Source of the DNA: Halolamina sp. CBA1230
GTDB lineage: Archaea > Halobacteriota > Halobacteria > Halobacteriales > Haloferacaceae
Reading direction: 5' to 3'
Length of the DNA: 64,000 nt
Assembly (NCBI RefSeq): GCF_002025255.2
Contig: NZ_CP054589.1
Location: forward strand, 186,001-250,000
The position numbers and the translations under genes were made by a program. Of the stretch, positions 1-64,000 are shown one piece after another. Positions within the stretch are counted from its first letter, which is position 1. The number at the start of each line of letters is the position of its first letter. The notes beneath the pieces were generated by a model, which was given only the letters and a program-made list of their open reading frames with translations, did not search any database and was not told the origin of the DNA.

Positions 1-1
1 G

Positions 2-262
2 ACACAGTTCGTCCCACGGCTCGCCTCCGACCTCGGCTGTACCGACGTCGTTCGACGTCGGGCGAAGACGCTTGCTGCGCAGGCCGTCGATGCCGGCGTC
101 ACGACTGGCGTACATCCAGCGGGATTCGCTGCCGCCTGCCTGTACATGGCGGCGTGTGCCCACGACGCGCCGTTGACGCAAGCTGCCGCGGCGGCGGCGG
201 CAGGGGTGACGGTCGAGACAGTACGGAATCATCGTGACACGTTGCTTTCCGTCGTGGAGTAG
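2..262 (+). CDS. tfb: Transcription initiation factor B (TFB), C-terminal part, cut by window edge
   Basis: The frame is open from the first bases to the stop at 260-262, giving 86 residues with no start in the window. The segment matches the second cyclin-like repeat of archaeal TFB (the TFIIB homologue that recruits RNA polymerase to BRE/TATA promoters): it has FVPRLASDL, then GVTTGVHPAGFAAACLY, and ends in a helix-turn-helix-like RNHRDTL. The Ala-rich run near residues 60-67 is unusual. A related, frameshifted copy lies at 40649-41310, ahead of the second SWIM/winged-helix block, so the two regions share an ancestor. The family is clear; whether the full gene is intact cannot be seen. Confidence 0.8.
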   Translation, partial: TQFVPRLASDLGCTDVVRRRAKTLAAQAVDAGVTTGVHPAGFAAACLYMAACAHDAPLTQAAAAAAAGVTVETVRNHRDTLLSVVE

Positions 263-302
263 GGCGGTATTGGCCTTCGAACTCAGGATCACTGTCGTTG
301 GT

Positions 303-345
303 TTAACCAGCAGTACAAACGCAAAATCACGGGTTTGTTGGTTAA
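303..345. repeat. Dispersed palindrome, copy 1
   Basis: Left arm TTAACCAGCA (303-312), right arm TGTTGGTTAA (336-345), 23-base spacer. One mismatch to the arm consensus. It lies between the TFB end and the IS5-type element. Confidence 0.8.
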
Positions 346-432
346 CACTTCCCCAACGTCCACTTCTTCAGGAATAGGAGGATGTGGCTCTGTTGAAATC
401 CTATTCATTAGGTATATTCTTGCCTGAAACAG

Positions 433-921
433 TTGGCCGATGAGGACTGCGAACTATTCAATAGAGTATCTCGGCTTCTTGACGGTGACTTTATGACGCT
501 TTGGACGAGAGAGTTTAGCATGGGTAAGACGGTTTCCCGCTTCCCGCGTCCGTCGGCCAGTAGCGTCGAACGTTCCCTTGCGGTTCTCTTGGTGGGGTTG
601 CTCGGAGTATACGCTCTTGGGACACTTATGAGAGACATTATACCAGCACTCAACATGGCAGGCGTGGTTGCAGTTCATTTCGCGGTCGTGGTCGCAGGCG
701 TCTTCCCTATCGCTGTGCTTGGACACGCTCTGTATAGCCGATTCCGTACTGGGACTGCCAAGCCACGTCGTATCGAAATCTTCAGCTCACTCGTCGCGCT
801 CAGTTGCTTGGGTACTGCGCTCTGGCTCACAATTGATTCGACCTCCAGTCTCAGCACCCCGCTGTTAGGGATTTCGTATAGTGCATTACTCGTTCTCGCG
901 GGTCTCGTGACTGTCCGATAA
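433..921 (+). CDS. Passenger membrane protein inside the IS element
   Basis: Function unknown. From TTG 433 the frame gives 162 residues; ATG at 493 or 520 are plausible alternative starts. The protein has a short charged N-terminal part and about four hydrophobic segments (roughly residues 49-66, 76-98, 115-134 and 141-160), so it is probably an integral membrane protein. It lies between the left end of the IS and the convergent transposase gene, and it moves with the element. The first bases after the IS end resemble those of the 307-bp derivative at 44253, which also carries a short hydrophobic reading frame. I recognise no family. Confidence 0.5.
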   Translation: MADEDCELFNRVSRLLDGDFMTLWTREFSMGKTVSRFPRPSASSVERSLAVLLVGLLGVYALGTLMRDIIPALNMAGVVAVHFAVVVAGVFPIAVLGHALYSRFRTGTAKPRRIEIFSSLVALSCLGTALWLTIDSTSSLSTPLLGISYSALLVLAGLVTVR

Positions 922-961
922 TAGTCTGGACTGAACAGTGTGTGGAAACTATCTTGACCGG

Positions 962-1783
962 TCAGAGTGATCGGTCAAGATTGTGAATGAGACAGGCGAT
1001 GGTGAGCTCACGGAATTGCTTCCACCATCGTCGTGAGCGGACGAACGCACCGTACTTCCGCTTGAGTGTTGAATTGACGGTTTCGGATTGACTTCGTTGG
1101 CCGTAGAGATTAGCCTCTAAGCGTGCGTTCCATGCCTTGTGGAGCGATGTAAACTCACGGTGCTTAATCAGTGGACGAACGTCGTGTTGACGGGCAAGTC
1201 GTCTGATTTTCTGGTCGTCGTACCCTTTGTCACCGAGCAGGACGTCAATATGCTCGAGATTGCGCTTGATCAACGACGGAGCAATCTGGCTATCGTGTTT
1301 TCGTGTCGTCGTCACGTGTAAATCGATAATTGCGTTCACCCTCGTATCGGCCAGTAGAGTCACTTTGAGTTGCTGAATCGTGAGTTCGGCTCGTTTCGTG
1401 TAGTGTTTCGAGGCGTGACTACGATCGAATCCTGACGCATCGACTCCAACGACGCCACTTGTCGGAAGTAGCGTCGCTGAGAGGGTCAATAAGACACGCC
1501 ATACGGCCATATCAAGCCGATTGAACGCTTTACAGAGCGTTGATGGCGTGGGAAGTTCGACTAAGCCAAGAACACGACGGATGCGTGGCATCTCGATCAA
1601 CTCGTCAAGCAGGCCACGATAGGTCGTATTCTTCCGAACTTTGAGGCACAGCAGAACAACGTGCTGTGGGAGTGTATAACGATGTTTGGAGAATTTTGAA
1701 GAGTATCGAGAAACCGCTCGGCGTGCCAGATTGATCGCCTTCTCTGTAAATCGGAGTAACTGTGACTTTGGGAGGGTGCTCAT
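962..1783 (-). CDS. IS5-family DDE transposase
   Basis: A 273-residue transposase that cuts and rejoins the element ends. The DDE triad is visible: D in GVDASGFDRS, D in LLGDKGYDD, and E in the C-terminal SETVNSTLKRKYG. The N-terminal third has the helix-rich DNA-binding region usual in haloarchaeal IS5 (ISH-type) transposases, and the length is normal. The gene is intact and starts 52 bases inside the right end of the element. With perfect terminal repeats and target duplication, the element is probably active. Confidence 0.9.
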   Translation of the reverse strand: MSTLPKSQLLRFTEKAINLARRAVSRYSSKFSKHRYTLPQHVVLLCLKVRKNTTYRGLLDELIEMPRIRRVLGLVELPTPSTLCKAFNRLDMAVWRVLLTLSATLLPTSGVVGVDASGFDRSHASKHYTKRAELTIQQLKVTLLADTRVNAIIDLHVTTTRKHDSQIAPSLIKRNLEHIDVLLGDKGYDDQKIRRLARQHDVRPLIKHREFTSLHKAWNARLEANLYGQRSQSETVNSTLKRKYGAFVRSRRWWKQFRELTIACLIHNLDRSL

Positions 1784-1843
1784 CTCGTCGAATTACAGGA
1801 CGAACCTGTAACTCTCTGAGGATTTCAACAGAGCCGAGGATGT

Positions 1844-2114
1844 CAAAGGATTCTCAGAGCCTCCCTGCTCACCAATAGTTGCGTTTCTACCGGGTAATCA
1901 CGGTGTTCAAGACGGCATCCGTAGCAGGAGAATGTGTCGGGAAAACAGCGGCCCTCATTTTTTGCTGGATCCCGGGCCGGCCCAAGCCCCACCGCCCCGC
2001 CCTCCGCTCCGTGCTCGCTGCGTGAGACTCGCTTTTCGCTCGTCTCACGTGCCCTCGTTCGCGATGCTCACGAGGACTTCGCTGCGCGCGCAGCCACAAC
2101 CGTTTGAAAGAAAG
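1844..2114. other. Intergenic stretch, no gene seen
   Basis: Between the IS and the TA operon. It is very GC-rich (1966-2100) with runs of CTCGCT-type sequence and no credible start or ribosome site. The frames open here are low-complexity Arg/Ala/Pro shadows. Confidence 0.5.
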
Positions 2115-2140
2115 AATAGTTTCCTCAGAAAACTATTTAG
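2115..2140 (+). promoter_or_regulatory. Inverted-repeat operator and TATA-like box of the TA operon
   Basis: Perfect inverted repeat AATAGTTT (2115-2122) and AAACTATT (2130-2137) with a 7-base loop. The right arm overlaps the TATA-like sequence CTATTTAG about 26 bases upstream of ATG 2163. This position suits autorepression by the encoded HTH protein (inference). Confidence 0.5.
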
Positions 2141-2162
2141 GGCACAATACGTAGCACCCAGT

Positions 2163-2675
2163 ATGGCCGAGACGGGGGACGACGTCAACGAGCAGGTCAA
2201 AGCGGACTGGCAAGACGACACCACGCCGTTTGAGCGAGTGTACGAAATCGTCGAACAGACCCACGACGGGCAGTCGGCCGCCGAGATCGCCGACCGGGCC
2301 CTCGTGAGCGAGCCGACGGCGCGTCGCCACTGCAAGGCGCTCGTGAACACCGGGTTCGCCGAGACGGAACAGGACGGTCAAACGACGCTGTACAAGCGCA
2401 ACAGCGACCGGGTGTTGATGTCCCAAATCCGCGAGCTGCGTGAGGAAGTCGATCGGCCGGAGCTGCTCGACAGTATTCAAGACATGAAGGCCGAGATCCG
2501 GCGCTACGAAGACCGGTACGACGTGGTGTCACCGGAGGAACTCGCCCAGCAACTCGACGCCGACGAGACGGACGGCTGGGACGATCTCACGGCGTGGCGC
2601 ACGACGCGGCAGAATCTCGCCGTCGCGCAAGCCGCACTCGCCTACGACGAGGCGAGCCACCAGCTCGCCGTATGA
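2163..2675 (+). CDS. Winged-helix regulator, likely antitoxin of a TumE-type pair
   Basis: A 170-residue acidic protein. Residues about 18-70 form a winged helix-turn-helix (SAAEIADRALVSEPTARRHC, then a wing with GQTTLYKR). The C-terminal half is a helical segment (IRELREEVDRPELLDSI, then YDVVSPEELAQQL) also seen in the winged-helix proteins at 3994-4545 and 43051-43602, so the three form one family (DUF7342-like, from memory). Start ATG 2163 is chosen because the TATA/operator lies just upstream. Its stop overlaps the next start by four bases (ATGA), typical of a TA operon. Confidence 0.65.
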   Translation: MAETGDDVNEQVKADWQDDTTPFERVYEIVEQTHDGQSAAEIADRALVSEPTARRHCKALVNTGFAETEQDGQTTLYKRNSDRVLMSQIRELREEVDRPELLDSIQDMKAEIRRYEDRYDVVSPEELAQQLDADETDGWDDLTAWRTTRQNLAVAQAALAYDEASHQLAV

Positions 2676-3124
2676 CCGGCGACGATCGTGCCGGTGAGTT
2701 CGGGCCGATCTATCTTCCGGCGCTCCAGCGGATTCGTGACCTCTGGCTCGACCTCGAACCGCTCGTCGACGCCACGGCGTACGACGACGTCGTCGACCCC
2801 ACAGAACTGCAGATCAGTCTCAGCGATGGGGTGGGCGACGCCGAGAGCGTTCGGCTCGATATCCAATGGAGCGAGCTCGGAATGTATTCGTTCCACTACG
2901 TCGATAGCGACGACGTCAACTGGCGCTTCGATCGCCACCCGAATACACACTCTCCCGAGACCCATTTCCACCCGCCGCCCGAGGCTGCGACGACGGCCGC
3001 CGAATCGTCCTGCATCGACGTAACCGAGGTCTCACTCGTGGCGCGTGCCGTCCATGCGATGTGGCGGGCAGCGTACGAGGATGATGCACTGGATCGGCTG
3101 AATAGTGCGTCAAACCCACCGTAA
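2672..3124 (+). CDS. TumE-like (DUF6516-like) putative toxin
   Basis: A 150-residue protein starting at the ATGA overlap with the winged-helix gene. The central part (SVRLDIQWSELGMYSFHYVD, then WRFDRHPNT and THFHPPP) has the YS-H-(x)n-RxD-(x)n-H pattern of the small TumE/DUF6516 toxins, which are encoded beside an HTH antitoxin. The assignment rests on this pattern plus the operon. It is followed after two bases by the SWIM gene at 3127, so all three genes may be co-transcribed. The sister locus at 41372-42057 has a Doc-type toxin instead. Confidence 0.5.
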   Translation: MTGDDRAGEFGPIYLPALQRIRDLWLDLEPLVDATAYDDVVDPTELQISLSDGVGDAESVRLDIQWSELGMYSFHYVDSDDVNWRFDRHPNTHSPETHFHPPPEAATTAAESSCIDVTEVSLVARAVHAMWRAAYEDDALDRLNSASNPP

Positions 3125-3126
3125 GG

Positions 3127-3948
3127 ATGGACGTAACTGAGGACACAGTTCGAGATGTCTGCACGGACGCAGTCTTCGAACGCGGCGAACGATACCTCGC
3201 TGATGGACGAATCCACGAGATTCACCGCGTCGACACCACCGTCACCGCCGTCGTGAGTGGCAGCCGTCAGTACGATATCCGTGTTGACCTCGCCACCGAC
3301 GGGTTTGCCCCGTGGTGCGACTGTCCGTACGACGGGCCGGGAGCATGCAAGCACGTCGTCGCCGTGTTGCTTCGGTGTGTCGACGACCTACCGCCGGACG
3401 ACGGCGATCAACTCGACGCCGTACTCGACGGCGCCGACGCCGACGAACTCCGCGCGTTCCTGCGTGACGAACTCGCGGCCGATGCGGATCTCCGCGAACG
3501 GTTTCTCGCCCGCGTCGGCGAGTCGACGAGACAGTCAGTTGACGAGCTTCGCACCGCGATCGACCGGCGGTTCGAAGAGACGAACCCTGAGTACCACGTC
3601 GTCTTCGAGCCGATCGACTTCACGCAGTGGTTCGATCTCGCGAACGAGTACCGCGAGCAGGGACGATACGCATCGGCAGCGACCGTCTACCGGGCACTCG
3701 TCGAGTCCCTCGACGACAACATGGAGCGCGTCGACGGCGCGTACGACCACTTCTCGCGTGCGTTCAGTCGGGCACTCGACGGGTATGTCGACTGTGTCGC
3801 GACCGCGGAGCGCGACGCTGATGCGGTCACTGACGCCGGCGAATTCTTCAACGAGCGGGCGACGTCGGGAACGCCGTTCCTCGCGGAACACTTCGAGAAG
3901 GCCGCGGTCGAACTCCGGGGAAAGACGGATGAGCAGTCTTGCAAGTAG
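3127..3948 (+). CDS. SWIM zinc-finger protein, copy A
   Basis: 273 residues. The SWIM motif, a CxCx(n)CxH zinc site, is clear at about residues 63-77 (CDCPYDGPGACKHVV). SWIM domains usually bind DNA or protein partners; the role here is unknown. The rest is helical and acidic, with tetratricopeptide-like stretches (FDLANEYREQGRYASAATVYRAL) in the C-terminal half. A close copy lies at 42184-43005, followed by the same convergent winged-helix gene, so this pair is a conserved module. The last third differs most between the copies. Confidence 0.8.
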   Translation: MDVTEDTVRDVCTDAVFERGERYLADGRIHEIHRVDTTVTAVVSGSRQYDIRVDLATDGFAPWCDCPYDGPGACKHVVAVLLRCVDDLPPDDGDQLDAVLDGADADELRAFLRDELAADADLRERFLARVGESTRQSVDELRTAIDRRFEETNPEYHVVFEPIDFTQWFDLANEYREQGRYASAATVYRALVESLDDNMERVDGAYDHFSRAFSRALDGYVDCVATAERDADAVTDAGEFFNERATSGTPFLAEHFEKAAVELRGKTDEQSCK

Positions 3949-3993
3949 CTGTGTCGCCCTCGATGACGCCCGCACGTTCGACGATCGAGAAAA

Positions 3994-4545
3994 TTAGTTT
4001 GTGTCGCGGTCACCCACGTTGATCCGCTGTTCGCGGGCGGCTTCGACGTCTGAGTAGAGTTCCAGTGCGTGCTTGATGAGGCGGCGATCCTCCTCGTTCT
4101 CACGCCAGAACGCGATGACGTCGCGGCGCTCGCGGAGCTCGGCACTTGCGAGGTCGCCGTCGGCGAGCGACTGTTCGAGCTCCTCCCACGTCTCGACGTC
4201 GTAGGTCGCCTGCCATCCCTCGATCTCCTCGGTGATCGCCGCCAGTTCGTTGCGTAGCTCTTCGCGGGTGTTCTCCTCGATGAGCGTGCGGATTTCCTCG
4301 AAGAGCAGGCGCGTGTAGTCCGGTAGATAGCGCGTGGTTTCGCCGGCTTCGACGCGACGCAGCTGGCCCTGGTCGACGAGATTCTGGAGTTCCTCGTTGG
4401 TCGTGCTCCAGGCGGCGTCGGCCTGCTCGCTGATCCAGTTGACCGACCGGGGTTCGCGAAGCGTCTCGGCGACCACCCGAATGCGGTCGCGGGCGCTCAT
4501 CGACTCAGTCCACGACTGAACGCCGTCCTGCGGGGATTCGGACAT
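3994..4545 (-). CDS. Winged-helix protein (DUF7342-like), copy A
   Basis: 183 residues. The N-terminal winged helix (DRIRVVAETLREPRSVNWIS, then WSTTNEELQNLVDQGQLRRV) is followed by a long helical region (EEIRTLIEENTREELRNEL, YDVETWEELEQSL). It is convergent with the SWIM gene and nearly identical to 43051-43602. Here it is the last gene of a three-gene minus-strand run behind the PIN/antitoxin pair (gap of 11 bases), whereas copy B stands alone behind its own operator. The PIN pair therefore probably inserted upstream of this gene in copy A. Confidence 0.7.
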   Translation of the reverse strand: MSESPQDGVQSWTESMSARDRIRVVAETLREPRSVNWISEQADAAWSTTNEELQNLVDQGQLRRVEAGETTRYLPDYTRLLFEEIRTLIEENTREELRNELAAITEEIEGWQATYDVETWEELEQSLADGDLASAELRERRDVIAFWRENEEDRRLIKHALELYSDVEAAREQRINVGDRDTN

Positions 4546-4556
4546 ACTTGGCACCT

Positions 4557-5054
4557 CTAGCTCTGATTGCGATACGGAAGCGTTGTCACGTCGAACGCAT
4601 CGTAGTGCCGGTCGTACGTAAGGATGTGATCGACCCCTAAGGCGTCCATATGGGCTGCAACAGTGAAATCGGTGAGTGACGCATCCAGATCCGTCCACTC
4701 AACGAACGTTGCTTTGGCTTCCTCGAAAACGTCCTCGGAGACGGATTCGAACTGGTAGAGCGTACTCTCGTCGAGCGTCGTTAGGAACGACGCGGCGTTC
4801 CGCATCGACGCCTGCTTTTTCAGCCGGGTTGCAGCCTCGTCGACGATGTGGTCGTTGACGATGAGGCGACGATAGGGGAGGTCGCCGTCGCGGACAAAGG
4901 TCATGAACGCCCGCGAGACTGCGTGCATCTGATCTTGTGGGTTGAATAATGCGTACAGGAACTTCGGCCCGACGACGACCTGATGGCGGACGTGCCCCGG
5001 GCGAAAATGCTCGGGCGTGATCGTCCCAATCGGGGTTTCGACTGGTTCAGCCAT
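4557..5054 (-). CDS. PIN-domain putative toxin (VapC-like)
   Basis: 165 residues. PIN-type RNase features are visible: the N-terminal strand VVVGPKFLYALFNP in place of the usual DTS motif, a conserved acidic helix (VNDHIVDEAATRL), and a C-terminal DASLTDFTVAAHMDALGV...LTYDRHYD that supplies the late acidic residues. Its partner lies six bases upstream at 5061-5372. VapC toxins cut tRNA or rRNA and are held inactive by VapB. The first PIN acidic residue is not obvious, so activity is uncertain. Confidence 0.65.
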   Translation of the reverse strand: MAEPVETPIGTITPEHFRPGHVRHQVVVGPKFLYALFNPQDQMHAVSRAFMTFVRDGDLPYRRLIVNDHIVDEAATRLKKQASMRNAASFLTTLDESTLYQFESVSEDVFEEAKATFVEWTDLDASLTDFTVAAHMDALGVDHILTYDRHYDAFDVTTLPYRNQS

Positions 5055-5060
5055 CCGAAT

Positions 5061-5372
5061 TCAGGATTGCGCAGATGGGTCATCGGCGAGCGTGAACGAT
5101 TCGTCGCTGCCGTCCCACTCCTCGACGAGATCGTCTTCCTCGCGGGCATCCGTCGCCGCCGACGCTGAGAGCGATTCGTCCTCGAGGTCGTCGAGGACTG
5201 TGAACGCCGGGTCGTTCGGGTCGGCCTGCTGCTGGCGTTCGATCCACTCGATAAGCGCCTCGTGGCCGGCTTCCTTGAGCGAGAGCCCGTGCTCTCGCGC
5301 GAACTCCCGGAAGCGTTCGTATTCGTCCTCGTTCAGTTCAGTTTGCACGTGCTTGGTGTCGTTACTGCTCAT
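5061..5372 (-). CDS. Antitoxin-like partner of the PIN protein
   Basis: 103 residues from ATG 5372. The N-terminal part (VQTELNEDEYERFREFAREHGLSLKEAGHEALIEWIERQQQ, in pieces) is ribbon-helix-helix-like: a short strand followed by two helices, as in many VapB/CopG antitoxins. The acidic, disordered C-terminus (EEDDLVEEWDGSDE) fits a toxin-neutralising tail. It is followed by the PIN gene after six bases. An earlier in-frame start at 5396 would add eight residues; 5372 is preferred because the conserved part starts there. Confidence 0.6.
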   Translation of the reverse strand: MSSNDTKHVQTELNEDEYERFREFAREHGLSLKEAGHEALIEWIERQQQADPNDPAFTVLDDLEDESLSASAATDAREEDDLVEEWDGSDESFTLADDPSAQS

Positions 5373-5520
5373 AAGGACCCCAGTTGCTACTCCCATCTAC
5401 TTGCTCATGAAGTATAAGATGTTCGCATGAGATAGTTCATGGCCCATATTCAAACGGGAGACAGGGCGGACTACTGGCCCTGACGTTGAAATACGAATCC
5501 GGGACAAACCACACCAACCG

Positions 5521-6414
5521 ATGCGTGATCGCCATCTGGATTTCGAGGAACTGCGGCCGACCGGCGAGGCGTCCCACATTCCGGACACGAGGCTGGACGA
5601 CGGGTGTGAGGGTGCCCCCCGGCGGCAACGCGTTGCGACGAACTCTGATGGCTACCCTGATGCGCCGACGGCCGACGACGAATGCCGGTCCTGTGGGGCG
5701 CCAGTCCCAGACGGCCAGACGAAATGCCGGTTCTGTCTCACTAACCATCTCGGGAGTGACGCCACTCGCACGGACGAGGCAGCGTCGACGACGTGCCTCG
5801 GCATCGTCCATCTGGTCGTCGAATCGTCCACGTGCTACGGCGCCGTGGCGAAAGGCGGCGCCGCGGCGAACCTCCTCTCCGCCAACGGGGCGGAGCCGGC
5901 CGTCGACGACTCCACGCTCATCTACGACGTCGACGAGGCGCCGGCGCGCCAGCTGGCCGAGCAATGGCCCGCACTCCCCGACGCGGTACAGGTGTCGTCA
6001 GCGGAGGGAGAGCGGCTTCTCAGTGCCGCCCGTAACCGGACTGGGTGGCACGGGCAGAGAGCGTCGGAGCGGCAGGGGCAGGCCCCGACGCGGCTCTACG
6101 ACCAGCGTGGGGACGGCATCCGCGGCGCGTCGCGTCTCGACGCGGTCCTCGACGACGCCGTCGACGCGGTGTGGCTGGTTCCAGCGATGGCGCTGACCGA
6201 ATCTACTGGCGAGGCTGCGGCTGATCGGCAAGAGTCGTCGGTACCGACGACGCAGGAACTCGACTGTCAAAACTGTGAACGGGCAACCGACCACCGGTTC
6301 AAGACCCACGAGTCGGTCCCGGATGAAGCGTGGACGGGGCAACCGATCTGGGAGTGTCGGGTGTGTGGCTCGGCTCGCTACGGACCCAGCAAAGCGGGTC
6401 AGGACTCGTCTTAA
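5521..6414 (+). CDS. Conserved haloarchaeal protein with two zinc-ribbon pairs
   Basis: 297 residues, function unknown. Two zinc sites are visible: CRSCGAPVPDGQTKCRFC near residues 59-76, and CQNC...CRVCG in the last 60 residues. The middle is an alpha/beta domain (LGIVHLVVESSTCYGAVAKG, TLIYDVDEAPARQLAEQWP). From memory, haloarchaeal relatives have been labelled biosurfactant protein 1; nothing here supports that label. A 39-residue stump of the same gene lies at 43727-43846. The stop codon TAA (6412-6414) lies inside the left arm of palindrome copy 2. Confidence 0.7.
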   Translation: MRDRHLDFEELRPTGEASHIPDTRLDDGCEGAPRRQRVATNSDGYPDAPTADDECRSCGAPVPDGQTKCRFCLTNHLGSDATRTDEAASTTCLGIVHLVVESSTCYGAVAKGGAAANLLSANGAEPAVDDSTLIYDVDEAPARQLAEQWPALPDAVQVSSAEGERLLSAARNRTGWHGQRASERQGQAPTRLYDQRGDGIRGASRLDAVLDDAVDAVWLVPAMALTESTGEAAADRQESSVPTTQELDCQNCERATDHRFKTHESVPDEAWTGQPIWECRVCGSARYGPSKAGQDSS

Positions 6415-6452
6415 CCAACATAGCGACACAGAAACACACCAATGTTGGTTAA
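6411..6452. repeat. Dispersed palindrome, copy 2
   Basis: Perfect arms TTAACCAACA (6411-6420) and TGTTGGTTAA (6443-6452), 22-base spacer. The left arm supplies the stop codon of the gene ending at 6414. Confidence 0.9.
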
Positions 6453-6491
6453 CGAGCAGGCCCAGTCCGACAGCTACCCGCAGCCGGAGAG

Positions 6492-6521
6492 GTTTCTCTG
6501 CGCCGTGAATCGGCGAGGCGC
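6492..6521 (+). promoter_or_regulatory. T-rich box plus GC hairpin leader
   Basis: GTTTCTCT is followed by a GC-rich hairpin (6500-6521). CGCCG can pair with CGGCG, and GCGCC with the terminal GGCGC. It ends six bases before ATG 6527. Member of the leader-hairpin family. Confidence 0.5.
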
Positions 6522-6526
6522 TACAC

Positions 6527-6715
6527 ATGGACCCACGCAACACGCCCGGATATCGACTGCATCGCTCACTCACCAATCTCAAGCGCATCGAGACGGCCGG
6601 ACTCGACGACGCCGATCAGGAGCGGATCGAAGCAGCGAGAACTCTCCTCCTGAACGTGAGTCTGCTTACCCAACCGACACACAGCGGGGACGCCGATACA
6701 CAGCTCGAGTCCTGA
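6527..6715 (+). CDS. Small conserved protein, 62 residues
   Basis: Function unknown. Starts at ATG 6527 directly after a leader hairpin. It is helical and charged (YRLHRSLTNLKRIETAGL, DQERIEAARTLLLN) and resembles the 73-residue protein at 23026-23247 in size and in the pattern of a helix ending in ER/QR-rich sequence; that similarity is weak. It lies between palindrome copy 2 and a second leader hairpin whose gene was displaced by a TnpB element. Confidence 0.5.
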   Translation: MDPRNTPGYRLHRSLTNLKRIETAGLDDADQERIEAARTLLLNVSLLTQPTHSGDADTQLES

Positions 6716-6758
6716 GCGGCGTCGCAACGAGGAATTTGGCTGGATTGCGTCGGAGAGT

Positions 6759-6790
6759 GTTTATCGCCCCCAAGAAGGGTGCGGGGCGGA
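6759..6790 (+). promoter_or_regulatory. T-rich box plus GC hairpin leader, orphaned
   Basis: GTTTATC followed by GCCCCC, AAGAAGGGTGC and GGGGCGG (6765-6789). It probably served a gene starting at ATG 6824 that was replaced by the TnpB element. Confidence 0.45.
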
Positions 6791-6894
6791 CCAGTCACCG
6801 TCGGTCTCCGTGGGGCAAACCAGATGCGGGCGAGTTCGACAGCGCGCTGGTGGGCCCTCCAAGACGACCAGTCAGTATCAGAGGGTGATGAGTC

Positions 6895-8133
6895 GTGACT
6901 GAACTCACAAAAACGCTGGAACTGAAGCTGGTAGACCCGAACGCTCACAAGCGGGAGAAGCTCCGTGAGACGCGGGCGGCCTACCAGCAGGCGCTCCAAG
7001 AGGCCTTCGACGCCAATTGTACCACCTTGGGGGAAGCGAACGACATCGTGGGTGACTATCAGCTGAGCGGTTACGCAAAGAACGCTCTGAAGCGGTACGT
7101 CCCGCAGCTCACGACGACCTATGGGGCAAATGAACTCAGTGACGATCACCCTGTCCGCTTCACGAACGAGGGGGTAAAGATCGACCACAAGCCCGAAAAC
7201 ACGATCGAGTGGTACGTCAAAATCCCACACCACGAGGACTACCACCTCTGGGTACCAGCACAGCCGAACCCTGAGCAGCGGGACTGGCTTGAAGCAGTGA
7301 TTGCTGGCGACGCAGCCGTGGGGGAAGGTCGTTTGCTCAAGCAGGAGGGAACGTGGTATTTCCATCTCATCGCGACCCGTGACGTCCCGCTCAACTCCGA
7401 GGTTCCCCCCGAAGAGCGTACACCCATCGGCGTCGATATCGGTGAGGCAAGTCTCGTCACGGTGTGTCACCGCGACGAGCACGGGTCCCCGACAAACCCT
7501 GAGCTCTGGACGGATGAAGGGAAGACTGTTCGTCGCCTCCGCAAGCGCTACTTCACCACGATGCGGCGACTCCAAAGTCGCGAGAGCGAACGGATTGCAG
7601 ACACCTTCGGCGACGAGTTGTGGGCGCAAATCGACGATATTCTCCACACCGTCACCATGGAAGTGGTGGAGTACGCCGAGTCAGTCGAGGCGCCGGTTCT
7701 CGTGCTCGAGGATCTCACCTACATCCAGGAGTCGATGGACTACGGGGACTACATGAATCGCCGGCTTCACGGCTGGGGATTCGCCAAACTCCACGCACAG
7801 ATCACGTACAAAGCCGTAGAAAGGGGGATCCCCGTTGCGACAGTCGACCCGCGGAATACCTCTCAAGAGTGTCATGCGTGCGGTGAGATGGGAACCCGGC
7901 CTCAACAGGCGACGTTCAAATGCTCCAACGACGCTTGTTGGGTCGAAGAGTATCAAGCGGACATCAACGCCGCACTCAACATCGCAGATCGCTACCTCAG
8001 CGGAGAGAGTCGTTCTAGAGAACACGAGAACGACGATGACTCGGCTGAGGATGGGGCCTCGTTGACCGGGCCACAAGACAGCCAAGCCGATGCTGAAACC
8101 CAGCAGGCGACGCTTGGAACGTATGCGTCTTGA
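6895..8133 (+). CDS. tnpB: TnpB RNA-guided nuclease
   Basis: 412 residues. The RuvC catalytic acids are all present: D in GVDIGEASLV, E in VLEDLTYIQ, and D in EYQADINAALN. A zinc finger (CHACGEMG...CSNDAC) sits between the last two. Nearly the same protein is at 28396-29634. TnpB proteins of this superfamily use an RNA from the element's right end (reRNA/omegaRNA) to cut target DNA. GTG 6895 is chosen by comparison with the other copy. The protein looks intact. Confidence 0.9.
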   Translation: MTELTKTLELKLVDPNAHKREKLRETRAAYQQALQEAFDANCTTLGEANDIVGDYQLSGYAKNALKRYVPQLTTTYGANELSDDHPVRFTNEGVKIDHKPENTIEWYVKIPHHEDYHLWVPAQPNPEQRDWLEAVIAGDAAVGEGRLLKQEGTWYFHLIATRDVPLNSEVPPEERTPIGVDIGEASLVTVCHRDEHGSPTNPELWTDEGKTVRRLRKRYFTTMRRLQSRESERIADTFGDELWAQIDDILHTVTMEVVEYAESVEAPVLVLEDLTYIQESMDYGDYMNRRLHGWGFAKLHAQITYKAVERGIPVATVDPRNTSQECHACGEMGTRPQQATFKCSNDACWVEEYQADINAALNIADRYLSGESRSREHENDDDSAEDGASLTGPQDSQADAETQQATLGTYAS

Positions 8134-8204
8134 AACCGTAGAGCTGAGCGACCGCTCAGCTTGAAATCCCGTGGCGGGATTCCCACATCTAACTGATGTG
8201 GGCG
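8134..8204 (+). ncRNA. Candidate TnpB right-end RNA (reRNA)
   Basis: After the tnpB stop there are three perfect hairpins in a row: AGCTGAGC/GCTCAGCT (8142-8161), AATCCC/GGGATT (8165-8181) and CCCACATC/GATGTGGG (8182-8202). Right-end RNAs of TnpB elements are known to overlap the 3' end of tnpB and stop at the element border. The guide would be the host sequence just after about 8204. Confidence 0.45.
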
Positions 8205-8524
8205 GAGATCAAGGGACATCGCGCACTCTCTGCGAGCGGTATACTGAGACGCGCTCTCCAGTAGAATTTGAAGTTTGTAAGATTCTACAAGCGGTGAATC
8301 AACTACTCGATACAGTGACTTTTGCCATCGGTGAAGACCACCCTATTCCTATTCAACCGTGTTCTCTGCTTCATCATCGGGCGCAATTGATACCTGAAAA
8401 TGCGCCCTTGCTACAACACGAATTTCGCTCTTGGTAGTTCGTTGACCCCAACTAACCAGTCGCTCCCCTGTTTCCAGAGCAAAGCGTGGAGAAAGCATTT
8501 ATCGGTCATGGGCCATATCTGAGT
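8205..8524. other. Intergenic stretch, no recognisable gene
   Basis: A frame from the TnpB right end runs to 8437 but has no convincing start and no recognised family; it may be the disrupted target of the element. No operator or hairpin of note was seen. Confidence 0.4.
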
Positions 8525-9823
8525 ATGGTCCACCGCTCTCGGCGCTCGTTCCTCCAAGGTGCTGCGCTCGGATTCACGATGGTCGGAACAGGCTGTCTTT
8601 CTGATTCCGGCACCGAACCCGTGTCGACAACTGAGCAAGACACCCCCACCCCGACGGATACGGTGACGCCGACGGACACGGAGTCGACACCAGGATATTC
8701 AACAGTTGATGAGCGAGTGAAAAAGGAACCTCCCGGGTCACCACCGCTGGACCCAAGCGGAGCGTGGCCTGCCGTCAGATTCGATGCGGGAAACACCGGC
8801 TGGAACCCTGATGGCGCTGGGCTTCGCGATGGAGAATCTTACTGGCGGCTCCGTCCCTGTGGGGCAGCAAGCGTCGCCAATGAGTACCTCTACAACACCG
8901 CCGATCTGGAAGAAGACACCGTGTCGTTGGCGTACCGAAACCCAGCGACAGCAGCCGTCGAGACCGCTAGCGACCTGGTCTCATATGGAGTGAATAGTCC
9001 TCCCGTAGTCACAGATGACTACGTCTTCATTACGACCTTTATCGAGGTGTTCTGTTTCGATGCAGAGACCGGACAACAGGTTTGGCGCGGCCCGGCGATG
9101 GACGGGATACAGAGCCAGCCAACCGTTCTCGGAGATCGCGTCGTCGTGAATAGCGCGGGTTTTCAGGCTATTGACCCGCACATCAGGGCGTTCGATACCG
9201 CTACCGGTGATGAGCTATGGCGCTACGATACCGGGCACTTCTCGGACTCGACACCGGCTGTCGACGACGGACAGGTGTATGTCAGTAGCGAAGGCGGGTT
9301 TCACGCGGTTGACCTCGAAACCGGGCAGGAGTCATTCGTGAACCGCGACTTGGCAGCACGACGTTCAACCCCTGTCGCAGATGCCGGAACTGTGTTTGCG
9401 GTCTCCGAAGGACAATCCGGTCGGGATGACGAATTAGTCGCCATGGAGGCGAGTACCGGCTCCAAACACTGGCGCGTCGCCATAGCCGATGAGCACACGC
9501 CAGTGGTCACTGACAGCGCAGTCTACGCGTTTGTTGATGCCGGCGTCGCAGAACTCGATAGAACTGATGGCTCGGTTCGAATCACGTCCGAAACTCAGGC
9601 TGAACCGGTCGGATTGGTCGGTGATGTCCTCTATGCCGAGCGTGGTGGGAGGCTGTACGCGCTGAACACCATGAATGAGCTGGAAGAGCTCTGGTCACTC
9701 ACCACCGAAGAGGTCCAGGTCAGCGATACAGTCGGCCGGACTATCTACCATGTGACGCCCGTAGACGACGCAGTATATGTGAGCGCTCGTGACGCGTTCT
9801 ACGGTATTGGCCCAGCCGAATAG
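8525..9823 (+). CDS. Secreted lipoprotein with PQQ-type beta-propeller repeats
   Basis: 432 residues. The N-terminus is a Tat lipoprotein signal: twin arginine SRRSFLQG at residues 5-12, a hydrophobic stretch, and lipobox VGTGC with Cys24. A Thr/Pro/Asp-rich linker follows, typical of haloarchaeal cell-surface lipoproteins. The rest is a beta-propeller with repeated PQQ-like blades (FDAETGQQVW, FDTATGDELWRY, VDLETGQESF, MEASTGSKHWR). Such proteins often assemble complexes or bind ligands at the cell surface; no cofactor is implied. ATG 8525 is chosen because it places the twin-arginine motif at the N-terminus. It stands alone. Confidence 0.85.
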   Translation: MVHRSRRSFLQGAALGFTMVGTGCLSDSGTEPVSTTEQDTPTPTDTVTPTDTESTPGYSTVDERVKKEPPGSPPLDPSGAWPAVRFDAGNTGWNPDGAGLRDGESYWRLRPCGAASVANEYLYNTADLEEDTVSLAYRNPATAAVETASDLVSYGVNSPPVVTDDYVFITTFIEVFCFDAETGQQVWRGPAMDGIQSQPTVLGDRVVVNSAGFQAIDPHIRAFDTATGDELWRYDTGHFSDSTPAVDDGQVYVSSEGGFHAVDLETGQESFVNRDLAARRSTPVADAGTVFAVSEGQSGRDDELVAMEASTGSKHWRVAIADEHTPVVTDSAVYAFVDAGVAELDRTDGSVRITSETQAEPVGLVGDVLYAERGGRLYALNTMNELEELWSLTTEEVQVSDTVGRTIYHVTPVDDAVYVSARDAFYGIGPAE

Positions 9824-9848
9824 AATGTGGAAGCCGTTTAGACTAAGT

Positions 9849-9865
9849 GGCTCTGCTGAAATCCT
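9849..9865 (+). mobile_element. Orphan end of the IS5-type element
   Basis: GGCTCTGCTGAAATCCT matches the 17-bp terminal repeat of the IS at 386-1835 with one change. No matching right end was found downstream, so this is a remnant or one end of a decayed element. The gene at 9989 follows. Confidence 0.7.
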
Positions 9866-9988
9866 CTTGGTCAGACACTTTCTGCGGTGAGACAGCCGGT
9901 AATTGGGGTTGCGAACCAATAATGTAATCTTCCCTATGGGTGCTGCTGTATCGAATATTCTTTCTAATCGAATTCGTTAATTAACACC

Positions 9989-10177
9989 ATGCCTCGGACT
10001 TGCCCCGACTGTAATGTGGAACTTGAGCGCGTTGATTATGACGTGAACAGCCGTGGGGACATGCTCCGAATACCGAACGATGAGGGCGTCCTTGGAACGC
10101 TTGGATTCAAGAGCGCGACTACTATTGACGCACACGTGTGTCCGGACTGCAATAGAGTTCTCTTCTACGCAGACTGA
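9989..10177 (+). CDS. Small zinc-ribbon protein, 62 residues
   Basis: Two CPDC motifs (residues 5-8 and 51-54) form a probable zinc ribbon. Between them is a short basic/acidic linker (ELERVDYDVNSRGDMLRI) and a Gly/Thr-rich strand. Small proteins with two CxxC motifs are abundant in haloarchaea and mostly uncharacterised. It starts at ATG 9989 after the orphan IS end at 9849, and is followed by the truncated gene at 10241. Confidence 0.6.
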   Translation: MPRTCPDCNVELERVDYDVNSRGDMLRIPNDEGVLGTLGFKSATTIDAHVCPDCNRVLFYAD

Positions 10178-10240
10178 TTGGTGGCTTGTCTGTACTTAAC
10201 GATCGAGGGGGAATCCAACGAGGCAACAGGACTGTAATAG

Positions 10241-10870
10241 ACTCGAGGGACATACACGCTCCACTACAGCCATTGGGGCGCAGCGAACCTCAAGCTCAAG
10301 CACCGAATCTCGGCTGAGTCGCCATTCGGTGGCGAAGACACCGACTCCAAGTGGGCGAAACAGCTGCTGGCGGAACTGGCCGATGGCCTCGAGGCAGAAG
10401 CCGTCGACGGCTACCTCGCTGACGAGGATCGACCGTCGACGGTCGTCGAGCCGAAGCCCCGCGCCACCGGGCTCACCCTCGACGAGATCGTCGCTGACCA
10501 TCTCGACTACCTCCACCACGAGGCGTTCTTCGTGGTGTCGACGACGTTCGAGGTGACCGCCTATCGGACGCTGTGGTTCGGGCTCCAGTACGACTCGGAG
10601 ACGGTCGAGCAGGGAGAGACCGTCGGGAACGGCGCGCTCGCGACGGTTCGCTGGTACGACGGCGAGCCGGTCGGCGACGGCCACCTACAGGGACAGTTCG
10701 CGGCCCTCAAAGACGTCGTCGGCGATATGCTCGACAAGGGCGTCTTCACGCCGTCGACGGCGAGGCAGTACCTGAAACGGAAGCTGGCCGAGCGAGTCGG
10801 CGACCGACAGGAGCTGCTCATTCCGACCGGAGAGTCACCCTTCGAGACAGCGAGTCTCGGCAAGTCGTAA
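10241..10870 (+). pseudogene. 5'-truncated conserved haloarchaeal gene (DUF6735-like)
   Basis: The frame opens after a stop at 10238-10240 and begins directly with conserved sequence (TYTLHYSHWGAANLKLKHRI) without a start codon. About 15 N-terminal residues appear to be missing compared with the haloarchaeal family I recall as DUF6735. The remaining 209 codons are intact to the stop at 10868, with the well-conserved core DEIVADHLDYLHHEAFFVV and LWFGLQYDSETV. A translated internal ATG lies at 10532. Function of the family is unknown. Confidence 0.65.
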
Positions 10871-10907
10871 CACCAATCCCTTAGTGGATATCGGGGGACG
10901 TCTAAGT

Positions 10908-11192
10908 ATGTCAAATCAGTCTGAAGATGACGTTCGTGTTTGGCTTGTCGAACGGACGTACTCCGATGACGAGCAGAATCTGATCATCCTCACCTACGCA
11001 ACGCCCGATGGAGAACAGTACTATCGGAAGGAACGCGCACTCACGTCCTTCACCGACGTCCGAGATACGACAGCAGCAGTCGATGCTGAACCCGGCAATC
11101 TTGGCATGGTCGATGACCCCGACCTCCAGGAGCAATACGCGGCCGAAGCACAGCGAATGCAGGAAGTCCACGACCCTGACGACGTAATCTGA
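10908..11192 (+). CDS. Small acidic protein, 94 residues
   Basis: Function unknown. ATG 10908 is chosen over 10884 because the acidic sequence MSNQSEDDVRVW is the usual type of haloarchaeal N-terminus. The protein shows a beta-rich first half (VRVWLVERTYS, LIILTYATPDGEQYYRKER) and a helical acidic tail (EQYAAEAQRMQEV). From its position it could be co-transcribed with the regulator and P1B ATPase downstream, with a 60-base gap, but nothing ties it to metals. Confidence 0.55.
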   Translation: MSNQSEDDVRVWLVERTYSDDEQNLIILTYATPDGEQYYRKERALTSFTDVRDTTAAVDAEPGNLGMVDDPDLQEQYAAEAQRMQEVHDPDDVI

Positions 11193-11253
11193 GATCCACT
11201 GGTCGACAACGCTGCAGGCCATGGGTTATGTCGTAGCAGGCCTTAGACGGGGT

Positions 11254-12000
11254 ATGCGCGAACTCGTCTTCGCTCTCGAATACGAGCCCGGCTGCAACAG
11301 GGTGGCGGACGCCCTCGCCGACCACCCCGACGCTCGCGTTCGCTCGCTCTCGCTGCACGCCACTGCCGAGCGTCTCTGGCGGGTCGACCATGCCACCGGT
11401 ACGCCTGAGGCGCTCAACGCCATCGAGGACGCCTTTCTCAACGGCGACTACTACGCTGACTGTCTCGCCACCGAGGACTGCAACGCCACACAGACCACCC
11501 GCGTCCTCGACCGCACGGACGACGCGCTCATCCTCTACTCAGATTGGGAGCGCACTCCGACCTGCGCCTCAGTCCCCCACATCGCTCGCGACCACCTCGG
11601 CGACGGCGTGCTGTTCGAGACTCGTCACGAGGGCCGCCACTACACGTGGCGACTCATCCACTCCGGTGAGGGCGACGTGGCAGCGTTCTTCGACGCGCTG
11701 GAGGCCGCCGTCGGGGAGTGCGCCCAGATGGAGATGCTCCGCACAGCGGACACAACATCAGCTAGGGGAAGCGACGGAACACCGAGTGGATTGCCTCCAG
11801 CCCAAGAGGCTGCTCTCCAGGCCGCCGTCGAACACGGCTACTACGAATCACCCCGCGAGGTCGATGTTGGAGAACTCGCAGAGCATCTCGACGTGCCACG
11901 GTCAACACTCACCTACCGACTCCGTCGGGCGGAAGAACATTTGGCGAAGCAACATGTCGCCGGCGAGCGGGTAGCGGAAGAACGGCTGGCATCCCACTGA
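11254..12000 (+). CDS. Bat-type (HTH_10) transcriptional regulator
   Basis: 248 residues from ATG 11254. The C-terminus carries the HTH_10 domain typical of haloarchaeal bacterio-opsin activator-like regulators (VDVGELAEHLDVPRSTLTYR, then LRRAEEHL). The N-terminal part is the alpha/beta Bat-associated sensor region (LVFALEYEPGCNRVADAL). It lies 60 bases upstream of a P1B-type metal ATPase in the same direction, which suggests that it controls the ATPase in response to metal. The Cys residues at TEDCNAT and ECAQMEM could sense metal (inference). Two further starts (11221, 11233) are possible. Confidence 0.75.
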   Translation: MRELVFALEYEPGCNRVADALADHPDARVRSLSLHATAERLWRVDHATGTPEALNAIEDAFLNGDYYADCLATEDCNATQTTRVLDRTDDALILYSDWERTPTCASVPHIARDHLGDGVLFETRHEGRHYTWRLIHSGEGDVAAFFDALEAAVGECAQMEMLRTADTTSARGSDGTPSGLPPAQEAALQAAVEHGYYESPREVDVGELAEHLDVPRSTLTYRLRRAEEHLAKQHVAGERVAEERLASH

Positions 12001-12008
12001 GGGCCGTA

Positions 12009-12024
12009 GTTGGAATATTCCAAC
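12009..12024. promoter_or_regulatory. Perfect 16-bp palindrome upstream of the metal ATPase
   Basis: GTTGGAATATTCCAAC reads the same on both strands. It lies 36 bases before ATG 12061, just upstream of a TATA-like CATATCG (12027-12033), where an activator or repressor would act. Probable operator of the Bat-type regulator (inference). Confidence 0.55.
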
Positions 12025-12060
12025 AAAGACATATCGAACTCCCGCACCTACCGTGACGTG

Positions 12061-14433
12061 ATGACAGAGAATCCGGACGCAGCAAGAGGAACGAGCGGCG
12101 GCGGACAGCGACGTGAGCTGACCGCCCGCCTCGCCGTTCCCGAGATGGACTGTCCCTCTTGCGCCCAAAAGGTGAACAAGAGCCTCCAGCGTGTCGACGG
12201 CATTACTGACGTCACGCTCCAGCCGACCACCGGCACGGCCAACGTCACGTACGACCCTGATCGAACTAGCGAAGCCGACGTAGTCAAGGCGATTGAAGGC
12301 GCCGGCTACGAGGTCGTCGGGGGCTCGGACGCCGAGGGCGATGATGAGGACAACCAGGCGGCCGATGGCGTCGACATCGCGCCACCATCGGAGGTCTGGA
12401 CGAGTCCTCGCGCGAAGAAGACGTGGCTCGGCGCGGCGTTCGTCACGCTCGGCCTCCTCTTTGAGTTCCTCCTCACCGGACAGAACGCCACGGTGGCGAG
12501 CGTCCTCGAGTACCCGCTCCACATCGCAGATGTCCTGTTCCTCGGCGCCGTCGCCGCCAGCGGCATCCCGGTCGTCCGTAGCGGGTACTACTCCGCGAAG
12601 AACCGAAGCCTCGACATCGACCTGCTGATGGGGACGGCGATCATCGCGGCGACCGGTATCGGCTACTTCGTCGAGGCCGCCACGCTGGCCGTCCTATTCA
12701 GCATCGCCGAGCTGCTCGAGGACTACGCGATGGACAGGGCACGGGACTCCCTGCGCGAGCTGATGGAACTCTCGCCCGACGAGGCGACCGTCCTTCGCGA
12801 CGGTGAGGAAGTGACCGTTCCCGCCGAGGAGGTCGACGTTGGCGAGACCGTCGTCGTCCGCCCCGGCGACAAGATTCCGCTCGACGGAACGGTCATCGAC
12901 GGCGAGAGTGCAGTCGACCAGTCGCCGATCACGGGCGAGAGCGTCCCCGTCGACAAGACTGCCGGCGACGAGGTCTACGCCGGCGCGATCAACGAAGAGG
13001 GGTACCTCGAGGTAGAGGTCACCTCGACCTCTGGCGATTCGACGCTCTCGCGCATCATCGAGATGGTACAGGGCGCACAGGCGAAGAAGACCGAGTCTGA
13101 GCAGTTCGTCGACCGCTTCTCCGGCTACTACACACCCCTCGTCGTCGTGCTGGCAATCCTGACCGCCGCAATCCCGCCGCTGGTCATCGCCGACCCCATC
13201 TCGGTCGACCTGGCCGGGTACGGGTTCACCTTCGCGAGCGACTGGCAGACCTGGTTCATCCGCGGGCTCACCCTGCTGGTAATCGCCTGCCCCTGTGCGT
13301 TCGTCATCTCCACACCCGTCTCGGTGGTGTCGGGCATCACCAGCGCCGCGAAGAACGGCGTCCTGATCAAGGGCGGCAACTACCTCGAAGCGATGGGCGA
13401 AGTCGATGCCGTCGCGCTCGACAAGACGGGGACGCTCACGAAGGGCGAACTCGCCGTCACCGACGTCGTCCCGGTCGGCGACACTACTGAGGATGATCTG
13501 CTCCGTCGCGCCGCCGGGCTGGAGCGGCGCAGTGAGCACCCCATCGCCGCAGCGATTCTCGCCCGTGCTGAGGAGGCGGGCGTGGGCGACCTGCCCGACC
13601 CGAGTGGCTTCGAGAGCCTCACCGGAAAGGGCATCCGCGGGGAGATCGACGGCGAGACGTACTATGCGGGCAAGCCCGCGCTCTTCGAGGAGCTGGGCTT
13701 CGACCTCGCTCGGGCACGCCGCGAGACGGACGGCGGCGTCGCGGCGGAAGAGGCGGCCGAGTACGACGACGGGGCATTCGCCGAGGACGCGCTCACCTCA
13801 CTGGAGCGGGAGGGCAAGACGGTCGTTATCGTCGGGACGGAGTCGGAACTGCTGGGTGCAATCGCCATCGCCGACGAGGTGCGCCCGGCCTCGAAGCGGG
13901 CTGTCGAACGCCTGCACGAGCTGGGCGTCGAGCGCGTGGTGATGCTGACCGGCGACAACGAGGGCACCGCCCGCGCCATCGCCGAGCAGGTCGGTGTCGA
14001 TGAGTATCGCGCCGAACTCCTGCCCGACGAGAAGGTCGACGCAGTCGAAGAGTTACAGGCGGAGTACGGGGAGGTCGCGATGGTCGGCGACGGCATCAAT
14101 GACGCCCCCGCGCTCGCCACTGCGGAGGTCGGCATCGCGATGGGCGCGGCGGGCACCGACACCGCCCTCGAAACGGCTGATATTGCGTTGATGGGCGACG
14201 ACATCGGGAAACTCCCGTACCTGTACGATCTGTCGCATACGGCCAACGGTGTGATCCGGCAAAACATCTGGGCCAGCCTCGGCGTGAAGCTCCTACTCGC
14301 GCTAGGCGTGCCGCTGGGCCTGGTCAGCGTTGCGCTGGCAGTCGTTGTCGGAGATATGGGGATGAGCCTCGGCGTCACCGGGAACGCGATGCGGTTGTCC
14401 CGGATTGAGCCCGATCGAATCATCGACGCCTGA
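12061..14433 (+). CDS. P1B-type heavy-metal ATPase, Zn/Cd/Pb class
   Basis: 790 residues from ATG 12061. An N-terminal metal-binding domain has CPSC at residues 31-34. The transmembrane metal site is CPC at 410-412 followed by AFVISTPVSVVSG, the phosphorylation site is D454 in DKTGTLTKG, and the hinge is GDGINDAPAL. The motif CPCxxVISTP and the last membrane helices with a lysine (LGVKLLLALG) and DMG match the Zn/Cd/Pb-exporting P1B-2 class (ZntA/CadA), not the copper class (CPCALGLATP). It would pump metal out across the membrane. Behind a regulator and a palindromic operator. Confidence 0.85.
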   Translation: MTENPDAARGTSGGGQRRELTARLAVPEMDCPSCAQKVNKSLQRVDGITDVTLQPTTGTANVTYDPDRTSEADVVKAIEGAGYEVVGGSDAEGDDEDNQAADGVDIAPPSEVWTSPRAKKTWLGAAFVTLGLLFEFLLTGQNATVASVLEYPLHIADVLFLGAVAASGIPVVRSGYYSAKNRSLDIDLLMGTAIIAATGIGYFVEAATLAVLFSIAELLEDYAMDRARDSLRELMELSPDEATVLRDGEEVTVPAEEVDVGETVVVRPGDKIPLDGTVIDGESAVDQSPITGESVPVDKTAGDEVYAGAINEEGYLEVEVTSTSGDSTLSRIIEMVQGAQAKKTESEQFVDRFSGYYTPLVVVLAILTAAIPPLVIADPISVDLAGYGFTFASDWQTWFIRGLTLLVIACPCAFVISTPVSVVSGITSAAKNGVLIKGGNYLEAMGEVDAVALDKTGTLTKGELAVTDVVPVGDTTEDDLLRRAAGLERRSEHPIAAAILARAEEAGVGDLPDPSGFESLTGKGIRGEIDGETYYAGKPALFEELGFDLARARRETDGGVAAEEAAEYDDGAFAEDALTSLEREGKTVVIVGTESELLGAIAIADEVRPASKRAVERLHELGVERVVMLTGDNEGTARAIAEQVGVDEYRAELLPDEKVDAVEELQAEYGEVAMVGDGINDAPALATAEVGIAMGAAGTDTALETADIALMGDDIGKLPYLYDLSHTANGVIRQNIWASLGVKLLLALGVPLGLVSVALAVVVGDMGMSLGVTGNAMRLSRIEPDRIIDA

Positions 14434-14440
14434 TTCTGCG

Positions 14441-14470
14441 GCGGGAAGTGCGGGCAGGACGCTCTTTTTT
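14441..14470 (+). terminator. Probable terminator of the ATPase gene
   Basis: A GC-rich stretch ends in CTC followed by six T residues (14465-14470), 32 bases after the stop. T-runs after GC-rich sequence are typical archaeal termination signals. Confidence 0.45.
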
Positions 14471-14554
14471 CGGGACTTACCTCCGCTACATCGAGACAAG
14501 TTGTGGTTTGTCTGGGGCAGAAAGGACTGAGCCCCACCGTGGGCTCGTGATTTG

Positions 14555-14977
14555 ATGCCCGAGAATCCAGACGACGATCCATTCCACGATTGCGAGTTAG
14601 GTCCTGACGCAGTCCTCGGGACGCGCACCTTCCACGATGTCCTGTTCACCGACGACACGGAGACGCCGATGAACGTGCTAACCGGTGAGACGCCCGCCCA
14701 TTCGCAGGCGACCGTCAAGGAGGCAAAGGAGTTCGCTGCGAGTGTTGACACCGACACGCCACAGATCGCACTTCCGGCGTCAGTCGAAACGCAAATCGAG
14801 ACGCAGAGTAAGCCCTACACGTCGGCTGCGTTCTTCCACTTCAAGGCGACAGGCTCGCTCGAACGCCACCGCGCCTACCACGCCGCCTACGAGGCGGACG
14901 CGTTCGCGGTCGACTTCGAGGCCGACTACGCGTCGGGCGATCTAACCATCACAGTCGACCGAGCGAACGAGTCCTAA
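14555..14977 (+). CDS. Uncharacterised acidic protein, 140 residues
   Basis: No family recognised. ATG 14555 gives an acidic protein (MPENPDDDPFHDCELGPD) with short alternating strands and helices (TVKEAKEFAASV, HRAYHAAYEADAFAVDF). Lack of membrane segments or signal suggests a cytoplasmic protein. It is followed by a leader hairpin and the two-gene unit at 15080-15940. Confidence 0.55.
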   Translation: MPENPDDDPFHDCELGPDAVLGTRTFHDVLFTDDTETPMNVLTGETPAHSQATVKEAKEFAASVDTDTPQIALPASVETQIETQSKPYTSAAFFHFKATGSLERHRAYHAAYEADAFAVDFEADYASGDLTITVDRANES

Positions 14978-14996
14978 AAATCGACCGCTAGATCAG

Positions 14997-15028
14997 GTTT
15001 TTCGAGCGCCGGCGATGGGTGCCGGCGC
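14997..15028 (+). promoter_or_regulatory. T-rich box plus GC hairpin leader
   Basis: GTTTTTCGA, then the hairpin GCGCCGGC, loop GATGGGT, GCCGGCGC (15006-15028). It ends 51 bases before ATG 15080. The 23-base hairpin is identical to the one at 16752-16774. Confidence 0.6.
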
Positions 15029-15079
15029 AGCTGGAGCGAGCAACGACCCCCGGTGCGTCGGCGTTTCGAGGTGTTAAAG

Positions 15080-15571
15080 ATGCACATAGTGATTTACGCT
15101 CTGGTAGAAGAATCGACCCACGACGACGCACTGGCCACCGGAAAGACGGTGTTCGACCGCCTAGTCGGCGCCGACCCACACGCTGGCGCCGTCTTCGACT
15201 ACCACGTGACGTTCGATGAGGAAGACACGTCCGTTGCGGGGAAGGCGCGATGGGGTGAGCTCCCGACCGCGGCCCCCGTCGACTCCGACGACGGCCAGGA
15301 CCTCCTCGAGCGTGGCTGGGAGGCGACGAAAGAAGAGTTCGAGCGCAACCTTGAGCGAGTGAAGGAAGCGCTCAACGAGCTCTCCGACGAGGAGATCATG
15401 CGTGACGAAGACCTCGCCCGCCACGCGTTCCATCAAGTTGGTGCGTACGACGGCCCGACGATCTTCCTGTATAACGAACACGCGAACGGCATCCGTCACC
15501 GCGAACAGTTGGATCGAGTGCTGGAGAAGAGCGAGGAGCTCTGGATCGTGCCCGCCGACGTCCACTTTTAA
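15080..15571 (+). CDS. Conserved haloarchaeal protein, 163 residues
   Basis: Function unknown. ATG 15080 follows the leader hairpin. The N-terminus reads as a beta-alpha unit (MHIVIYALVEESTHDDAL), the middle is helical and acidic (EFERNLERVKEALNELSDEEI), and the end is a conserved LWIVPADVHF. I recall near-identical proteins in many haloarchaeal plasmids beside the next gene. It lies three bases upstream of 15575, so the two are one transcript. Confidence 0.65.
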   Translation: MHIVIYALVEESTHDDALATGKTVFDRLVGADPHAGAVFDYHVTFDEEDTSVAGKARWGELPTAAPVDSDDGQDLLERGWEATKEEFERNLERVKEALNELSDEEIMRDEDLARHAFHQVGAYDGPTIFLYNEHANGIRHREQLDRVLEKSEELWIVPADVHF

Positions 15572-15574
15572 CAG

Positions 15575-15940
15575 ATGCCCCGGATCACAAACTGGCGGCG
15601 TGAAAGTCGCACGCCGACGCTCGAGTATCGTAACACCGAGACTGGCGCTCGGGCTGTCCTACACCGAGCCCCGGACTCCTACCGCTACAAGTGGCGTGGC
15701 GCAATCCTCGTCGACGGCTACCCAGTGTGGTCGCAAGGGTACAAGACAAAGGACGCGAAAGCGTTCAGGAACGTTCTCCGCGACCAACCTGCTCCCGAGA
15801 TGAGTTGTCGGGAGTGTCTGGACGGCGACGTGGTCGTCGGTGATAAATCGGCGGACGGTGCGAAGGTCCAGCGCTGGTTCGAGTGTCGGAACTGTGGGTA
15901 CGAAGCGCCCTCAAGGATTGTGTACGGTGCCGAGCGCTGA
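15575..15940 (+). CDS. Zinc-ribbon protein (DUF7568-like), 121 residues
   Basis: A basic N-terminal domain (MPRITNWRRESRTPTLEYRN, then YRYKWRGAILVDGYPVW) is followed by a C-terminal zinc ribbon with CRECLDGD...CRNCGYEAPSRIV. Nucleic-acid binding is plausible from the basic charge and zinc site but not shown. A broken remnant of the same gene lies at 43842-43972, next to a remnant of the gene at 16317, so both loci once had the same order. Confidence 0.65.
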   Translation: MPRITNWRRESRTPTLEYRNTETGARAVLHRAPDSYRYKWRGAILVDGYPVWSQGYKTKDAKAFRNVLRDQPAPEMSCRECLDGDVVVGDKSADGAKVQRWFECRNCGYEAPSRIVYGAER

Positions 15941-15963
15941 GGGACATCCCCGCCTTTACCGTG

Positions 15964-16086
15964 TTAGAAATCGGTCTCGAATTCGTCTTCGTCAGGCAGC
16001 ATCTCAAGTGCCTCCTCAGCAGAAACAGCTTCAGGAGACCCATTACCATCTTCGTCTCCGGCTTCTCCGGCTGTGGGAGCGGACAT
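15964..16086 (-). CDS. Small acidic protein, 40 residues
   Basis: The minus strand from ATG 16086 to TAA 15964 encodes a 40-residue, strongly acidic peptide (MSAPTAGEAGDEDGNG, then EEALEMLPDEDEFETDF). The composition is typically haloarchaeal and has no internal stop. A T-rich TATA-like GGTTTATC lies about 30 bases upstream on that strand. It is convergent with 15575-15940. Function unknown. Confidence 0.5.
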   Translation of the reverse strand: MSAPTAGEAGDEDGNGSPEAVSAEEALEMLPDEDEFETDF

Positions 16087-16264
16087 ACAAAACCAGACAC
16101 AGTGTAGTCAGATAAACCTTTACCGGCAGTACAGCACCAAGCAACATCCCTGACGACGAAATTCCTGAAAAGTGCGTGCACTCACTCAGACCAACGCCCA
16201 GTACAACACGGTCGTGATAGTTAGCAATTGAGAGGCGGATCTATTTTCAGCGGCATCGGTGGCG

Positions 16265-16312
16265 TTTATTTCTGGGCCGGAATGAGTGGCCCGTCTCAAT
16301 CGGGCCAGATTC
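16265..16312 (+). promoter_or_regulatory. T-rich box plus three-strand hairpin leader
   Basis: GTTTATTTCT is followed by GGGCC (16275-16279), GGCCC (16288-16292) and again GGGCC (16302-16306). The middle strand can pair with either outer strand. It ends ahead of ATG 16317. Confidence 0.45.
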
Positions 16313-16316
16313 ACAG

Positions 16317-16712
16317 ATGAGTTTAGAAATCATCGACCGACACAGTGAGGCACTGTTCGAGTTCCTCTGGTGTCCCGTTTGCGGGCACGAGGTATTCAGC
16401 CACATTCCGTTCGAGGGCGTGTTCTGCAGGAACTGCAATACGCAGGTTGAACTCCAAGAATCCCGAGAAACACGCGGCTACGAGGAAGCCGTTCTCGCTT
16501 GCTTCGACACCCACTCAACGTGGAACCTCCACGTCGACGAGAAACTGCGTCGCGACCTGCCTGATGGGTCGGCGCGGGTGAAGATCCTCGGCGCACCGGG
16601 TGCCTACGAGGTCGACTGGTGGAGTCCAGCACCTGGGGAGGATTGGGAGCCAGTCGAGCGTGGTGAATTCGACGACGTGGAGGAACCAGACGAGGTGTCA
16701 CATCTCGCGTAG
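16317..16712 (+). CDS. Zinc-ribbon protein (DUF7567-like), 131 residues
   Basis: A four-Cys zinc ribbon lies near the N-terminus (CPVCGHEV...CRNCNTQVE, residues about 19-42). The middle (THSTWNLHVDEKLRRDLPDGSARVKI) is beta-rich and the tail is acidic. Function unknown. The first 26 codons recur at 44040-44117, where the copy is cut off by unrelated sequence. ATG 16317 follows its own leader structure. Confidence 0.65.
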   Translation: MSLEIIDRHSEALFEFLWCPVCGHEVFSHIPFEGVFCRNCNTQVELQESRETRGYEEAVLACFDTHSTWNLHVDEKLRRDLPDGSARVKILGAPGAYEVDWWSPAPGEDWEPVERGEFDDVEEPDEVSHLA

Positions 16713-16745
16713 CGGATTGCAATCCCGCTACGACTGTGTAGTGTT

Positions 16746-16774
16746 GTTTCAGCGCCGGCGATGGGTGCCGGCGC
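16746..16774 (+). promoter_or_regulatory. T-rich box plus GC hairpin leader
   Basis: GTTTC, then the hairpin 16752-16774, identical over 23 bases to that at 15006-15028. It ends 20 bases before ATG 16795. Confidence 0.6.
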
Positions 16775-16794
16775 ACACGCGCCGGGGAGTATCG

Positions 16795-17364
16795 ATGTCG
16801 ACACGGAGTCAACTCCGATTCGTCCAACAAGTCGAACAGACCGATGAGACAGATGACGGCGCCGACCGCGTCGTGCAGGTGTACCGGCATTCGGACGGCT
16901 ACCCGGGGAGCGTCCTCCAGGAACTTGCACAGCTGAAAGAGCTGCTCGATGCGACCCGCGCCGAACGCGGACCGGGCTACACGGCGGCGACATTCGTGTT
17001 CCTCGACAAGCTTTCGACGGTCGGCCTGTATCTGGCTGGCGGCCTGGGGCGAACAATCGATGCGGCCCAGCCAGCGGATCTCCTCGAGCCGTCCAATATG
17101 GAGCACCTCGACCAGCCACTGTTCCTGCTGGGCCACGGCGTCGAGAATCCGGCCGACGGCATCCACGGCGACGAGGAATACCTCTACGTCGTGGAACTCC
17201 CGACGGAGAACCCGTTCGACGAGCCGACCGAGTGGACCGTCAAAGTGAGCGGTCACTCCGCGTTCCCCCGCTGGGACGGCCCGACCGACGAGGCCTTCGA
17301 GCGGGCTAGCTGGCAGTTCCACGGGTCGCTCGAGAACGCGCTCGCAGACCTCGTCGCCGAATAG
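16795..17364 (+). CDS. Uncharacterised haloarchaeal protein, 189 residues
   Basis: No known function. ATG 16795 follows a leader hairpin. The protein is acidic and mixed alpha/beta: a helical N-terminal third (GSVLQELAQLKELLDATRAERG), a central segment (YTAATFVFLDKLSTVGLYLAG) and a beta-rich C-terminal part (EEYLYVVELPTENPF, WTVKVSGHSAF). I recall relatives on other haloarchaeal plasmids. It is followed by the HTH-nucleotidyltransferase pair. Confidence 0.55.
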   Translation: MSTRSQLRFVQQVEQTDETDDGADRVVQVYRHSDGYPGSVLQELAQLKELLDATRAERGPGYTAATFVFLDKLSTVGLYLAGGLGRTIDAAQPADLLEPSNMEHLDQPLFLLGHGVENPADGIHGDEEYLYVVELPTENPFDEPTEWTVKVSGHSAFPRWDGPTDEAFERASWQFHGSLENALADLVAE

Positions 17365-17390
17365 GAGTGTTGTCAACCTAAATCCAGAAA

Positions 17391-17402
17391 CGTATTTATA
17401 CG
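17391..17402 (+). promoter_or_regulatory. Palindromic TATA region of the HTH-nucleotidyltransferase pair
   Basis: CGTAT TT ATACG: arms of five bases around the TATA-like ATTTATACG, about 24-35 bases before ATG 17426. An HTH protein could autoregulate here (inference). Confidence 0.45.
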
Positions 17403-17425
17403 AATAGAACTTAGAGTAGACACAG

Positions 17426-18376
17426 ATGCTCACCAAGGCCGAACTCGCCGTCATTGATGCGTTGAGTACCGGCCGGGACGCGACGGCAGCTGACCTCGCG
17501 ACGGCCACCACGTATTCGGAGACACATCTCTACGACGTCCTCGATGAATTGGTCGACGCGAGGGTGCTCGCCGAACGCCGTGGTCCTAACAACCAGCGGC
17601 GGGTCCATCTCGCAGACCATCCGGTCGTCGAAGCGTACCGAACCCTGCGGTCGGAACTCGGTCACGTCGAGTGGCCCGATCTCCTCTCGCCGGCCACACT
17701 CCGGGTGTGCTGGTATCTCGACGAGCCGCGCCGGGTCGCCGAGATCGCAGACCGACTCGACATTACGCGGCAGGGCGTCCATAAGGCCCTGTCACCGCTC
17801 AAGCATCGCGCGATGCTGTCCCCATCCGGCCCTGAGTACGCATTAAGTGCGGACCTCTCGCCGCTGCTGGCGTTCGCCCGTGCCGTCGTGCAACACGAGC
17901 ACCGGTCGCGAGTCCGAACACTCGCGCCAAGCGCGACCATCGAGTGGTGTGATCCGAAGCGAGCACTCGTCCGCGTCCAGACAGCCGCGGATACGGACGC
18001 ACTCGAGGGCGACTCCAACTGGCAGGTGACCGGGCTCGCCCGGTTTGCAGAGTACGGCCTGCAGTTTTTCCTCGCGGGCGAACCCGCGTTCTGGTATGCG
18101 CCCGACGAGGGCCTCACGCCTGCCGACGTGGTGTGCCACACGCTCGTCCGTGATCGCGGCTCCCGCCGCGTCAGCTATGCGATGCTCCTGATCGAGGAGT
18201 TGGACATCGACCAAGAGACGCTCACGGAGACGGCGCAGTGGTACGGTTTGGAATCCGCAGTCGCTGCGATGTATCGGCCACTTCGGGGGGAGTTCGACGC
18301 CTCGGCGGAGTCCCCTGTCATCATCCCGAGTGAAGCAGAATTCATAGCGCTCAAAGAGCAGTACGGAGTTACATGA
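17426..18376 (+). CDS. HTH protein, antitoxin-like partner of a nucleotidyltransferase (AbiEi-like)
   Basis: 316 residues with two winged-helix units: residues about 5-60 (AELAVIDALSTGRDATAADL) and about 95-145 (VAEIADRLDITRQGVHKAL). The C-terminal half is alpha/beta. It overlaps the nucleotidyltransferase start by four bases (ATGA). An HTH protein directly upstream of a nucleotidyltransferase is the layout of AbiE-type TA and phage-defence systems. Two more such pairs occur in the window (20069 and 33268), but this is the most diverged. The antitoxin role is inferred from context. Confidence 0.65.
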   Translation: MLTKAELAVIDALSTGRDATAADLATATTYSETHLYDVLDELVDARVLAERRGPNNQRRVHLADHPVVEAYRTLRSELGHVEWPDLLSPATLRVCWYLDEPRRVAEIADRLDITRQGVHKALSPLKHRAMLSPSGPEYALSADLSPLLAFARAVVQHEHRSRVRTLAPSATIEWCDPKRALVRVQTAADTDALEGDSNWQVTGLARFAEYGLQFFLAGEPAFWYAPDEGLTPADVVCHTLVRDRGSRRVSYAMLLIEELDIDQETLTETAQWYGLESAVAAMYRPLRGEFDASAESPVIIPSEAEFIALKEQYGVT

Positions 18377-19242
18377 CCGTGTTCAAAGGCGGCGACGCGA
18401 TCGAAGAGTTTCTCGAGGAGTTCGACAGCTGGCTCTCGGAATCTGTGACGGTGTATCTCATCGGTGGGTCTGCAATGACAGTTCAAGGGTTGAAAGACCA
18501 AACCGAGGATATCGACCTCGCGCTGGGCGTGGTGTCCGAATTCGAGCACGTCTACCAGACGCTCACGTCGCAGGGATTCACGGTCGTTGAGGAGCCAACG
18601 GAGTCGTTCGAAAGCGTTGGGAAAACTATCGAGCTGCATCACGACGCGCGGGGACTGCAGATCGATCTCTTCGAACGGCAAGTCGTCGGGAAAGTGTGGA
18701 TCACCGACCGGATGCACGGCCGAGCAGCGGAGTTCTGGGTCGGGACCCACGCGACAGCAGTCGTCCTCGCCGATGAGGATATGTTCTTGCTCAAAGCGGT
18801 TTCCGGTGGTGACCTGGCGAGTGGCCGGCGACGCGACATCGAGGATATGCGGACGTACGCCCAGCGGGGGGTAGACTACGAGGTGATTCTGACCGAGATC
18901 GACGAACAGCGACCGTTCAACACCGGGTCGACGGAAGCACAGCAGATCCGCGACCGCTCGCATCCGCTGTTCGCAATCGAGATGGCGGTAAACTCACTCT
19001 CGGGACTCCCAAACACGTTCACCGCCCGTATCGAAGAATGTGCGACGGAATTCGAAACCGAATACACCGTTCTGGGAGCGGTCGACGATGGCATCGGCGA
19101 CATCGATGCAATCCGGGAGCGAGTCCTCGCGAATGTGCAGGCGCTGTCGGACGACCAGGAAGACGCCGTCGACGACGCGATTGACCGACTGGTCGCAAAG
19201 CGGATTCTCAAGCGCGACGGAGAAATGGTTCAACTCTGGTAA
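18373..19242 (+). CDS. Nucleotidyltransferase, AbiEii-like (DUF6036-like)
   Basis: 289 residues. The nucleotidyltransferase signature is visible at about residues 32-56: YLIGGSAMTVQG then TEDIDLAL, i.e. GG/GS followed by the DxD metal-binding pair. A second acidic residue follows in LQIDLFERQVVG. The C-terminal region is helical with a probable DNA-binding tail. In AbiE systems the nucleotidyltransferase is the toxin and modifies nucleotides or tRNA. It starts on the stop of the HTH gene. The enzyme looks intact. Confidence 0.7.
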   Translation: MTVFKGGDAIEEFLEEFDSWLSESVTVYLIGGSAMTVQGLKDQTEDIDLALGVVSEFEHVYQTLTSQGFTVVEEPTESFESVGKTIELHHDARGLQIDLFERQVVGKVWITDRMHGRAAEFWVGTHATAVVLADEDMFLLKAVSGGDLASGRRRDIEDMRTYAQRGVDYEVILTEIDEQRPFNTGSTEAQQIRDRSHPLFAIEMAVNSLSGLPNTFTARIEECATEFETEYTVLGAVDDGIGDIDAIRERVLANVQALSDDQEDAVDDAIDRLVAKRILKRDGEMVQLW

Positions 19243-19265
19243 GCCAGCACTTCGACCGCAGTTGT

Positions 19266-19294
19266 TGTTTGTTGCCCCCTGAGGGGTGCGGGGG
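19266..19294 (+). promoter_or_regulatory. T-rich box plus GC hairpin leader
   Basis: TGTTTGTT, then CCCCC, TGAGGGGTGC, GGGGG (19275-19293). Ends about 30 bases before GTG 19324. Confidence 0.5.
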
Positions 19295-19323
19295 TGTTCG
19301 AACGAACCCCCGCGGACCAACCG

Positions 19324-19728
19324 GTGAGTGGAATCAGCGACCCACACTCGCACGAACAGTCACGGGGTCCGGATGATCCCGACGTGGTCTACATCGGCTA
19401 CCGTCGTCGAGGCCGCGTTATTGTCGAGAAACGACCCGAGCAAGAACAGCTGACGCCGGAGCGAAGTCTCGCACTGGTGAATCACAGCTCCTCGGGCTTC
19501 GAATGGGGATATAGTGGCAGCGGCCCGGCGCAACTCGCGCTCGCACTCCTCCTCGACTACACGGGTGACGAAGCGTTCGCCCTCGACCACTACCAAGCCT
19601 TCAAGAGCGAGGTCGTGAGCCAGCTGGACTGCGCGGGGTCCGACGAGTGCTGGCGACTCACCTCGAGCGAGATCGACGCAGCCCTTCGTGAGACGACTGC
19701 CGAGCCAGTCGCACCGTCCATCAACTAA
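19324..19728 (+). CDS. Conserved protein (DUF6166-like), 134 residues
   Basis: Contains the conserved core I recall for DUF6166: VVYIGYRRRGRVIVEK, LVNHSSSGFEWGYSGSGPAQ and LALALLLDYTGDE, followed by YQAFKSEVV. The family occurs on plasmids and phages in archaea and bacteria; no function is known. GTG 19324 is chosen because it lies just ahead of the conserved core and behind the leader hairpin; the frame is also open from GTG 19294. It is followed after 21 bases by 19750. Confidence 0.7.
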   Translation: MSGISDPHSHEQSRGPDDPDVVYIGYRRRGRVIVEKRPEQEQLTPERSLALVNHSSSGFEWGYSGSGPAQLALALLLDYTGDEAFALDHYQAFKSEVVSQLDCAGSDECWRLTSSEIDAALRETTAEPVAPSIN

Positions 19729-19749
19729 CGATCACAAAGAGAGCAATTC

Positions 19750-20031
19750 ATGGCAGAACCCACTCAGCAGTCTCGTACGAACGAGGAATCGACAGAGAAC
19801 ACTGAGCGGCAGGCACCAACCGAATACGTCGAGCGAAGCGATGTCGGCGTCTCACTCACAGTGAAGCTCACTCGCGGTACTGGCACCCGCGATCAGGATA
19901 AGCTCACGGCAAAAGTGAAGGCGAAAACCCTTGAGGAGGCCCGCGAAGACATGGAGACGCTTCGAGAGTACATCCACGATCTCGCTGAGGACGCTCGCCA
20001 GGTCCAGCCACCAGACCCACACGAAGAGTAA
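19750..20031 (+). CDS. Small acidic protein (DUF7389-like), 93 residues
   Basis: A disordered N-terminal third rich in Gln/Glu/Thr is followed by a beta strand pair (VGVSLTVKLTRGTGTRDQDKL) and a helix (LEEAREDMETLREYIHDLAED). Function unknown; the name is from memory. It is probably in one transcript with 19324-19728. Confidence 0.6.
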   Translation: MAEPTQQSRTNEESTENTERQAPTEYVERSDVGVSLTVKLTRGTGTRDQDKLTAKVKAKTLEEAREDMETLREYIHDLAEDARQVQPPDPHEE

Positions 20032-20043
20032 TTCTTTTGGATG

Positions 20044-20061
20044 TTGCACAGAATTGTGTAA
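20044..20061 (+). promoter_or_regulatory. Inverted repeat before the second HTH-nucleotidyltransferase pair
   Basis: TTGCACA, GAAT, TGTGTAA: arms with one mismatch, seven bases before ATG 20069. Probable autoregulatory site (inference). Confidence 0.45.
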
Positions 20062-20068
20062 CTATAGG

Positions 20069-20734
20069 ATGTACGAAGTATGCGGTGAGAAGGAACTCAA
20101 GGTCATCCTCGCGCTCGATCCAGGGGACTCCATCTCTGGCATCGCGCGAAAGATCGACGAGAACCGCGAGACGATTCGGCGCGTCGTAAATCGCCTCGAA
20201 GACGCGGGATACGTCGCGTACGATGATGGCCTCCAGCTCGTCGACCAGACAATTCGAGACGCCGGTCTCGAGTTCCTGACGGCGGCAGCAACCACCTCGC
20301 CGCCATCCATCACGGAGGCATACGTTCTCCCCCAGTTTGCCGGCCTGGACTATGCATTCACATCCATCGATGCAGTGTACGTCTGGACTCGCGGTGGCTA
20401 CCAGGTCGCTCGCGATCCGGCGGACTACCCGCTGTTCATCACCGTCCACGAGTCCGAGCTCGACGCCTGGACAGCGTTCTTCAATCGGTTCGGAATCCCG
20501 ACTGCCGAGGAACGCCAGCCCACTGACGACCTTGATGGTGCCATCCAGTTCGTTTTTGAGCCCCGGTCGCAGATCGATGCCGAGATGGTCGACGGACGGC
20601 CCGTCATCTCGCTTCAGGAAACCGTGGCATTCGCAAATGAGCACTACGCGACCTTCCAGTCGGCACTCGACATGCTCGGCCGGATGTACGACGACGTCGA
20701 CACCGACGCGGATTACCGCATAGAGCCAGCCTAA
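20069..20734 (+). CDS. HTH protein, antitoxin-like partner of a nucleotidyltransferase
   Basis: 221 residues from ATG 20069. A MarR/GntR-like winged helix is at residues about 7-55 (LKVILALDPGDSISGIARKI, RRVVNRLEDAGYVAYDDG), followed by an alpha/beta domain (PQFAGLDYAFTSIDAVYVWT, DYPLFITVHESELDAWTAFF). The whole protein aligns with 32594-33268. The nucleotidyltransferase gene starts on the next base after its stop but is interrupted by a TnpB element, so this antitoxin-like gene may now stand without a working partner. Confidence 0.65.
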   Translation: MYEVCGEKELKVILALDPGDSISGIARKIDENRETIRRVVNRLEDAGYVAYDDGLQLVDQTIRDAGLEFLTAAATTSPPSITEAYVLPQFAGLDYAFTSIDAVYVWTRGGYQVARDPADYPLFITVHESELDAWTAFFNRFGIPTAEERQPTDDLDGAIQFVFEPRSQIDAEMVDGRPVISLQETVAFANEHYATFQSALDMLGRMYDDVDTDADYRIEPA

Positions 20735-21109
20735 ATGAGCCAAGAAGACCGCAGTGAGGCGCTCATCCAAGTCCTCGACGAACTGGAACAGTCCGACATC
20801 GGATTCGTCCTCGTTGGTGGGTACGCGATCAGTCAGTTCGAACCGCGATTCTCGACCGACCTGGATCTCGTCATCGCCCCGGATGACTACGACGACGTCG
20901 TGGCATTCCTCGAAGCACGCGGTTTCGAACGGACGACCGAGCTCGAAGTTCCACCGGAAGAAACCATCTATGATCGGGAAGTCGACGTCTTTGAACGGAC
21001 CGAAGGACTCCCCCATCCGGTCGGCGTCGATATTCTCGTGAATGGGCTTGGCTGTCAGCAAACCGAGGCGGAATGGTCGTTCGACTATCTGCGTGACCAC
21101 AGTAGTAAA

Positions 21110-22572
21110 CTACCCCACCCTACTCCCTCGGCGCATACGCGCCTCGGTCCTTGAGGGATGGGGCTTTGATGTGGACTCCCGGCAATCAGTCGCCAGCAAT
21201 ACGCTGGTGACTCTTGCCGTTCAACGTCCCACCATTTATACGCACGTCTACTCGTGCGTCTCCGCCCCCCGACGTGGGCGAGGAACGGAGTCTATGTCTC
21301 CGCTTCCGGGCGTAGCGTAGCCCGACGTTCTTCGCGCCGTTGTAGTCCGCGTTCACCTCATACCCACACTTCTGGCACTCAAAGTGTTCACCGTGGCGGT
21401 TATTCTCGTGCGTGAACCCGCAGTCCGTCCGAGAACAGCGTTGAGACGTGTGGTTCGGTTCGACTTGCTCCACGGAGACACCCTGTTCAGGGGCCTTGTA
21501 GGAAACGTACTCGTAGAGGCGTCGGAACGCCCACACGTGGTGCCACTTCGCGTGTGGAAGTCGCTCGCGTATGTCCGTTAAATCCTCGAACGCGATAACG
21601 TCGCAGTCGTGTTCGACGGCTTCCGAGACGAGTTCGTTGGCGACGGTGTGGATGTACTGCTTCCGCCACGCTTCTTCTCGCTTCCCGAGTCGAAGCAGGG
21701 CGTTGTGCGCGGCTTGCGTGCCGCGCTGTTGCATCTCACCACGCCGTTTCTCGAACTCGCGGCACCAGTGGTCGTAGTCGTCACCCTGCCAGAACGTGCC
21801 GGTGGAGGTGACGGCAAGGCTGTTGACACCGAGGTCGATACCGAGGACTGTTTGGTCGGAGTGCCCGGTATCTTCCGAAACCTCGTCGTCGCTGTCAATC
21901 TGCCGCGTCGAGATGTGAAGGTAGAACTCGTCGGTGGTCGCATCGTACCGAAGCGTACTTTCGCGGAACTCGTAGTCCTCTGAGAGTACGTACCGCTCGT
22001 ACGGTGTCGGGCTGTCTGCCGGGAGAACGAACGAGGGTTCGACCCTCCCCTCGACAGTTGCCAGCGACACCTTGTTGCGGTAGAAGGTCGCGCTCCGCGT
22101 GTCGTAGTCCAGCGTTTCGGTGGTGAACGTGGGGCAAGAGACGCGCTGTCCCTTCTTCCAGCGTTCGACAACGGCTTTGACGGCTTCGACGGCGCGTCGG
22201 ATGGCGGCTTGGACGAGTTGTGCCTGTAACTCTGTCTCCTCTCGAAGGTCGGAGTAGAGCGCATCACGAACATCCCGTTTGTTGGTCTTGCACTCAGTGA
22301 ACGCGGTGCCGGACCAACAGTAGTCGGCGGTTCGGTTCGCGCAGTACAGGTATTGGTCGGCGGTTCGGTGGAGTGCGTCGCGTTGCTCGTCGGAAACAGC
22401 GAGTTTCACGACGGCGGTACGACGCACACACATAACTTCAGAGAAAGGGCGGCGGTACTTATATATCCGGGAGTCTGCCGGCCGGAGTGCGCCGGTTGTG
22501 TCGTACCATACCGGTTTCCTCTCTGGCCTACTCGCTCCCTCCGGTCGCTCCTTGAGGACGGAGGCTCCACCT
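21110..22572 (-). mobile_element. Solo TnpB element inserted in a nucleotidyltransferase gene
   Basis: Minus-strand tnpB flanked by typical IS200/605-type ends: paired sequences CCCCACC and GGGATGGGG around 21113-21167 at the right end, and CCTCCGGTC with CTTGAGGACGG around 22535-22565 at the left end. The same end pattern occurs at 33512-35105. Ends are approximate to a few bases, judged from where the host gene breaks off. No tnpA. Confidence 0.75.
21186..22433 (-). CDS. tnpB: TnpB RNA-guided nuclease
   Basis: 415 residues from ATG 22433. The RuvC acids are present: D in GIDLGVNSLAV, E in AFEDLTDIR, and D in EVNADYNGAKN. A zinc finger CSRTDCGFTHE...CQKCGYE precedes the last. The N-terminal REC-like part begins CVRRTAVVKLAVSDEQRDAL. 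A longer frame upstream exists (to 22844), but it reads through the host gene and is not TnpB. Same type as 45636, 55889 and 56933. Confidence 0.85.
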   Translation of the reverse strand: MCVRRTAVVKLAVSDEQRDALHRTADQYLYCANRTADYCWSGTAFTECKTNKRDVRDALYSDLREETELQAQLVQAAIRRAVEAVKAVVERWKKGQRVSCPTFTTETLDYDTRSATFYRNKVSLATVEGRVEPSFVLPADSPTPYERYVLSEDYEFRESTLRYDATTDEFYLHISTRQIDSDDEVSEDTGHSDQTVLGIDLGVNSLAVTSTGTFWQGDDYDHWCREFEKRRGEMQQRGTQAAHNALLRLGKREEAWRKQYIHTVANELVSEAVEHDCDVIAFEDLTDIRERLPHAKWHHVWAFRRLYEYVSYKAPEQGVSVEQVEPNHTSQRCSRTDCGFTHENNRHGEHFECQKCGYEVNADYNGAKNVGLRYARKRRHRLRSSPTSGGGDARVDVRINGGTLNGKSHQRIAGD

Positions 22573-22987
22573 TGAATTACGCTGAAACGACGATTTCGGG
22601 CGGGACCCGGTCGACGACCGCACGAGCAGCTGACGGAGAAATCCTCGTCGCCGCGAAACTCCATAGCGGCCGAAAGACGGATCTCGCTGATGTCCTCGCC
22701 GCAATCCCAGCGATCGACCTCGATGGCGTCGAGTCGCATCTCCACCGCGGCGATGCTGATGCCCTCCGGTCGCAGCTCAGTGAGGCCCAAGCCTTCATCG
22801 AAGAAGGTGGGCTGGATCACCGATTCAAGAGCATGTTCGGCCAATCGTCGGCATCAGCCGACGACATCGAGACGCTCCTCGAATTCCTCAAGCGACAGCA
22901 GAAGTAAAATAGCGTTTTCCAGGCCTACAGCGACGGTATCTGTGCGTAGCTATCGCTGAGAAGGGACGCCCAGAGAGAACCGACGCT

Positions 22988-23019
22988 GTTTGTCCTCGCC
23001 TCAGCGGGAGCGGAGGCGA
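22988..23019 (+). promoter_or_regulatory. T-rich box plus GC hairpin leader
   Basis: TGTTTGTC, then CGCCTC, AGCGGGAGCG, GAGGCG (22997-23018). Ends seven bases before ATG 23026. Confidence 0.5.
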
Positions 23020-23025
23020 CCATCC

Positions 23026-23247
23026 ATGAGCGACACAGGAGGGCACGACCCAGACTCGAACGAACTGTCACCAGAACAACGCCTCGAACCCCAGAATACG
23101 CGACTCATCAACGCCGGCATCGTGACGATTCACGATATGGAGACGCTGCGAGCGTGCGTCGCCTACGAGAACGCGAACAAGCAGCGTGTCCAGATCCTGC
23201 GCCGGCTCGAAGATCGGGCCAGCGAAATCCGCGCACGAGACGACTGA
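23026..23247 (+). CDS. Small conserved protein, 73 residues
   Basis: Function unknown. Starts at ATG 23026 behind a leader hairpin. The N-terminus is disordered and acidic (MSDTGGHDPDSNELSPEQR), followed by a helical part (ITIHD-like strand, then LRACVAYENANKQRVQILRR). A second leader hairpin and gene follow, so both may share control. Confidence 0.55.
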   Translation: MSDTGGHDPDSNELSPEQRLEPQNTRLINAGIVTIHDMETLRACVAYENANKQRVQILRRLEDRASEIRARDD

Positions 23248-23261
23248 CGCGACAGCGGGGG

Positions 23262-23293
23262 TTGTTTGTCGGAGCCTCGGTGGGCGGAGGCTC
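23262..23293 (+). promoter_or_regulatory. T-rich box plus GC hairpin leader
   Basis: TTGTTTGTC, then GAGCCTC, GGTGGGCG, GAGGCTC (23272-23293). Ends eight bases before ATG 23301. Confidence 0.5.
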
Positions 23294-23300
23294 GAATGAG

Positions 23301-23600
23301 ATGAGCGATCGACCCGAGATCGAGATTCAACGACAGACCGCGTTCGGCGACGATGGCCAGCTCGAAGTGACCGAAACAAGCGTCGAGACATCACTCGAGG
23401 ATTTTGGCGCGGACGTGGATCATCGCGACCGGTGTTCGCGGCGCGATCGGCCCGAGGCGAGCGAGTTCGGCGTCGACGACCGGCCCGAAGTTGAGCAAAC
23501 ATCCGAGGGAGATCAGTCAACACTCTTCGCTGATACGGACGAGGATCAGCAAACCCTCAACGGTGAGGATGCGGCCGCTCGCTGTCTCTTCGAAGAATAG
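23301..23600 (+). CDS. Small acidic protein, 99 residues
   Basis: No known function. A very acidic, probably disordered protein (IEIQRQTAFGDDGQLEVTE, LEDFGADVDHRD, EASEFGVDDRPEVEQ) ending in AAARCLFEE. The C-terminal two thirds recur at 45181-45435 as a 5'-truncated copy that ends inside a palindrome arm, so the gene belongs to the exchanged set. Confidence 0.55.
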   Translation: MSDRPEIEIQRQTAFGDDGQLEVTETSVETSLEDFGADVDHRDRCSRRDRPEASEFGVDDRPEVEQTSEGDQSTLFADTDEDQQTLNGEDAAARCLFEE

Positions 23601-23645
23601 ACTGCCCCTATTGATTAGTTATTCGTCGAAATGTTATAGTCTGAA

Positions 23646-23662
23646 GGCTCTGTTGAAATCCT
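23646..23662 (+). mobile_element. Orphan end of the IS5-type element
   Basis: Exact 17-base copy of the IS terminal repeat GGCTCTGTTGAAATCCT. No partner end was found to the right up to 24500. A small zinc-finger gene follows on the minus strand. Confidence 0.75.
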
Positions 23663-23752
23663 AAGCCGCTGACAGTTTTTCAATGGCTACTGAATACGGA
23701 GCGTCTGTCGGTCAAAGGATCAGAGGCAAATCGCCAAGTACAGGTGAAACGG

Positions 23753-23881
23753 TTAGCTATTTTCGACTTCAACGTTCGTGTCTCCACAGTTCCGGCAGCA
23801 GTTGCTCTGCCATGGGACAGTTTGAATCAACTGTCGCTCGGCGTCACATTGGTGGCAGTATCCTTGTACGTACGAGGCCAT
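23753..23881 (-). CDS. Small zinc-finger protein, 42 residues
   Basis: The minus strand from ATG 23881 to TAA 23753 encodes 42 residues with two CxxC motifs (YCHQCDAERQL and CCRNCGDTNVEVENS), the layout of haloarchaeal two-CPxCG micro-proteins. It lies about 90 bases inside the orphan IS end at 23646 and may be a passenger of that decayed element. Function unknown. Confidence 0.55.
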   Translation of the reverse strand: MASYVQGYCHQCDAERQLIQTVPWQSNCCRNCGDTNVEVENS

Positions 23882-23889
23882 GCCGTATT

Positions 23890-24242
23890 GTTGTTCTCAC
23901 CCCACTTCATACCTGCACAACCAGGGGCTGCCGGTACCGAGGCGTCGACGCCCCGCCCCAGTTACGCGGCTGTGGTCGCACAGCCAGAGCGGCCGCTCGC
24001 AAGCAGCCGTGCCCGGCGACACAGCAGCCCATCAGGACGCTCCCGGCTGAATCGACCCCATGCGACCACGCCGTGATGGTGGTCGCCGATCGCGATCACT
24101 CCCAGTATCAGCGAGTGCCCCGTCGTCGGCCGTCGTCGCGAGCGCCCGGCGACGACAGGTGAGTCCACATCCCTCACCCCACCACGTACGTCAGGGGGTG
24201 GACTGGCGACAGCCGCCCAGGTCTCTTGCATGCCGTGGCGAT
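23890..24242. other. Intergenic stretch, decayed sequence
   Basis: GC-rich, with several open frames of low-complexity Arg/Pro/Ala composition and no recognisable protein. Probably degenerated coding sequence after the IS event at 23646. Confidence 0.4.
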
Positions 24243-24404
24243 GTGTGCTTGCGGACGGTACGTGAACAGGTGATCGATTTCGACCCGACTGCCGCGGGGC
24301 GGTCGTCACTGCCGGGGGCCGCCGACGATGTAGATGCTGGGGTGCAGGCTGTTCGGGAGGCGGTTGCCGACCGGAATCGTGAGGATGGCTCTTCCGAGGA
24401 GTAA
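24243..24404 (+). CDS. Possible small protein or gene fragment, 53 residues
   Basis: From GTG 24243 the frame reads VREQVIDFDPTAAGR, GAADDVDAGVQAVREA and an acidic end, which looks like genuine haloarchaeal coding sequence, but the start is uncertain and the N-terminus may be missing. Its stop overlaps the next start (TAATG). Function unknown. Confidence 0.35.
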   Translation: MCLRTVREQVIDFDPTAAGRSSLPGAADDVDAGVQAVREAVADRNREDGSSEE

Positions 24405-24508
24405 TGGCCAAGGATTCGTCCAGTGGGCGGTTCGTGGCGGCGACGCCGGTCAGTGTTCGTTCGATGGGTCGAGACGAAGTTCGGGGCCTCGAGACTATGC
24501 AGTCTTAA
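24404..24508 (+). CDS. Possible small protein, 34 residues
   Basis: Starts in the TAATG overlap with the previous frame and reads MAKDSSSGRFVAATPVSVRS, MGRDEVRGLETMQS. Composition is plausible for a real short protein. The stop TAA lies inside the left arm of palindrome copy 3, as for the genes ending at 6414 and 45435. Function unknown. Confidence 0.35.
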   Translation: MAKDSSSGRFVAATPVSVRSMGRDEVRGLETMQS

Positions 24509-24545
24509 CCAACACCCCGTGCCTATCCCGGTATTTGTTGGTTAA
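24505..24545. repeat. Dispersed palindrome, copy 3
   Basis: Perfect arms TTAACCAACA (24505-24514) and TGTTGGTTAA (24536-24545), 21-base spacer. It marks the left border of the glycosylation region. Confidence 0.9.
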
Positions 24546-24636
24546 TCAGCTTTCCGGCTCGCTGTGGGCGATCAACCGGTACTCTCGCCGTATCGAGAGG
24601 GAAGGGATACGTGGCGGTCTCGGAGGGGTATGCGTG

Positions 24637-24771
24637 CTAGTCGCGGGCGCCGATGACCGTCGTACCACACTCGACGCAGACGTATGCGCCGTCGATGGTT
24701 TCTGCAGCGGGGGCGTTGCAGTGGATGCACTTCACGCGTGAGGATCGGACGGATCGTGGGTAGCGACTCAT
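24637..24771 (-). CDS. Small zinc-finger protein, 44 residues
   Basis: The minus strand from ATG 24771 to TAG 24637 encodes 44 residues with a basic N-terminus (MSRYPRSVRSSRVK) and two CxxC motifs (CIHCNAPAAET and CVECGTTVIGARD). It starts seven bases after the stop of the epimerase gene on the same strand, so it could be co-transcribed. Function unknown. Confidence 0.55.
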   Translation of the reverse strand: MSRYPRSVRSSRVKCIHCNAPAAETIDGAYVCVECGTTVIGARD

Positions 24772-24777
24772 AGGGAG

Positions 24778-25710
24778 TCAGTTCTCCGTGACTACCGAGT
24801 CCTTGTACGGCTCACAAACTCGCGTGACACCTTCCTCAAAGTCGATGGTTGGCTCCCAGCCCGTCGCCTCGTGCAGTTTGGAGTAGTCGGCCATCGTGTC
24901 GTGGACGTACACCTCCAGCGGGTTCTCGATGTACTTCGGGTCGACGTCGGTGCCCAGTTCGTCGTTGATCATGTCGACCATCTCGTTAAACGTGTAGCTC
25001 TCCGCGGTGCCGACGTTGTAGATGCCCTGGAGTTCGTGGTCGGCGGCGAGTTCACAGGCTCGGACGACGTCGTCGACGTGCGTGAAGTCGCGGGTCTGGC
25101 TGCCGTCGCCGAACAGTTCGGGTTGTTCGCCGTTCGCGATCTTGTCGGTGAACTGGGCGACGGTGTTCGCGAACTCGCCTTTGTGTTCCTCGGCGCCGCC
25201 GAAGCCCTGGTACACCGAGAAGAAGCGCAGGCCGGCCAGCGTCATGTCGTGGAAGTTGTGGAAGTACTCCGCGTAGCGCTCCCGGGCGAGTTTCGAGGCT
25301 TCGTAGCCAGTTCGGGCTTCGACGTCCATGCTCTCGGGCGAGGGTTCGGTGCGGTCGCCGTAGATGGAGGACGTGGTCGCGTAGACGACGGTGTCGCAGC
25401 CGTCCTTGCGAGCCTGTTCGATCGTGTTGACAAACCCCTCGACGTTGACGCGGGCACCATTCGTGGGATCGTCCTCATGCATTTTGTACGAGGAGAGTGC
25501 CGCTAAGTGGAACACGACGTCGACGTCGGTGGGGAGGTCATTGTCGACGACGGAGGCGTCGATGAACTCGACGTCGTCAGTGAGGTTCTCAGGGGTACCG
25601 AGGTACTGGTCATCGACGGCGATGACGTCGTTCTGTGTGGCGAGGTGGTTGGCGAGGTTCGACCCGATGAAGCCGCCGCCGCCCGTGACGAGGACGCGTT
25701 GGTTCTCCAT
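24778..25710 (-). CDS. NAD-dependent sugar epimerase/dehydratase
   Basis: 310 residues of the extended short-chain dehydrogenase family. The NAD site is [15 protein letters not shown] at residues about 9-23, and the catalytic pair is Y and K in [11 protein letters not shown]. The serine of the triad is in TTSSIYG. A C-terminal nucleotide-sugar region follows ([34 protein letters not shown]). It resembles UDP-glucose 4-epimerases and related dehydratases used in glycan synthesis. ATG 25710 places the glycine motif at the N-terminus. With the GT2 gene at 26205 it points to glycosylation of surface proteins or lipids; the substrate cannot be told. Confidence 0.85.
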
Positions 25711-25809
25711 GGTGGTTCGTGTTTGGCAACTGGGGGAAAGCGTTGTGGTCGGGAACGGCGATCGTGCTGCCGACTCAAGGGTGTGGGTGACCCGGTTGCG
25801 ACAGCGAAC

Positions 25810-26010
25810 ATGCGCGAGCACTTCCCGGAGTATGCTGACACGCCGACTGAGGCACTCGACGACGCAGTCGCTGCGCTCGTCGTCACGGATTGGCCGGAGA
25901 TTGCGGACCTCGATGAGGAGTTTGACGTGATTGCGACGCCGGTGGTCGTCGATGGTCGCCGCGCAATTGATCGCCAGGACGGCATTGTGTACGAGGGACT
26001 GACCTGGTAG
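25810..26010 (+). CDS. Small acidic protein, 66 residues
   Basis: No known function. Reads [20 protein letters not shown], then [20 protein letters not shown] and a short end ([18 protein letters not shown]). It looks like a complete small domain. It is divergent from the epimerase gene (gap 99 bases) and lies inside the glycosylation region, which may or may not be relevant. Confidence 0.5.
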
Positions 26011-26204
26011 CGATCAAGGCAATAGCGAACTCACGGGCCGCCTGATAATCCACATGTACCACTCCAACATGAATACACCCGTTAGGGGATGTATGCCCGT
26101 CCGAACACACGACCAATCACAGTTTTCAGTCGGTGTCGGGTGTGTCTCTCGACTGCAACACGAGCCGAGCGATCAGGAATCTCGGACACCGAGCAGTTCC
26201 CGAT

Positions 26205-27452
26205 CTACCGCGAACTCGCCATCGCGCTCATGAAGAACGCGGAGAACACCGTCTGGACGCCGATGACGATCGCGGTGAACGCCAGTAACGACGCGACGGT
26301 AAACGGCACTGACGTGAACCCGCTCTGGGCCCACGTCACGACCAGGTAACCGGCGTACACCGCACCCGCGCCACCAACCACGATCCCGGCCGTGGCCCCG
26401 CGTTCCAGACTCAGCCGATCGACGACGAACTCCGTCACGGGATCGTCGGGCTTCCTGATCGGGTCACCACTAATCGTCGCGAACGCACCCATCGATGCTA
26501 CCTGATACCCGACGATCGTGAATAGGCTCCCCGCGATCATAGTGTTCGGGCCGAGCGTCACCGAACTCCCGGGAACGCCGAAGGCAACGCCAGCCATCAG
26601 CAGTATTCCGAACAGGCCAATCATCATCCCGGGTACCGAGAACAGATACCCCGGCGCGTTCAGCAGCATGAACCGGACGTGCCGCCAGCCGTCTTTGAAG
26701 CTCTCGAGGGTCTCTTCGCCCTCGCGCTCGTGGTAGACAATCGGCAACTCCTCGATTGTCAGGTCGGCGGCACCGGCCTGCATGATCATCTCGCTCGCGA
26801 ACTCCATCCCCGTCGTCTCACAGCCCATCTCTTCCCAGGCGTCGCGAGTGAACACGCGCATTCCCGAATGAGCGTCACTAACGCCGGCGCCGTAGAAGGT
26901 GTTCAGGAACTTCGTCAGGAGCGGATTCCCAACGTACTGGTGGAGAGTCGGCATGGCGCCTGGCTTGATCTCCCCCTCGAGACGGCTCCCCATCGCCATA
27001 TCGGCGTCGCCGTTGGCGACGAGGTCGTACAGCTTCGGGAGCTCTTCGAAGTCGTAGGTCGTATCGGCGTCACCCATCGCGATCACGTCGGCGCGGGCCT
27101 TGTCGAACGCGTAGCGGTAGGCGTAGCCGTACCCTTTCCCGTCCGGTTCGACGACAATGGCGCCCTCCTCCCGGGCGATGTCGGGTGTTCGGTCGGTCGA
27201 ACTGTCCGAGACGATGATCTCGGCTTGTACCCCGAGCTCACGAAAGGCGTTCTTCGCTCGCTGGATACACTCCCGGATGCCTTCCTCCTCGTTGAGCGTG
27301 GGCATTACGAGCGAAATCTGAGGGGTCGCCTCGCTGTCGCCAGGCAACAGCACGCCGTCCCCCTCCCGCCGCTCGTCCAGTCCTGGCGCCTGCTCGATTT
27401 GGTACTCGCCGCCCTGTTCAACAACCTCTTGATCGGCATTTACACTAGGCAT
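26205..27452 (-). CDS. GT2-family glycosyltransferase with membrane tail
   Basis: 415 residues from ATG 27452. The GT-A domain (about residues 45-270) has ISLVMPTLNEEEGIREC, the first Asp in IIVSDSSTDRTPD and the metal-binding DxD in MGDADTTYDF. The C-terminal 140 residues have about four membrane spans (FSVPGMMIGLFGILLMAG, MIAGSLFTIVGYQVAS, TAGIVVGGAGAVYAGYLV, FTVASLLAFTAIVIGVQTV). This architecture is that of polyprenyl (dolichyl) phosphate sugar transferases, as in haloarchaeal protein N-glycosylation (Agl-type). The donor and acceptor are not predictable. Confidence 0.85.
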   Translation of the reverse strand: MPSVNADQEVVEQGGEYQIEQAPGLDERREGDGVLLPGDSEATPQISLVMPTLNEEEGIRECIQRAKNAFRELGVQAEIIVSDSSTDRTPDIAREEGAIVVEPDGKGYGYAYRYAFDKARADVIAMGDADTTYDFEELPKLYDLVANGDADMAMGSRLEGEIKPGAMPTLHQYVGNPLLTKFLNTFYGAGVSDAHSGMRVFTRDAWEEMGCETTGMEFASEMIMQAGAADLTIEELPIVYHEREGEETLESFKDGWRHVRFMLLNAPGYLFSVPGMMIGLFGILLMAGVAFGVPGSSVTLGPNTMIAGSLFTIVGYQVASMGAFATISGDPIRKPDDPVTEFVVDRLSLERGATAGIVVGGAGAVYAGYLVVTWAQSGFTSVPFTVASLLAFTAIVIGVQTVFSAFFMSAMASSR

Positions 27453-27669
27453 TGTCCCCTCCAACGTGTCCTCGCTGCGCTCCCATGGTAGATTCTGTAC
27501 GTTAATGTGAATCTAGTCAACATAAGCATGTTCCTAACAGGTCGCTGAATGAACGAAATCTTGGGTGAAGTCGGTGCGGGTTGATGTCCCAGATACCCCG
27601 GTTCCGTCGATAGCTCTTGATTTGGAAAAGAACTCCTTCCGAGAGCAAAGGGATTGGCGTCTCAAATCC
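27453..27669. other. Intergenic stretch
   Basis: Upstream of the glycosyltransferase. A frame at 27565-27783 runs through palindrome copy 4, so it is doubtful as a gene. An AT-rich patch around 27505-27540 could hold the minus-strand promoter. Confidence 0.35.
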
Positions 27670-27710
27670 TTAACCAACAATCCATACTCGCTGACCCGGT
27701 TGTTGGTTAA
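27670..27710. repeat. Dispersed palindrome, copy 4
   Basis: Perfect arms TTAACCAACA (27670-27679) and TGTTGGTTAA (27701-27710), 21-base spacer. Right border of the glycosylation region and left border of conserved block 1. Confidence 0.9.
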
Positions 27711-27769
27711 GGCGGTTTCTCAGTATAGCCCTACGCTAACAGATCCCCTACAGACGGAGCAGGCTGAGT

Positions 27770-27792
27770 GCCTCGGGGCTTGACCTCGAGGC
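27770..27792. mobile_element. Scar of a TnpB element right end
   Basis: GCCTCGGGG, CTTGA, CCTCGAGGC: the same hairpin as the right ends of the TnpB elements at 45588 and 58240 (CCTCGGGG/CCCCGAGG). No tnpB is left; the host gene next to it lacks its 5' part. Confidence 0.55.
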
Positions 27793-27884
27793 GGTTCACT
27801 CAGGTGCCGTCACGTTGATCCACAGATGGAGCTCCCGGTACGCGTTCTCCGTTGTGGAATCCGCAGGTGCCTCACCCTTGTACA

Positions 27885-28175
27885 GGAAGAATCAAGGCCT
27901 TTTGGCAGTCTTATGGCGCCTGGCCCGACTCAACATCACAGGACAACTCCTTCGAAATCGAGTACGAGGGCCCGTCACCAACCGATCTCGATAGTGCTGT
28001 GTGTACCGAATGCGAAGCGAACGTCTGGACGACTCAGCGCGGTCCCTTCATCGCTGAGTACGATACCGGCGTGCTCTGTGGCTACTGCAGCTACGAGTGC
28101 TACTTCTCACATCGCCATCGGAACAACCTCGAGGAGATCGCCGGCAAGCAGAGCGTGTACATTCCGCCGGCGTGA
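27885..28175 (+). pseudogene. 3' fragment of the DUF6610-like gene (block 1)
   Basis: About 96 codons match the end of the gene at 46986-47949: SFEIEYEGPSPTDLD, CTECEANVWTT, CGYCSYECYFSHRHRNNLEE and SVYIPPA at the stop. The first two thirds are missing; upstream lie an element scar (27770) and palindrome copy 4. The Cys pairs (CTEC, CGYC) form a probable zinc site that survives. It is followed by the same leader hairpin as in block 2. Confidence 0.8.
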
Positions 28176-28186
28176 CGCCACGAGTG

Positions 28187-28217
28187 GTTTTTCGCGCCCC
28201 AGAGGGGGCGAGGGCTC
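28187..28217 (+). promoter_or_regulatory. T-rich box plus GC hairpin leader
   Basis: GTTTTTCGC, then GCCCC, AGAG, GGGGC, GAGGGCTCG (28196-28217). The sister copy is at 47961-47994. Ends about 32 bases before GTG 28250. Confidence 0.6.
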
Positions 28218-28395
28218 GATCCAGAAAGCCCTCCGAGAAGGTGATTTCCGTGAGTCAACAACAGCGTCCGAACGATGTCTCGATCGACGACATTCCAGTC
28301 GACGTATCGAACACCCATTGACCTCCTCCCGCGCCTGAAGACGCGGGAATCTCACCACGGGATTTCAGGCCGAGTGTTCGCCCGACCCTACGGTT

Positions 28396-29634
28396 TCAAG
28401 ACGCATACGTTCCAAGCGTCGCCTGCTGGGTGTCAGCATCGGCTTGGCTGTCTTGTGGCGCGGTCAAACGCGCCCCATCCTCAGCCGAGTCATCGTCGTT
28501 CTCGTGTTCTCTGGAACGACTCTCTCCGCTGAGGTAGCGGTCTGCGATGTTCACTGCTCCGTTCACATCCGCTTGGTACTCGTCCATCCAGCAAGCCTCG
28601 TTCGTACACTTGAACGTCGCCTGCTTCGGACGATACCCTACCTCACCGCACGCGTGGCACTCCTTCGACGTGTTGCGCGGGTTCACCGTCTCGACCGGGA
28701 TACCCTTCTCAACGGCCTTGTAGCGTATCTGCGCGTGAAGTTTGGCGAACCCCCATCCGTGGAGACGGCGGTTCATATTCTCGCCGTAGTCCATCGACTC
28801 CCGTATGTACGTCAGGTCTTCCAGAACCAGTACGGGATTCTCGACGGACTCGGCGTGCTCCACGACTTCGCGGGTGACGCGGTGGAACACGTCGTCTATC
28901 TGGTTCCACAGGTCGTCACCGAACGACTCTGCGATACGCTCGCTTCCGCGCTTCTGAAGTCGCCGTTTGGCGGTGAAATAGGTCTTTCGGAGCCGACGAA
29001 CGGTCTTGCCCTCGTCGGCCCACAATTCGGGAGCGGTCGGAGAACCGTGGTCGTCGCGGTGACACACCGTGACGAGCGACGCTTCCCCAATATCGACACC
29101 GATGGGCGTCCGTTCTTCGGCGGGCGCCTCGGAACCATCGTTCACGTCGCGGGTGGCGGTGATGTGGAGGAACCACGTTCCGTCCCGCTGGAACAGCCGA
29201 CTTTCGCCCATCTCCGCGTCACCAGCGTTCAACGCTTCGAGCCAGTCCCGCTGTTTGGGGTTCGGCTGGGCTGGCATCCAGAGGTGGTAGTCCTCGTGGT
29301 GCGGGATTTTGACGTACCACTCGATAGCGTTCTCGGGCTTGTGGTCGAGCCGTAGCCCCTCGTTGGTGAAGCGAACAGGGTGGTCGTCGTGAAGTTCCCC
29401 CGCGTTGTACGTCGTCGTGAGTTGCGGGACGTAGGACTTGAGCGCGTTCTTCGCGTACCCGCTCAGTTCGTAGTTGACCACCACGTCGTTCGCTTCGGTC
29501 TGCGTAGTACATCGGGCGTCGAAGGCGTCTTGGAGGGCGTGCTGGTACGCCTCTCGCGTCTCTCGGAGTTTCCTCCGCTTGTGCGCGTTCGGGTCCACAA
29601 GTTTGAGTTCCAGCGTCTTCGTGAGTTCGGTCAC
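28396..29634 (-). CDS. tnpB: TnpB RNA-guided nuclease
   Basis: 412 residues, closely related to 6895-8133. RuvC acids: D in GVDIGEASLV, E in VLEDLTYIR, D in QADVNGAVN. Zinc finger CHACGEVG...CTNEAC. GTG start overlaps the tnpA stop. Intact. It should be guided by an RNA from the right end (about 28318-28400) and promote retention of the element at its site, as known for this family. Confidence 0.9.
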   Translation of the reverse strand: MTELTKTLELKLVDPNAHKRRKLRETREAYQHALQDAFDARCTTQTEANDVVVNYELSGYAKNALKSYVPQLTTTYNAGELHDDHPVRFTNEGLRLDHKPENAIEWYVKIPHHEDYHLWMPAQPNPKQRDWLEALNAGDAEMGESRLFQRDGTWFLHITATRDVNDGSEAPAEERTPIGVDIGEASLVTVCHRDDHGSPTAPELWADEGKTVRRLRKTYFTAKRRLQKRGSERIAESFGDDLWNQIDDVFHRVTREVVEHAESVENPVLVLEDLTYIRESMDYGENMNRRLHGWGFAKLHAQIRYKAVEKGIPVETVNPRNTSKECHACGEVGYRPKQATFKCTNEACWMDEYQADVNGAVNIADRYLSGESRSREHENDDDSAEDGARLTAPQDSQADADTQQATLGTYAS

Positions 29635-30020
29635 GAATCTCCCTCCATATGTTCTTGGATGTAGTTCTCGACTGTCTCACTCGAAACGTGCCCGTCGGTC
29701 CCTGCGTAGTACCCTCGCGCCCACCGAATTTTCTCGCCGTTATGATTTGCGTGTCGGTGGTTGTACTTGCGCGAGGAGATGCCCTTGAACCAGTTGGCGA
29801 GTAGTGCCGGTTCGTTCTTGGGCGGACTACTGACGAACAGGTGAACGTGGTCGGGTTGTACGGTGAGGTCAAGGATTTCGACGCCTTTGTCGTCGGCTAT
29901 TTCGTGGAGGATGGTTCGCACACGGTCTGCGACCTCGTTGACGAGTACCGAGTTGCGGTACTTCGGCAACCACACAATATGGTAGTTGAGGTTGTAGGTT
30001 GCGTGCCGTGTGGTCTTCAT
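29631..30020 (-). CDS. tnpA: TnpA, IS200-type Y1 HUH transposase
   Basis: 129 residues, normal for the family. The HUH motif is HVHLFVSS (residues about 57-64, PDHVHLF), and the catalytic tyrosine is in the helix SSETVENYIQEH near the C-terminus. Y1 transposases move single-stranded DNA using the hairpin ends, without target duplication. Intact and directly upstream of tnpB. Confidence 0.9.
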   Translation of the reverse strand: MKTTRHATYNLNYHIVWLPKYRNSVLVNEVADRVRTILHEIADDKGVEILDLTVQPDHVHLFVSSPPKNEPALLANWFKGISSRKYNHRHANHNGEKIRWARGYYAGTDGHVSSETVENYIQEHMEGDS

Positions 30021-30531
30021 CCGTGTTGCATACTATGGTCTGTCGGAGTCTTAATACTACCTATAGAACGGTTGAAAATCCAGCTATGGCGTCGTTGATG
30101 GGAGTGTAGGCTATTGTCCGCTTGACCCCCGCCTAAAGACGGGGTATGCGCTCGTAACTTTATCAGGCGAGGTCGATCCCGCTGAGGTACCCGAGGAAAT
30201 CCGATCAATCACCCGTGGACTCGCAAGCGAGCAGCCGCCGACGAATCCGCTCGTCGTCCTGAAGGCCGCCCGCTGGTGGTATATACATGGCAAGGGCGGA
30301 ACCGATCCCGCGTTCCAGTGGGCGATCGAGTGGGTTCGACACCTCGCGACGGACACGCCGAGCGATGTCGACCAGTTCGATACGTTCCTCGAGTATCTCG
30401 TCACGATCGGCCTCGCTGACGAGAAAGCAGCGCTTCGCTAACTGATCCCCATTCACACTGTGGGGGGCTGCTGGACACTACCGGCCAGAAGTAGTGCTGA
30501 CCGTAATCTGTGCAGACTAAACGAAATTCGC

Positions 30532-30687
30532 TTAGAACTGGTAGCAGGCAACCTCTTCTTCACCACAGGTCGGACACGTTTCGGCATCCTCGGAAAGGGT
30601 CGTTCCGCAGTGCCGGCACTCATATAGGGTAGATGTCGTGGACGTGCGAGTACCAACGACCCCGCGAAGCGTTTCAACGAGACCCAT
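30532..30687 (-). CDS. Small zinc-ribbon protein, 51 residues
   Basis: From ATG 30687 the minus strand encodes a short amphipathic N-terminus (MGLVETLRGVVGTR) and a zinc ribbon with YECRHCGTTL and CPTCGEEEV. This is a common haloarchaeal small-protein layout. It lies between the 115-residue gene and the ArdC-like gene in block 1 only; block 2 lacks it. Function unknown. Confidence 0.6.
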   Translation of the reverse strand: MGLVETLRGVVGTRTSTTSTLYECRHCGTTLSEDAETCPTCGEEEVACYQF

Positions 30688-30770
30688 CCTCCCGGTGATT
30701 GTGTCGCACTGGTTGTTAATCCCAGCCTCCGATAGCAGCCCCGATCTAAACCCCCCGAAGTAGCGCCGAT

Positions 30771-30802
30771 GTTTATCGTGCGCCCCCGAGGGGTGCGGCG
30801 CG
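30771..30802 (+). promoter_or_regulatory. T-rich box plus GC hairpin leader
   Basis: GTTTATCGT, then GCGCC, CCCGAGGGGTGC, GGCGC (30780-30801). Sister copy at 48383-48413. Ends about 46 bases before ATG 30848. Confidence 0.6.
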
Positions 30803-30847
30803 TCCTGACTTCTCGGAGACGTCGTCGTACTCGATGTGATGCAATCC

Positions 30848-31777
30848 ATGATGACATCCAGTGAGTCGGGGGTCTCGTTCGAGGAGACCGACACCCGACA
30901 CGACGAAATGCACAGTACCATCGAAGACTGGATCGACGAGCTCGTCGCAGACGTCGACGAGGCAAAAGCCAGCCAACAGTTCCAGGAGTGGCTCGATGTC
31001 CAGTCCCGATTCCACGACTACTCCTATCGCAACACCCTCTTGATCAAGCTCCAGTGTCCCGAGGCGACCCGCGTAGCGGGCTACAATACGTGGCGGTCGG
31101 AGTTCGACCGGCACGTCCAAGAGGGCGAACAGGCGATCTGGATCTGGGCACCGATTATTACGAAGCAGTGCCCTGAGTGCGAGAACTCACCGAGCTACCA
31201 CAAGCAGAGCGACTGTGACTACGACGAAACACCGCCCGAGGAGTGGTCCGAAGGACTGGTTGGATTCAAACCAACGGCAGTCTTCGATGTATCTCAAACC
31301 GAGGGCGAACCGCTCCCCGAGTTGGAAACCGAGGCAGCTGGTGACGCCGACGACCTGGTGCCAGCGCTCCGTGATGCGGCAGCTACGCTCGATATCGACG
31401 TCCGTGTCGTCGACGCTGCTGAGTGGGAGCATGGCGACGCAAAAGGCGTCTGCAAACACCGGAACCTCCACGAATGCCAACCCGTCGTCGAAGCGAAAGA
31501 TAGAGCGAATCAGGCCGATCTCGCCGTGACGCTAATTCACGAGTACGCCCACGCACTGCTCCATTTCGATGTCGTCGACGAACCCGAGCGTGCAAAACGC
31601 GAGATCGAAGCCGAAGCCGTTGCGTACATCGTCGGGCGGTATTTCGACCTCGATACGAGCGGATCAGCGTTCTATCTTGCCGCGTGGCAGGACGACGATG
31701 CGGAGAGCATTCAGGAGCGACTCGGCCGGATCAGTTCGACCGCGCAGGAGATCATTGGGACGGTCGCTGAGAGCTGA
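30848..31777 (+). CDS. ArdC-like antirestriction protein with metallopeptidase domain, block 1
   Basis: 309 residues from ATG 30848. The N-terminal domain (about residues 20-110: WIDELVADVDEAKASQQF, FHDYSYRNTLLIKLQCPEAT) matches the ssDNA-binding part of ArdC. Next comes a Cys-rich insert (CPECENSPSYHKQSDC), and then a zincin metallopeptidase with HEYAHALLH (HExxH) and a downstream glutamate in EIEAEAVAYIVG. ArdC proteins protect incoming single-stranded plasmid DNA during conjugation. Its paralogue is 48458-49387. Intact. Confidence 0.8.
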   Translation: MMTSSESGVSFEETDTRHDEMHSTIEDWIDELVADVDEAKASQQFQEWLDVQSRFHDYSYRNTLLIKLQCPEATRVAGYNTWRSEFDRHVQEGEQAIWIWAPIITKQCPECENSPSYHKQSDCDYDETPPEEWSEGLVGFKPTAVFDVSQTEGEPLPELETEAAGDADDLVPALRDAAATLDIDVRVVDAAEWEHGDAKGVCKHRNLHECQPVVEAKDRANQADLAVTLIHEYAHALLHFDVVDEPERAKREIEAEAVAYIVGRYFDLDTSGSAFYLAAWQDDDAESIQERLGRISSTAQEIIGTVAES

Positions 31778-31795
31778 ACACGCCTTCCCCGGATG

Positions 31796-31837
31796 TTAAC
31801 CAACGCCTTGGGGTACTTTGTCCACTCTGTTGGTTAA
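31796..31837. repeat. Dispersed palindrome, copy 5
   Basis: Arms TTAACCAACG (31796-31805) and TGTTGGTTAA (31828-31837), 22-base spacer, one mismatch. Left border of the HTH-nucleotidyltransferase cassette. Confidence 0.85.
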
Positions 31838-31901
31838 TTCGTTCGGCGTCCGATCCTGCGTGTTTCGATCGGTCCCAAGACATACCCACCGGCAGTCGAT
31901 G

Positions 31902-32597
31902 TTATAATTCAGAATCGATTCGGCGCTGCTGGTCACGAAGGAACTCGACGACGGCATCGATATCTTGGTCGGGAACCGTTTGCTGTTCGAAGACCCCTTT
32001 GAACGCGTCTGCAAAATCTTCCGACGTGAGTCGGTCCAGGACAGTCTCAATGCGACCAGCGAGCTTCTCGGACTCCCCGCGATGCAGATGAGTCGCGATC
32101 CGGTCGAAATCCGCGCCAGCAGCAAGCACCACCAGATCCCGGGAGTCTGCCTTGCGGCCACTGTGGAGTTTCACGGCAAACAGCAACTCCCGTTCCGGAA
32201 TCCTGGCTGTTACCGGGCGCCCGGTTCGCAGTTCCTGAGTGACAGAGTGCTGGGCCAGATAGCGATACGACCATTCAGCTTCCGTCTGGCGACAGCCCAG
32301 CGCGTCGACCATCGCGTCGAACCGAACCGGATTCCCGATGTCCTTCTCAAACCGGATGGTACGGCCCTCGTAGAGCTCGTTTCGCTCGACATCGGCCGTT
32401 TTCTCGTAGCCGCGGTCGGTGAGAAGGTCGGTGTAGTCGTCGACCGCTTGTGCCGGAATGACGACGTCGACGTCCGTCGTGAAGCGTTGATTGAACGCCG
32501 CGATCGCCCACCCACCGACGAGCACGTACGGCAGGTCAGCGTCAATGACTGCCTCCAGCGTATCCAGTAGTTCGTCTTCGCGTTCACCGAGGCTCAT
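31902..32597 (-). CDS. Nucleotidyltransferase, AbiEii-like toxin candidate
   Basis: 231 residues. The nucleotidyltransferase signature LVGGWAIAAFNQRFTTDVDVVI has GG followed by the DxD pair. Later residues include FDAMVDALGCRQTEAEW and LLFAVKLHSGRKADSRD, conserved with the split copy at 20735-22907. Helical C-terminus. It overlaps its HTH partner by four bases. The pair lies alone between two palindrome copies and opposite in direction to its neighbours. Confidence 0.75.
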   Translation of the reverse strand: MSLGEREDELLDTLEAVIDADLPYVLVGGWAIAAFNQRFTTDVDVVIPAQAVDDYTDLLTDRGYEKTADVERNELYEGRTIRFEKDIGNPVRFDAMVDALGCRQTEAEWSYRYLAQHSVTQELRTGRPVTARIPERELLFAVKLHSGRKADSRDLVVLAAGADFDRIATHLHRGESEKLAGRIETVLDRLTSEDFADAFKGVFEQQTVPDQDIDAVVEFLRDQQRRIDSEL

Positions 32598-33268
32598 GCA
32601 TTGAGACGCGGATCCTCGTGGGACGCGTCGATATCGCGGTCGTACTCGTCGGCGATCATCTCCAACGCCGGCTCGTAGTTCACCCGGTACTCCAACATGT
32701 GCTCGATTGCCTCATCCAACGGAATGACCGGATTGCCGTCGACCCACTCGCGAGTGATGCCCTCACTCGTCGGGAACAACACGTACGAGACGGTCGCGTC
32801 GGAGTCGGTCGCATCCGGCCGCTCTTCGATCCGGCTCGGAATCCCGAACTCATCAAAGAACGCTGTCCACTGGTCGACGTCTTGGTCGGCGACCTGGATG
32901 AAGATGGGATAGTCGTCGTGGCCGCGGGCGATCTGATAGCCGCCGTGGGTCCAGACGTAGACGCCGTCGATTTTCGTGTACGCAAAGGGCATCCCCGCGA
33001 AGTGGGGAATGACGTAGCCGTCGTCGATTGACGGAGCCACCGATCGAGAGATCGCTGCGACGAGATCGTAGTAGCGATCCCTGACAGCGTAATTCGCGAT
33101 ATAGACGCCGTCATCACGCCGAATGAAGCCCGCGTCTTCCAATCGCTCGATCCAGTCATAGACCCAGGAGTAGGAGCCGTCGATCTTCTGGGCGATCCGC
33201 CGGATCGAATCCCCCGGCCGGACCGCTAACATAATCTTCGCCGCGGTCTCGTCGACGTACTCCATCAT
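32594..33268 (-). CDS. HTH partner of the nucleotidyltransferase (AbiEi-like)
   Basis: 224 residues (ATG 33268; ATG 33265 is equally possible). The N-terminal winged helix (IMLAVRPGDSIRRIAQKIDG, WIERLEDAGFIRRDDG) is followed by an alpha/beta domain (PHFAGMPFAYTKIDGVYVWT, DYPIFIQVADQDVDQWTAFF) that aligns with 20069-20734. It is the first gene of the pair and lies behind an inverted repeat (33322-33339), consistent with autoregulation by an antitoxin-like protein. Confidence 0.7.
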   Translation of the reverse strand: MMEYVDETAAKIMLAVRPGDSIRRIAQKIDGSYSWVYDWIERLEDAGFIRRDDGVYIANYAVRDRYYDLVAAISRSVAPSIDDGYVIPHFAGMPFAYTKIDGVYVWTHGGYQIARGHDDYPIFIQVADQDVDQWTAFFDEFGIPSRIEERPDATDSDATVSYVLFPTSEGITREWVDGNPVIPLDEAIEHMLEYRVNYEPALEMIADEYDRDIDASHEDPRLNA

Positions 33269-33321
33269 CGCTAGTTATCGGTATCGCATCTAACAGTATT
33301 AGTCTTGTCCCCCGTATCCCC

Positions 33322-33339
33322 TATAGAGTTATCTCTATA
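33322..33339. promoter_or_regulatory. Inverted-repeat operator of the HTH-nucleotidyltransferase pair
   Basis: Perfect arms TATAGAG (33322-33328) and CTCTATA (33333-33339) with a 4-base centre, about 55 bases upstream of the minus-strand start. Confidence 0.5.
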
Positions 33340-33399
33340 CAGATATACTATTCTTGGCTCCGGTAATCCGATCCGGCTCAGCATTCGAGTAGAGATGAA

Positions 33400-33441
33400 T
33401 TAACCAACGGGGAATTCGATTGACCGCTATTCGTTGGTTAA
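33400..33441. repeat. Dispersed palindrome, copy 6
   Basis: Arms TTAACCAACG (33400-33409) and CGTTGGTTAA (33432-33441), 22-base spacer. Both arms carry the same change, so they remain perfectly complementary. Right border of the HTH-nucleotidyltransferase cassette. Confidence 0.9.
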
Positions 33442-33442
33442 G

Positions 33443-33473
33443 TCTATCAGCGCCCGCCGAGGGGCGGAGGCGC
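33443..33473 (+). promoter_or_regulatory. T-rich box plus GC hairpin leader
   Basis: TCTATCAG, then GCGCC, CGCC, GAGG, GGCG, GA, GGCGC (33450-33473). Identical to 49456-49479. Ends 20 bases before ATG 33494. Confidence 0.6.
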
Positions 33474-33518
33474 ACTCCCGTCTCCACCGACCCATGACCG
33501 ACCGATATGTGAACTGCC

Positions 33519-34763
33519 CTACTCACTCGCCGCTGACGCAGCTCGGTTCTTGAGGGTAGGGCTTCCTGCTTCCACGACGCGCTTTGCAGGAACCGAAGTG
33601 GTTCCCGTAGGGAGCGCAGTCTCCACAGGCGTTGATTCGGAGTATCCCATTCCTACGTCTTGCAAACCGCGAGATAGGATGTTCCACGCCGCGTTCGCGT
33701 CTCTGTCTACCTCAAACCCGCAGGCAGGACAGGAATGTTCACGGACCCACAACGGCTTCTCCGTCGAGACACCACAGGACGCACACTCCTTGGTCGTCCC
33801 TCTCGGGTTGACCGCCACGAAATGCGTCCCTTCGCGCTCGCACTTGTATTCGAGCAACGAGAGGAACGTCCGCCACGCCGCCGACGCGGTGTTGCGGCTG
33901 TTCGACGGGGATTCCATCATTCCCTTCACGTTCAAATCTTCGACCGCCACAAGGTCGTACTCCCGAGCGTAGTAGTTCGAGAGCTTGTGCAAGAAGTCAC
34001 GGCGCTTGCGTCGAAGGTCCGCATAACACTCCGCAACGCGTCGACGTTGCCTCTCGTAGTTGGCAGAGCCGTGTTGCTTCCGTGAGAGCTTTCGTTGCTC
34101 TCGTTCCAAGCGTTTGCGCTCGTCGGAGAGGTTGAGCGACTCAACGGCGTGACCGTCGGTATCGTGGGCGTACTTCAGAATCCCTACGTCTATACCCACT
34201 ACATCGGTGAGTTCGTCGGGTTTCTCAGGTGGTTCGCGGTCAACTTCGACGCCGAAGGTAGCGAACCACTTACCCGTCGGCTCTTTCTTGACCGTGACCT
34301 GCTTGAGTTGGGCGTCGTCAGGGATGTTTCGGTGGAGCCGTATCGGGATATCGCCGATTTTGGAGAGGGAGAGCACAGCGTGACCGCCCTTCTTGTCGAG
34401 CTCGAAGCCACACTGGCTATAGGTGAAACTGCGGTACTCCCGTGGCGGCTTCCATTTGAGCTGGCCGACGCCGTAGCCGTTCTCTTTGAGCTTGGAGAGT
34501 CCCTTGAGGTTGTCGAACAGCCGTTCCACAACGACTTGGAGTGTCCGCGAGTACACATCTGAGAGGTCGTCCCACCACTCTTTGAGGTCGGGAAGTTCCG
34601 ACCGCAGGGTGGTCATCGACGGCAGTTCGCCGTGGTTCTCGCGGTACTCGCCGAGTCGCTTGCGGAAGTGGTTGTAGACTTGCCTACAGATATCGCGGTG
34701 GCGGTCTAACTCCTCGCGGTGGGCGTCGGACGGCTCAAGGCGATACTTGTAGGCGTAGTACAT
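33519..34763 (-). CDS. tnpB: TnpB RNA-guided nuclease (second subtype)
   Basis: 414 residues, clearly different from the other TnpB proteins here (N-terminus YYAYKYRLEPSDAHREEL). RuvC acids: D in VVGIDVGILKYAH, E in VAVEDLNVKGM, D in DRDANAAWN. Zinc finger CASCGVSTEKPLW...CPACGFE. The C-terminal tail (TALPTGTTSVPAKRVVEAGS) is proline/threonine-rich. It lies four bases downstream of the RHH gene, an arrangement I recall for this subtype in other haloarchaea. Confidence 0.88.
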   Translation of the reverse strand: MYYAYKYRLEPSDAHREELDRHRDICRQVYNHFRKRLGEYRENHGELPSMTTLRSELPDLKEWWDDLSDVYSRTLQVVVERLFDNLKGLSKLKENGYGVGQLKWKPPREYRSFTYSQCGFELDKKGGHAVLSLSKIGDIPIRLHRNIPDDAQLKQVTVKKEPTGKWFATFGVEVDREPPEKPDELTDVVGIDVGILKYAHDTDGHAVESLNLSDERKRLEREQRKLSRKQHGSANYERQRRRVAECYADLRRKRRDFLHKLSNYYAREYDLVAVEDLNVKGMMESPSNSRNTASAAWRTFLSLLEYKCEREGTHFVAVNPRGTTKECASCGVSTEKPLWVREHSCPACGFEVDRDANAAWNILSRGLQDVGMGYSESTPVETALPTGTTSVPAKRVVEAGSPTLKNRAASAASE

Positions 34764-34767
34764 AGGG

Positions 34768-34887
34768 CTACTCGCGTTCTTCGATTACTTCGTCTAATTT
34801 CTCACGGACGAACGACGAGAGGTTGAGGTGCTGATCCTCAATCCACTCGTTTTGATCCTCACGAATGGTGATTGTCTTCCGTTTCAC
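34768..34887 (-). CDS. Ribbon-helix-helix protein next to tnpB, 39 residues
   Basis: From GTG 34887 the minus strand encodes KRKTITIREDQNEW, IEDQHLNLSSFVREKLDEVI: a strand and two helices of the CopG/Arc fold. A longer in-frame start at 34953 would add 22 poorly conserved residues. It ends four bases before tnpB and probably represses the element, which is inferred from context. Confidence 0.65.
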   Translation of the reverse strand: MKRKTITIREDQNEWIEDQHLNLSSFVREKLDEVIEERE

Positions 34888-36026
34888 CGTAATGCACGCT
34901 ATGCACGTCACACGTGTAATAGCTTCGGTGGGCGTAGGCCTGTGGGCCTGCAACAGTGTATGACGGCACTGTATCTCCGACCTAAAGCGTCCCCAGAACG
35001 CGTCGCGTCCAGGTGTGCGGACGAGACGCGAAACGTCTCGTTAACGCTACTCAGGCTTCGCCCTGCGTTGCTCCTTGAGGACGGGGGCTTAACGCCTGCA
35101 TTCAGCTAACGACCGTTCTCGACGAGGCAAAGCGAGTCGCAGAGCACCACGAGCAGGTCGCCCAATCTTCAGACAATCCGAATCACGAGTATCTCCGGTA
35201 CGCCGTCCTTCGGCTGCTCGAAGACGAGGCTGACGACACATCGGTGGAGATACCGCAGGTTGACGGCGTGACTGTCGGCTACGGAGAGGACGACGCGATG
35301 TGCAACAGTTGGGACGACGACGTCGAGTGGTGGGAGACGGTTCCGCCGCAGGAGGAGTGTACTCGCTTCCGGGTGTTCTACCCCGACGAGTACGACGCTG
35401 TTCCGCGAGTCATCGTCGACGTGATGGCAGCACTCGGGGCGTGGCGTGTCTGGATCGGGAGCGCAGCCGCCTGTGGCTCCTACGACCATCGCGAGCGGCG
35501 GGAAGTCCACTATCTGTGGCCGGAGGGGCATCCGGTTGAGGCCCTGCTTGCGAATCGCCTCCAGGATCCCGAAGCTGCGGTTGCCCCAGACGGCGGCCGC
35601 TCCGGCGACGTGCGCGATCGGATGGTCGTCACGGAGCACTCGACCCAGCACGACGACCTCGAGCCGCGAACCAGCCGTGCCGTCGACGAATCGATGGCCG
35701 TCTCGCTGCTCGAAAAGGGTGGCCGCTATGAGGTCCGATCGGCGTCCGGAAACTGGTACGAAGTCGACGTGATCAGCGGGTCGTGTACGTGTCCAGACTG
35801 GCGGAAGCGTACGCCCGAGGGCGGCTGTAAACACCTCCGGCGAGTCGATCATGAGATCAAACAGGGGCAGGTCCCACGACCTGATGGGCGCCTCCCCTCG
35901 AACTCGTAGATTCGTCCAGAGTTCGAGGATGCTCGAAGGGCTGTAACATCAGACGAAACTCCTTGATGGAGAGTTTCGAGTATTGATACAGCTGCTGGAG
36001 AACCGGTGAGAGCCGTTGGTAGCGGC

Positions 36027-36067
36027 TTAACCAACAAAACTATGCGGTTTGCGCCTTTGTTGGTTAA
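36027..36067. repeat. Dispersed palindrome, copy 7
   Basis: Perfect arms TTAACCAACA (36027-36036) and TGTTGGTTAA (36058-36067), 21-base spacer. It ends 13 bases before ATG 36081. The left part (TTAACCAACAAAACTATG) is shared with copy 11. Confidence 0.9.
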
Positions 36068-36080
36068 CACAGATCGGCCC

Positions 36081-36404
36081 ATGTCCTACGAGCCACCGAC
36101 GCCCCCAGCGGACCTCCCCACCGACGTCATCGACACACTCAACGACTATTCACCCGAGCTGCTCCGAGACGTTGCCCACTATGCCGAGGACCTCGCCGAG
36201 CATCGCGAGCGCCAGGCCCGCCTTGCCGAAGCGGAGGAGGAAGACGAGATCGACGAGCGACCCGATGACCTCCCCGATGATGTCCCGACGAAGGCGACGA
36301 TCACGATCAAGGAGATCAACGATAACCGCTACTACTACTGGCAGTGGCGGGAAGGAGATCGTGTCAAATCAAAGTACAAATCCCCAGTGAATCCGGACGA
36401 GTAG
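36081..36404 (+). CDS. Conserved protein, 107 residues (block 1)
   Basis: A Pro-rich N-terminus (MSYEPPTPPADLPTDVIDTL) is followed by an acidic helix and a beta hairpin with the conserved TITIKEINDNRYYYWQWREG and a basic end (RVKSKYKSPVNPDE). The NRYYYWQW motif resembles a family I recall as DUF6788, thought to be plasmid-borne. It matches 50382-50705 almost throughout. Its start lies 13 bases after a palindrome in both copies, so the palindrome sits where the promoter should be. Function unknown. Confidence 0.7.
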   Translation: MSYEPPTPPADLPTDVIDTLNDYSPELLRDVAHYAEDLAEHRERQARLAEAEEEDEIDERPDDLPDDVPTKATITIKEINDNRYYYWQWREGDRVKSKYKSPVNPDE

Positions 36405-36438
36405 ACGGACTAGTACCTCAGTCGGATGGCCAGTTGTT

Positions 36439-36492
36439 CGGGGAGACACCCCGTCTGCGAAGTGAAAGACGCAGGGTACGGGAGAAGTCCCG
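36439..36492 (+). other. Three tandem hairpins before a decayed gene
   Basis: CGGGG/CCCCG (36439-36453), CTGCG/CGCAG (36455-36474) and CGGGA/TCCCG (36479-36492), all with perfect stems and purine-rich loops, ending five bases before ATG 36498. Could be a structured leader or a small RNA. Confidence 0.45.
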
Positions 36493-36497
36493 AGTTG

Positions 36498-37094
36498 ATG
36501 AGTGAGGATCCGGTCACTGTCGACGAACTCGCCGAGAAAGCCGACGAGTATCTGCACGAAGCTCACCCACACCGGAAGAATACGAAGCGCTGAAACAGAG
36601 TGTTGCGAAGCTCACGCCGATCTTCTCAGCTGAGAATTCGTACTTTGTCCTCGGCAGCTACGGGAAACCCGAAATCCGTCCTCTCCAGCTCGTAGAAGAT
36701 CGCCTCAACCGACAGCCCGGTGCGTACGCGTTCCTGATGATCAACATTCGAAGCGAGTGGACGAAAACCTACCTCAAGTTCCGGCTGCTCGCCGATCATA
36801 CAGACGTCATCGTGGGCGTCACCGAACACGCCCAGGGCTGCTTCCTCGTCGAGCAGGGCTACTTCACAGCTCTCGAGGAGTACTTTGCGAAGACGCACGT
36901 GTTCAAACACGACGTACAATACGATAGATGTGGACGCGATCGACACAAACGTAGCCGTCGAGAGTCCCTACAGTGGAATGCAGACCGCGATCTTCGAGAT
37001 GCTCAACGATGCTAGGCGTCTCTGCCGGTGGACGACTGAGGACGACCTCGTCGAGTGTACCGAGGCTCTCGTGAGTGATCAGGAATACCCGTAG
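36498..37094 (+). pseudogene. Frameshifted gene of unknown function
   Basis: ATG 36498 starts MSEDPVTVDELAEKADEYLH. After a frame change near 36565 the reading continues PEEYEALKQSVAKLTPIFSA, FVLGSYGKPEIRPLQLVEDR and HTDVIVGVTEHAQGCFLVEQ. After a second change near 36920 it continues VDAIDTNVAVESPYSGMQ to the stop at 37092. The three pieces together read as one conserved protein of about 200 residues (DUF7509-like, from memory). Two frameshifts suggest decay rather than error. Confidence 0.65.
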
Positions 37095-37335
37095 ACAGAG
37101 ACGAATCGGTTACTCCCACCCCCGACGTTTCTGTCGTTTCTCCACGAAATCCTGTTCACCGATGGCCCAGACAACGAATGAACTCGAACAGGAAGACATC
37201 CCCCGTTTTCGAGTAGTAAGTGCGGGGTGAATCCGTGCAAGATTGGGTCTTCGAACCACGAACCCTCACGCGATAAGTAGTCCACTGGAGAGCGATTACA
37301 AATGCTCGTAAATGAAATTTCGTTTAGATGCTGTC

Positions 37336-37548
37336 AGACACTCCACTATTGCCAGTAAAATCGGAGGACAAGACGCTATTTGATGAAATTGGCAACGGTG
37401 GTCCTGATAGTAACTAGTCGGATTGATTGGAACAAGGAAGTTACTGGCAACACCGGAGAGGGTACTGGAGAAACTGGCACTGACGGTTGCGCGGTTACTG
37501 GCAAAAGTGGAGAGGGTATTGGCAGTACTGGTATTGTCGGTTGAGAAG
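37336..37548. repeat. Origin repeats downstream of cdc6-A (candidate oriC-A, right part)
   Basis: At least six copies of a TTACTGGCAA-type motif in both orientations: 37342 (ACTATTGCCAGTAA), 37388, 37440, 37467, 37494 and 37518, several followed by GTGGAG or CGGAGAG. The same motif occurs on the other side of cdc6-A. Clustered repeats beside an Orc1/Cdc6 gene are the hallmark of haloarchaeal origins. A 22-codon frame at 37162-37230 and 37231-37335 hold nothing convincing. Confidence 0.75.
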
Positions 37549-38805
37549 TCACTCCAGAACCCGATGCCGCTTGGCAGTTTCACGAATGTCGTTGAGCTCA
37601 CCTAGTTCGCTCTCGAGTGCGTCGAGGGCCGACGACAGAGAGACATCAAGCTCGTATTCGTTGTAGTTCCCGCGTCCACTCGACGAGTCGACCAACCGTA
37701 AGATCCCGTGGAGGCTCAAATCCGACAGGTGGTCGTGTACTCGCCTGCGTTTCAGTGGTTCACTGCCGTGATTACGAAGAACCTCTCGATAGCGCTCATA
37801 GATCAGTTTCGTCCGTTCGGGTGTTTCTCCCTCTGCCGCTAGCTGACAGACAGTCAGCAATACATATTGCCCCTGCCGGGTCAACGAATGCATCCCTTCG
37901 ACAACCTGTTGTCGCTGGATCTGATGCTCGGCCTCCCGAACGTGGTCTTCGGTGATTTTCGCCTCTCCACCCGCCATCGCGTCGTTCTCGGCGATATCAG
38001 CTGCTTTCCGGAGTAACCGTAATGCCTGCCGAGCAGATCCCGAGTCCTGTGCAGAGAATGCTGCGCACAATGGGATTACATCTGATTCGAGGACATCGTC
38101 GTAGAGCGCGATATCGGCTCGGTGCTTGAGAATATTCTGCAGTTCAGTCGCGTCGTACGGAGGGAACAAGATTTCCTCTTCGCAGAGAGTGTCCTTGACT
38201 TTTGGAGAGAGGTTTTCTCGGAACTTGAAGTCGTTCGAGATGCCGACCACACCGATTTTCACATCGAGATCCAATTGCGAGCGTGCTCGTGGAAGCTCGT
38301 ACAGAATATCGTCATCCGAGCCGATGTTATCGATTTCGTCCAGAACCACGAGAATAGTCCCACCGATCGACTCAAGGTCGTTGTAGAGTTCGTTGAAGAT
38401 GCGTTTTTGTTGATACCCGGTTTCGCTCATCGGTTCGCGCGAAGACGAGACTGTGGTGAGAGGGTGAGAAGGAGAGCGAATCTCGTTCACGAGATTGACC
38501 GCTACCTGATAGGATGTGGTGCAGCCAGTACAGTTGAGTTCAATAACGTTGAGATCGACGTCGTCGTACTCTCCGGCGGATTCCTGCAGCTCCTCAAGAA
38601 GATCGTGCGTAGCAGCTGTCTTCCCGACGCCGGTAACGCCATAGAGAAAGACGTTGTTCGGTTGCCAGCCCTGAATGACGGGACGGAGAGCGGCCGCATA
38701 TTCGTCGAGTTCTTCGTCTCGCTCCTCGAGTGTCTCTGGCTGGTAATCATCCCGGAGGACGTCTTTGTCCTGGATGATGAACGATTCTCGATTGAATCGG
38801 CCCAT
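37549..38805 (-). CDS. cdc6: Orc1/Cdc6 replication initiator A
   Basis: 418 residues from ATG 38805. AAA+ ATPase with Walker A GVTGVGKTAA (about residues 56-65), Walker B ILVVLDEIDNI and sensor-1 region VVGISNDFKF. The C-terminal winged helix (about 320-400) includes RRRVHDHLSDLSLHGILRLV. Haloarchaeal initiators bind repeats next to their own gene and load the MCM helicase. Here the repeats on both sides (TTACTGGCAA type) differ from those beside the second initiator at 51109. Intact. Confidence 0.9.
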   Translation of the reverse strand: MGRFNRESFIIQDKDVLRDDYQPETLEERDEELDEYAAALRPVIQGWQPNNVFLYGVTGVGKTAATHDLLEELQESAGEYDDVDLNVIELNCTGCTTSYQVAVNLVNEIRSPSHPLTTVSSSREPMSETGYQQKRIFNELYNDLESIGGTILVVLDEIDNIGSDDDILYELPRARSQLDLDVKIGVVGISNDFKFRENLSPKVKDTLCEEEILFPPYDATELQNILKHRADIALYDDVLESDVIPLCAAFSAQDSGSARQALRLLRKAADIAENDAMAGGEAKITEDHVREAEHQIQRQQVVEGMHSLTRQGQYVLLTVCQLAAEGETPERTKLIYERYREVLRNHGSEPLKRRRVHDHLSDLSLHGILRLVDSSSGRGNYNEYELDVSLSSALDALESELGELNDIRETAKRHRVLE

Positions 38806-38839
38806 AGGCGGACTCAAGACGAAGAACCATCATAAAACC

Positions 38840-39175
38840 ATGGGTTCCAGTATCACCACTAACCCACCGCTCGAACCAGTTATGCCAGTACCGCAACCAC
38901 TTATAAAACACACACACTCCACTATTGCCAGTAAACCTTTGCAACAACTGGAGGGGGTCGTTGACCCCTCTCTAACCAACGATACTCTTAATACATTGCA
39001 CGTTTAACCATACCCGCACTAGCGAAAACTCAACTAGCTATAGTAGGTTTAGATGACAGTAACTAGACTAGAGACGTGACAGCTTCTGCCCTCCCGTCCA
39101 TTCTCCCCTCGTTACTGGCAATGGTGGAGTGAGAGAGGTACTTAAACGACGGTATTATTGGCAATACTGGCAACT
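38840..39175. repeat. Origin repeats upstream of cdc6-A (candidate oriC-A, left part)
   Basis: Copies of the same motif at 38846 (TTCCAGTATCACCAC), 38880 (ATGCCAGTA), 38918 (CTCCACTATTGCCAGTAA), 39112 (TTACTGGCAATGGTGGAG) and 39151 (ATTGGCAATACTGGCAA). Between them is an AT-rich region (38990-39060) that could be the unwinding element. Orientation is mixed, facing the AT-rich core. Confidence 0.75.
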
Positions 39176-39381
39176 TTGGTCGCCCTCTCCCTGCTACCAT
39201 CGTTGCCTGGTCGATATTCCAGTCGAAATCTACCCTTCCCGACACCAATCGATCGATGACCGTGGACCTCTTTCCACATGTTTCGCTCGGTCCCACTTCC
39301 CGACGATGACCGTTTCTGAATCTACTCTCCGTGATCCCTGTCGTTCATCTGGTTCGAATTTCGACCGATACAGATCATCGA
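39176..39381. other. Intergenic stretch
   Basis: Follows the origin repeats; no gene or repeat recognised. Confidence 0.35.
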
Positions 39382-39421
39382 TTAACCAACAAAGCGCATG
39401 TATTGACGGTCTGTTGGTTAA
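39382..39421. repeat. Dispersed palindrome, copy 8
   Basis: Perfect arms TTAACCAACA (39382-39391) and TGTTGGTTAA (39412-39421), 20-base spacer. Right border of the cdc6-A origin module. Confidence 0.9.
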
Positions 39422-39547
39422 CTGTTCATGGCCTATGCTCGATTCGCGGTCGGCACTCAGTACTAGTATCCCGTGATTTCGGCGTTTCGCGATTCCGCAA
39501 GGGTTCGATTGATTGCCGCTCGATCTCACCCAATCGGAGACAGGATA

Positions 39548-40045
39548 TTACTGCATTGGCGACGCAGCTTCCGAACCGACGAGTGAGTACTCCCGGTCCC
39601 GGCTCGTGCCTTCCGCATCGACGAGGTTGTACTGGACCATCTTGGAGAGATACGTCCGCACTCGCCGTCTCTGTGGGATACTCGGCTAGCCAGAGGGCCG
39701 TCGCATACTGGTCGCCGATCTGCACCCACCCGTTTCGTGGATCCCACATCTCGGGTTCGATTACTCGGGCAAGACGATCGGTGAGGTCCTCGCTGTGCTT
39801 GCCGTCCTGATCGTCGGTAAGGAGGTCCTCAACGAGTTCGTTGGGAAGGTCGTCATCACGTCCCCAGTATTCGCGCGCCACGGTCAGCGACTCGTGGGGC
39901 GTCGGGTCGCGCGTTTCTAATCCGTTGACGCTCCCGATAGCCGCCCGGACAGTCTCGATGCGATCAGCGAGCGTCGCCTCAATTGCACTGTCAGAGACCG
40001 CGTCGGCATCAGACGTCGACGTCTACGATGGCGATGCGACAGCGG
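39548..40045 (-). pseudogene. Fragments of a VirB4-like ATPase and of a winged-helix protein
   Basis: On the minus strand, about 40045-39650 reads continuously as EATLADRIETVRAAIGSVNG, TVAREYWGRDDDLPNELVED, ARVIEPEMWDPRNGWVQIGD: an internal piece of the haloarchaeal VirB4/TraC-like conjugation ATPase, lacking start and Walker motifs. In another frame, about 39660-39548 reads RRRVRTYLSKMVQYNLVDAE and ends at a stop, like the end of a winged-helix protein. Two unrelated gene remnants are thus fused, which suggests rearrangement next to palindrome copy 8. Confidence 0.55.
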
Positions 40046-40070
40046 TCGACACCGCAGCCGACGATGATCG

Positions 40071-40637
40071 ATGAACGGCCGGCGACTGCGAACGGTCGTC
40101 GCCGACACCAGCGCACTCGTCAGTCTCGCGGTTCCCCGAGCCGACGCGACTGTCGATACCGGCACCCCAGACCCATTCCAGTATCTACTCACATCGTGTG
40201 AGGTATTCGTGCCGCCAGAAGTGGTCGCGGAACTCCGTGACATCACGCAGTATCAGGATATCCACGGGGCAGCTGCGAGTAACGTCCTCGCAGCCCGTGG
40301 CCACTACACTATCGAGGATCCGTACGAGCGCGAGGAGACACCAGACTCGCGGCCGACGTTCGGCCTCGATGACAGCGAGACCGATGGCATTGTCCTCGCG
40401 AACGCGCTTGCTGTCGAGGGGTTTCTCACCGACGAGTTTGGTGGGACGAACTTCCCGCTGATTCACGCCGTGCTGCAGGGGCCGCGGATCGTCCCAACGC
40501 CGCGGCTCATCGTCGACTACGCCCGGAACGGACATCTGAGCCACGAGACGGTTCGAACGCTGCTCACGACCATCACACATCAAAGCTGGGAAAACAACCA
40601 GTACGTCGCGCAGTTGCTCCAACGTCTCGAAGAGTAA
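40071..40637 (+). CDS. PIN-domain nuclease, VapC-like
   Basis: 188 residues. The N-terminal VVADTSALVSLAVPRA carries the first PIN aspartate; further acidic positions are in VPPEVVAELRDI and LDDSETDGIVLANAL, and the closing motif LTDEFGGTN supplies the last. No clear antitoxin is seen upstream (the sequence there is a VirB4 fragment on the other strand). PIN proteins of this type are RNases. It is followed by the broken TFB gene. Confidence 0.7.
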   Translation: MNGRRLRTVVADTSALVSLAVPRADATVDTGTPDPFQYLLTSCEVFVPPEVVAELRDITQYQDIHGAAASNVLAARGHYTIEDPYEREETPDSRPTFGLDDSETDGIVLANALAVEGFLTDEFGGTNFPLIHAVLQGPRIVPTPRLIVDYARNGHLSHETVRTLLTTITHQSWENNQYVAQLLQRLEE

Positions 40638-40648
40638 CCGACATCCGA

Positions 40649-41310
40649 GTGGCGACGCCGAGCATCCAGCGCCAGCGACTCGGGCGGATGCGCCGTGAGC
40701 AGACCTGTGGTCGCTGGCGGTCGAAAGCGGAACGGAATCTCGCACACGGGTTGGGCGAGGTACGCCGGCTGGCGAGTGCCCTCGAATTCTCTGACTCAGT
40801 GCGCTCTCAGGTATGTCAGCTCTTCCGGAGCGCCCAGAACGAGGACCTGCTTCGTGGCAGATCCATCGAGGCCATCGCCGCGGCCAGCTTCTACGGGGCC
40901 TACCGGTGCAACGGCCTCTCGCGGTTGCTGAGCGAGGTCAGCGAGATGGTCCGGGTCGCGGAGTCACGAGTCACGAACGCGTACAAAACGCTGAATGAAG
41001 AGCTGAGCCCGTCTCCCTCAGCATGTTCGTGCCGCGACTCGCCTCCGACCTCGAGTGTTCGGACGAGATCCGACAACGGGCCCGAACGCTCGCAGAGCAG
41101 GCCGAAAAGCGCGGCGTCACGACGGGCGTCCATCCGGCCGGGTTCGCCGCGGCCTGCCTCTACAAGGCCGGTCGCGAAGAGGGCCGATGGTTGACGCAAT
41201 CCAAGGTTGCAGAAACCGCCAACATTTCATCGACAGCGGTTCGAACCCATCGAGACACACTACAACAGTTGGACGGTAAACAAAAAGTGGGCACCAAAAG
41301 CACTACATAG
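40649..41310 (+). pseudogene. tfb: TFB gene, truncated and frameshifted
   Basis: First part: WRSKAERNLAHGLGEVRRLA, SIEAIAAASFYGAYRCNGL and SRVTNAYKTLNEEL (first cyclin repeat). Near 41010 the frame shifts, and the reading continues MFVPRLASDLECSDEIRQRA, GVTTGVHPAGFAAACLYKAG and THRDTLQQLDG (second repeat). The N-terminal zinc ribbon is missing. Synteny with 2-262 (TFB, then TA pair, then SWIM and winged-helix genes) is clear. An internal start at 41023 would make only the second repeat. Confidence 0.75.
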
Positions 41311-41371
41311 AAACGAGAGGCATCTGCAGAAAGCAGAGGTTAGATATGCATTGTAACAAAGGATATCGATA

Positions 41372-41917
41372 ATGGACGAAGAATCGGAATCAATCAGCTA
41401 TTTGTCGGCTGCTGATATCCGTGACATCCACGAGTTGATCGTGGAGTCAAATGCGGAGACGACCGCTGGTATCTCTTCGCCAGGCGATATCGAATACGCC
41501 GTTGAACATATTCAGGAAGGCCATTTCGGTCAGGTGCCCGAATCGATCCACGAGAAGGCATTCCAGCTGCTGCGGCTCATTGCGGCGAATCATCCATTTG
41601 TCGATGGCAACAAGCGAACGGCGCTCATGTCGACTCGAATTTTCTACGCCTTGAATGGTCTGCGATTTGACTATGATCGGACGATCAAAGAGATTCTAAA
41701 GGCGCTCGCGACGGATGAGGCTGGTGTCGATGAGAACGACGTGAGCGAGTATCTCCGAACGCACACAGAACCACTTGCCCCGGAGTACGAGGCGACCATC
41801 AACCTCTGGCTGTCACGTATTGAAGGCACAGACCAGCTATCGACGGAGCACGACACAGTCGATCAGCAATCCAAAGAACCGAACGATTATGACGACGAAT
41901 CCCATAATGAGGAATAA
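41372..41917 (+). CDS. doc: Doc/Fic-family toxin
   Basis: 181 residues. The Fic motif is complete: HPFVDGNKRTAL (HxFx(D/E)GNxR) at residues about 75-86, following the helix KAFQLLRLIAAN. The N-terminal part (YLSAADIRDIHELI) and size fit the death-on-curing branch, which phosphorylates EF-Tu/EF-1 in known cases. The C-terminal 40 residues are an acidic haloarchaeal extension. The usual antitoxin upstream is absent; the small acidic protein directly downstream (41920) may be the partner. It stands where copy A has the TumE pair. Confidence 0.8.
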   Translation: MDEESESISYLSAADIRDIHELIVESNAETTAGISSPGDIEYAVEHIQEGHFGQVPESIHEKAFQLLRLIAANHPFVDGNKRTALMSTRIFYALNGLRFDYDRTIKEILKALATDEAGVDENDVSEYLRTHTEPLAPEYEATINLWLSRIEGTDQLSTEHDTVDQQSKEPNDYDDESHNEE

Positions 41918-41919
41918 GG

Positions 41920-42057
41920 ATGGCCGCTGAAAGTGAGCAGCCCGAGATTCCCGATGAGATGTCCCCCGAAGAGGCACGGCAGTGTCTCATTCGGTTCCTC
42001 GGACGCCAAGACCTCGACGAACACGAGGAAATCTACGACGAACTCGCGACCGAGTAG
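41920..42057 (+). CDS. Small acidic protein downstream of doc, 45 residues
   Basis: ATG 41920 lies two bases after the doc stop. The peptide reads MAAESEQPEIPDEMSPEEAR, QCLIRFLGRQDLDEHEEIYD, ELATE: two predicted helices and strong negative charge. It is likely co-translated with doc and could neutralise it, but the order toxin-antitoxin is the reverse of the usual phd-doc. No family recognised. Confidence 0.6.
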   Translation: MAAESEQPEIPDEMSPEEARQCLIRFLGRQDLDEHEEIYDELATE

Positions 42058-42183
42058 GACTCCCGCCAAGCTGTGGATTCCACGTCGTACTGCAACAGTA
42101 TTAGTGAGACCGTTCCAATCCGGAGCGCAGGCGAGGTCGACGTATCGGTTTTCCCGTTCGCGCTAGAACCATTGTCCACGCAC

Positions 42184-43005
42184 ATGGACATAGCCGAGGA
42201 CGCGGTTCGAGATGTCTGCACGGATGCGGTCTTCGAACGCGGCGAACGATATCTTGCTGAGAGTCGTATCCACGAGATTCACCGCGTCGACAGCACCGTC
42301 ACCGCCGTCGTGAGTGGCAGCCATCAGTATGATGTTCGTGTTGACCTTGCCACCGACGGGTTTGCCCCGTGGTGCGACTGTCCGTACGACGGGCCGGGAG
42401 CGTGCAAGCACGTCGTCGCCGTGTTGCTTCGGTGTGTAGACGACCCTCCCTCAGACGAAGGCAATCGACTCGACGCCGCACTCAACGGCGCCGATATCGA
42501 CGAACTCCGCGCGTTCCTGCGTGACGAACTCGCGACCGATGCGGATCTCCGCGATCGGTTTCTCGCTCGCGTCGGCGAGCCGACGAGACAGTCGGTCGAC
42601 GAGCTTCGCACCTCGATCGACCGGCGGTTCGAAGAGACGAACCCTGAGTACCACGTTGTCTTCGAGCCAATCGACTTCACGCAGTGGTTCGATCTCGCGA
42701 ACGAGTACCGCGATCAGGGGCGGTACGCGTCGGCGGCGACCGTCTATCGGGCCCTCGTCGAGTCGCTCGACGACAACATGGAGCGCGTCGACGGTGCCTA
42801 CGACCACTTCTCGCGTGCGTTCAGTCGGGCACTCGACGGATATGTCGACTGTGTCGCGACCGCGGAGCGCGACGCTGATGCAATCACTGACGCCGTCGCA
42901 TTCCTCAATGAACGGGCGACATCGGAAACGCCGTTCCTCGCGGAACACTTCGAGAAGGCAGCAGTCGAGCTTCGAGAGAAGCTGGGCGAACAGTCCGACG
43001 AATAG
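42184..43005 (+). CDS. SWIM zinc-finger protein, copy B
   Basis: 273 residues from ATG 42184, matching 3127-3948 over the whole length with scattered changes. The SWIM motif CDCPYDGPGACKHVV is identical. It is followed by the convergent winged-helix gene as in copy A. Most changes are conservative, so both copies are probably functional. Upstream, the sequence before the ATG (42073-42183) is not shared with copy A. Confidence 0.8.
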   Translation: MDIAEDAVRDVCTDAVFERGERYLAESRIHEIHRVDSTVTAVVSGSHQYDVRVDLATDGFAPWCDCPYDGPGACKHVVAVLLRCVDDPPSDEGNRLDAALNGADIDELRAFLRDELATDADLRDRFLARVGEPTRQSVDELRTSIDRRFEETNPEYHVVFEPIDFTQWFDLANEYRDQGRYASAATVYRALVESLDDNMERVDGAYDHFSRAFSRALDGYVDCVATAERDADAITDAVAFLNERATSETPFLAEHFEKAAVELREKLGEQSDE

Positions 43006-43050
43006 CTGTGTCTCCCTCGATGACGCCCGCAAGTTCGACGATCGCGAAAA

Positions 43051-43602
43051 TTAGTTTGTCTCGCGGTCAGCCACGTCGATCATCTGTTCGCGAGCGGTTT
43101 CGACGTCCGAGTAGAGCGCCAACGCGTGCTTGATGAGTCGGCGGTCTTCCTGGTTCTCCTCCCAACGTCCGATAACGTCGCGGCGTTCACGAAGTTCGTC
43201 ACTTGCGATATCACCGTCGGCGAGCGACTGTTCGAGCTCTTCCCATGTCTCAACGTCGTAGGTCGCCTGCCAGTCCTCGATCTCTTCGGTGATCGCCGCC
43301 AGTTCGTTGCGTAGCTCCTCGCGAGTATTCGCCTCGATGAGCGTCCGGATTTCCTCGAAGAGCAGCCGCGTGTAGTCCGGCTGATAGCGCGTGGTCTCGC
43401 CGGCCTCGACACGACGCAGCTGGCCCTGATCGACGAGCGCTTGGAGTTCCTCGTTGGTCGTGCTCCAGGCGGCGTCGGCCTGCTCGCTAATCCAGTTGAC
43501 CGACCGCGGTTCGCGAAGCGTCTCGGCGACCGCTCGAATACGGTCGCGGGCGCTCATCGACTCAGTCCACGACTGGACCCCATCTCGCGAGGATTCGGAC
43601 AT
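43051..43602 (-). CDS. Winged-helix protein (DUF7342-like), copy B
   Basis: 183 residues from ATG 43602; nearly identical to 3994-4545. Unlike copy A it has its own promoter region with an inverted repeat (43654-43675) and no PIN/antitoxin genes upstream, which is probably the original state. Winged helix at residues 25-75, helical C-terminus. DNA-binding regulator by fold; target unknown. Confidence 0.7.
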   Translation of the reverse strand: MSESSRDGVQSWTESMSARDRIRAVAETLREPRSVNWISEQADAAWSTTNEELQALVDQGQLRRVEAGETTRYQPDYTRLLFEEIRTLIEANTREELRNELAAITEEIEDWQATYDVETWEELEQSLADGDIASDELRERRDVIGRWEENQEDRRLIKHALALYSDVETAREQMIDVADRETN

Positions 43603-43653
43603 GTGTGGCACCTCTTACGACAGTGTTGGCGCTGAACTCTCATATATATTTGT

Positions 43654-43675
43654 ACTCTCTTGTATAATCGAGAGT
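43654..43675. promoter_or_regulatory. Inverted repeat upstream of winged-helix copy B
   Basis: Perfect arms ACTCTC (43654-43659) and GAGAGT (43670-43675) around TATA-like TTGTATAATC, with a second AT-rich box CATATATATTTG (43641-43652). About 52-73 bases upstream of the minus-strand start. Confidence 0.45.
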
Positions 43676-43726
43676 GCGTTGCGAGCGAGGGCGTCCGGAC
43701 GTTGAAATTCGATACCGACAGAAGCT

Positions 43727-43846
43727 ATGAGCCAACCGATGTACGACCGATATTCCGGCTTTGAGGAACTGCGGCCGACCGTCGAGGCGTCCCACATTCC
43801 GGACACGAGGCTGGACAACGACCGTAAAGGTGACCCCCAGCGGTAA
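43727..43846 (+). pseudogene. 5' stump of the two-zinc-ribbon gene
   Basis: ATG 43727 reads FEELRPTVEASHIPDTRLDN, matching the first 30 residues of the gene at 5521, then ends at a stop after 39 residues. The rest of the gene is missing. Confidence 0.7.
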
Positions 43847-43972
43847 CGCGTCGCGACGACGTCCTCATCGGCGAGAAGGCGGCAGACGGGGCGAAAGTCC
43901 AGCGATGGTCGACTGCCCCGACTGTGGGTACGAAGCTCCCGCACACATCGTTTACGGCGCCGAACGGTGAGT
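43842..43972 (+). pseudogene. Remnant of the DUF7568-like zinc-ribbon gene
   Basis: Reads DDVLIGEKAADGAKVQRW, then after a frame change DCPDCGYEAPAHIVYGAER to a stop at 43970-43972. It matches the last third of 15575-15940. The junction with the previous stump shows that at least several kilobases were deleted relative to copy A. Confidence 0.7.
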
Positions 43973-44039
43973 GAGCGCTGGGCGCTGTTTTTCCGCCGGG
44001 CACGAGGTAGTGGCCCAGGACGTCCGGGTTAGTCAACCT

Positions 44040-44117
44040 ATGACCCTTGAAGTACTTGACCGACACAGTGAGGCACTGTTCGAGTTCCTCTGGTGCCCCG
44101 TTTGCGGGCAGGAGGTG
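44040..44117 (+). pseudogene. 5' stump of the DUF7567-like zinc-ribbon gene
   Basis: ATG 44040 reads MTLEVLDRHSEALFEFLWCP, VCGQEV, matching the start of 16317-16712, then runs into unrelated sequence. Its order after the previous remnant is the same as at 15575-16712. Confidence 0.7.
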
Positions 44118-44252
44118 GCAACAGACATATGCGAGAGCGCTATGTGCCAGTTAGATACAGTTATGTACGACTTGACTGGCTTCCAACGAGACCTCCTCTA
44201 CGTAATTGTTGGTGGCGATGAGCCCCATGGGCTTGCTCTCAAAGAAGAACTC

Positions 44253-44559
44253 GGCTCTGTTGAAATCCTATTCTTCAGACATATTATCGGCTGAAACGTC
44301 TGGTCGCTGAAGAGTACGAACTGATCGGCCCGAACAGTCCCAGAGGGATCTTTGAGCGATGTGTTATTCAGGTTGTACACTTGAGAATAGGTATGATCGG
44401 TACAGGAACTCTTATTATCGCAATTACGTTCACCGCTGTGATGGTGCTGACTTTAGCTATGCTGCTACGATTGTTGAAGGATTCTCGTGGGCTGTGAGGT
44501 CCGTATATTGACCGCAATCTGAGCAGAACATATCACTTGCTGAGGATTTCAACAGAGCC
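44253..44559. mobile_element. Non-autonomous IS derivative (MITE-like)
   Basis: A 307-bp element with the same 17-bp ends as the IS at 386-1835 and an exact 8-bp target duplication AAGAACTC at 44245-44252 and 44560-44567. It has no transposase. The first 60 bases resemble those of the full IS; the interior differs and carries a short hydrophobic reading frame (44393-44497). Confidence 0.92.
44393..44497 (+). CDS. Short hydrophobic peptide inside the MITE-like element
   Basis: ATG 44393 to TGA 44497 encodes 34 residues: a single membrane span (GTLIIAITFTAVMVLTLAML) followed by a basic end (LRLLKDSRGL). It is the only credible frame in the element and recalls the membrane-protein passenger in the full IS at 433-921. 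It may be spurious; no family known. Confidence 0.35.
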   Translation: MIGTGTLIIAITFTAVMVLTLAMLLRLLKDSRGL

Positions 44560-44835
44560 AAGAACTCGAAGACTACTACGAGAGCGAAATTAACCACGGC
44601 CGACTGTATCCCAATCTCGATACGCTCGTTGAGAAAGGACTCATCGAGAAAGGCACGCAAGACCGACGAACGAACATCTACACACTCACTCGCCGCGGCC
44701 GCCGTGAACTCGAGGACCGCCAAGAGTGGGAACAGAAGTACGTCGAGCCGGCAGAAACCTCGTCAGCATAGCTCCGTTCTGGTCCCTGAACAGGCATTGG
44801 TACCGAGAAACGAGTCATCAGAGCTGTTGTCGTCA

Positions 44836-44874
44836 CTAACCATCAGTGGCTATTTTGATATTATTGTTGGTTAG
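44836..44874. repeat. Dispersed palindrome, degenerate copy
   Basis: Arms CTAACCATCA (44836-44845) and TGTTGGTTAG (44865-44874), 19-base spacer. The outermost bases changed on both sides so that they still pair. Confidence 0.55.
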
Positions 44875-44949
44875 CGGCGTTACGCAAAACTGGTTACCCG
44901 ACATGGATTCTCTCTGGTGGGCCGAGGACGCATAGTGGCTGTACCGTGC

Positions 44950-45210
44950 TTACGCCGTTGCCTCGTCCGAACTCTCATCTGGAGCCACAAGCGGGAGGTC
45001 GATATCAATCGCATCGTACCAGACCGATGGTCGCTTCGATTGCCCATCGTCGACGAGATCTATGAGATGGAGTTCCTCCAGCTCCTTCAGATTCCGATGC
45101 ACTTGGCTAATGTCTCGATCAACGAGCCGAGCCGTCTCACTGATACTTCCGGGGTCGTGTTGGACAATCGCTCGTAAGAGCTCGAGGATTTCGGCGCCGA
45201 TGTCGATCAT
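44950..45210 (-). pseudogene. 3' remnant of an HVO_A0114-like HTH gene
   Basis: 86 codons on the minus strand (LELLRAIVQHDPGSISETAR, LVDRDISQVHRNLKELEELH) match the C-terminal half of 59104-59520. The N-terminal part is missing, and the apparent start lies inside another gene remnant on the plus strand (45181-45435). It is therefore probably not a complete gene. Confidence 0.6.
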
Positions 45211-45435
45211 CGCGACCGCGATTCACGGCTCGATCAACCGGAAGCGAGTGAGTTCGGCGTCGACGACCGACCCGAAGTTGAGCAACCATCTGAGGGCGAT
45301 CAGTCGACGCTCTTCGCTGATACAGACGAAAGCCAGCAGACTCTCACTGGCGCCGACGCGGCCGCTCGCTGTCTCTTTGAGAACAAATACGCTGATAATT
45401 CCTCAGCAGGAGGAGAGGACACAACTGGCGTTTAA
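45181..45435 (+). pseudogene. 5'-truncated copy of the acidic protein gene at 23301
   Basis: Reads LEDFGADVDHRDRDSRLDQP, EASEFGVDDRPEVEQPSEGD, QSTLFADTDESQQTLTGADA to a stop at 45433-45435 inside the left arm of palindrome copy 9. The first 30 codons of the intact gene are absent. The end differs (NSSAGGEDTTGV) from that at 23600. Confidence 0.65.
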
Positions 45436-45472
45436 CCAACAACACAAGGCTCATGGAACACGTGTTGGTTAA
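45432..45472. repeat. Dispersed palindrome, copy 9
   Basis: Perfect arms TTAACCAACA (45432-45441) and TGTTGGTTAA (45463-45472), 21-base spacer. Left border of conserved block 2. Confidence 0.9.
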
Positions 45473-45488
45473 CAGCTGAGTTCGCCTC

Positions 45489-45520
45489 GGTTTTTCGCCC
45501 CTCCGAGAGGGTGCAGGGCG
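45489..45520 (+). promoter_or_regulatory. T-rich box plus GC hairpin leader
   Basis: GGTTTTTCGCC, then GCCC, CTC, CGA, GAG, GGTGCA, GGGC (45497-45519). Ends about 30 bases before ATG 45550. Confidence 0.6.
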
Positions 45521-45587
45521 GCCGGAGTCGCCCTCGCCACTTCCAACTCATGTCGACCGACACTAGCCCCAGCAGTAGCAGTGCGCG

Positions 45588-46985
45588 TAAATTGCCTCGG
45601 GGTCAAGCCCCGAGGCTTTCGCGTGGACTCCCGTTCTATGCCTCAGCCGAGGCAGGGGGTTTGTACTCCCCACTCACGTTCAGCGTCCCGCGATTCAAGC
45701 GCACATCTACGGGTGCGCCTCCATCGTCTGCGTTTTGCCGACGACGGAGATACTGTAAACCGATGTTCTTCGCAGCGTTGTAGTCAGCATGGTTCTCGTA
45801 CTCGCACTGCTGACACCTGAACATCTCACCCGACCGATTGTCCGGGTGGGTAAACCCACATGTTGAACATCGCTTCGACGTATTGCGGGGGTCAACCTGT
45901 ACGACTTCGACGCTGTGTTCTTTGGCTTTGTATTCGACGTACTCGTAGAGACGTCGGAACGCCCAAATGTGTTGCCACGTCGCTTTCGAGACGTTCTCCC
46001 GAATGTGGGTTAACTCCTCGAACACGACGTGCGAACAATCGTGTTCGACGGCCTCCCGGATAAGCTCGTTCGCCACTGTATGGAGGTGTATCTCGAACCG
46101 TCCGTACTCTTTCTGTCCGACGCTCGCGATGTTCTCGTGAGCGTGTCGAGAACCGCACTGCTGTAATGATGCACGGCGTTTCTCGTACTCCCGACGCCAG
46201 TGGTTGAACTCGTTTGCCGACCAGAATCGCCCCGTCGAAGCAACGGCGAGGTTGTTCACGCCTAAATCCACACCAAGGACTGTTCTGTGCTTGGACTCGG
46301 ATTCAGACGATTCTTCGTCTGCTTCGATTTTCCGCATTGAGGCGTGGAGATACCACTCACCATCCCGATACTGCAAGTGCGCCATCCGAAACTCGAAATC
46401 CTCGTCGGAGACGTACTTGGTTGGCGGTGTCTCCGACTCATCGGGCAGGATGTAATTACACTCGACGCGCCCGTCCACGGTTGAAAGGGAAACGTGATCG
46501 CGGTGGAACGTCGCACTTCGTTTGTCGTAGACCGCGCTGTCTGACGAGAAGTACGGTTGCGACGTGGTTTCGTCGCGTTTGAGGCGTTCGACGCCGCTTT
46601 TGACGGCCTCGACTGCCCTACGAATCCCTTTCTGGACGAGGTTCGCGGTAAGGTCTGTTTCGTCGCGGAGTCGGTCGTAGAGGGCTTGTTCGGCTTTCTG
46701 TTTGGAGGTAACGTGGTATCCGTCGTCGCCGTGCCAGCACCATTCGCTGGCGGTGTTGGCGCAGTGTTTGAACTGCTCGACTGTCTCTCGAAGGGAGTCG
46801 CCGGTTCCTTCGGGAGTGTCAAGTTTGATGACGGCGGTGCGACGGTATTCCACTGTGATTTCACATATACAGCTGGTGTTACTTATGTGCGTGGGAGTCG
46901 GGTTGTCATTGTACCGTGGTTTGTGTCATCGGTTGTCGGCTTCCTCCGCGACCTCAAGGGTCGGGGCACCCGCCTCGACCGCCTG
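45588..46985 (-). mobile_element. Solo TnpB element in the DUF6610-like gene
   Basis: Right-end hairpin CCTCGGGG/CCCCGAGG at 45597-45617 (as at 58240 and in the scar at 27770). Left end with GACCTCAAGGGTCGGGG around 46952-46969, then CACCCGCCTCGACCGCCTGTG. The host reading frame fixes both ends to a few bases. No tnpA. Confidence 0.8.
45636..46853 (-). CDS. tnpB: TnpB RNA-guided nuclease
   Basis: 405 residues. RuvC acids: D in GVDLGVNNLAV, E in VFEELTHIRE, D in NHADYNAAKN. Zinc finger CSTCGFTHPD...CQQCEYE. Same subtype as 21186, 55889 and 56933 (N-terminus EYRRTAVIKLDTPEGTGDSL). Intact. Confidence 0.88.
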   Translation of the reverse strand: MEYRRTAVIKLDTPEGTGDSLRETVEQFKHCANTASEWCWHGDDGYHVTSKQKAEQALYDRLRDETDLTANLVQKGIRRAVEAVKSGVERLKRDETTSQPYFSSDSAVYDKRSATFHRDHVSLSTVDGRVECNYILPDESETPPTKYVSDEDFEFRMAHLQYRDGEWYLHASMRKIEADEESSESESKHRTVLGVDLGVNNLAVASTGRFWSANEFNHWRREYEKRRASLQQCGSRHAHENIASVGQKEYGRFEIHLHTVANELIREAVEHDCSHVVFEELTHIRENVSKATWQHIWAFRRLYEYVEYKAKEHSVEVVQVDPRNTSKRCSTCGFTHPDNRSGEMFRCQQCEYENHADYNAAKNIGLQYLRRRQNADDGGAPVDVRLNRGTLNVSGEYKPPASAEA

Positions 46986-47960
46986 TGAAATTGCTACTGC
47001 CAGACAAGCCGACAGCGTGGCGTTCCTTCATCGGGTACCATACGCTATAGATGCCTACAGGCTCGGATACGTACCCGGGTTCCGAGAGGACTGTGGGTAT
47101 CAACAGACCCAATTCAATCACCTCGACATCCCTGTCGGGATGTTGGATAACGACTTTCGGAACCCCGATCTGGACCGGTTCGTCGATCGGTTCTTCGAGC
47201 ACGAACCACAGATCGGTGTCATCGGCGACGTCTACGAACGCGACGACGTGGACGCCCACGTCGCCGCAGCTCGCGAGATTCAAGCCAGCTACCCCGAGGC
47301 TGATCTCATCATCGTCCCCAAGTGCCGCGAGGTGATCGACGCGATTCCGGACGACCTCGTCCTCGGCTACTCCCGAGGCTACGCCGACCGCCTGGCTCAC
47401 GAGTTCTCCGACCCGGCTGATTGGAGAGGGCGGCGCATCCATATCCTCGGCGGGAGTCCGCCGAAACAGCTCAACGTCATCGAGCAACTGACCCGACCGA
47501 CGCTCACGGACGACCCACCGGCCGACATTGTCGGTCTCGACTGGAACGGACTCCATCGCGGCGCACAGTTCGGCGAGTTCTGGACAGCTGACGGCTGGGA
47601 CGACAGTGGACGCGACGCCGACCACGTCACGGTTCGCAAGACGGTCCGCCACAGTCTCGCCCGTCTCAAGGAATTCTGGCAGGCCCAAGGTGTTTGCCCC
47701 GAATCGACACCACAGGACGACTCCTTCGAGATCGAGTATGAGGGTCCATCACCGAGCGATCTCGATGGTGCCGCTTGTACCGAATGCGGAGCGAACGTCT
47801 GGACGACTTGCCGCGGTCCCTTCGTCGCTGAATACGACACCGGCGCCGTCTGTGGCTACTGCAGTTACGACTGCTACCTCACCCATCGCCATCGAAACAA
47901 CCTGGAGGAGATCGCCGGCGAGCAGAGCGTCTACTTCCCACCCGCGTGACGCCACGGTCA

Positions 47961-47994
47961 GTTTGTCGTGCCCTCCAGAGAGGGCGAGGGCTCG
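47961..47994 (+). promoter_or_regulatory. T-rich box plus GC hairpin leader
   Basis: GTTTGTCGT, then GCCCTC, CAGA, GAGGGC, GAGGGCTCG (47970-47994). Sister of 28187-28217. Ends about 32 bases before GTG 48027. Confidence 0.6.
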
Positions 47995-48026
47995 ATCCAA
48001 AAAGTCCTCGCAGAAGGTGATTTTCC

Positions 48027-48374
48027 GTGAGTCAACAACAGAGTGCTGACAACGTCTCCATCGACGACATCCCGATCGATATCGCCACTACGCAATCAGA
48101 ACACGTCGAACCCGCCGACATCCCCGACGAAATCGAGTCCATCACCCGTGGGCTCGCCGGTGAGCACCCACCTACGAATCCGCTCATCGTGCTGAAAGCG
48201 GCGCGCTGGTGGTACCTTCACGGCAAGGGCGGAACGGATCCCGCCTTCCAGTGGGCTATCGAGTGGGCGCGACACCTGGCGACCGACACGCCCAGCGACA
48301 TCGAACGCTTCGACGATTTCCTCGAGTATCTCGTCACAGTCGGCTTCGCTGACGAACCCCACGAACTCCGGTAA
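48027..48374 (+). CDS. Conserved protein, 115 residues (block 2)
   Basis: GTG 48027 is supported by its sister at 28250. The first 40 residues are acidic and disordered (SQQQSADNVSIDDIPIDI), then helices follow (EIESITRGLAG, IVLKAARWWYLHGKGGTDPA, FQWAIEWARHLATD, FDDFLEYLVTVGFADE). It is always between the DUF6610-like and ArdC-like genes here. The co-occurrence suggests a role in plasmid biology, but none is known. Confidence 0.7.
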   Translation: MSQQQSADNVSIDDIPIDIATTQSEHVEPADIPDEIESITRGLAGEHPPTNPLIVLKAARWWYLHGKGGTDPAFQWAIEWARHLATDTPSDIERFDDFLEYLVTVGFADEPHELR

Positions 48375-48382
48375 CCGCGAGC

Positions 48383-48413
48383 GGTTTTTGTGCGCCCCGA
48401 GGGGTGCGGCGCG
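48383..48413 (+). promoter_or_regulatory. T-rich box plus GC hairpin leader
   Basis: GGTTTTTGT, then GCGCC, CCGAGGGGTGC, GGCGC (48392-48412). Sister of 30771-30802. Ends about 45 bases before ATG 48458. Confidence 0.6.
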
Positions 48414-48457
48414 TTCTGAACAGTTGCAGTCGCGGACAACTCGATTTGGTGACTACA

Positions 48458-49387
48458 ATGGCTACAACGAGTAATGCGTCGGTGTCCTTCGAGGAGACCG
48501 ACACACGGTCCGACGAGATGAACAGTACCATCGAACAGTGGATCGACGAGCTCGTCGCCGGCGTCGACGACGCGCAGGCCAGCGAGGAGTTCCAAGAGTG
48601 GCTTGATGTTCAGTCCCGGTTCCACGACTACTCGCATCGAAACACACTCCTCATCAAACTCCAGTGTCCCGAGGCGACGAAGGTCGCGGGGTACAACACC
48701 TGGCGGAACGACCTCGACCGGCACGTCCAGGAGGGCGAACAGGCGATCTGGATCTGGGCACCGATCATCGCCAAGCAGTGCCCGGCGTGCGAAAACTCAC
48801 CGAGCTACCACGAGCAGAGCGACTGTGACTACGACGAAACACCGTCCGAGGAGTGGTCCAAAGGCCTGGTTGGCTTCAAGCCTACATCTGTCTTCGACGT
48901 CTCTCAGACCGAGGGTGAGCCGCTTCCCGAGCTCGAAACCGAGGCCACTGGGGACGGCGAGGGGTTGGTGCCCGCACTCACGGCTGCCGCTAATGACCTC
49001 GGCGTGACTGTGGAGATCGTCGACCCTGCCGAATGGGACCATGGCGACGCGAAGGGTATCTGTAAACATCGAAGGACAGACAATGACCGCCCTGTCGTCG
49101 AAGCGAAAGCCCGTGAGAATCAGGCCGACCTTGCGGTGACACTCGTTCATGAGTACGCTCACGCGCTGCTTCATGACGATGTCGACGACGCGACTGAGCG
49201 CGCGAAACGGGAGGTGGAAGCCGAAGCTGTGGGATACATCGTTGGGCGGTATTTCGGCCTCGATACGAGCGGCTCAGCGTTCTACCTTGCCGCGTGGCAG
49301 GACGACGACTCGGCGATCCTCCAGGAGCGTCTCAGTCGAATCAGTTCGTCCGCACAGGAGATCATCGGCGTGGTTGCTGAGGACTGA
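48458..49387 (+). CDS. ArdC-like antirestriction protein with metallopeptidase domain, block 2
   Basis: 309 residues from ATG 48458. Same layout as 30848-31777: ssDNA-binding N-terminal domain (WIDELVAGVDDAQASEEFQE, FHDYSHRNTLLIKLQCPEAT), Cys insert (CPACENSPSYHEQSDC) and zincin site HEYAHALLH with EVEAEAVGYIVG. It probably protects single-stranded plasmid DNA when entering a new host (family knowledge). Both copies are intact, which makes this the best-preserved gene of the duplicated block. Confidence 0.8.
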   Translation: MATTSNASVSFEETDTRSDEMNSTIEQWIDELVAGVDDAQASEEFQEWLDVQSRFHDYSHRNTLLIKLQCPEATKVAGYNTWRNDLDRHVQEGEQAIWIWAPIIAKQCPACENSPSYHEQSDCDYDETPSEEWSKGLVGFKPTSVFDVSQTEGEPLPELETEATGDGEGLVPALTAAANDLGVTVEIVDPAEWDHGDAKGICKHRRTDNDRPVVEAKARENQADLAVTLVHEYAHALLHDDVDDATERAKREVEAEAVGYIVGRYFGLDTSGSAFYLAAWQDDDSAILQERLSRISSSAQEIIGVVAED

Positions 49388-49405
49388 CCCAACATCCCTT
49401 CCGTT

Positions 49406-49447
49406 TTAACCAACAAACGGAGGTAACTACTGTTCTTTGTTGGTTAA
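49406..49447. repeat. Dispersed palindrome, copy 10
   Basis: Perfect arms TTAACCAACA (49406-49415) and TGTTGGTTAA (49438-49447), 22-base spacer. It lies between the ArdC-like and SWIM genes, where block 1 has two copies with a TA cassette between them. Confidence 0.9.
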
Positions 49448-49448
49448 G

Positions 49449-49479
49449 TCTATCAGCGCCCGCCGAGGGGCGGAGGCGC
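49449..49479 (+). promoter_or_regulatory. T-rich box plus GC hairpin leader
   Basis: TCTATCAG, then the same 24-base hairpin as at 33450-33473 (49456-49479). Ends 19 bases before ATG 49499. Confidence 0.6.
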
Positions 49480-49498
49480 AGTCCTGTCTCCACGGATT

Positions 49499-50320
49499 AT
49501 GAGTGAACCGTATCTGTCCGCTGTCCTCGAGAAAGCGGAACGAGTTGCAGAACAGCACAGCCAAATCGCTCGCTCGACGGATCATCCAGCACACGAGTAC
49601 CTGCGGTACGCCGTTCTGCGGCTGCTCGAAGGGGAGACTGACGAGACGGCTGCGGACATCCGCGAGATCGACGGCGTGACCGTTGGGTATGGAGAGGATG
49701 AATCGATGTTCGACAGTTGGGGTGGCGACGTCGAGTGGTGGGAGACGGTGCCGCCCCGAGAGGAGTGTACCCGTTTCCGGATTTTCTACCCTGACGAGTG
49801 CGAAATCGTCCCGCGCGTAATCGTCGACGTGATGGCGGCGCTCGGCGCGTGGCGCGTGTGGGCTGGGAACGCCGCAGCCTGTGGCTCCTACGATCATCGC
49901 GAGCGTCACGAAGTCCATTATCTCTGGCCGAAAGACCATCCGGTGGAGGAACTGCTCCACGAGCGGCTCAGTGGCCCTGCGGAAGCCGTCGCTCCCGACG
50001 GTGGCCGAACGGGCGACGTTCGCGACCGACTGGTCGTCGACGAGAACACACAGTCGCAGGACGATCTCGAGCCCCGCACGAAGCGTGCCGTCGCCGAATC
50101 GATGGACGTCTCGCTCCTTTCGAAAGGTGGCCGCTACGAGGTGCAATCCGCGTCCGGCAACAGGTACGAAGTCGACGTCGTCGACAAGTCGTGTACCTGT
50201 CCGGACTGGCAGCAGCGCTCACCTGAAGGTGGCTGTAAGCACCTGCGTCGCGTCGATCACGAAATCAAACGGGGCCGCGTTCCTCGACCAGACGGCCGCC
50301 TCCCGGCTGATACGGACTGA
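49499..50320 (+). CDS. SWIM zinc-finger protein (block 2), 273 residues
   Basis: Intact paralogue of the split gene at 33494-35909. N-terminal helix (LEKAERVAEQHSQIARSTD), a central alpha/beta domain (TRFRIFYPDECEIVPRVIVD, RVWAGNAAACGSYDHRERHE) and a C-terminal SWIM motif CTCPDWQQRSPEGGCKHLRR at about residues 236-255. It is unrelated to the SWIM proteins at 3127 and 42184 apart from the zinc motif. Zinc-dependent DNA or protein binding is likely; role unknown. Confidence 0.75.
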   Translation: MSEPYLSAVLEKAERVAEQHSQIARSTDHPAHEYLRYAVLRLLEGETDETAADIREIDGVTVGYGEDESMFDSWGGDVEWWETVPPREECTRFRIFYPDECEIVPRVIVDVMAALGAWRVWAGNAAACGSYDHRERHEVHYLWPKDHPVEELLHERLSGPAEAVAPDGGRTGDVRDRLVVDENTQSQDDLEPRTKRAVAESMDVSLLSKGGRYEVQSASGNRYEVDVVDKSCTCPDWQQRSPEGGCKHLRRVDHEIKRGRVPRPDGRLPADTD

Positions 50321-50326
50321 ACCTGG

Positions 50327-50367
50327 TTAACCAACAAAACTATGGATTGAGAATCCGTGTTGGTTAA
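50327..50367. repeat. Dispersed palindrome, copy 11
   Basis: Perfect arms TTAACCAACA (50327-50336) and TGTTGGTTAA (50358-50367), 21-base spacer. It ends 14 bases before ATG 50382. Confidence 0.9.
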
Positions 50368-50381
50368 CACGGGAACAGCCG

Positions 50382-50705
50382 ATGTCCTACGAACCCCCGA
50401 CCCCACCGGCGAACCTCCCAACGGAGATCGTCAACACGCTCAACGAAGCCACATCGGATCATCTTCGGGACGCTGCCAGCTACGCCGAGGCGTTGGCCGA
50501 ACACAAGGAGCGTGAAGCTCGTCTCAAGGAGGAAGCGGACGACGCCAACGTCGAGGAGCGTCCCGATAGCCTTCCGGACGACGTGCCGGCGAAGGCGACC
50601 ATCACGATCAAGGAAATCAACGACAATCGCTACTACTACTGGCAGTGGAGAGACGGAGATACGGTCCGTTCGAAGTACAAGGGGCCTGTCAACCCGGACG
50701 ATTAG
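50382..50705 (+). CDS. Conserved protein, 107 residues (block 2)
   Basis: Paralogue of 36081-36404: MSYEPPTPPANLPTEIVNTL, an acidic helix, then TITIKEINDNRYYYWQWRDG and a basic end. The aromatic NRYYYWQW hairpin is unchanged between the copies, so it is probably the functional site. It is the last gene before the cdc6-B origin, just as its paralogue is the last intact gene before the cdc6-A origin. Confidence 0.7.
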   Translation: MSYEPPTPPANLPTEIVNTLNEATSDHLRDAASYAEALAEHKEREARLKEEADDANVEERPDSLPDDVPAKATITIKEINDNRYYYWQWRDGDTVRSKYKGPVNPDD

Positions 50706-50735
50706 AAAGACTCCGTTAGAGTCTAGCTACGATCC

Positions 50736-51072
50736 ACCCCCCGTATTCGAAGTGTAAACTAGTAACTGGATGATAAGGCGTAACAACCGAATGCCGTTTT
50801 TCACATCGGTGGTGGGGGGTGAGGCCACCAGATTACACTTCGATGCCGGGGTGTCGTCCGTACCGCTTACACTTCGACAAAGGGGAGGGAAAATCGATAG
50901 TGTCGACTACAGACATGAAAAATCACAGGAGAGCGTGGAAGTTCCCGTTACACATCGATAACGGGGGGCTCTCCGTTAGATATACTTCGGTGTCGGTTAC
51001 AGCACAGAGGCCATAGATCAGCCGAATACGGTGGATAGATTGACCAGACGGAACAGATAAACATCGAAGGAG
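50736..51072. repeat. Origin repeats upstream of cdc6-B (candidate oriC-B, left part)
   Basis: Repeats of TTACACTTCGA or TTACACATCGA with a G-run a few bases further: 50738-50757 (inverted, CCCCCC...TCGAAGTGTAA), 50833-50851, 50867-50887, 50947-50968 and a weak copy at 50979. The layout (motif plus G-tract) is that of haloarchaeal origin recognition boxes. Confidence 0.85.
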
Positions 51073-51108
51073 GTGAATCTTTTTAACGCCTCGGCGTACA
51101 GCAAGCGT

Positions 51109-52566
51109 ATGGCCGGTAGTGATCAGGATGGAGCGGACCAATCTACCCTCAAACAGGAATCTCATTCTGGAACTGACGCAGAACACGTAGAAGCCGGTGT
51201 AGAAAATGATGCCGAAGACTTGGAGTCCGAGCAAGACCGAGCAGTGTCGGAAGGCAATACTCAGCGGTCGATCCGGGATATGCTGGATGACGAGGGAGAA
51301 ACATCGGTTTTTGTCAATCGAGACCTCGTCGAGCCAGACACAATTATCGACGAGGAGCGAATTGTCGGCCGTGATGATCAACTCGAGGCTGTAGTCTCGT
51401 ATCTGAAACCCACACTCCAGGGAAATCGTCCTCCGAATATGCTTCTCTACGGTCCTGCCGGGACAGGTAAATCCCTCATCATCGGCGCAGTCACGCAACA
51501 GATTGTCGATCTCTGCCAATCCAAGGGTGAACGTTTCGGCGTTGTCAATATTAACTGCCAACCGATCAACACCCTCGATCAAGCCGTCTTTGAGCTCGTC
51601 CAAACCGTCGCAAGCGATGTCGACGCAGAAGTCGGTGTCCCGGAAACCGGGGTGTCGACGAAGCGCAAGTATCGACGCTTGTACGAACTCATCAATGAGC
51701 ACTACGACTCAGTTATTTTCATCTTGGACGAGATCGACCTCCTAGTCGGTCGACGAACGAATGAAGAGCCTGCCTACTCGAAACTGCTCTATCAACTGTC
51801 GCGAGCGAGTAACACGAACGAAATTGAGGGTCAAGTATCGGTCGCGGCACTAACGAATGACCCCAAATTCATGGAAGATATCGATGGTCGTGCCGAGAGT
51901 TCGTTCAATCCTCGGGACGTCTACTTCCCTGATTATGACGCGAACCAACTCCGACAGATACTCGAGAACCGGCGCGATGCCTTCCGGCCCAACGCCTTAA
52001 CCGACGACGTGCTACCACTCGTATCGGCATTCGCAGCCCAAAGCCACGGAGACGCACGAAAGGCTATCGACCTATTCCGTGGTGCCGGTGATCTCGCGGA
52101 CGAACGTGATGATGAGAAAGTCCGCGAAGAGCACGTTCGTGAATCCCAAGAAGAAATCGACAAGGATCGTTCGCTGAAGCTGATTGAGGGACTGACGACC
52201 CAGAAAAAGATCTCCCTGTACGCGACCGCCTCAGTTGCCTACCTTTCCAATTTGTCCGGAAGTTCGGTACCGAGTCCAGTCGGCTTTAAAGTCTATCAAT
52301 GGGTTACCGACGAGATTGATGCTGACCAGATGACACGGGAGACTTACGTCAAATACGTCAAAGAACTCTCCACTTATGGTCTCATCTCCACGGCTCGAAA
52401 AAGTCGAGGACGTGGTGGGGGGATGTATATGGAATTCACGTTCACGGGCGAACCGGAAGCAATGATGAATCGGATCGTCGACGACACTCGCTTGGGAGCG
52501 ATTGCCGATCAAGAAGACATCCTTCAGTCGGTGGTCAACGCCCAGCTAAGAGAGTTCCACAAGTAG
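51109..52566 (+). CDS. cdc6: Orc1/Cdc6 replication initiator B
   Basis: 485 residues from ATG 51109, with a TATA-like TTTTTAAC about 27 bases upstream (leaderless transcript likely). An acidic N-terminal extension of about 75 residues is followed by an AAA+ domain: Walker A GPAGTGKS at 115-122, Walker B IFILDEIDLL, sensor VAALTNDPKF. The C-terminal winged helix contains MTRETYVKYVKELSTYGLIS. The repeats on both sides (TTACACWTCGA type) are unlike those of initiator A, so the two origins are separate systems. Intact. Confidence 0.92.
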   Translation: MAGSDQDGADQSTLKQESHSGTDAEHVEAGVENDAEDLESEQDRAVSEGNTQRSIRDMLDDEGETSVFVNRDLVEPDTIIDEERIVGRDDQLEAVVSYLKPTLQGNRPPNMLLYGPAGTGKSLIIGAVTQQIVDLCQSKGERFGVVNINCQPINTLDQAVFELVQTVASDVDAEVGVPETGVSTKRKYRRLYELINEHYDSVIFILDEIDLLVGRRTNEEPAYSKLLYQLSRASNTNEIEGQVSVAALTNDPKFMEDIDGRAESSFNPRDVYFPDYDANQLRQILENRRDAFRPNALTDDVLPLVSAFAAQSHGDARKAIDLFRGAGDLADERDDEKVREEHVRESQEEIDKDRSLKLIEGLTTQKKISLYATASVAYLSNLSGSSVPSPVGFKVYQWVTDEIDADQMTRETYVKYVKELSTYGLISTARKSRGRGGGMYMEFTFTGEPEAMMNRIVDDTRLGAIADQEDILQSVVNAQLREFHK

Positions 52567-52596
52567 GACTACATCTTCAGAGGAAGGCTCTCGAAA

Positions 52597-53096
52597 CACA
52601 CCCCCCGTCTTCGATGTGTAAACCGAGTCTTGTCAGGAGTGGTATTGAGCTCAATGGGCCGGTAACGAATTAGGCGTCGGGTCAGTACAGAAGACTACCT
52701 CTGAAACAGCTCGAATGTAGAACCCCCTCCCCCCGTCATCGAAGTGTAAGTGAGAGCCGTAAGGCTATAAGGAAAACACGTTTCGAAGTGTATACCAACG
52801 GTAGAGCAGCTTAAAGCTACATATTCACGGAGAACAGTACCTTAGAATCGGCTGGATCTATCACTCGGTTTGTCGAAGTGAACTTCTCTTTTCCTCGTGA
52901 TTAGGTGTATTACGGCTATGGTTGCCACGCAGTTCATATAAAACTTTGCCAGACAATAGCTTATCTTGAGTTTAGACCTGATTAAGATGTTTGAGAACGT
53001 CTCCTACGTATTGACGCCCATTCTTCCTGTTTCTACTGATTTCTTGTTCTAGCCCCCTCCCCTTCCGTAGAGTTTTACACATCGATGACGGGGGGA
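52597..53096. repeat. Origin repeats downstream of cdc6-B (candidate oriC-B, right part)
   Basis: Copies at 52601-52622 (CCCCCCGTCTTCGATGTGTA), 52732-52750, 52779-52794, a weak copy at 52876, and 53071-53094 (TTTTACACATCGATGACGGG). AT-rich DNA at 52795-52990 could be the unwinding region. No gene is seen in 52567-53125. Confidence 0.85.
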
Positions 53097-53125
53097 GGGA
53101 GTGGACTGTCCTCCCGCTATGTAGA

Positions 53126-54093
53126 TCACTCGTCACCGTGTGCAGCGAATGACATCACATTCATCTCCCGTGTCTTAGCGAGTTCACGTCGAATCACTGA
53201 TCGGTCCCATCCGAGCGATGAAAGCACGCTCTCAACCGCTCTGACCAGCTGCGTTTCGTAGTACGAGGCGTCGTAGGTCTCGATCTCCTCGTGGGCGAGG
53301 GCGACCCCGTCTCGCGAGCTCTTCTCGTCGTCGACGACCACGTACTCGATATCCTGTCAAGATGGATGGCGAGGTCCTAGCCACGAGCTCGTTCGAGCGC
53401 CCCCATATTCTGGATATCCTACGTATAGCCTTCCAGCGGCTCGGAGACACGATTCCGCTCGACGAGCCCCTCCACTGCTACGTTTCCGGCTTCAACTCGT
53501 CGATTGCTCGTTCGAGACGTCCGAGCACCGGGTCCAGTGACCACGTGGCATCGAGCCTGTCGAGACAGTCCCGCTGGACATCCTCGATGAACGGCGGGGT
53601 TGAGCGCTGCTGGGCTTCGATACCTCTGATCTTGAACTCGTCGTCGCCGTTGAGTTTTTCCGAAGTACTTCGTCAGTGCGTCAACGTCGCTCTCGCGCTG
53701 CGGGACGAACGCAACTCAGTCGTAGTGGGCTTCGTGTTCGAGTCGAATCTCGACGCGTTCCGTGATCCCGTCGCGAGCGTCTCGATGTCTTCGCGCTCAT
53801 CGTCGTCGACGTCGGGGTCCGGGGTCACCCAGATGGAGTCGACGATGCCGTGGACGACGCGCCAGCCGCCGGCTTCCAGCCGTTGTTTCGCCGTCAGCAG
53901 AATTTCGTGAGCGAACGCATTGATTGCCTCGTGGCACTCGATGCGGCCGAACTTCGCGTTGCTGAATCCTTGATAGCCGAAGCAGGCGACGAGGATCCAC
54001 TTCAGCGCTCCTGACCGTCCCTCGAGTTCAGCTAGGCGGTCCTCGTCGGGTCGTCCCGATCATCTCGGGACGGATGTCCTCGATGCTATCGTT
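53126..54093 (-). pseudogene. polB: Decayed family-B DNA polymerase, C-terminal part
   Basis: Minus-strand pieces in different frames read, in order: NDSIEDIRPEMIG; EGRSGALKWILVACFGYQGF, GGWRVVHGIVDSIWVTPDPD (the palm motif C region), VEIRLEHEAHYDWVAFVPQR; GDDEFKIRGIEAQQRSTPPF; and finally EKSSRDGVALAHEEIETYDA to the stop at 53126. At least three frameshifts and two in-frame stops separate them. The N-terminal half is absent. It is the remains of a plasmid-type haloarchaeal PolB next to the origin. Confidence 0.75.
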
Positions 54094-54101
54094 TCCCGGT
54101 T

Positions 54102-54542
54102 CTAGTCCTGGTCTTGCTTTGCCAATTCACGGATCTTCTCTTTCGTTTCTTCCTGATGTTCACCGAACGCCACCTCGAAAATACCCCTATAGAAATGTTT
54201 GTTTTTCTCGAGCGTGATGTCTTCTCGCTTTAATTGCTTCTTTAATCGTGTGAATGTAATCTCAATGTTCTCACTCTGTTCCGGTTCAACATATATCGTG
54301 GCCGAATCCCAATCCTCTCTGATGTTCAATGGTTCATCGTCTGATTTCTGGGTCGACGGTTTATTCTCCGCAGCGGGGGTGGCACTCTGTTGACCTGATT
54401 GCTCTTCGGTTGCTGTTGTCGGGTCACTGTCCCGGCTTTTTGCGTCCGGCATGGCCTCCGTCGGCTCGTCATCGACCGTGGCTTCCTTGTCGTCTGCTTC
54501 TTCTGACGGATCCTCAAATCGCTCGTCCATTCCTCGGGGCAT
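54102..54542 (-). CDS. Partition partner of ParA (ParB-like, centromere binding)
   Basis: 146 residues (or 142 from ATG 54530). The first 80 residues are acidic and disordered. The C-terminal part (WDSATIYVEPEQSENIEITF, TRLKKQLKREDITLEKNKHF, YRGIFEVAFGEHQEETKEKI) could form the DNA-binding domain. It begins two bases after the parA stop on the same strand, the place of the second partition protein. No ParB signature is visible, as for many archaeal partners. Confidence 0.6.
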   Translation of the reverse strand: MPRGMDERFEDPSEEADDKEATVDDEPTEAMPDAKSRDSDPTTATEEQSGQQSATPAAENKPSTQKSDDEPLNIREDWDSATIYVEPEQSENIEITFTRLKKQLKREDITLEKNKHFYRGIFEVAFGEHQEETKEKIRELAKQDQD

Positions 54543-54544
54543 CC

Positions 54545-55456
54545 TTACACCTCCACCTGCGTCTTGTCGAACGCTCGTTCCATTGTCTCAGCAACCTCCA
54601 GGAAGAGCTCGCGCTCGACTTGCTGGTCGTTCGCGTCTTCCCACTCGAAAATATCGCAGCCGTTGTCCCACGCGCGCTGTATCGCCACCCGCATTGGGAG
54701 TTTGAAAATCGGGGCTAGTGACGCATATGACTCGTCGAATGCATCCAGGAACTTCTGTGACTGACCATCATCTCTATACATATTTGCCAACAGTCCAACG
54801 ATTGCAATCTCGATCTGTTGATTATCCTCGATGGATTCCAGCTGGTCCCAGAGATCGTCTAGGGCATCTCGTGATGTGGCTTGGGTTTGTGCGGCCAGGA
54901 ACACGTTCTGCGCCGCGATAAAGGCTGCATCCGTCAGCACCGAGAGATCAGGTGGGCAGTCGATCAAGATAAAATCGTAGTCGTAACCGTCGTCCACTAA
55001 CTCTTCGAGGGCAACTTTCAACGAGAGACGAGCGCCTGCGTCGTCCATCCAATCTCGGGCAAGCCCCATGTCCTTGTGGCTCGGCACCAGATCGAAATTT
55101 AGGTGTTCGTACTCGTCGCTGTGGATCATAATTTCTGAAAGCGTCGTGTCGTCCGTGCGCGGGTTGTCGACGAGGACGTCAAGAAGATTTGCGTCATCGG
55201 TAGCGAGCGTATTTGGAAGGTCGTTCTTCGGGCTTGAGGGGTCGTTGTCGTCGCCCGGGCCGAGTCCCAGGCCTTTCGTCATATCGGCCTGTGGATCCAT
55301 ATCAATCGCGAGGACATCGTGATCTCGCGAGGCCAGTGCTGCGGCGCTGTTTATCGTCGCCGTTGTTTTCCCAGTCCCGCCTTTCTGATTGCCGAAGGCG
55401 ATCGTGGGGATACCAGTCGATGGTGTGACGCCCCAGCCACGGGGTGACTCGGTCAT
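54545..55456 (-). CDS. parA: ParA-family partition ATPase
   Basis: 303 residues. Deviant Walker A KGGTGKTT at residues 25-32, Walker A' AIDMDPQADMTKGLG, Walker B YDFILIDCPPDLS. ParA ATPases move plasmid copies apart using a partner bound at a centromere site. The upstream 400 bases hold a repeat array that is the probable centromere and operator. It lies close to the cdc6-B origin, as is usual for plasmid replication/partition regions. Confidence 0.92.
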   Translation of the reverse strand: MTESPRGWGVTPSTGIPTIAFGNQKGGTGKTTATINSAAALASRDHDVLAIDMDPQADMTKGLGLGPGDDNDPSSPKNDLPNTLATDDANLLDVLVDNPRTDDTTLSEIMIHSDEYEHLNFDLVPSHKDMGLARDWMDDAGARLSLKVALEELVDDGYDYDFILIDCPPDLSVLTDAAFIAAQNVFLAAQTQATSRDALDDLWDQLESIEDNQQIEIAIVGLLANMYRDDGQSQKFLDAFDESYASLAPIFKLPMRVAIQRAWDNGCDIFEWEDANDQQVERELFLEVAETMERAFDKTQVEV

Positions 55457-55800
55457 AGTTCGATCATTGATTCACTGATTCATAAATCTACGCCAGACAT
55501 CGAATCTCGTTCTGGAAATTCTAAAGGTCCGTATTCCGTGGTATAAACCGCTAACAGGCGGTTTTGGTGATGTATTTGGTGGGAATCAAAGAATCACTGA
55601 TTCATTGACTCAACACATCCTGGAATCCCCGCTTTGCTGGGTCCTCGTGGAATGGAGGTTGCTACTGCAGTTGCTGAATGAGTGACTCTGCGCTTCTCGG
55701 AGTGGGGTATTCATTGAATCCCTATTTCTTGGATTCACTGATTCATTGATTCACTGACTCCATGACTCGCCACATCCTATTGGATTCCAAGAATCAAGTA
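55457..55800. repeat. Candidate centromere (parS-like) repeat array
   Basis: Heptamer-like TGATTCA/TGATTCAC units recur in tandem in four clusters: 55466-55482, 55589-55611, 55709-55721 and 55731-55768, plus inverted GGATTCCAAGAATC at 55781-55794. The array starts about 10 bases from the parA start, so it can also act as its operator. No gene is present in 55457-55888. Confidence 0.7.
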
Positions 55801-55888
55801 CTCCTTAACTCCTTGATTTATGGCTTCAGTCAACTGCTCCACGCACGGTGGCGCGGGGCTTGTCAGTGAACTCGGCCTCTGCCGACAG

Positions 55889-56785
55889 TTAGTCGGACGG
55901 GACGAATCCCCGGTTCGGCGTCACGGTTCCTGACTTCAGGGCGAGTTGACCGTCGCCCGTCCGCCGCGACGACTGTAGGCTCCGACGGATATACCGCCAC
56001 CTAACATTCTTCGCTCCAACATAGTCCGCATTCGCTGTCGCACCACATTTCTCGCATTCGAATTCCGCTTGCCTGGCACGGTTCCCTTCGCTCGTGTGTC
56101 CACACTCGGGACACCGCCGACTCGTGTTCTCCGGATCAACGTACTCCACACAGATGCCTTCTGCATCGGCCTTGTACTCCACGAGGTCAACGAGTTGTCG
56201 GTGCGCCCACTGGTGGAACTCCTTCACCGGGGGCGCACGTTCCCGAATATGCCGCAGGTTCTCGAACGCGATGTACGCGCAGCTGTGTTCCAACGCTTCT
56301 TCGATGATGTCGTTGGCCACGCGGTGCAGCACATCCCGAACGTAGCGGGACTCCCTGCCGCTCATCTGCTGGATGGTACGGTGTGCGGACTGCGTGCCGG
56401 TCTGTTGGAGGTTGCCGCGAATCCGCTCGAACTCCCGGTGTCGATGTCCAAGTTCTCTGCCGGACGCGAAATAGGCCGTCGAGGTCGTGGCGATATTGAC
56501 GATGCCGAGGTCGACGCTGTGAACTGTCTTGTCCTCGTCGTCGCCCTGTTTTTCGACCTGTTTCTCGGGCTTCGGTTTGCGAAAGCCGAGATGTAGGTAG
56601 TAGTCGCCATCACGCCGAGAGAGCGTGGATTCGGTGAGTTCCCAGTCCTCGTTGTTGAGGTACTGGTGTTGGTAGCCACCTTCGTCGTCCGGCAACGTGA
56701 GATCGCACCGAATACGGTCGTCGACCGTGGAAAGTGAGACTGTTCCGTCGTCAAATAGTGTCATCGTCCGAGTGTCGTATTTCAC
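55889..56785 (-). pseudogene. tnpB: TnpB, N-terminally truncated
   Basis: The 298-codon frame has the complete catalytic part (D in HSVDLGIVNIAT, E in AFENLRHIRE, D in ANADYVGAKN, zinc finger CPECGHTSEG...CEKCGAT) but lacks about 120 N-terminal residues. The break coincides with the left end of the next element (about 56785), so the insertion plus an adjacent deletion removed the 5' part. Confidence 0.75.
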
Positions 56786-58240
56786 AGGCGGTACGAGGCG
56801 GATGTCCCGACCCTTGAGGTCGGGGAGGAAGCCGACACTCGATGAAACTAACTACGTTCTATAGATAGGCCAGCTCCCCCCCACTCTACTAATAAACTTT
56901 TATTAGGCAACAAAGGTAAATGTGAGCCACAGATGGACGATGCGCTACGACGCACCGTGCCGGTCAAACTCGACGTACCAGAAGAGCGTCGTGGCGACCT
57001 CCATCAAACCAAAGCTCAGTTCTTGCACTGCGCCAACCGCACGAGCGAGTGGGCGTGGCGCTACGACGACTACTGTGTCACCAACAAGAGCAAAGCCGAA
57101 AACGCCCTGTACGACGAGTTGCGCGAGGAAACCGACCTCACCGCCAACCTCGTCCAGAAAGGCATTCGACGCGCCATCGAAGCCGTCCAAAGCGGCGTCG
57201 AGAAACTGAAGCAAGGCGAACAAACGAGTCAACCCGAGTTCGACTCGTGGAGCGTCGTCTACGACAAACGCTCTGCGTCATTCAACGACGACTACGCCAC
57301 GCTCTCTACCCCCGACGGCAGAGTCACTGCTGAATACGTCCTCCCACCCGAGGACGAACGCGAAGACACGCCGTTCGGCAGGTACTACGAGAGTGAGGCG
57401 TGGGATGCGTCGATCGCCACGCTTCAGTACGACGAACAGGAGGATGCGTTCTACCTGCATGTCACGCTGAAGAACCCGAACTACGAGGGTGACGGAACGG
57501 AACGCCAAGAAAGCGAGTCACGTAGTGAGGGTGCCGAGAACGGAGTGGTTCTCGGTGTTGACCTGAACGTGACTGGCGCGTTCGCTGTCACCTCCACAGG
57601 CGAGTTCATCGGCAGTGCGGACTCCCTCACCCACAAGCGCAACCAGTACGAACAACGCCGCGCCAAACTGCAACAGACGGGTACACGGTCGGCTCACCTC
57701 ACGATGCAGTCCATCGGCAGTCGGCTCTCGGATTGGTCATTGGACTGGCTCCACAACCGCGCCAACGACCTCATCACGGAAGCCCAAGACGCGGACGTGG
57801 ACGGCATCATTTTCGAGACCCTTGACCACATCCGCGAGAACATTGCGAACGGGTCGAAGTTCCAGCAGTGGGCCTACGCGAAGTTCGTGGAACTCGTCGA
57901 GTACAAGGTCGAGTCTACGGAGTTGTTCGTGGATACCGTGAATCCGGCGTACACGAGTCAGCGTTGCTCGCACTGTGGGTTTACCCACGAGGACAATCGT
58001 GACGACAAGGCGTTTGAGTGCCAATCATGTGGGTACGAAGTGAACGCGGATTACAATGCCGCGAAGAACATCGCAAATCGGTACTGCGGGTATATCCATC
58101 GCGAGCAGAAGTCTCGCGGTGGATGGGCCACCAGTCAACTGGCCCTCAAGTCAGGGACGTTGAGCGTGAACGGCGACTACACGCCTACCGAACTACTCGG
58201 TTAGAACGGGAGTCCACTGACAAGCCTCGGGGCTTGACCC
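56785..58240 (+). mobile_element. Solo TnpB element
   Basis: Left end CACAGGCGG... with CCCGACC/GGTCGGG at 56808-56823, matching the left end of the element at 45588-46985 in reverse. Right-end hairpin CCTCGGGG/CCCCGAGG at 58223-58243. It separates a truncated tnpB (left) from a truncated HTH gene (right), so a deletion accompanied its arrival. Confidence 0.75.
56933..58204 (+). CDS. tnpB: TnpB RNA-guided nuclease
   Basis: 423 residues. RuvC acids: D in GVDLNVTGAFAV, E in IFETLDHIRE, D in NADYNAAKN. Zinc finger CSHCGFTHEDN...CQSCGYE. Two details differ from its relatives: N in place of G after the first D, and LDHI in place of LTHI. Otherwise a normal, intact member of the subtype at 21186 and 45636. 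Confidence 0.85.
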   Translation: MDDALRRTVPVKLDVPEERRGDLHQTKAQFLHCANRTSEWAWRYDDYCVTNKSKAENALYDELREETDLTANLVQKGIRRAIEAVQSGVEKLKQGEQTSQPEFDSWSVVYDKRSASFNDDYATLSTPDGRVTAEYVLPPEDEREDTPFGRYYESEAWDASIATLQYDEQEDAFYLHVTLKNPNYEGDGTERQESESRSEGAENGVVLGVDLNVTGAFAVTSTGEFIGSADSLTHKRNQYEQRRAKLQQTGTRSAHLTMQSIGSRLSDWSLDWLHNRANDLITEAQDADVDGIIFETLDHIRENIANGSKFQQWAYAKFVELVEYKVESTELFVDTVNPAYTSQRCSHCGFTHEDNRDDKAFECQSCGYEVNADYNAAKNIANRYCGYIHREQKSRGGWATSQLALKSGTLSVNGDYTPTELLG

Positions 58241-58243
58241 CGA

Positions 58244-58359
58244 GGTGGTTGACGGAGAATATACGTGTAGAGGCGAGCGAGCCGTGGCTCTTCGAGTAGC
58301 TGTGCCACTGACATAAGGCCATTAACGGCGCATTCGAGGTCCCCCGTCGCTTTCGACAT
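58244..58359 (-). pseudogene. 5' stump of an HTH gene cut by the TnpB element
   Basis: ATG 58359 reads MSKATGDLECAVNGLMSVAQ, LLEEPRLARLYTYILRQ, then ends at the element border. The pattern matches the start of the HTH protein at 61605 (IPTFAELLENPSLASLYTSI). The rest of the gene is not found on the other side of the element. Confidence 0.6.
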
Positions 58360-58426
58360 ACAATACATAATTCGTATACTGTATAATAACGATTAGGTTG
58401 CAACCGAAGTCGGAGGCGTCCAAGTA

Positions 58427-58621
58427 TCACATTTCGCTTGGTTCGAATGCAGCAGCCAGCTGATCGCGCATATACTTCCGGCAGAGCGTGCGGGCCCGGG
58501 AATCTGAGAGATAATTCTGCAGGACGACGTCGGCACTCGCGCTTCCTTGTTCGGCCGCAATTTCGTCGGTATCATCGATCCCCGCCGACAGTCGCTCGTC
58601 TGCGGCTGATTCCTCAATCAT
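58427..58621 (-). CDS. Possible small protein, 64 residues
   Basis: ATG 58621 reads MIEESAADERLSAGIDDTDE, then SADVVLQNYLSDSRARTLCR and KYMRDQLAAAFEPSEM. Charge and composition are plausible for a haloarchaeal protein, but no family is recognised and it may be a gene fragment; the frame remains open upstream to 58666. Confidence 0.4.
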   Translation of the reverse strand: MIEESAADERLSAGIDDTDEIAAEQGSASADVVLQNYLSDSRARTLCRKYMRDQLAAAFEPSEM

Positions 58622-58723
58622 TCCAGCATCAATCACGGTCAACGAGACCCCCAATTGACTCAACAATGGTCACGCTATCGGGTGTTTTTCGAGGTTTTGT
58701 TGGAGCTTCGCCAAACACTTATT

Positions 58724-58745
58724 GTGTTGGGTACTGTCCCAACAC
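58724..58745 (+). promoter_or_regulatory. Perfect inverted-repeat operator of the TumE/HVO_A0114-like pair
   Basis: GTGTTGGG (58724-58731), TACTGT, CCCAACAC (58738-58745): 8-bp arms without mismatch, ending seven bases before ATG 58753. Confidence 0.6.
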
Positions 58746-58752
58746 GTAGGGA

Positions 58753-59070
58753 ATGCCGCAAGAGCCGCTCTTCCAGTACACGCACGTCGAGGCCGGCCTG
58801 GTCGAGAACGTCGTGCTTCGGCCGACTGATGACACCGAGACATACCCCTCAGGCTGGAAGTACACGCTCCACTTGGGCACACTCGATGACCTCACGCTCG
58901 TCCGGTATGACAACTCGCACGAGGACACGAAGGGCCACGAGCACCACACCGCGGCCGGTGACAGAGACGACGTCGAATTTCCCGGGATGGAAGACCGACT
59001 CGTCGAGTTCTGGGCAAGCGCGGACGAGTACTGGGAGGCCGTCGGCGGCAACCCGCCCCGACCACACTGA
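58753..59070 (+). CDS. TumE-like putative toxin
   Basis: 105 residues. The core (ENVVLRPTDDTETYPSGWKY, TLHLGTLDDLTLVRYDNSHE, DTKGHEHHTA) has the small beta domain and RYDN-(x)n-H pattern of TumE-family toxins, and ends in LVEFWASADEYWEAV. It is followed by an HVO_A0114-type HTH protein, the known companion of this family in haloarchaea. The operator at 58724 supports a TA operon. Intact. Confidence 0.65.
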   Translation: MPQEPLFQYTHVEAGLVENVVLRPTDDTETYPSGWKYTLHLGTLDDLTLVRYDNSHEDTKGHEHHTAAGDRDDVEFPGMEDRLVEFWASADEYWEAVGGNPPRPH

Positions 59071-59103
59071 TCGAACACCACCCGACCAACCGACATCCTG
59101 ACT

Positions 59104-59520
59104 ATGACCACGCTCCAGATCACCGTCGGCGACCGAGAACAGCTTCGCCAAGACACGCTCCAGTTCGTCCAGGACATCGACGCTGACGACCTCGACAGCC
59201 AGGATGGAAAAGCGACGCTCCAGTTCGGAACCTACGACGACTTCGTTGACAGTCTTACCCCACTCCGCCTCGAGCTCATCCGGGCGATCGCGGAGGAGAC
59301 TCCTGAGAGTATGCGCGAGGCGGCCCGTCTCGTCGATCGCGATGTGTCTGATGTCCACTCGGACCTGAAGCAGCTCGAAGTGCTGGGTATCCTCACTCTC
59401 GAAGCGGGCGGGCCCAGCGGCGCGATCCAACCCGTTGTCCCGTTCGATCGGATCGAGGTTCACATCGACTACCCGCTTATCGATCGCGACGACGCCGATA
59501 GCGCCCCGGCGAGTGCGTAG
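59104..59520 (+). CDS. HVO_A0114-type DNA-binding protein, antitoxin candidate
   Basis: 138 residues. The N-terminal third (LQITVGDREQLRQDTLQFVQ) is followed by a winged helix (LRLELIRAIAEETPESMREA, RLVDRDVSDVHSDLKQLEVL) and an acidic end. The name follows the Haloferax volcanii pHV4 protein. It lies 33 bases after the TumE-like gene, so it would be the antitoxin and autoregulator. A half-length relative is at 44950-45210. Confidence 0.7.
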   Translation: MTTLQITVGDREQLRQDTLQFVQDIDADDLDSQDGKATLQFGTYDDFVDSLTPLRLELIRAIAEETPESMREAARLVDRDVSDVHSDLKQLEVLGILTLEAGGPSGAIQPVVPFDRIEVHIDYPLIDRDDADSAPASA

Positions 59521-59544
59521 CACGAGAACTTAGAGATACGATTA

Positions 59545-61062
59545 TAGAGAATCGAGGAGAATACCTGACCCTTTAGGGTCAGGATGAATCCGACACCACA
59601 TTCCACAGTCCACCGTCGATGGCAGGGATGGATATTCCTCCGTTCTCAATCCGAATATTTACAAATAAAGTCAGTATAAGTGATTATACAAGCGTTCCAC
59701 GGATGCTGGAAGTCCACCGCACCCACCGAGCAAAAATCCTCAACCACGCGCAGGTAGAGGAACCGCTCGACCGTCACGGATGGAGTGCCAGCAAACTCTG
59801 GAACGTCGCCAACTACCACTCCCGAGAAGTGTGGGAGGAAACAGGCAAAATACCCGATCATGAGGAGCTGAAACACGAGTTGAAGACTCATAACAAGTAC
59901 AAGGGATTGCATTCGCAGTCCAGTCAGCGGGTTCTGGAGGAACTCGCTGAAGCCTTCAACTCGTGGTACTCCTCGGACGACAATCGGGACAACCCACCCG
60001 GTTACCGCAAAGAAAACTACTACGATACCGAGGGCAACCGTGTCCACGAAGAACACCCGCGTTCAACGGTGACGTGGAAGCAGAACGGCATCCGCCACGA
60101 CACCAAAAACAACCGCGTCAGGCTGTCAAAAGGAGCGAACCACAAGGAACACCCAAAGGCGTGGGAATACATCCTTGTCGAGTACGAGACACGCCCCGGT
60201 GTCGAGGTTGAGAACCTCCAACAGGTTCGCGCCGTCTACGACCAGCAGAACGAACAGTGGGAACTGCATCTCGTCTGCAAAGACGAAATTGAGACGCCCG
60301 ATACGCCTGGAACAGAGACAGCGGGTATCGATCTCGGCATCAGCAACTTCGCCGCCGTTGCCTACAGTACTGAAGACGCCGACTTGTACCCCGGCAACCG
60401 TCTGAAACAGGACGGGTACTACTTCCCGAAAGAAATCGCTAACTGCGACGATTCAGGCGGTGAACGAGCGACTCGATTACACAAGAAGTGGTCGGAACGG
60501 CGCACGCACTTCTTCCACTCCTTGGCGAAACACATCGTCGAACGCTGTGTCGAGAAAGAGGTTGGTCGCATTAACGTCGGTAACTTAGAGGGAGTCCGGG
60601 AGGACGAGAACGGCAACTCGAAGAACTGGGGTCGGCATGGGAATCTTGACTTGCACGGGTGGGCATTCGACCATTTCACCTCGATTCTCGAATACAAGGC
60701 GAAAGTCGAGGGGATCGAGGTCGTGGAAGTGTCCGAGCGAGACACCTCAAAGACGTGTTGCGTGTGCGGTCAGGAAGACGAGAGTCAGCGTGTCGAGCGA
60801 GGCTTGTACGTCTGTAAGGAGTGTGACGCGGCGTTTAACGCTGACGTGAATGGGGCGGAGAATATTCGTCTCGACCTCAACGCAAGTAACTCCGAGTCTG
60901 CGCCCAGTTTGGGCGGGGATAGGAGTACCGGCTGGTTGGCACAGCCCGCAGTCTACCTTCATGACTTGTCCAGCGGATTCCAACCGCAGGCACAAGTGGT
61001 AGACTGCAAACCCTAATATCCCAACCTCGGGATTCCTCCGCGTTCACGCGGAGGAGGATGTC
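59545..61062 (+). mobile_element. Solo TnpB element (third subtype)
   Basis: Left-end hairpin CCTGACCC/GGGTCAGG (59564-59583) and right-end hairpin TCCTCCGCG/CGCGGAGGA (61034-61055), both perfect. One tnpB, no tnpA. The exact borders are within about 10 bases of the hairpins. Confidence 0.8.
59703..61016 (+). CDS. tnpB: TnpB RNA-guided nuclease (third subtype)
   Basis: 437 residues from ATG 59703 (EVHRTHRAKILNHAQVEEPL). RuvC acids: D in AGIDLGISNFAAV, E in VGNLEGVRED, D in AFNADVNGAEN. Zinc finger CCVCGQEDESQ...CKECDAA. Upstream in-frame codons are unrelated, so 59703 is preferred. It is not closely related to the other seven tnpB genes here. Intact. Confidence 0.88.
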   Translation: MLEVHRTHRAKILNHAQVEEPLDRHGWSASKLWNVANYHSREVWEETGKIPDHEELKHELKTHNKYKGLHSQSSQRVLEELAEAFNSWYSSDDNRDNPPGYRKENYYDTEGNRVHEEHPRSTVTWKQNGIRHDTKNNRVRLSKGANHKEHPKAWEYILVEYETRPGVEVENLQQVRAVYDQQNEQWELHLVCKDEIETPDTPGTETAGIDLGISNFAAVAYSTEDADLYPGNRLKQDGYYFPKEIANCDDSGGERATRLHKKWSERRTHFFHSLAKHIVERCVEKEVGRINVGNLEGVREDENGNSKNWGRHGNLDLHGWAFDHFTSILEYKAKVEGIEVVEVSERDTSKTCCVCGQEDESQRVERGLYVCKECDAAFNADVNGAENIRLDLNASNSESAPSLGGDRSTGWLAQPAVYLHDLSSGFQPQAQVVDCKP

Positions 61063-61173
61063 AATCCTTGTGTACACGTGAGCGGTACCAACTCCGAACG
61101 ACAACTCACAACCTGCCGTCAACGGCGCGCTGGTACGCGGTCACGGCTTGCTGGGCTATCGGTTCCGGTCGTA
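61063..61173. other. Intergenic stretch
   Basis: Between the TnpB element and the recombinase fragment; no feature recognised. Confidence 0.3.
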
Positions 61174-61449
61174 CTATTGGGTGTGTTCCACCCGTGATGT
61201 CCGTACGCGGGCACCACCTAGTGCGGTATCGAGTGTCTCCGTGAGGAAGCCGGCGTCGGCGATTACCCCATCGGTGGCGACATTGAGGACGAACTGGCGC
61301 GTGTGGAGACAACTGATCCCATTCGGGCGAATCCCCATACACAGTGCAAGGATCAGAAGGCGCTCACTAGAGTTATCGGATGTCTGGCGGAGTACACGAA
61401 TGTGCTCGGTGGCGAGATATGGAGTACCGGCATCGTCATTAACCAACAC
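61174..61449 (-). pseudogene. Possible tyrosine-recombinase fragment
   Basis: The minus-strand frame reads YLATEHIRVLRQTSDN, then SERLLILALCMGIRPNGISC, which resembles the start of the catalytic domain of XerC/D-type integrases (box with the first catalytic Arg in MGIR). It ends after 91 codons without the remaining catalytic residues. Its first codons overlap palindrome copy 12. Identification is weak. Confidence 0.35.
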
Positions 61450-61480
61450 TAACTGTGGAATAGACGAATTTGTTGGTTAA
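61439..61480. repeat. Dispersed palindrome, copy 12
   Basis: Perfect arms TTAACCAACA (61439-61448) and TGTTGGTTAA (61471-61480), 22-base spacer. Left border of the HTH/PIN pair. Confidence 0.9.
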
Positions 61481-61604
61481 TATCACGTTCTTCCGGGGCC
61501 GCGGCGAAGAGCCCTACAAAAAATCAGTACTCGTCTGTGAACACTACAGCGCTCTCATTTCGTGGCAAACGTTTACGGTTTCTAGTTTCGTAACTCTATA
61601 CAAG

Positions 61605-62228
61605 ATGAGCTACGATACAGAACACGTGCGGAACGCGGGGGACACTCCGGGGATGATCACCGGAATCCCGACATTCGCAGAATTACTCGAGAACCCATCT
61701 CTCGCTAGCCTCTATACATCGATTCGGGGGTCAGCGACTGCCACGGGGCCTGAACTCGTCGAAGCAACGACTGTCTCGAAAAAGACGGTGTACGACTATC
61801 TCCATAAGCTGGAGAAAGCGGGCCTAATCAGCCAGGTTGGCGACGATGCCGGGACTGCTGTATACACCGCTGAAGAGTTTGAACTGACATTGACGGTTCG
61901 CGAGACGGAAGTCTCGATTACTCCCGAACTTATCGAGGTGATCGCACAGAAGAACGAGTACCCCGCGATCAAACGGGTTCTCGAAGATCACGGTATCGTC
62001 ACGTTCGCGCTCACATACGATCTCGTGAAAGCACACAGTGAGGGGGATGTCACAATCCGGCAGATCGCGAGCCTCACAGACCTTTCACCTGGAACTGCGT
62101 ATGATCTCGTCGAAGCGCTCTATTCGATTCTCGATCTAGGTGACGACGAGCCGGCCCCGACGACGTACACACCAGATGACTTCGACGAGGACGAAGGCGA
62201 CCTCCTCGAGGAATTTGCCGACAAGTAG
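61605..62228 (+). CDS. HTH protein, partner of a PIN-like protein
   Basis: 207 residues from ATG 61605. Two winged-helix units: residues about 25-80 (FAELLENPSLASLYTSIRGS, TVSKKTVYDYLHKLEKAGLI) and about 140-185 (EGDVTIRQIASLTDLSPGTA, YDLVEALYSILDLG). The acidic tail ends in LLEEFADK. The family is common in haloarchaea upstream of PIN-like genes (DUF7437-like, from memory). The next gene starts 13 bases later. Antitoxin role by context. Confidence 0.65.
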   Translation: MSYDTEHVRNAGDTPGMITGIPTFAELLENPSLASLYTSIRGSATATGPELVEATTVSKKTVYDYLHKLEKAGLISQVGDDAGTAVYTAEEFELTLTVRETEVSITPELIEVIAQKNEYPAIKRVLEDHGIVTFALTYDLVKAHSEGDVTIRQIASLTDLSPGTAYDLVEALYSILDLGDDEPAPTTYTPDDFDEDEGDLLEEFADK

Positions 62229-62241
62229 ACCGAATACGGGG

Positions 62242-62799
62242 ATGTACACTGCGAATATTGCGGACACGGTGATGTTTCGGAATTTAGGGAAGCATCCCAG
62301 TCCGCGCTTACAGTCGCTCAAGAGTGCCGTTGAGGAAGCCGGAACAGAGATTTGGGTGCCAGCCGCGGTCTACCACGAACTGGCGGATACTGGGAGTGCC
62401 GACTCACCGACGAATCCGTACCTCGATGCGGCTGTCGAAGAGGGGTGGCTTCGGGTAGCCACACCGCTACCAGGTGATCGCACAAAGGGGTTCGATAGTA
62501 GTGCTGGGCCGGTTGAGAAAGCCCGGTTCGTTACAGATGGGTTTCTTAATCAGCAGAGCAAGTATCCAGAGACCAACAACTGGCAGGATGCAGCGTTGGT
62601 CGCGTTGGCAGTTCGATTGTTCGATGCGAATGCTCGTATCCGTGTGATTACCCACACAGCGGACGAAAATCTGGCAAAGGCGTGCGCTCGTATCCCTCCC
62701 GAATTCGGGTACTACGATATCAAATCCCGATACTACAACCCGCCTCAGACAGCAAAATCTGAGTTTCCAACCGTTGACCAGGTCACGTGGGATGGGTAG
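62242..62799 (+). CDS. PIN-like putative toxin
   Basis: 185 residues. The pattern is PIN-like: an N-terminal strand (YTANIADTVMFRNLGKHPSP), an interior strand and helix (EIWVPAAVYHELADTG), the acidic NNWQDAALVALAVRLFDANA, and a closing RVITHTADENLAKACA. It lacks the classical DTS start but keeps acidic residues at the expected places. Behind the HTH gene, it is the probable toxin of the pair. Confidence 0.6.
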   Translation: MYTANIADTVMFRNLGKHPSPRLQSLKSAVEEAGTEIWVPAAVYHELADTGSADSPTNPYLDAAVEEGWLRVATPLPGDRTKGFDSSAGPVEKARFVTDGFLNQQSKYPETNNWQDAALVALAVRLFDANARIRVITHTADENLAKACARIPPEFGYYDIKSRYYNPPQTAKSEFPTVDQVTWDG

Positions 62800-62826
62800 A
62801 GAAAGTTGTGGTGACAGCTTCGATGG

Positions 62827-62836
62827 CTAACCAACG
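62827..62836. repeat. Half site of the dispersed palindrome
   Basis: CTAACCAACG, nine bases like the left arm of copies 5 and 6; no right arm within 40 bases. It follows the HTH/PIN pair at the place where a module border would be expected. Confidence 0.45.
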
Positions 62837-62872
62837 AAGAGGGGGTCTTCTCCGTCGAGATTATCAATCAGC

Positions 62873-62956
62873 GTGGGCCTCTTTGACGACTTCGAGCCGG
62901 TGGATGCTGTCGAGACGGACACAGCCGAAGTCAAGAGCGAGTTCGGAACGGAGTGA
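62873..62956 (+). pseudogene. Possible gene fragment, 27 codons
   Basis: Reads VGLFDDFEPVDAVETDTAEV, KSEFGTE to a stop. Typical haloarchaeal acidic composition, but too short to identify; probably the end or start of a lost gene. Confidence 0.3.
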
Positions 62957-62998
62957 TGCCGGTCACTCCCCTGGGCACCACGTCCTCTTTGCGTGCCA

Positions 62999-63655
62999 CT
63001 AGAGATAGAGACAGTCAGCGAGATCTTCATCTGGACGAATGAAGGCCACAATCTCTGCAGTGATATCAAACCGTGCCGGGAATGCGCCCGCCGCCGAGAT
63101 CGGCTCGTCAATCTCGCTGATGTCCATAACCGGTTTTGACCGCTCGGTTTCGAACTCCATCCACTCGTACGGCAACAACAAGAAAACCGCGTTATCGGCA
63201 TCTACGCCACCCCCTATGAGCTTCTTCGCCGAACACTTCCCAGCCTCTCCGATAATGTGGAAACCGTTATCGAAATATGCGACGTCGGCACGACCGTTCG
63301 AGTACCGCCGCTCGAAACACGTGTACGCTATATCTCGGTCGATAACTCGCCACTCATCCTGCTCCCACTCCTCCAGCGGACGGGCAACATCGTGCCCGAA
63401 CTCGTAGAGAAAATCCGCAAGCACGACCTTCAACCGTACGTGCCTGAAACTCTCGCTTGAATCCTGCTCGTGGATCTGGATCCAGTGTTTCTGGGCCGTT
63501 GTTTCGTACTGTATCGCGTACGCCTCCAAATCACCGGACTCCAAGACTGCCGAGATATCGATGGTCTCCCGTCCGTTACCCCGGTTGTGAGACGTGAATG
63601 CGTTACTCGCTCGTTCCGGACTTAATCGGGTGATCGAGATGTTCTCAGCTGACAT
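62999..63655 (-). CDS. Uncharacterised protein with nuclease-like motif, 218 residues
   Basis: No family is known to me. The central part reads RRYSNGRADVAYFDNGFHII, GEAGKCSAKKLIGGG: a D-(x)n-ExGK arrangement like that of PD-(D/E)XK nucleases, where D and E bind metal and K completes the site. N-terminal half helical/beta (YAIQYETTAQKHWIQI), C-terminal part beta-rich. It overlaps the end of the recombinase gene by 11 bases, so the two form one operon and may work together. Confidence 0.55.
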   Translation of the reverse strand: MSAENISITRLSPERASNAFTSHNRGNGRETIDISAVLESGDLEAYAIQYETTAQKHWIQIHEQDSSESFRHVRLKVVLADFLYEFGHDVARPLEEWEQDEWRVIDRDIAYTCFERRYSNGRADVAYFDNGFHIIGEAGKCSAKKLIGGGVDADNAVFLLLPYEWMEFETERSKPVMDISEIDEPISAAGAFPARFDITAEIVAFIRPDEDLADCLYL

Positions 63656-64000
63656 CGTCCTCGGTCGTGGTTTGTTCGTCGATTACCTCGAACGCGTCAC
63701 TCGCGACCTCTGCCTGCTCGCTCGCCTCAATGTGACTGTACATTTTGGATGTAGTGGATGGGTCTTCGTGGCGGAGCGCACGTTGAGCCGCCGAAGCACC
63801 CTCTGCGCGATAGAGGGCCTCGCCAGCACCGCGGCGCGCTCCGTGCGGTTTCAAGTACTCGTGCTCGCCCTCGACAGGGATCTCGCCCTCCTTGCAGAGT
63901 CGGCGGAAGATATTCCGAACGGTCTCCGTGGTGATCGATGGCGGAGAAATCTCATACCGACGTAGCACTGCCTCTGGACCGTTCGCCTCGAGTTCCGACT
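63645..64000 (-). CDS. Tyrosine recombinase (integrase), C-terminal part, cut by window edge
   Basis: The minus-strand frame enters from the right edge and ends at 63645. It carries the C-terminal catalytic boxes: HGARRGAGEALYRAEG (H-x-x-R), LRHEDPSTTSKMYSHIEA (H/Y box, with the nucleophilic Tyr in KMYSH). XerC/D-type integrases recombine short inverted-arm sites. Helical acidic tail (VASDAFEVIDEQ). It overlaps the gene at 62999. The first catalytic Arg lies outside the window. Confidence 0.8.
   Translation of the reverse strand, partial: SELEANGPEAVLRRYEISPPSITTETVRNIFRRLCKEGEIPVEGEHEYLKPHGARRGAGEALYRAEGASAAQRALRHEDPSTTSKMYSHIEASEQAEVASDAFEVIDEQTTTEDDVS

What the first reader, a model, noticed from the sequence alone, without database searches (positions are those of the whole stretch)
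55457..55800. TGATTCA repeat array beside parA as a candidate archaeal centromere
Clusters of TGATTCA and TGATTCAC units in several phases lie directly upstream of parA, spread over 330 bases. Spacing between clusters is irregular. No ParB signature is present in the partner protein, so this would be a partition system with an unrecognised DNA-binding component.
Basis: partly seen in the sequence, partly recalled or inferred. Interest (0 to 1): 0.58.

Follow-up and report, generated by a model that had tools for sequence, protein, structure and literature searches.

The report
Repeat array of archaeal plasmid partition operon
A string of 8-letter DNA repeats in front of a plasmid's parA gene, kept in dozens of salt-loving archaea, is most likely the handle by which the plasmid is grabbed and shared out at cell division, and it makes the little-known archaeal plasmid centromere testable.

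Summary
The real unit is the palindrome TGANTCA plus one base, on a strict 8-bp lattice in phased blocks, 55459-55832; TGANTCANTGANTCA occurs at only three places in the whole 3.47-Mb genome, all here. All 38 close parA-partner loci examined carry it (345 TGANTCA; all 159 steps of 30 bp or less are 8, 16 or 24). Two units sit between the TATA box and the parA ATG in 34 and 36 of 38 loci, and 34 of 38 have TGANTCA near the partner's stop codon; the window lacks that second site and its distal upstream part is cut by a TnpB element.

Best reading: the partner (54102-54542; disordered acidic linker plus a strand-helix-helix domain, no Pfam or NCBIfam match) binds the array, represses its operon and couples the plasmid to a ParA without an HTH domain: a type Ib-like partition system and candidate archaeal plasmid centromere. 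Binding and plasmid stability are not shown.

Beyond the finding: sister subfamilies (one in this genome) use 9-bp repeats, which in 16 of 18 AACGAA-type members also write the partner's linker codons; and the parA promoter element GTCTGACRTANNTTTAT is shared with the host SMC operon (74 of 85 sites).

The parts
55459..55482 (-). Promoter-proximal block: 3 units on an 8-bp lattice (55475-55482, 55467-55474, and weak 55459-55466), between TATA box and parA ATG; candidate operator and array
   Evidence: PWM hits; TGANTCA at -26 in 34 of 38 and at -18 in 36 of 38 relatives
55482..55498 (-). parA core promoter GTCTGGCGTAGATTTAT: conserved GTCTGAC-type element plus TATA-like TTTAT
   Evidence: 1 mismatch to GTCTGACRTANNTTTAT; no match in 100 shuffles; GTCTG[AG] present upstream of parA in 37 of 38 family loci; shared with host SMC operons
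55581..55612 (-). Second block: 4 contiguous units (-156, -148, -140, -132); a further weak unit at 55621-55628
   Evidence: PWM scan
55682..55769 (-). Third block: units at -233, -265, -281, -289, -297, -305, -313, all in one 8-bp phase
   Evidence: PWM scan; TRF period-8 and period-16 rows
55781..55832 (-). Distal degenerate block (-332, -340, -356, -364, -372, -376), ending where homology to uninterrupted relatives stops (55828)
   Evidence: PWM scan; blastn against L007 and L044 ends at 55828
54545..55456 (-). parA: Walker-type ParA ATPase of 303 aa, P-loop at residues 25-32, no N-terminal DNA-binding domain
   Evidence: (AAA_31 8.4e-36 over residues 18-217)
54102..54542 (-). Partner of 146 aa, proposed centromere-binding protein and autorepressor: conserved N-terminus MPRGMDERF, acidic disordered linker, C-terminal strand-helix-helix(-helix) domain
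   Evidence: Invariant columns; AlphaFold domain model; no Pfam, NCBIfam or PHROGs family
55889..56785 (-). TnpB-type gene of an IS200/IS605-like element lying across the distal end of the array (not part of the partition system)
   Evidence: Pfam OrfB_IS605 and Cas12f1-like_TNB; break point at 55828 against L007

Best explanation
The array is the cis-acting part of a plasmid partition operon. Dimers of the partner bind each palindromic TGANTCA side by side every 8 bp, coating the blocks. Bound between TATA box and start codon they shut the parA promoter (autorepression); bound over all blocks they form the partition complex, whose disordered N-terminal tails (conserved MPRGMDERF) engage ParA-ATP on the nucleoid and trigger hydrolysis, so that sister plasmids are moved apart. 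Shown: the array, its lattice, its conservation with this gene pair, its position in the promoter, ParA family and architecture. Inferred: that the partner is the binder, its dimeric ribbon-helix-helix-like fold, repression, and segregation.
For: 38 of 38 close parA-partner loci carry the array (4 or more TGANTCA each, 345 in all; 159 of 159 steps of 30 bp or less are multiples of 8). A further site starts at the partner's stop codon, whose TGA serves as the first triplet of the unit: 34 of 38 have TGANTCA within -30..+150 of that stop. In distant subfamilies of the same parA-partner layout the repeat is a different one (AACGAA type, TTGTGAGAG type and others, mostly 9 bp), as expected if the binder, not a host factor, sets the sequence. 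In 16 of 18 AACGAA-type members the upstream repeat also recurs inside the partner's own coding sequence beyond synonymous-codon expectation. The ParA lacks an HTH domain, so the operator needs another protein. The partner's domain is nearly invariant and is modelled as an unpaired extended stretch plus helices 20-38, 46-60 and 63-78. Neighbouring genes vary: Orc1/Cdc6-like genes match in 11 of 39 stretches and the tyrosine recombinase in 24 of 39, while the array is always there.
Against: No binding or stability data. ParA and partner co-occur in every locus analysed, so covariation cannot separate them. No fold search supported an RHH fold, Pfam gave only one weak RHH hint (RHH_5, E 0.13, one relative), and the first full-length model was poor (pLDDT 50.5). 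Short flanks in some loci leave part of the arrays and neighbours unread. The 38 loci are related, so counts are not independent events.
Confidence: 0.8

Rival explanations
1. The repeats are only an operator: they regulate parA expression, and the centromere lies elsewhere.
For: Two units lie between TATA box and ATG in 34 and 36 of 38 loci, the best conserved part of the region.
Against: One or two units suffice for an operator, yet the array runs for hundreds of bases in several blocks and has a further site behind the operon in 34 of 38 loci.
Confidence: 0.1
2. The repeats are iterons of a replication origin, bound by an initiator such as Orc1/Cdc6.
For: An orc1/cdc6 gene lies 2.9 kb away in the window; iteron arrays are common at plasmid origins.
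Against: An Orc1/Cdc6-like gene was found in only 11 of 39 stretches, some at 22-31% identity, while the array is constant; the array hugs the parA promoter and the partner's stop codon. Flanks held are about 4 kb, so farther cdc6 genes would be missed.
Confidence: 0.06
3. The repeats are sites for the tyrosine recombinase encoded upstream (dimer resolution).
For: A recombinase homologue, or a fragment of one, matches in 24 of 39 stretches, ending about 460-490 bp upstream of parA where intact; in the window only a remnant is left at 58442-58567.
Against: Loci without any recombinase match keep the array; an 8-bp lattice of 7-bp palindromes overlapping a promoter is unlike a crossover site (general knowledge).
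Confidence: 0.03

Closest known systems
pSM19035 delta/omega/parS (ParA, RHH-type ParB, 7-bp WATCACW repeats)
   Same: Small ParA, small partner gene, arrays of short contiguous repeats that overlap the par promoters; four or more contiguous repeats are needed there (PMC9499535, passages). Works like it.
   Different: 8-bp period with a palindromic TGANTCA core instead of non-palindromic 7-bp repeats; blocks at both ends of one operon; partner unrelated by the sequence searches made; archaeal host.
TP228 ParF-ParG-parH
   Same: ParA plus a small protein with flexible N-terminal tail and C-terminal RHH domain that coats an array of short boxes and represses its operon (PMC7308502, passages).
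   Different: Box sequence; no sequence match found; RHH fold of the haloarchaeal partner unproven.
Sulfolobus SegA-SegB
   Same: Archaeal ParA followed directly by a small archaea-specific DNA-binding protein with sites upstream of the cassette (PMC5120986, passages).
   Different: SegB binds a few imperfect palindromes (at the start codon and at -59), not an 8-bp lattice over hundreds of bases; no PDB sequence match for the partner profile.

Membership tests
Type Ib-like ParA partition system (small ParA + small centromere-binding protein + repeat array) | ParA ATPase without N-terminal DNA-binding (HTH) domain | tested here: met
   AAA_31 covers residues 18-217, P-loop at 25-32, no HTH match
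Type Ib-like ParA partition system (small ParA + small centromere-binding protein + repeat array) | Small partner gene directly downstream of parA | tested here: met
   34 of 34 close loci have the partner 0-4 bp after parA; 38 of 38 in the set
Type Ib-like ParA partition system (small ParA + small centromere-binding protein + repeat array) | Tandem short repeats at the par promoter | tested here: met
Type Ib-like ParA partition system (small ParA + small centromere-binding protein + repeat array) | Partner has a ribbon-helix-helix fold | tested here: inconclusive
   Extended stretch-helix-helix order in the domain model; no supporting hit by Foldseek or VIA-align; Pfam RHH_5 E 0.13 in one relative
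Type Ib-like ParA partition system (small ParA + small centromere-binding protein + repeat array) | Partner binds the repeats; array stabilises the plasmid | not testable with these tools
   Needs binding and stability assays
ParABS with HTH, CTP-binding ParB | ParB (ParBc/CTPase) domain in the partner | tested here: not met
   No ParB match in Pfam, NCBIfam or PHROGs
SegAB | Partner homologous to SegB | tested here: inconclusive
   Partner-domain profile found no SegB chain in PDB; a direct profile comparison with SegB was not made
Iteron-type replication origin | Constant adjacent initiator gene | tested here: not met
   Orc1/Cdc6-like gene in 11 of 39 stretches, within the flanks held

The most novel reading that the evidence does not exclude
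Haloarchaeal plasmids carry a large, unnamed family of partition proteins (212 of 391 genomes) that has diversified together with its short-repeat centromeres. In the 9-bp branches the centromere is written into the operon's own codons, so that the disordered linker of the binding protein is encoded by its own binding sites. Across branches the par promoters share the host's SMC-operon promoter element, so plasmid partition would be timed with host chromosome segregation.
Probability: 0.35. Interest if true: 0.78.

Novelty: new variant of a known kind. Interest (0 to 1): 0.64.

Why it matters
A 2016 review lists the nature of centromeres on archaeal chromosomes and plasmids as an open question (PMC5120986). 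This gives a precise, conserved site, its likely binding protein and several orthogonal versions of the pair in easily grown halophiles, one second version in the same genome. It would give haloarchaeal genetics stable vectors and plasmid incompatibility rules. The promoter element shared with SMC operons points to an unknown regulator of archaeal DNA segregation.

Tried and rejected
Replication iterons, recombinase sites and a pure operator were considered (see rivals). Full-length AlphaFold of the partner with 23 close sequences was poor (pLDDT 50.5) and its Foldseek search empty; the domain-only model is better (76.8) but also finds no credible fold neighbour (best VIA-align Z 2.2, ZapA). 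Sequence search of PDB with the partner profile gave nothing meaningful. ParA relatives were not found in viral contigs; partner-domain searches there gave loci on three contigs only. An exact lattice pattern in viral contigs gave 115 stretches, which I did not analyse. CdrS as the factor at GTCTGAC was considered: cdrS deletion or repression lowers smc and changes plasmid soj genes, but its 18 ChIP sites in Haloferax do not include smc or the minichromosomes, so it is not claimed. The 8-bp family was tested for repeats inside the linker codons and shows none beyond chance (2 of 38 below p 0.05). The Halobacterium salinarum pKBTZ02_38 partner hit is a broken remnant without a parA of this family. 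G000 has only 4 exact GTCTGACRTA, none found to precede a parA or SMC gene; the window's promoter has GTCTGGC.

Dropped rows: L039 (partial ParA) and L042 (distant) of the 36 loci; 27 of 115 loci where my motif found no ParA; L262 (wrong partner start). In L037 the parA start was moved by 27 bases; L295 has a probable start error that was left in. Two AACGAA-type members of 18 (L289, L290) do not show codon sharing. The promoter tally was completed by eye: 17 of its 28 'others' were reassigned (4 to SMC, 12 to parA, 1 to a parA remnant) and L335, missed by position, was added.

Full report
What is there. The window is from a haloarchaeal replicon (contig C3, 253 kb, of a 3.47-Mb genome). On the minus strand lie parA (54545-55456) and, two bases further, a 146-aa partner (54102-54542). 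Upstream of parA are blocks of the palindrome TGANTCA spaced every 8 bp. Six TGANTCA fall in 55457-55840 (0.33 expected; none of 5000 shuffles reaches six) and self-similarity peaks at lags 8, 16 and 24. TGANTCANTGANTCA is found at three places in the whole genome, all here.

Conservation. A scan of 84,980 species genomes gave 36 loci for this ParA; the 34 used, with full ParA matches, have the partner 0-4 bp downstream. With the window and three further family members (38 loci) there are 345 upstream TGANTCA; all 159 steps of 30 bp or less are 8, 16 or 24 bp. Upstream autocorrelation peaks at 8 bp in 37 of the 38, and at its multiple 16 in L028. Units at -26 and -18 from the ATG, just downstream of TTTAT, are kept in 34 and 36 of 38 loci. 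In 34 of 38, TGANTCA recurs within -30..+150 of the partner's stop codon, usually with the stop TGA as its first triplet; the window lacks this. Homology of the window to relative L007 breaks at 55828, next to a TnpB gene, so the window's array is a truncated copy. In 23 of 72,556 plasmid records ParA is at least 60% identical, and where the partner is annotated it is called hypothetical.

The partner. It has no Pfam, NCBIfam or PHROGs family. The N-terminal nine residues and the C-terminal 75 are nearly invariant; the linker is not. The domain model (mean pLDDT 76.8; 89-95 over residues 21-40) is an extended stretch followed by helices 20-38, 46-60 and 63-78. This order fits a ribbon-helix-helix protein, whose strands pair only in the dimer (general knowledge), but fold searches gave no support, so the fold stays an inference. 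A profile of the domain finds relatives in 212 of 391 haloarchaeal genomes and 65 of 86 genera.

How it probably works. The ParA has its P-loop at residue 25 and no HTH domain, so it is of the small type that leaves DNA recognition and autorepression to the partner (general knowledge of type Ib systems). Side-by-side dimers on an 8-bp lattice resemble omega on 7-bp repeats, where four or more contiguous repeats are needed to activate ParA (PMC9499535, passages). The window has blocks of about 3, 4 and 5 or more units in phase.

Different branches, different repeats. Of 115 loci, 88 gave a parA-partner pair by my motif. The window's branch has 8-bp TGANTCAN; others have 9-bp repeats such as AACGAA type or TTGTGAGAG type, and many have no clear upstream array. 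The window's own genome carries an AACGAA-type system on the same contig (L091) and a further system on contig C2 with GGTAGCTAA-like repeats. In AACGAA-type members the linker codons share 7-mers with the upstream array beyond 500 synonymous resamplings in 16 of 18 loci (p 0.022 or less; for L091 25 seen, 1.7 expected, 0 of 500), but in only 2 of 38 of the 8-bp branch (p below 0.05). A 9-bp unit is three codons, so the site can be written in coding sequence; an 8-bp unit cannot stay in one reading phase. In several branches without an upstream array the linker codons are themselves more repetitive than expected.

Shared promoter element. GTCTG[AG] lies upstream of parA in 37 of 38 family loci and in many other branches. 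Exact GTCTGACRTANNTTTAT occurs 85 times in 167 genomes of the family, in 70 of them, with no match to the reversed pattern in any genome listed. By my reading, 40 sites precede the DUF7518-SMC operon (Pfam check of one), 33 a parA-type gene, 1 a parA remnant, and 11 something else. Repression of cdrS lowers smc, ftsZ1, ftsZ2 and sepF in Haloferax (PMC8406309, passages) and cdrS deletion misregulates plasmid sojA, sojB and sojE in Halobacterium (PMC7439475, passages), but the 18 CdrS ChIP sites include neither smc nor the minichromosomes (PMC8406309, section 8). The cell-cycle motifs of PMC1906763 (passages) do not match the element either. The factor is unknown.

Novelty. Nine literature searches listed no paper on a centromere or centromere-binding protein of haloarchaeal plasmids; I judged by listings and abstracts, and subscription journals are largely missing. 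The mechanism class is known; the protein family, the site and its two-ended layout appear new. What is not shown is binding, repression and plasmid stability.

Noticed in passing
L091 (G000:C3:122500-127000) and other AACGAA-type loci: A 9-bp repeat upstream of a second parA recurs in the codons of its partner's disordered linker, beyond synonymous-codon expectation in 16 of 18 members.
   Followed up: partly
55482-55498 and L316-L400: Promoter element GTCTGACRTANNTTTAT is shared by plasmid parA genes and the host DUF7518-SMC operon: 74 of 85 sites in 167 genomes, counting one parA remnant.
   Followed up: partly
G000:C2:1-2600 (L310): A further ParA with a small partner and GGTAGCTAA-like repeats upstream.
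   Followed up: no
55829-58440: TnpB-type genes lie between the array and a tyrosine-recombinase remnant at 58442-58567; they seem to have split a recombinase-array-parA arrangement seen intact in relatives.
   Followed up: partly
G068:C2:193099-193536 and 271099-271533: One replicon carries two close copies of this partner, 99% and 84% identical to the window's, which bears on incompatibility.
   Followed up: no
L315 (NZ_CP148058.1): A broken remnant of this partner lies behind an unrelated parA-partner pair in a Halobacterium salinarum plasmid.
   Followed up: yes
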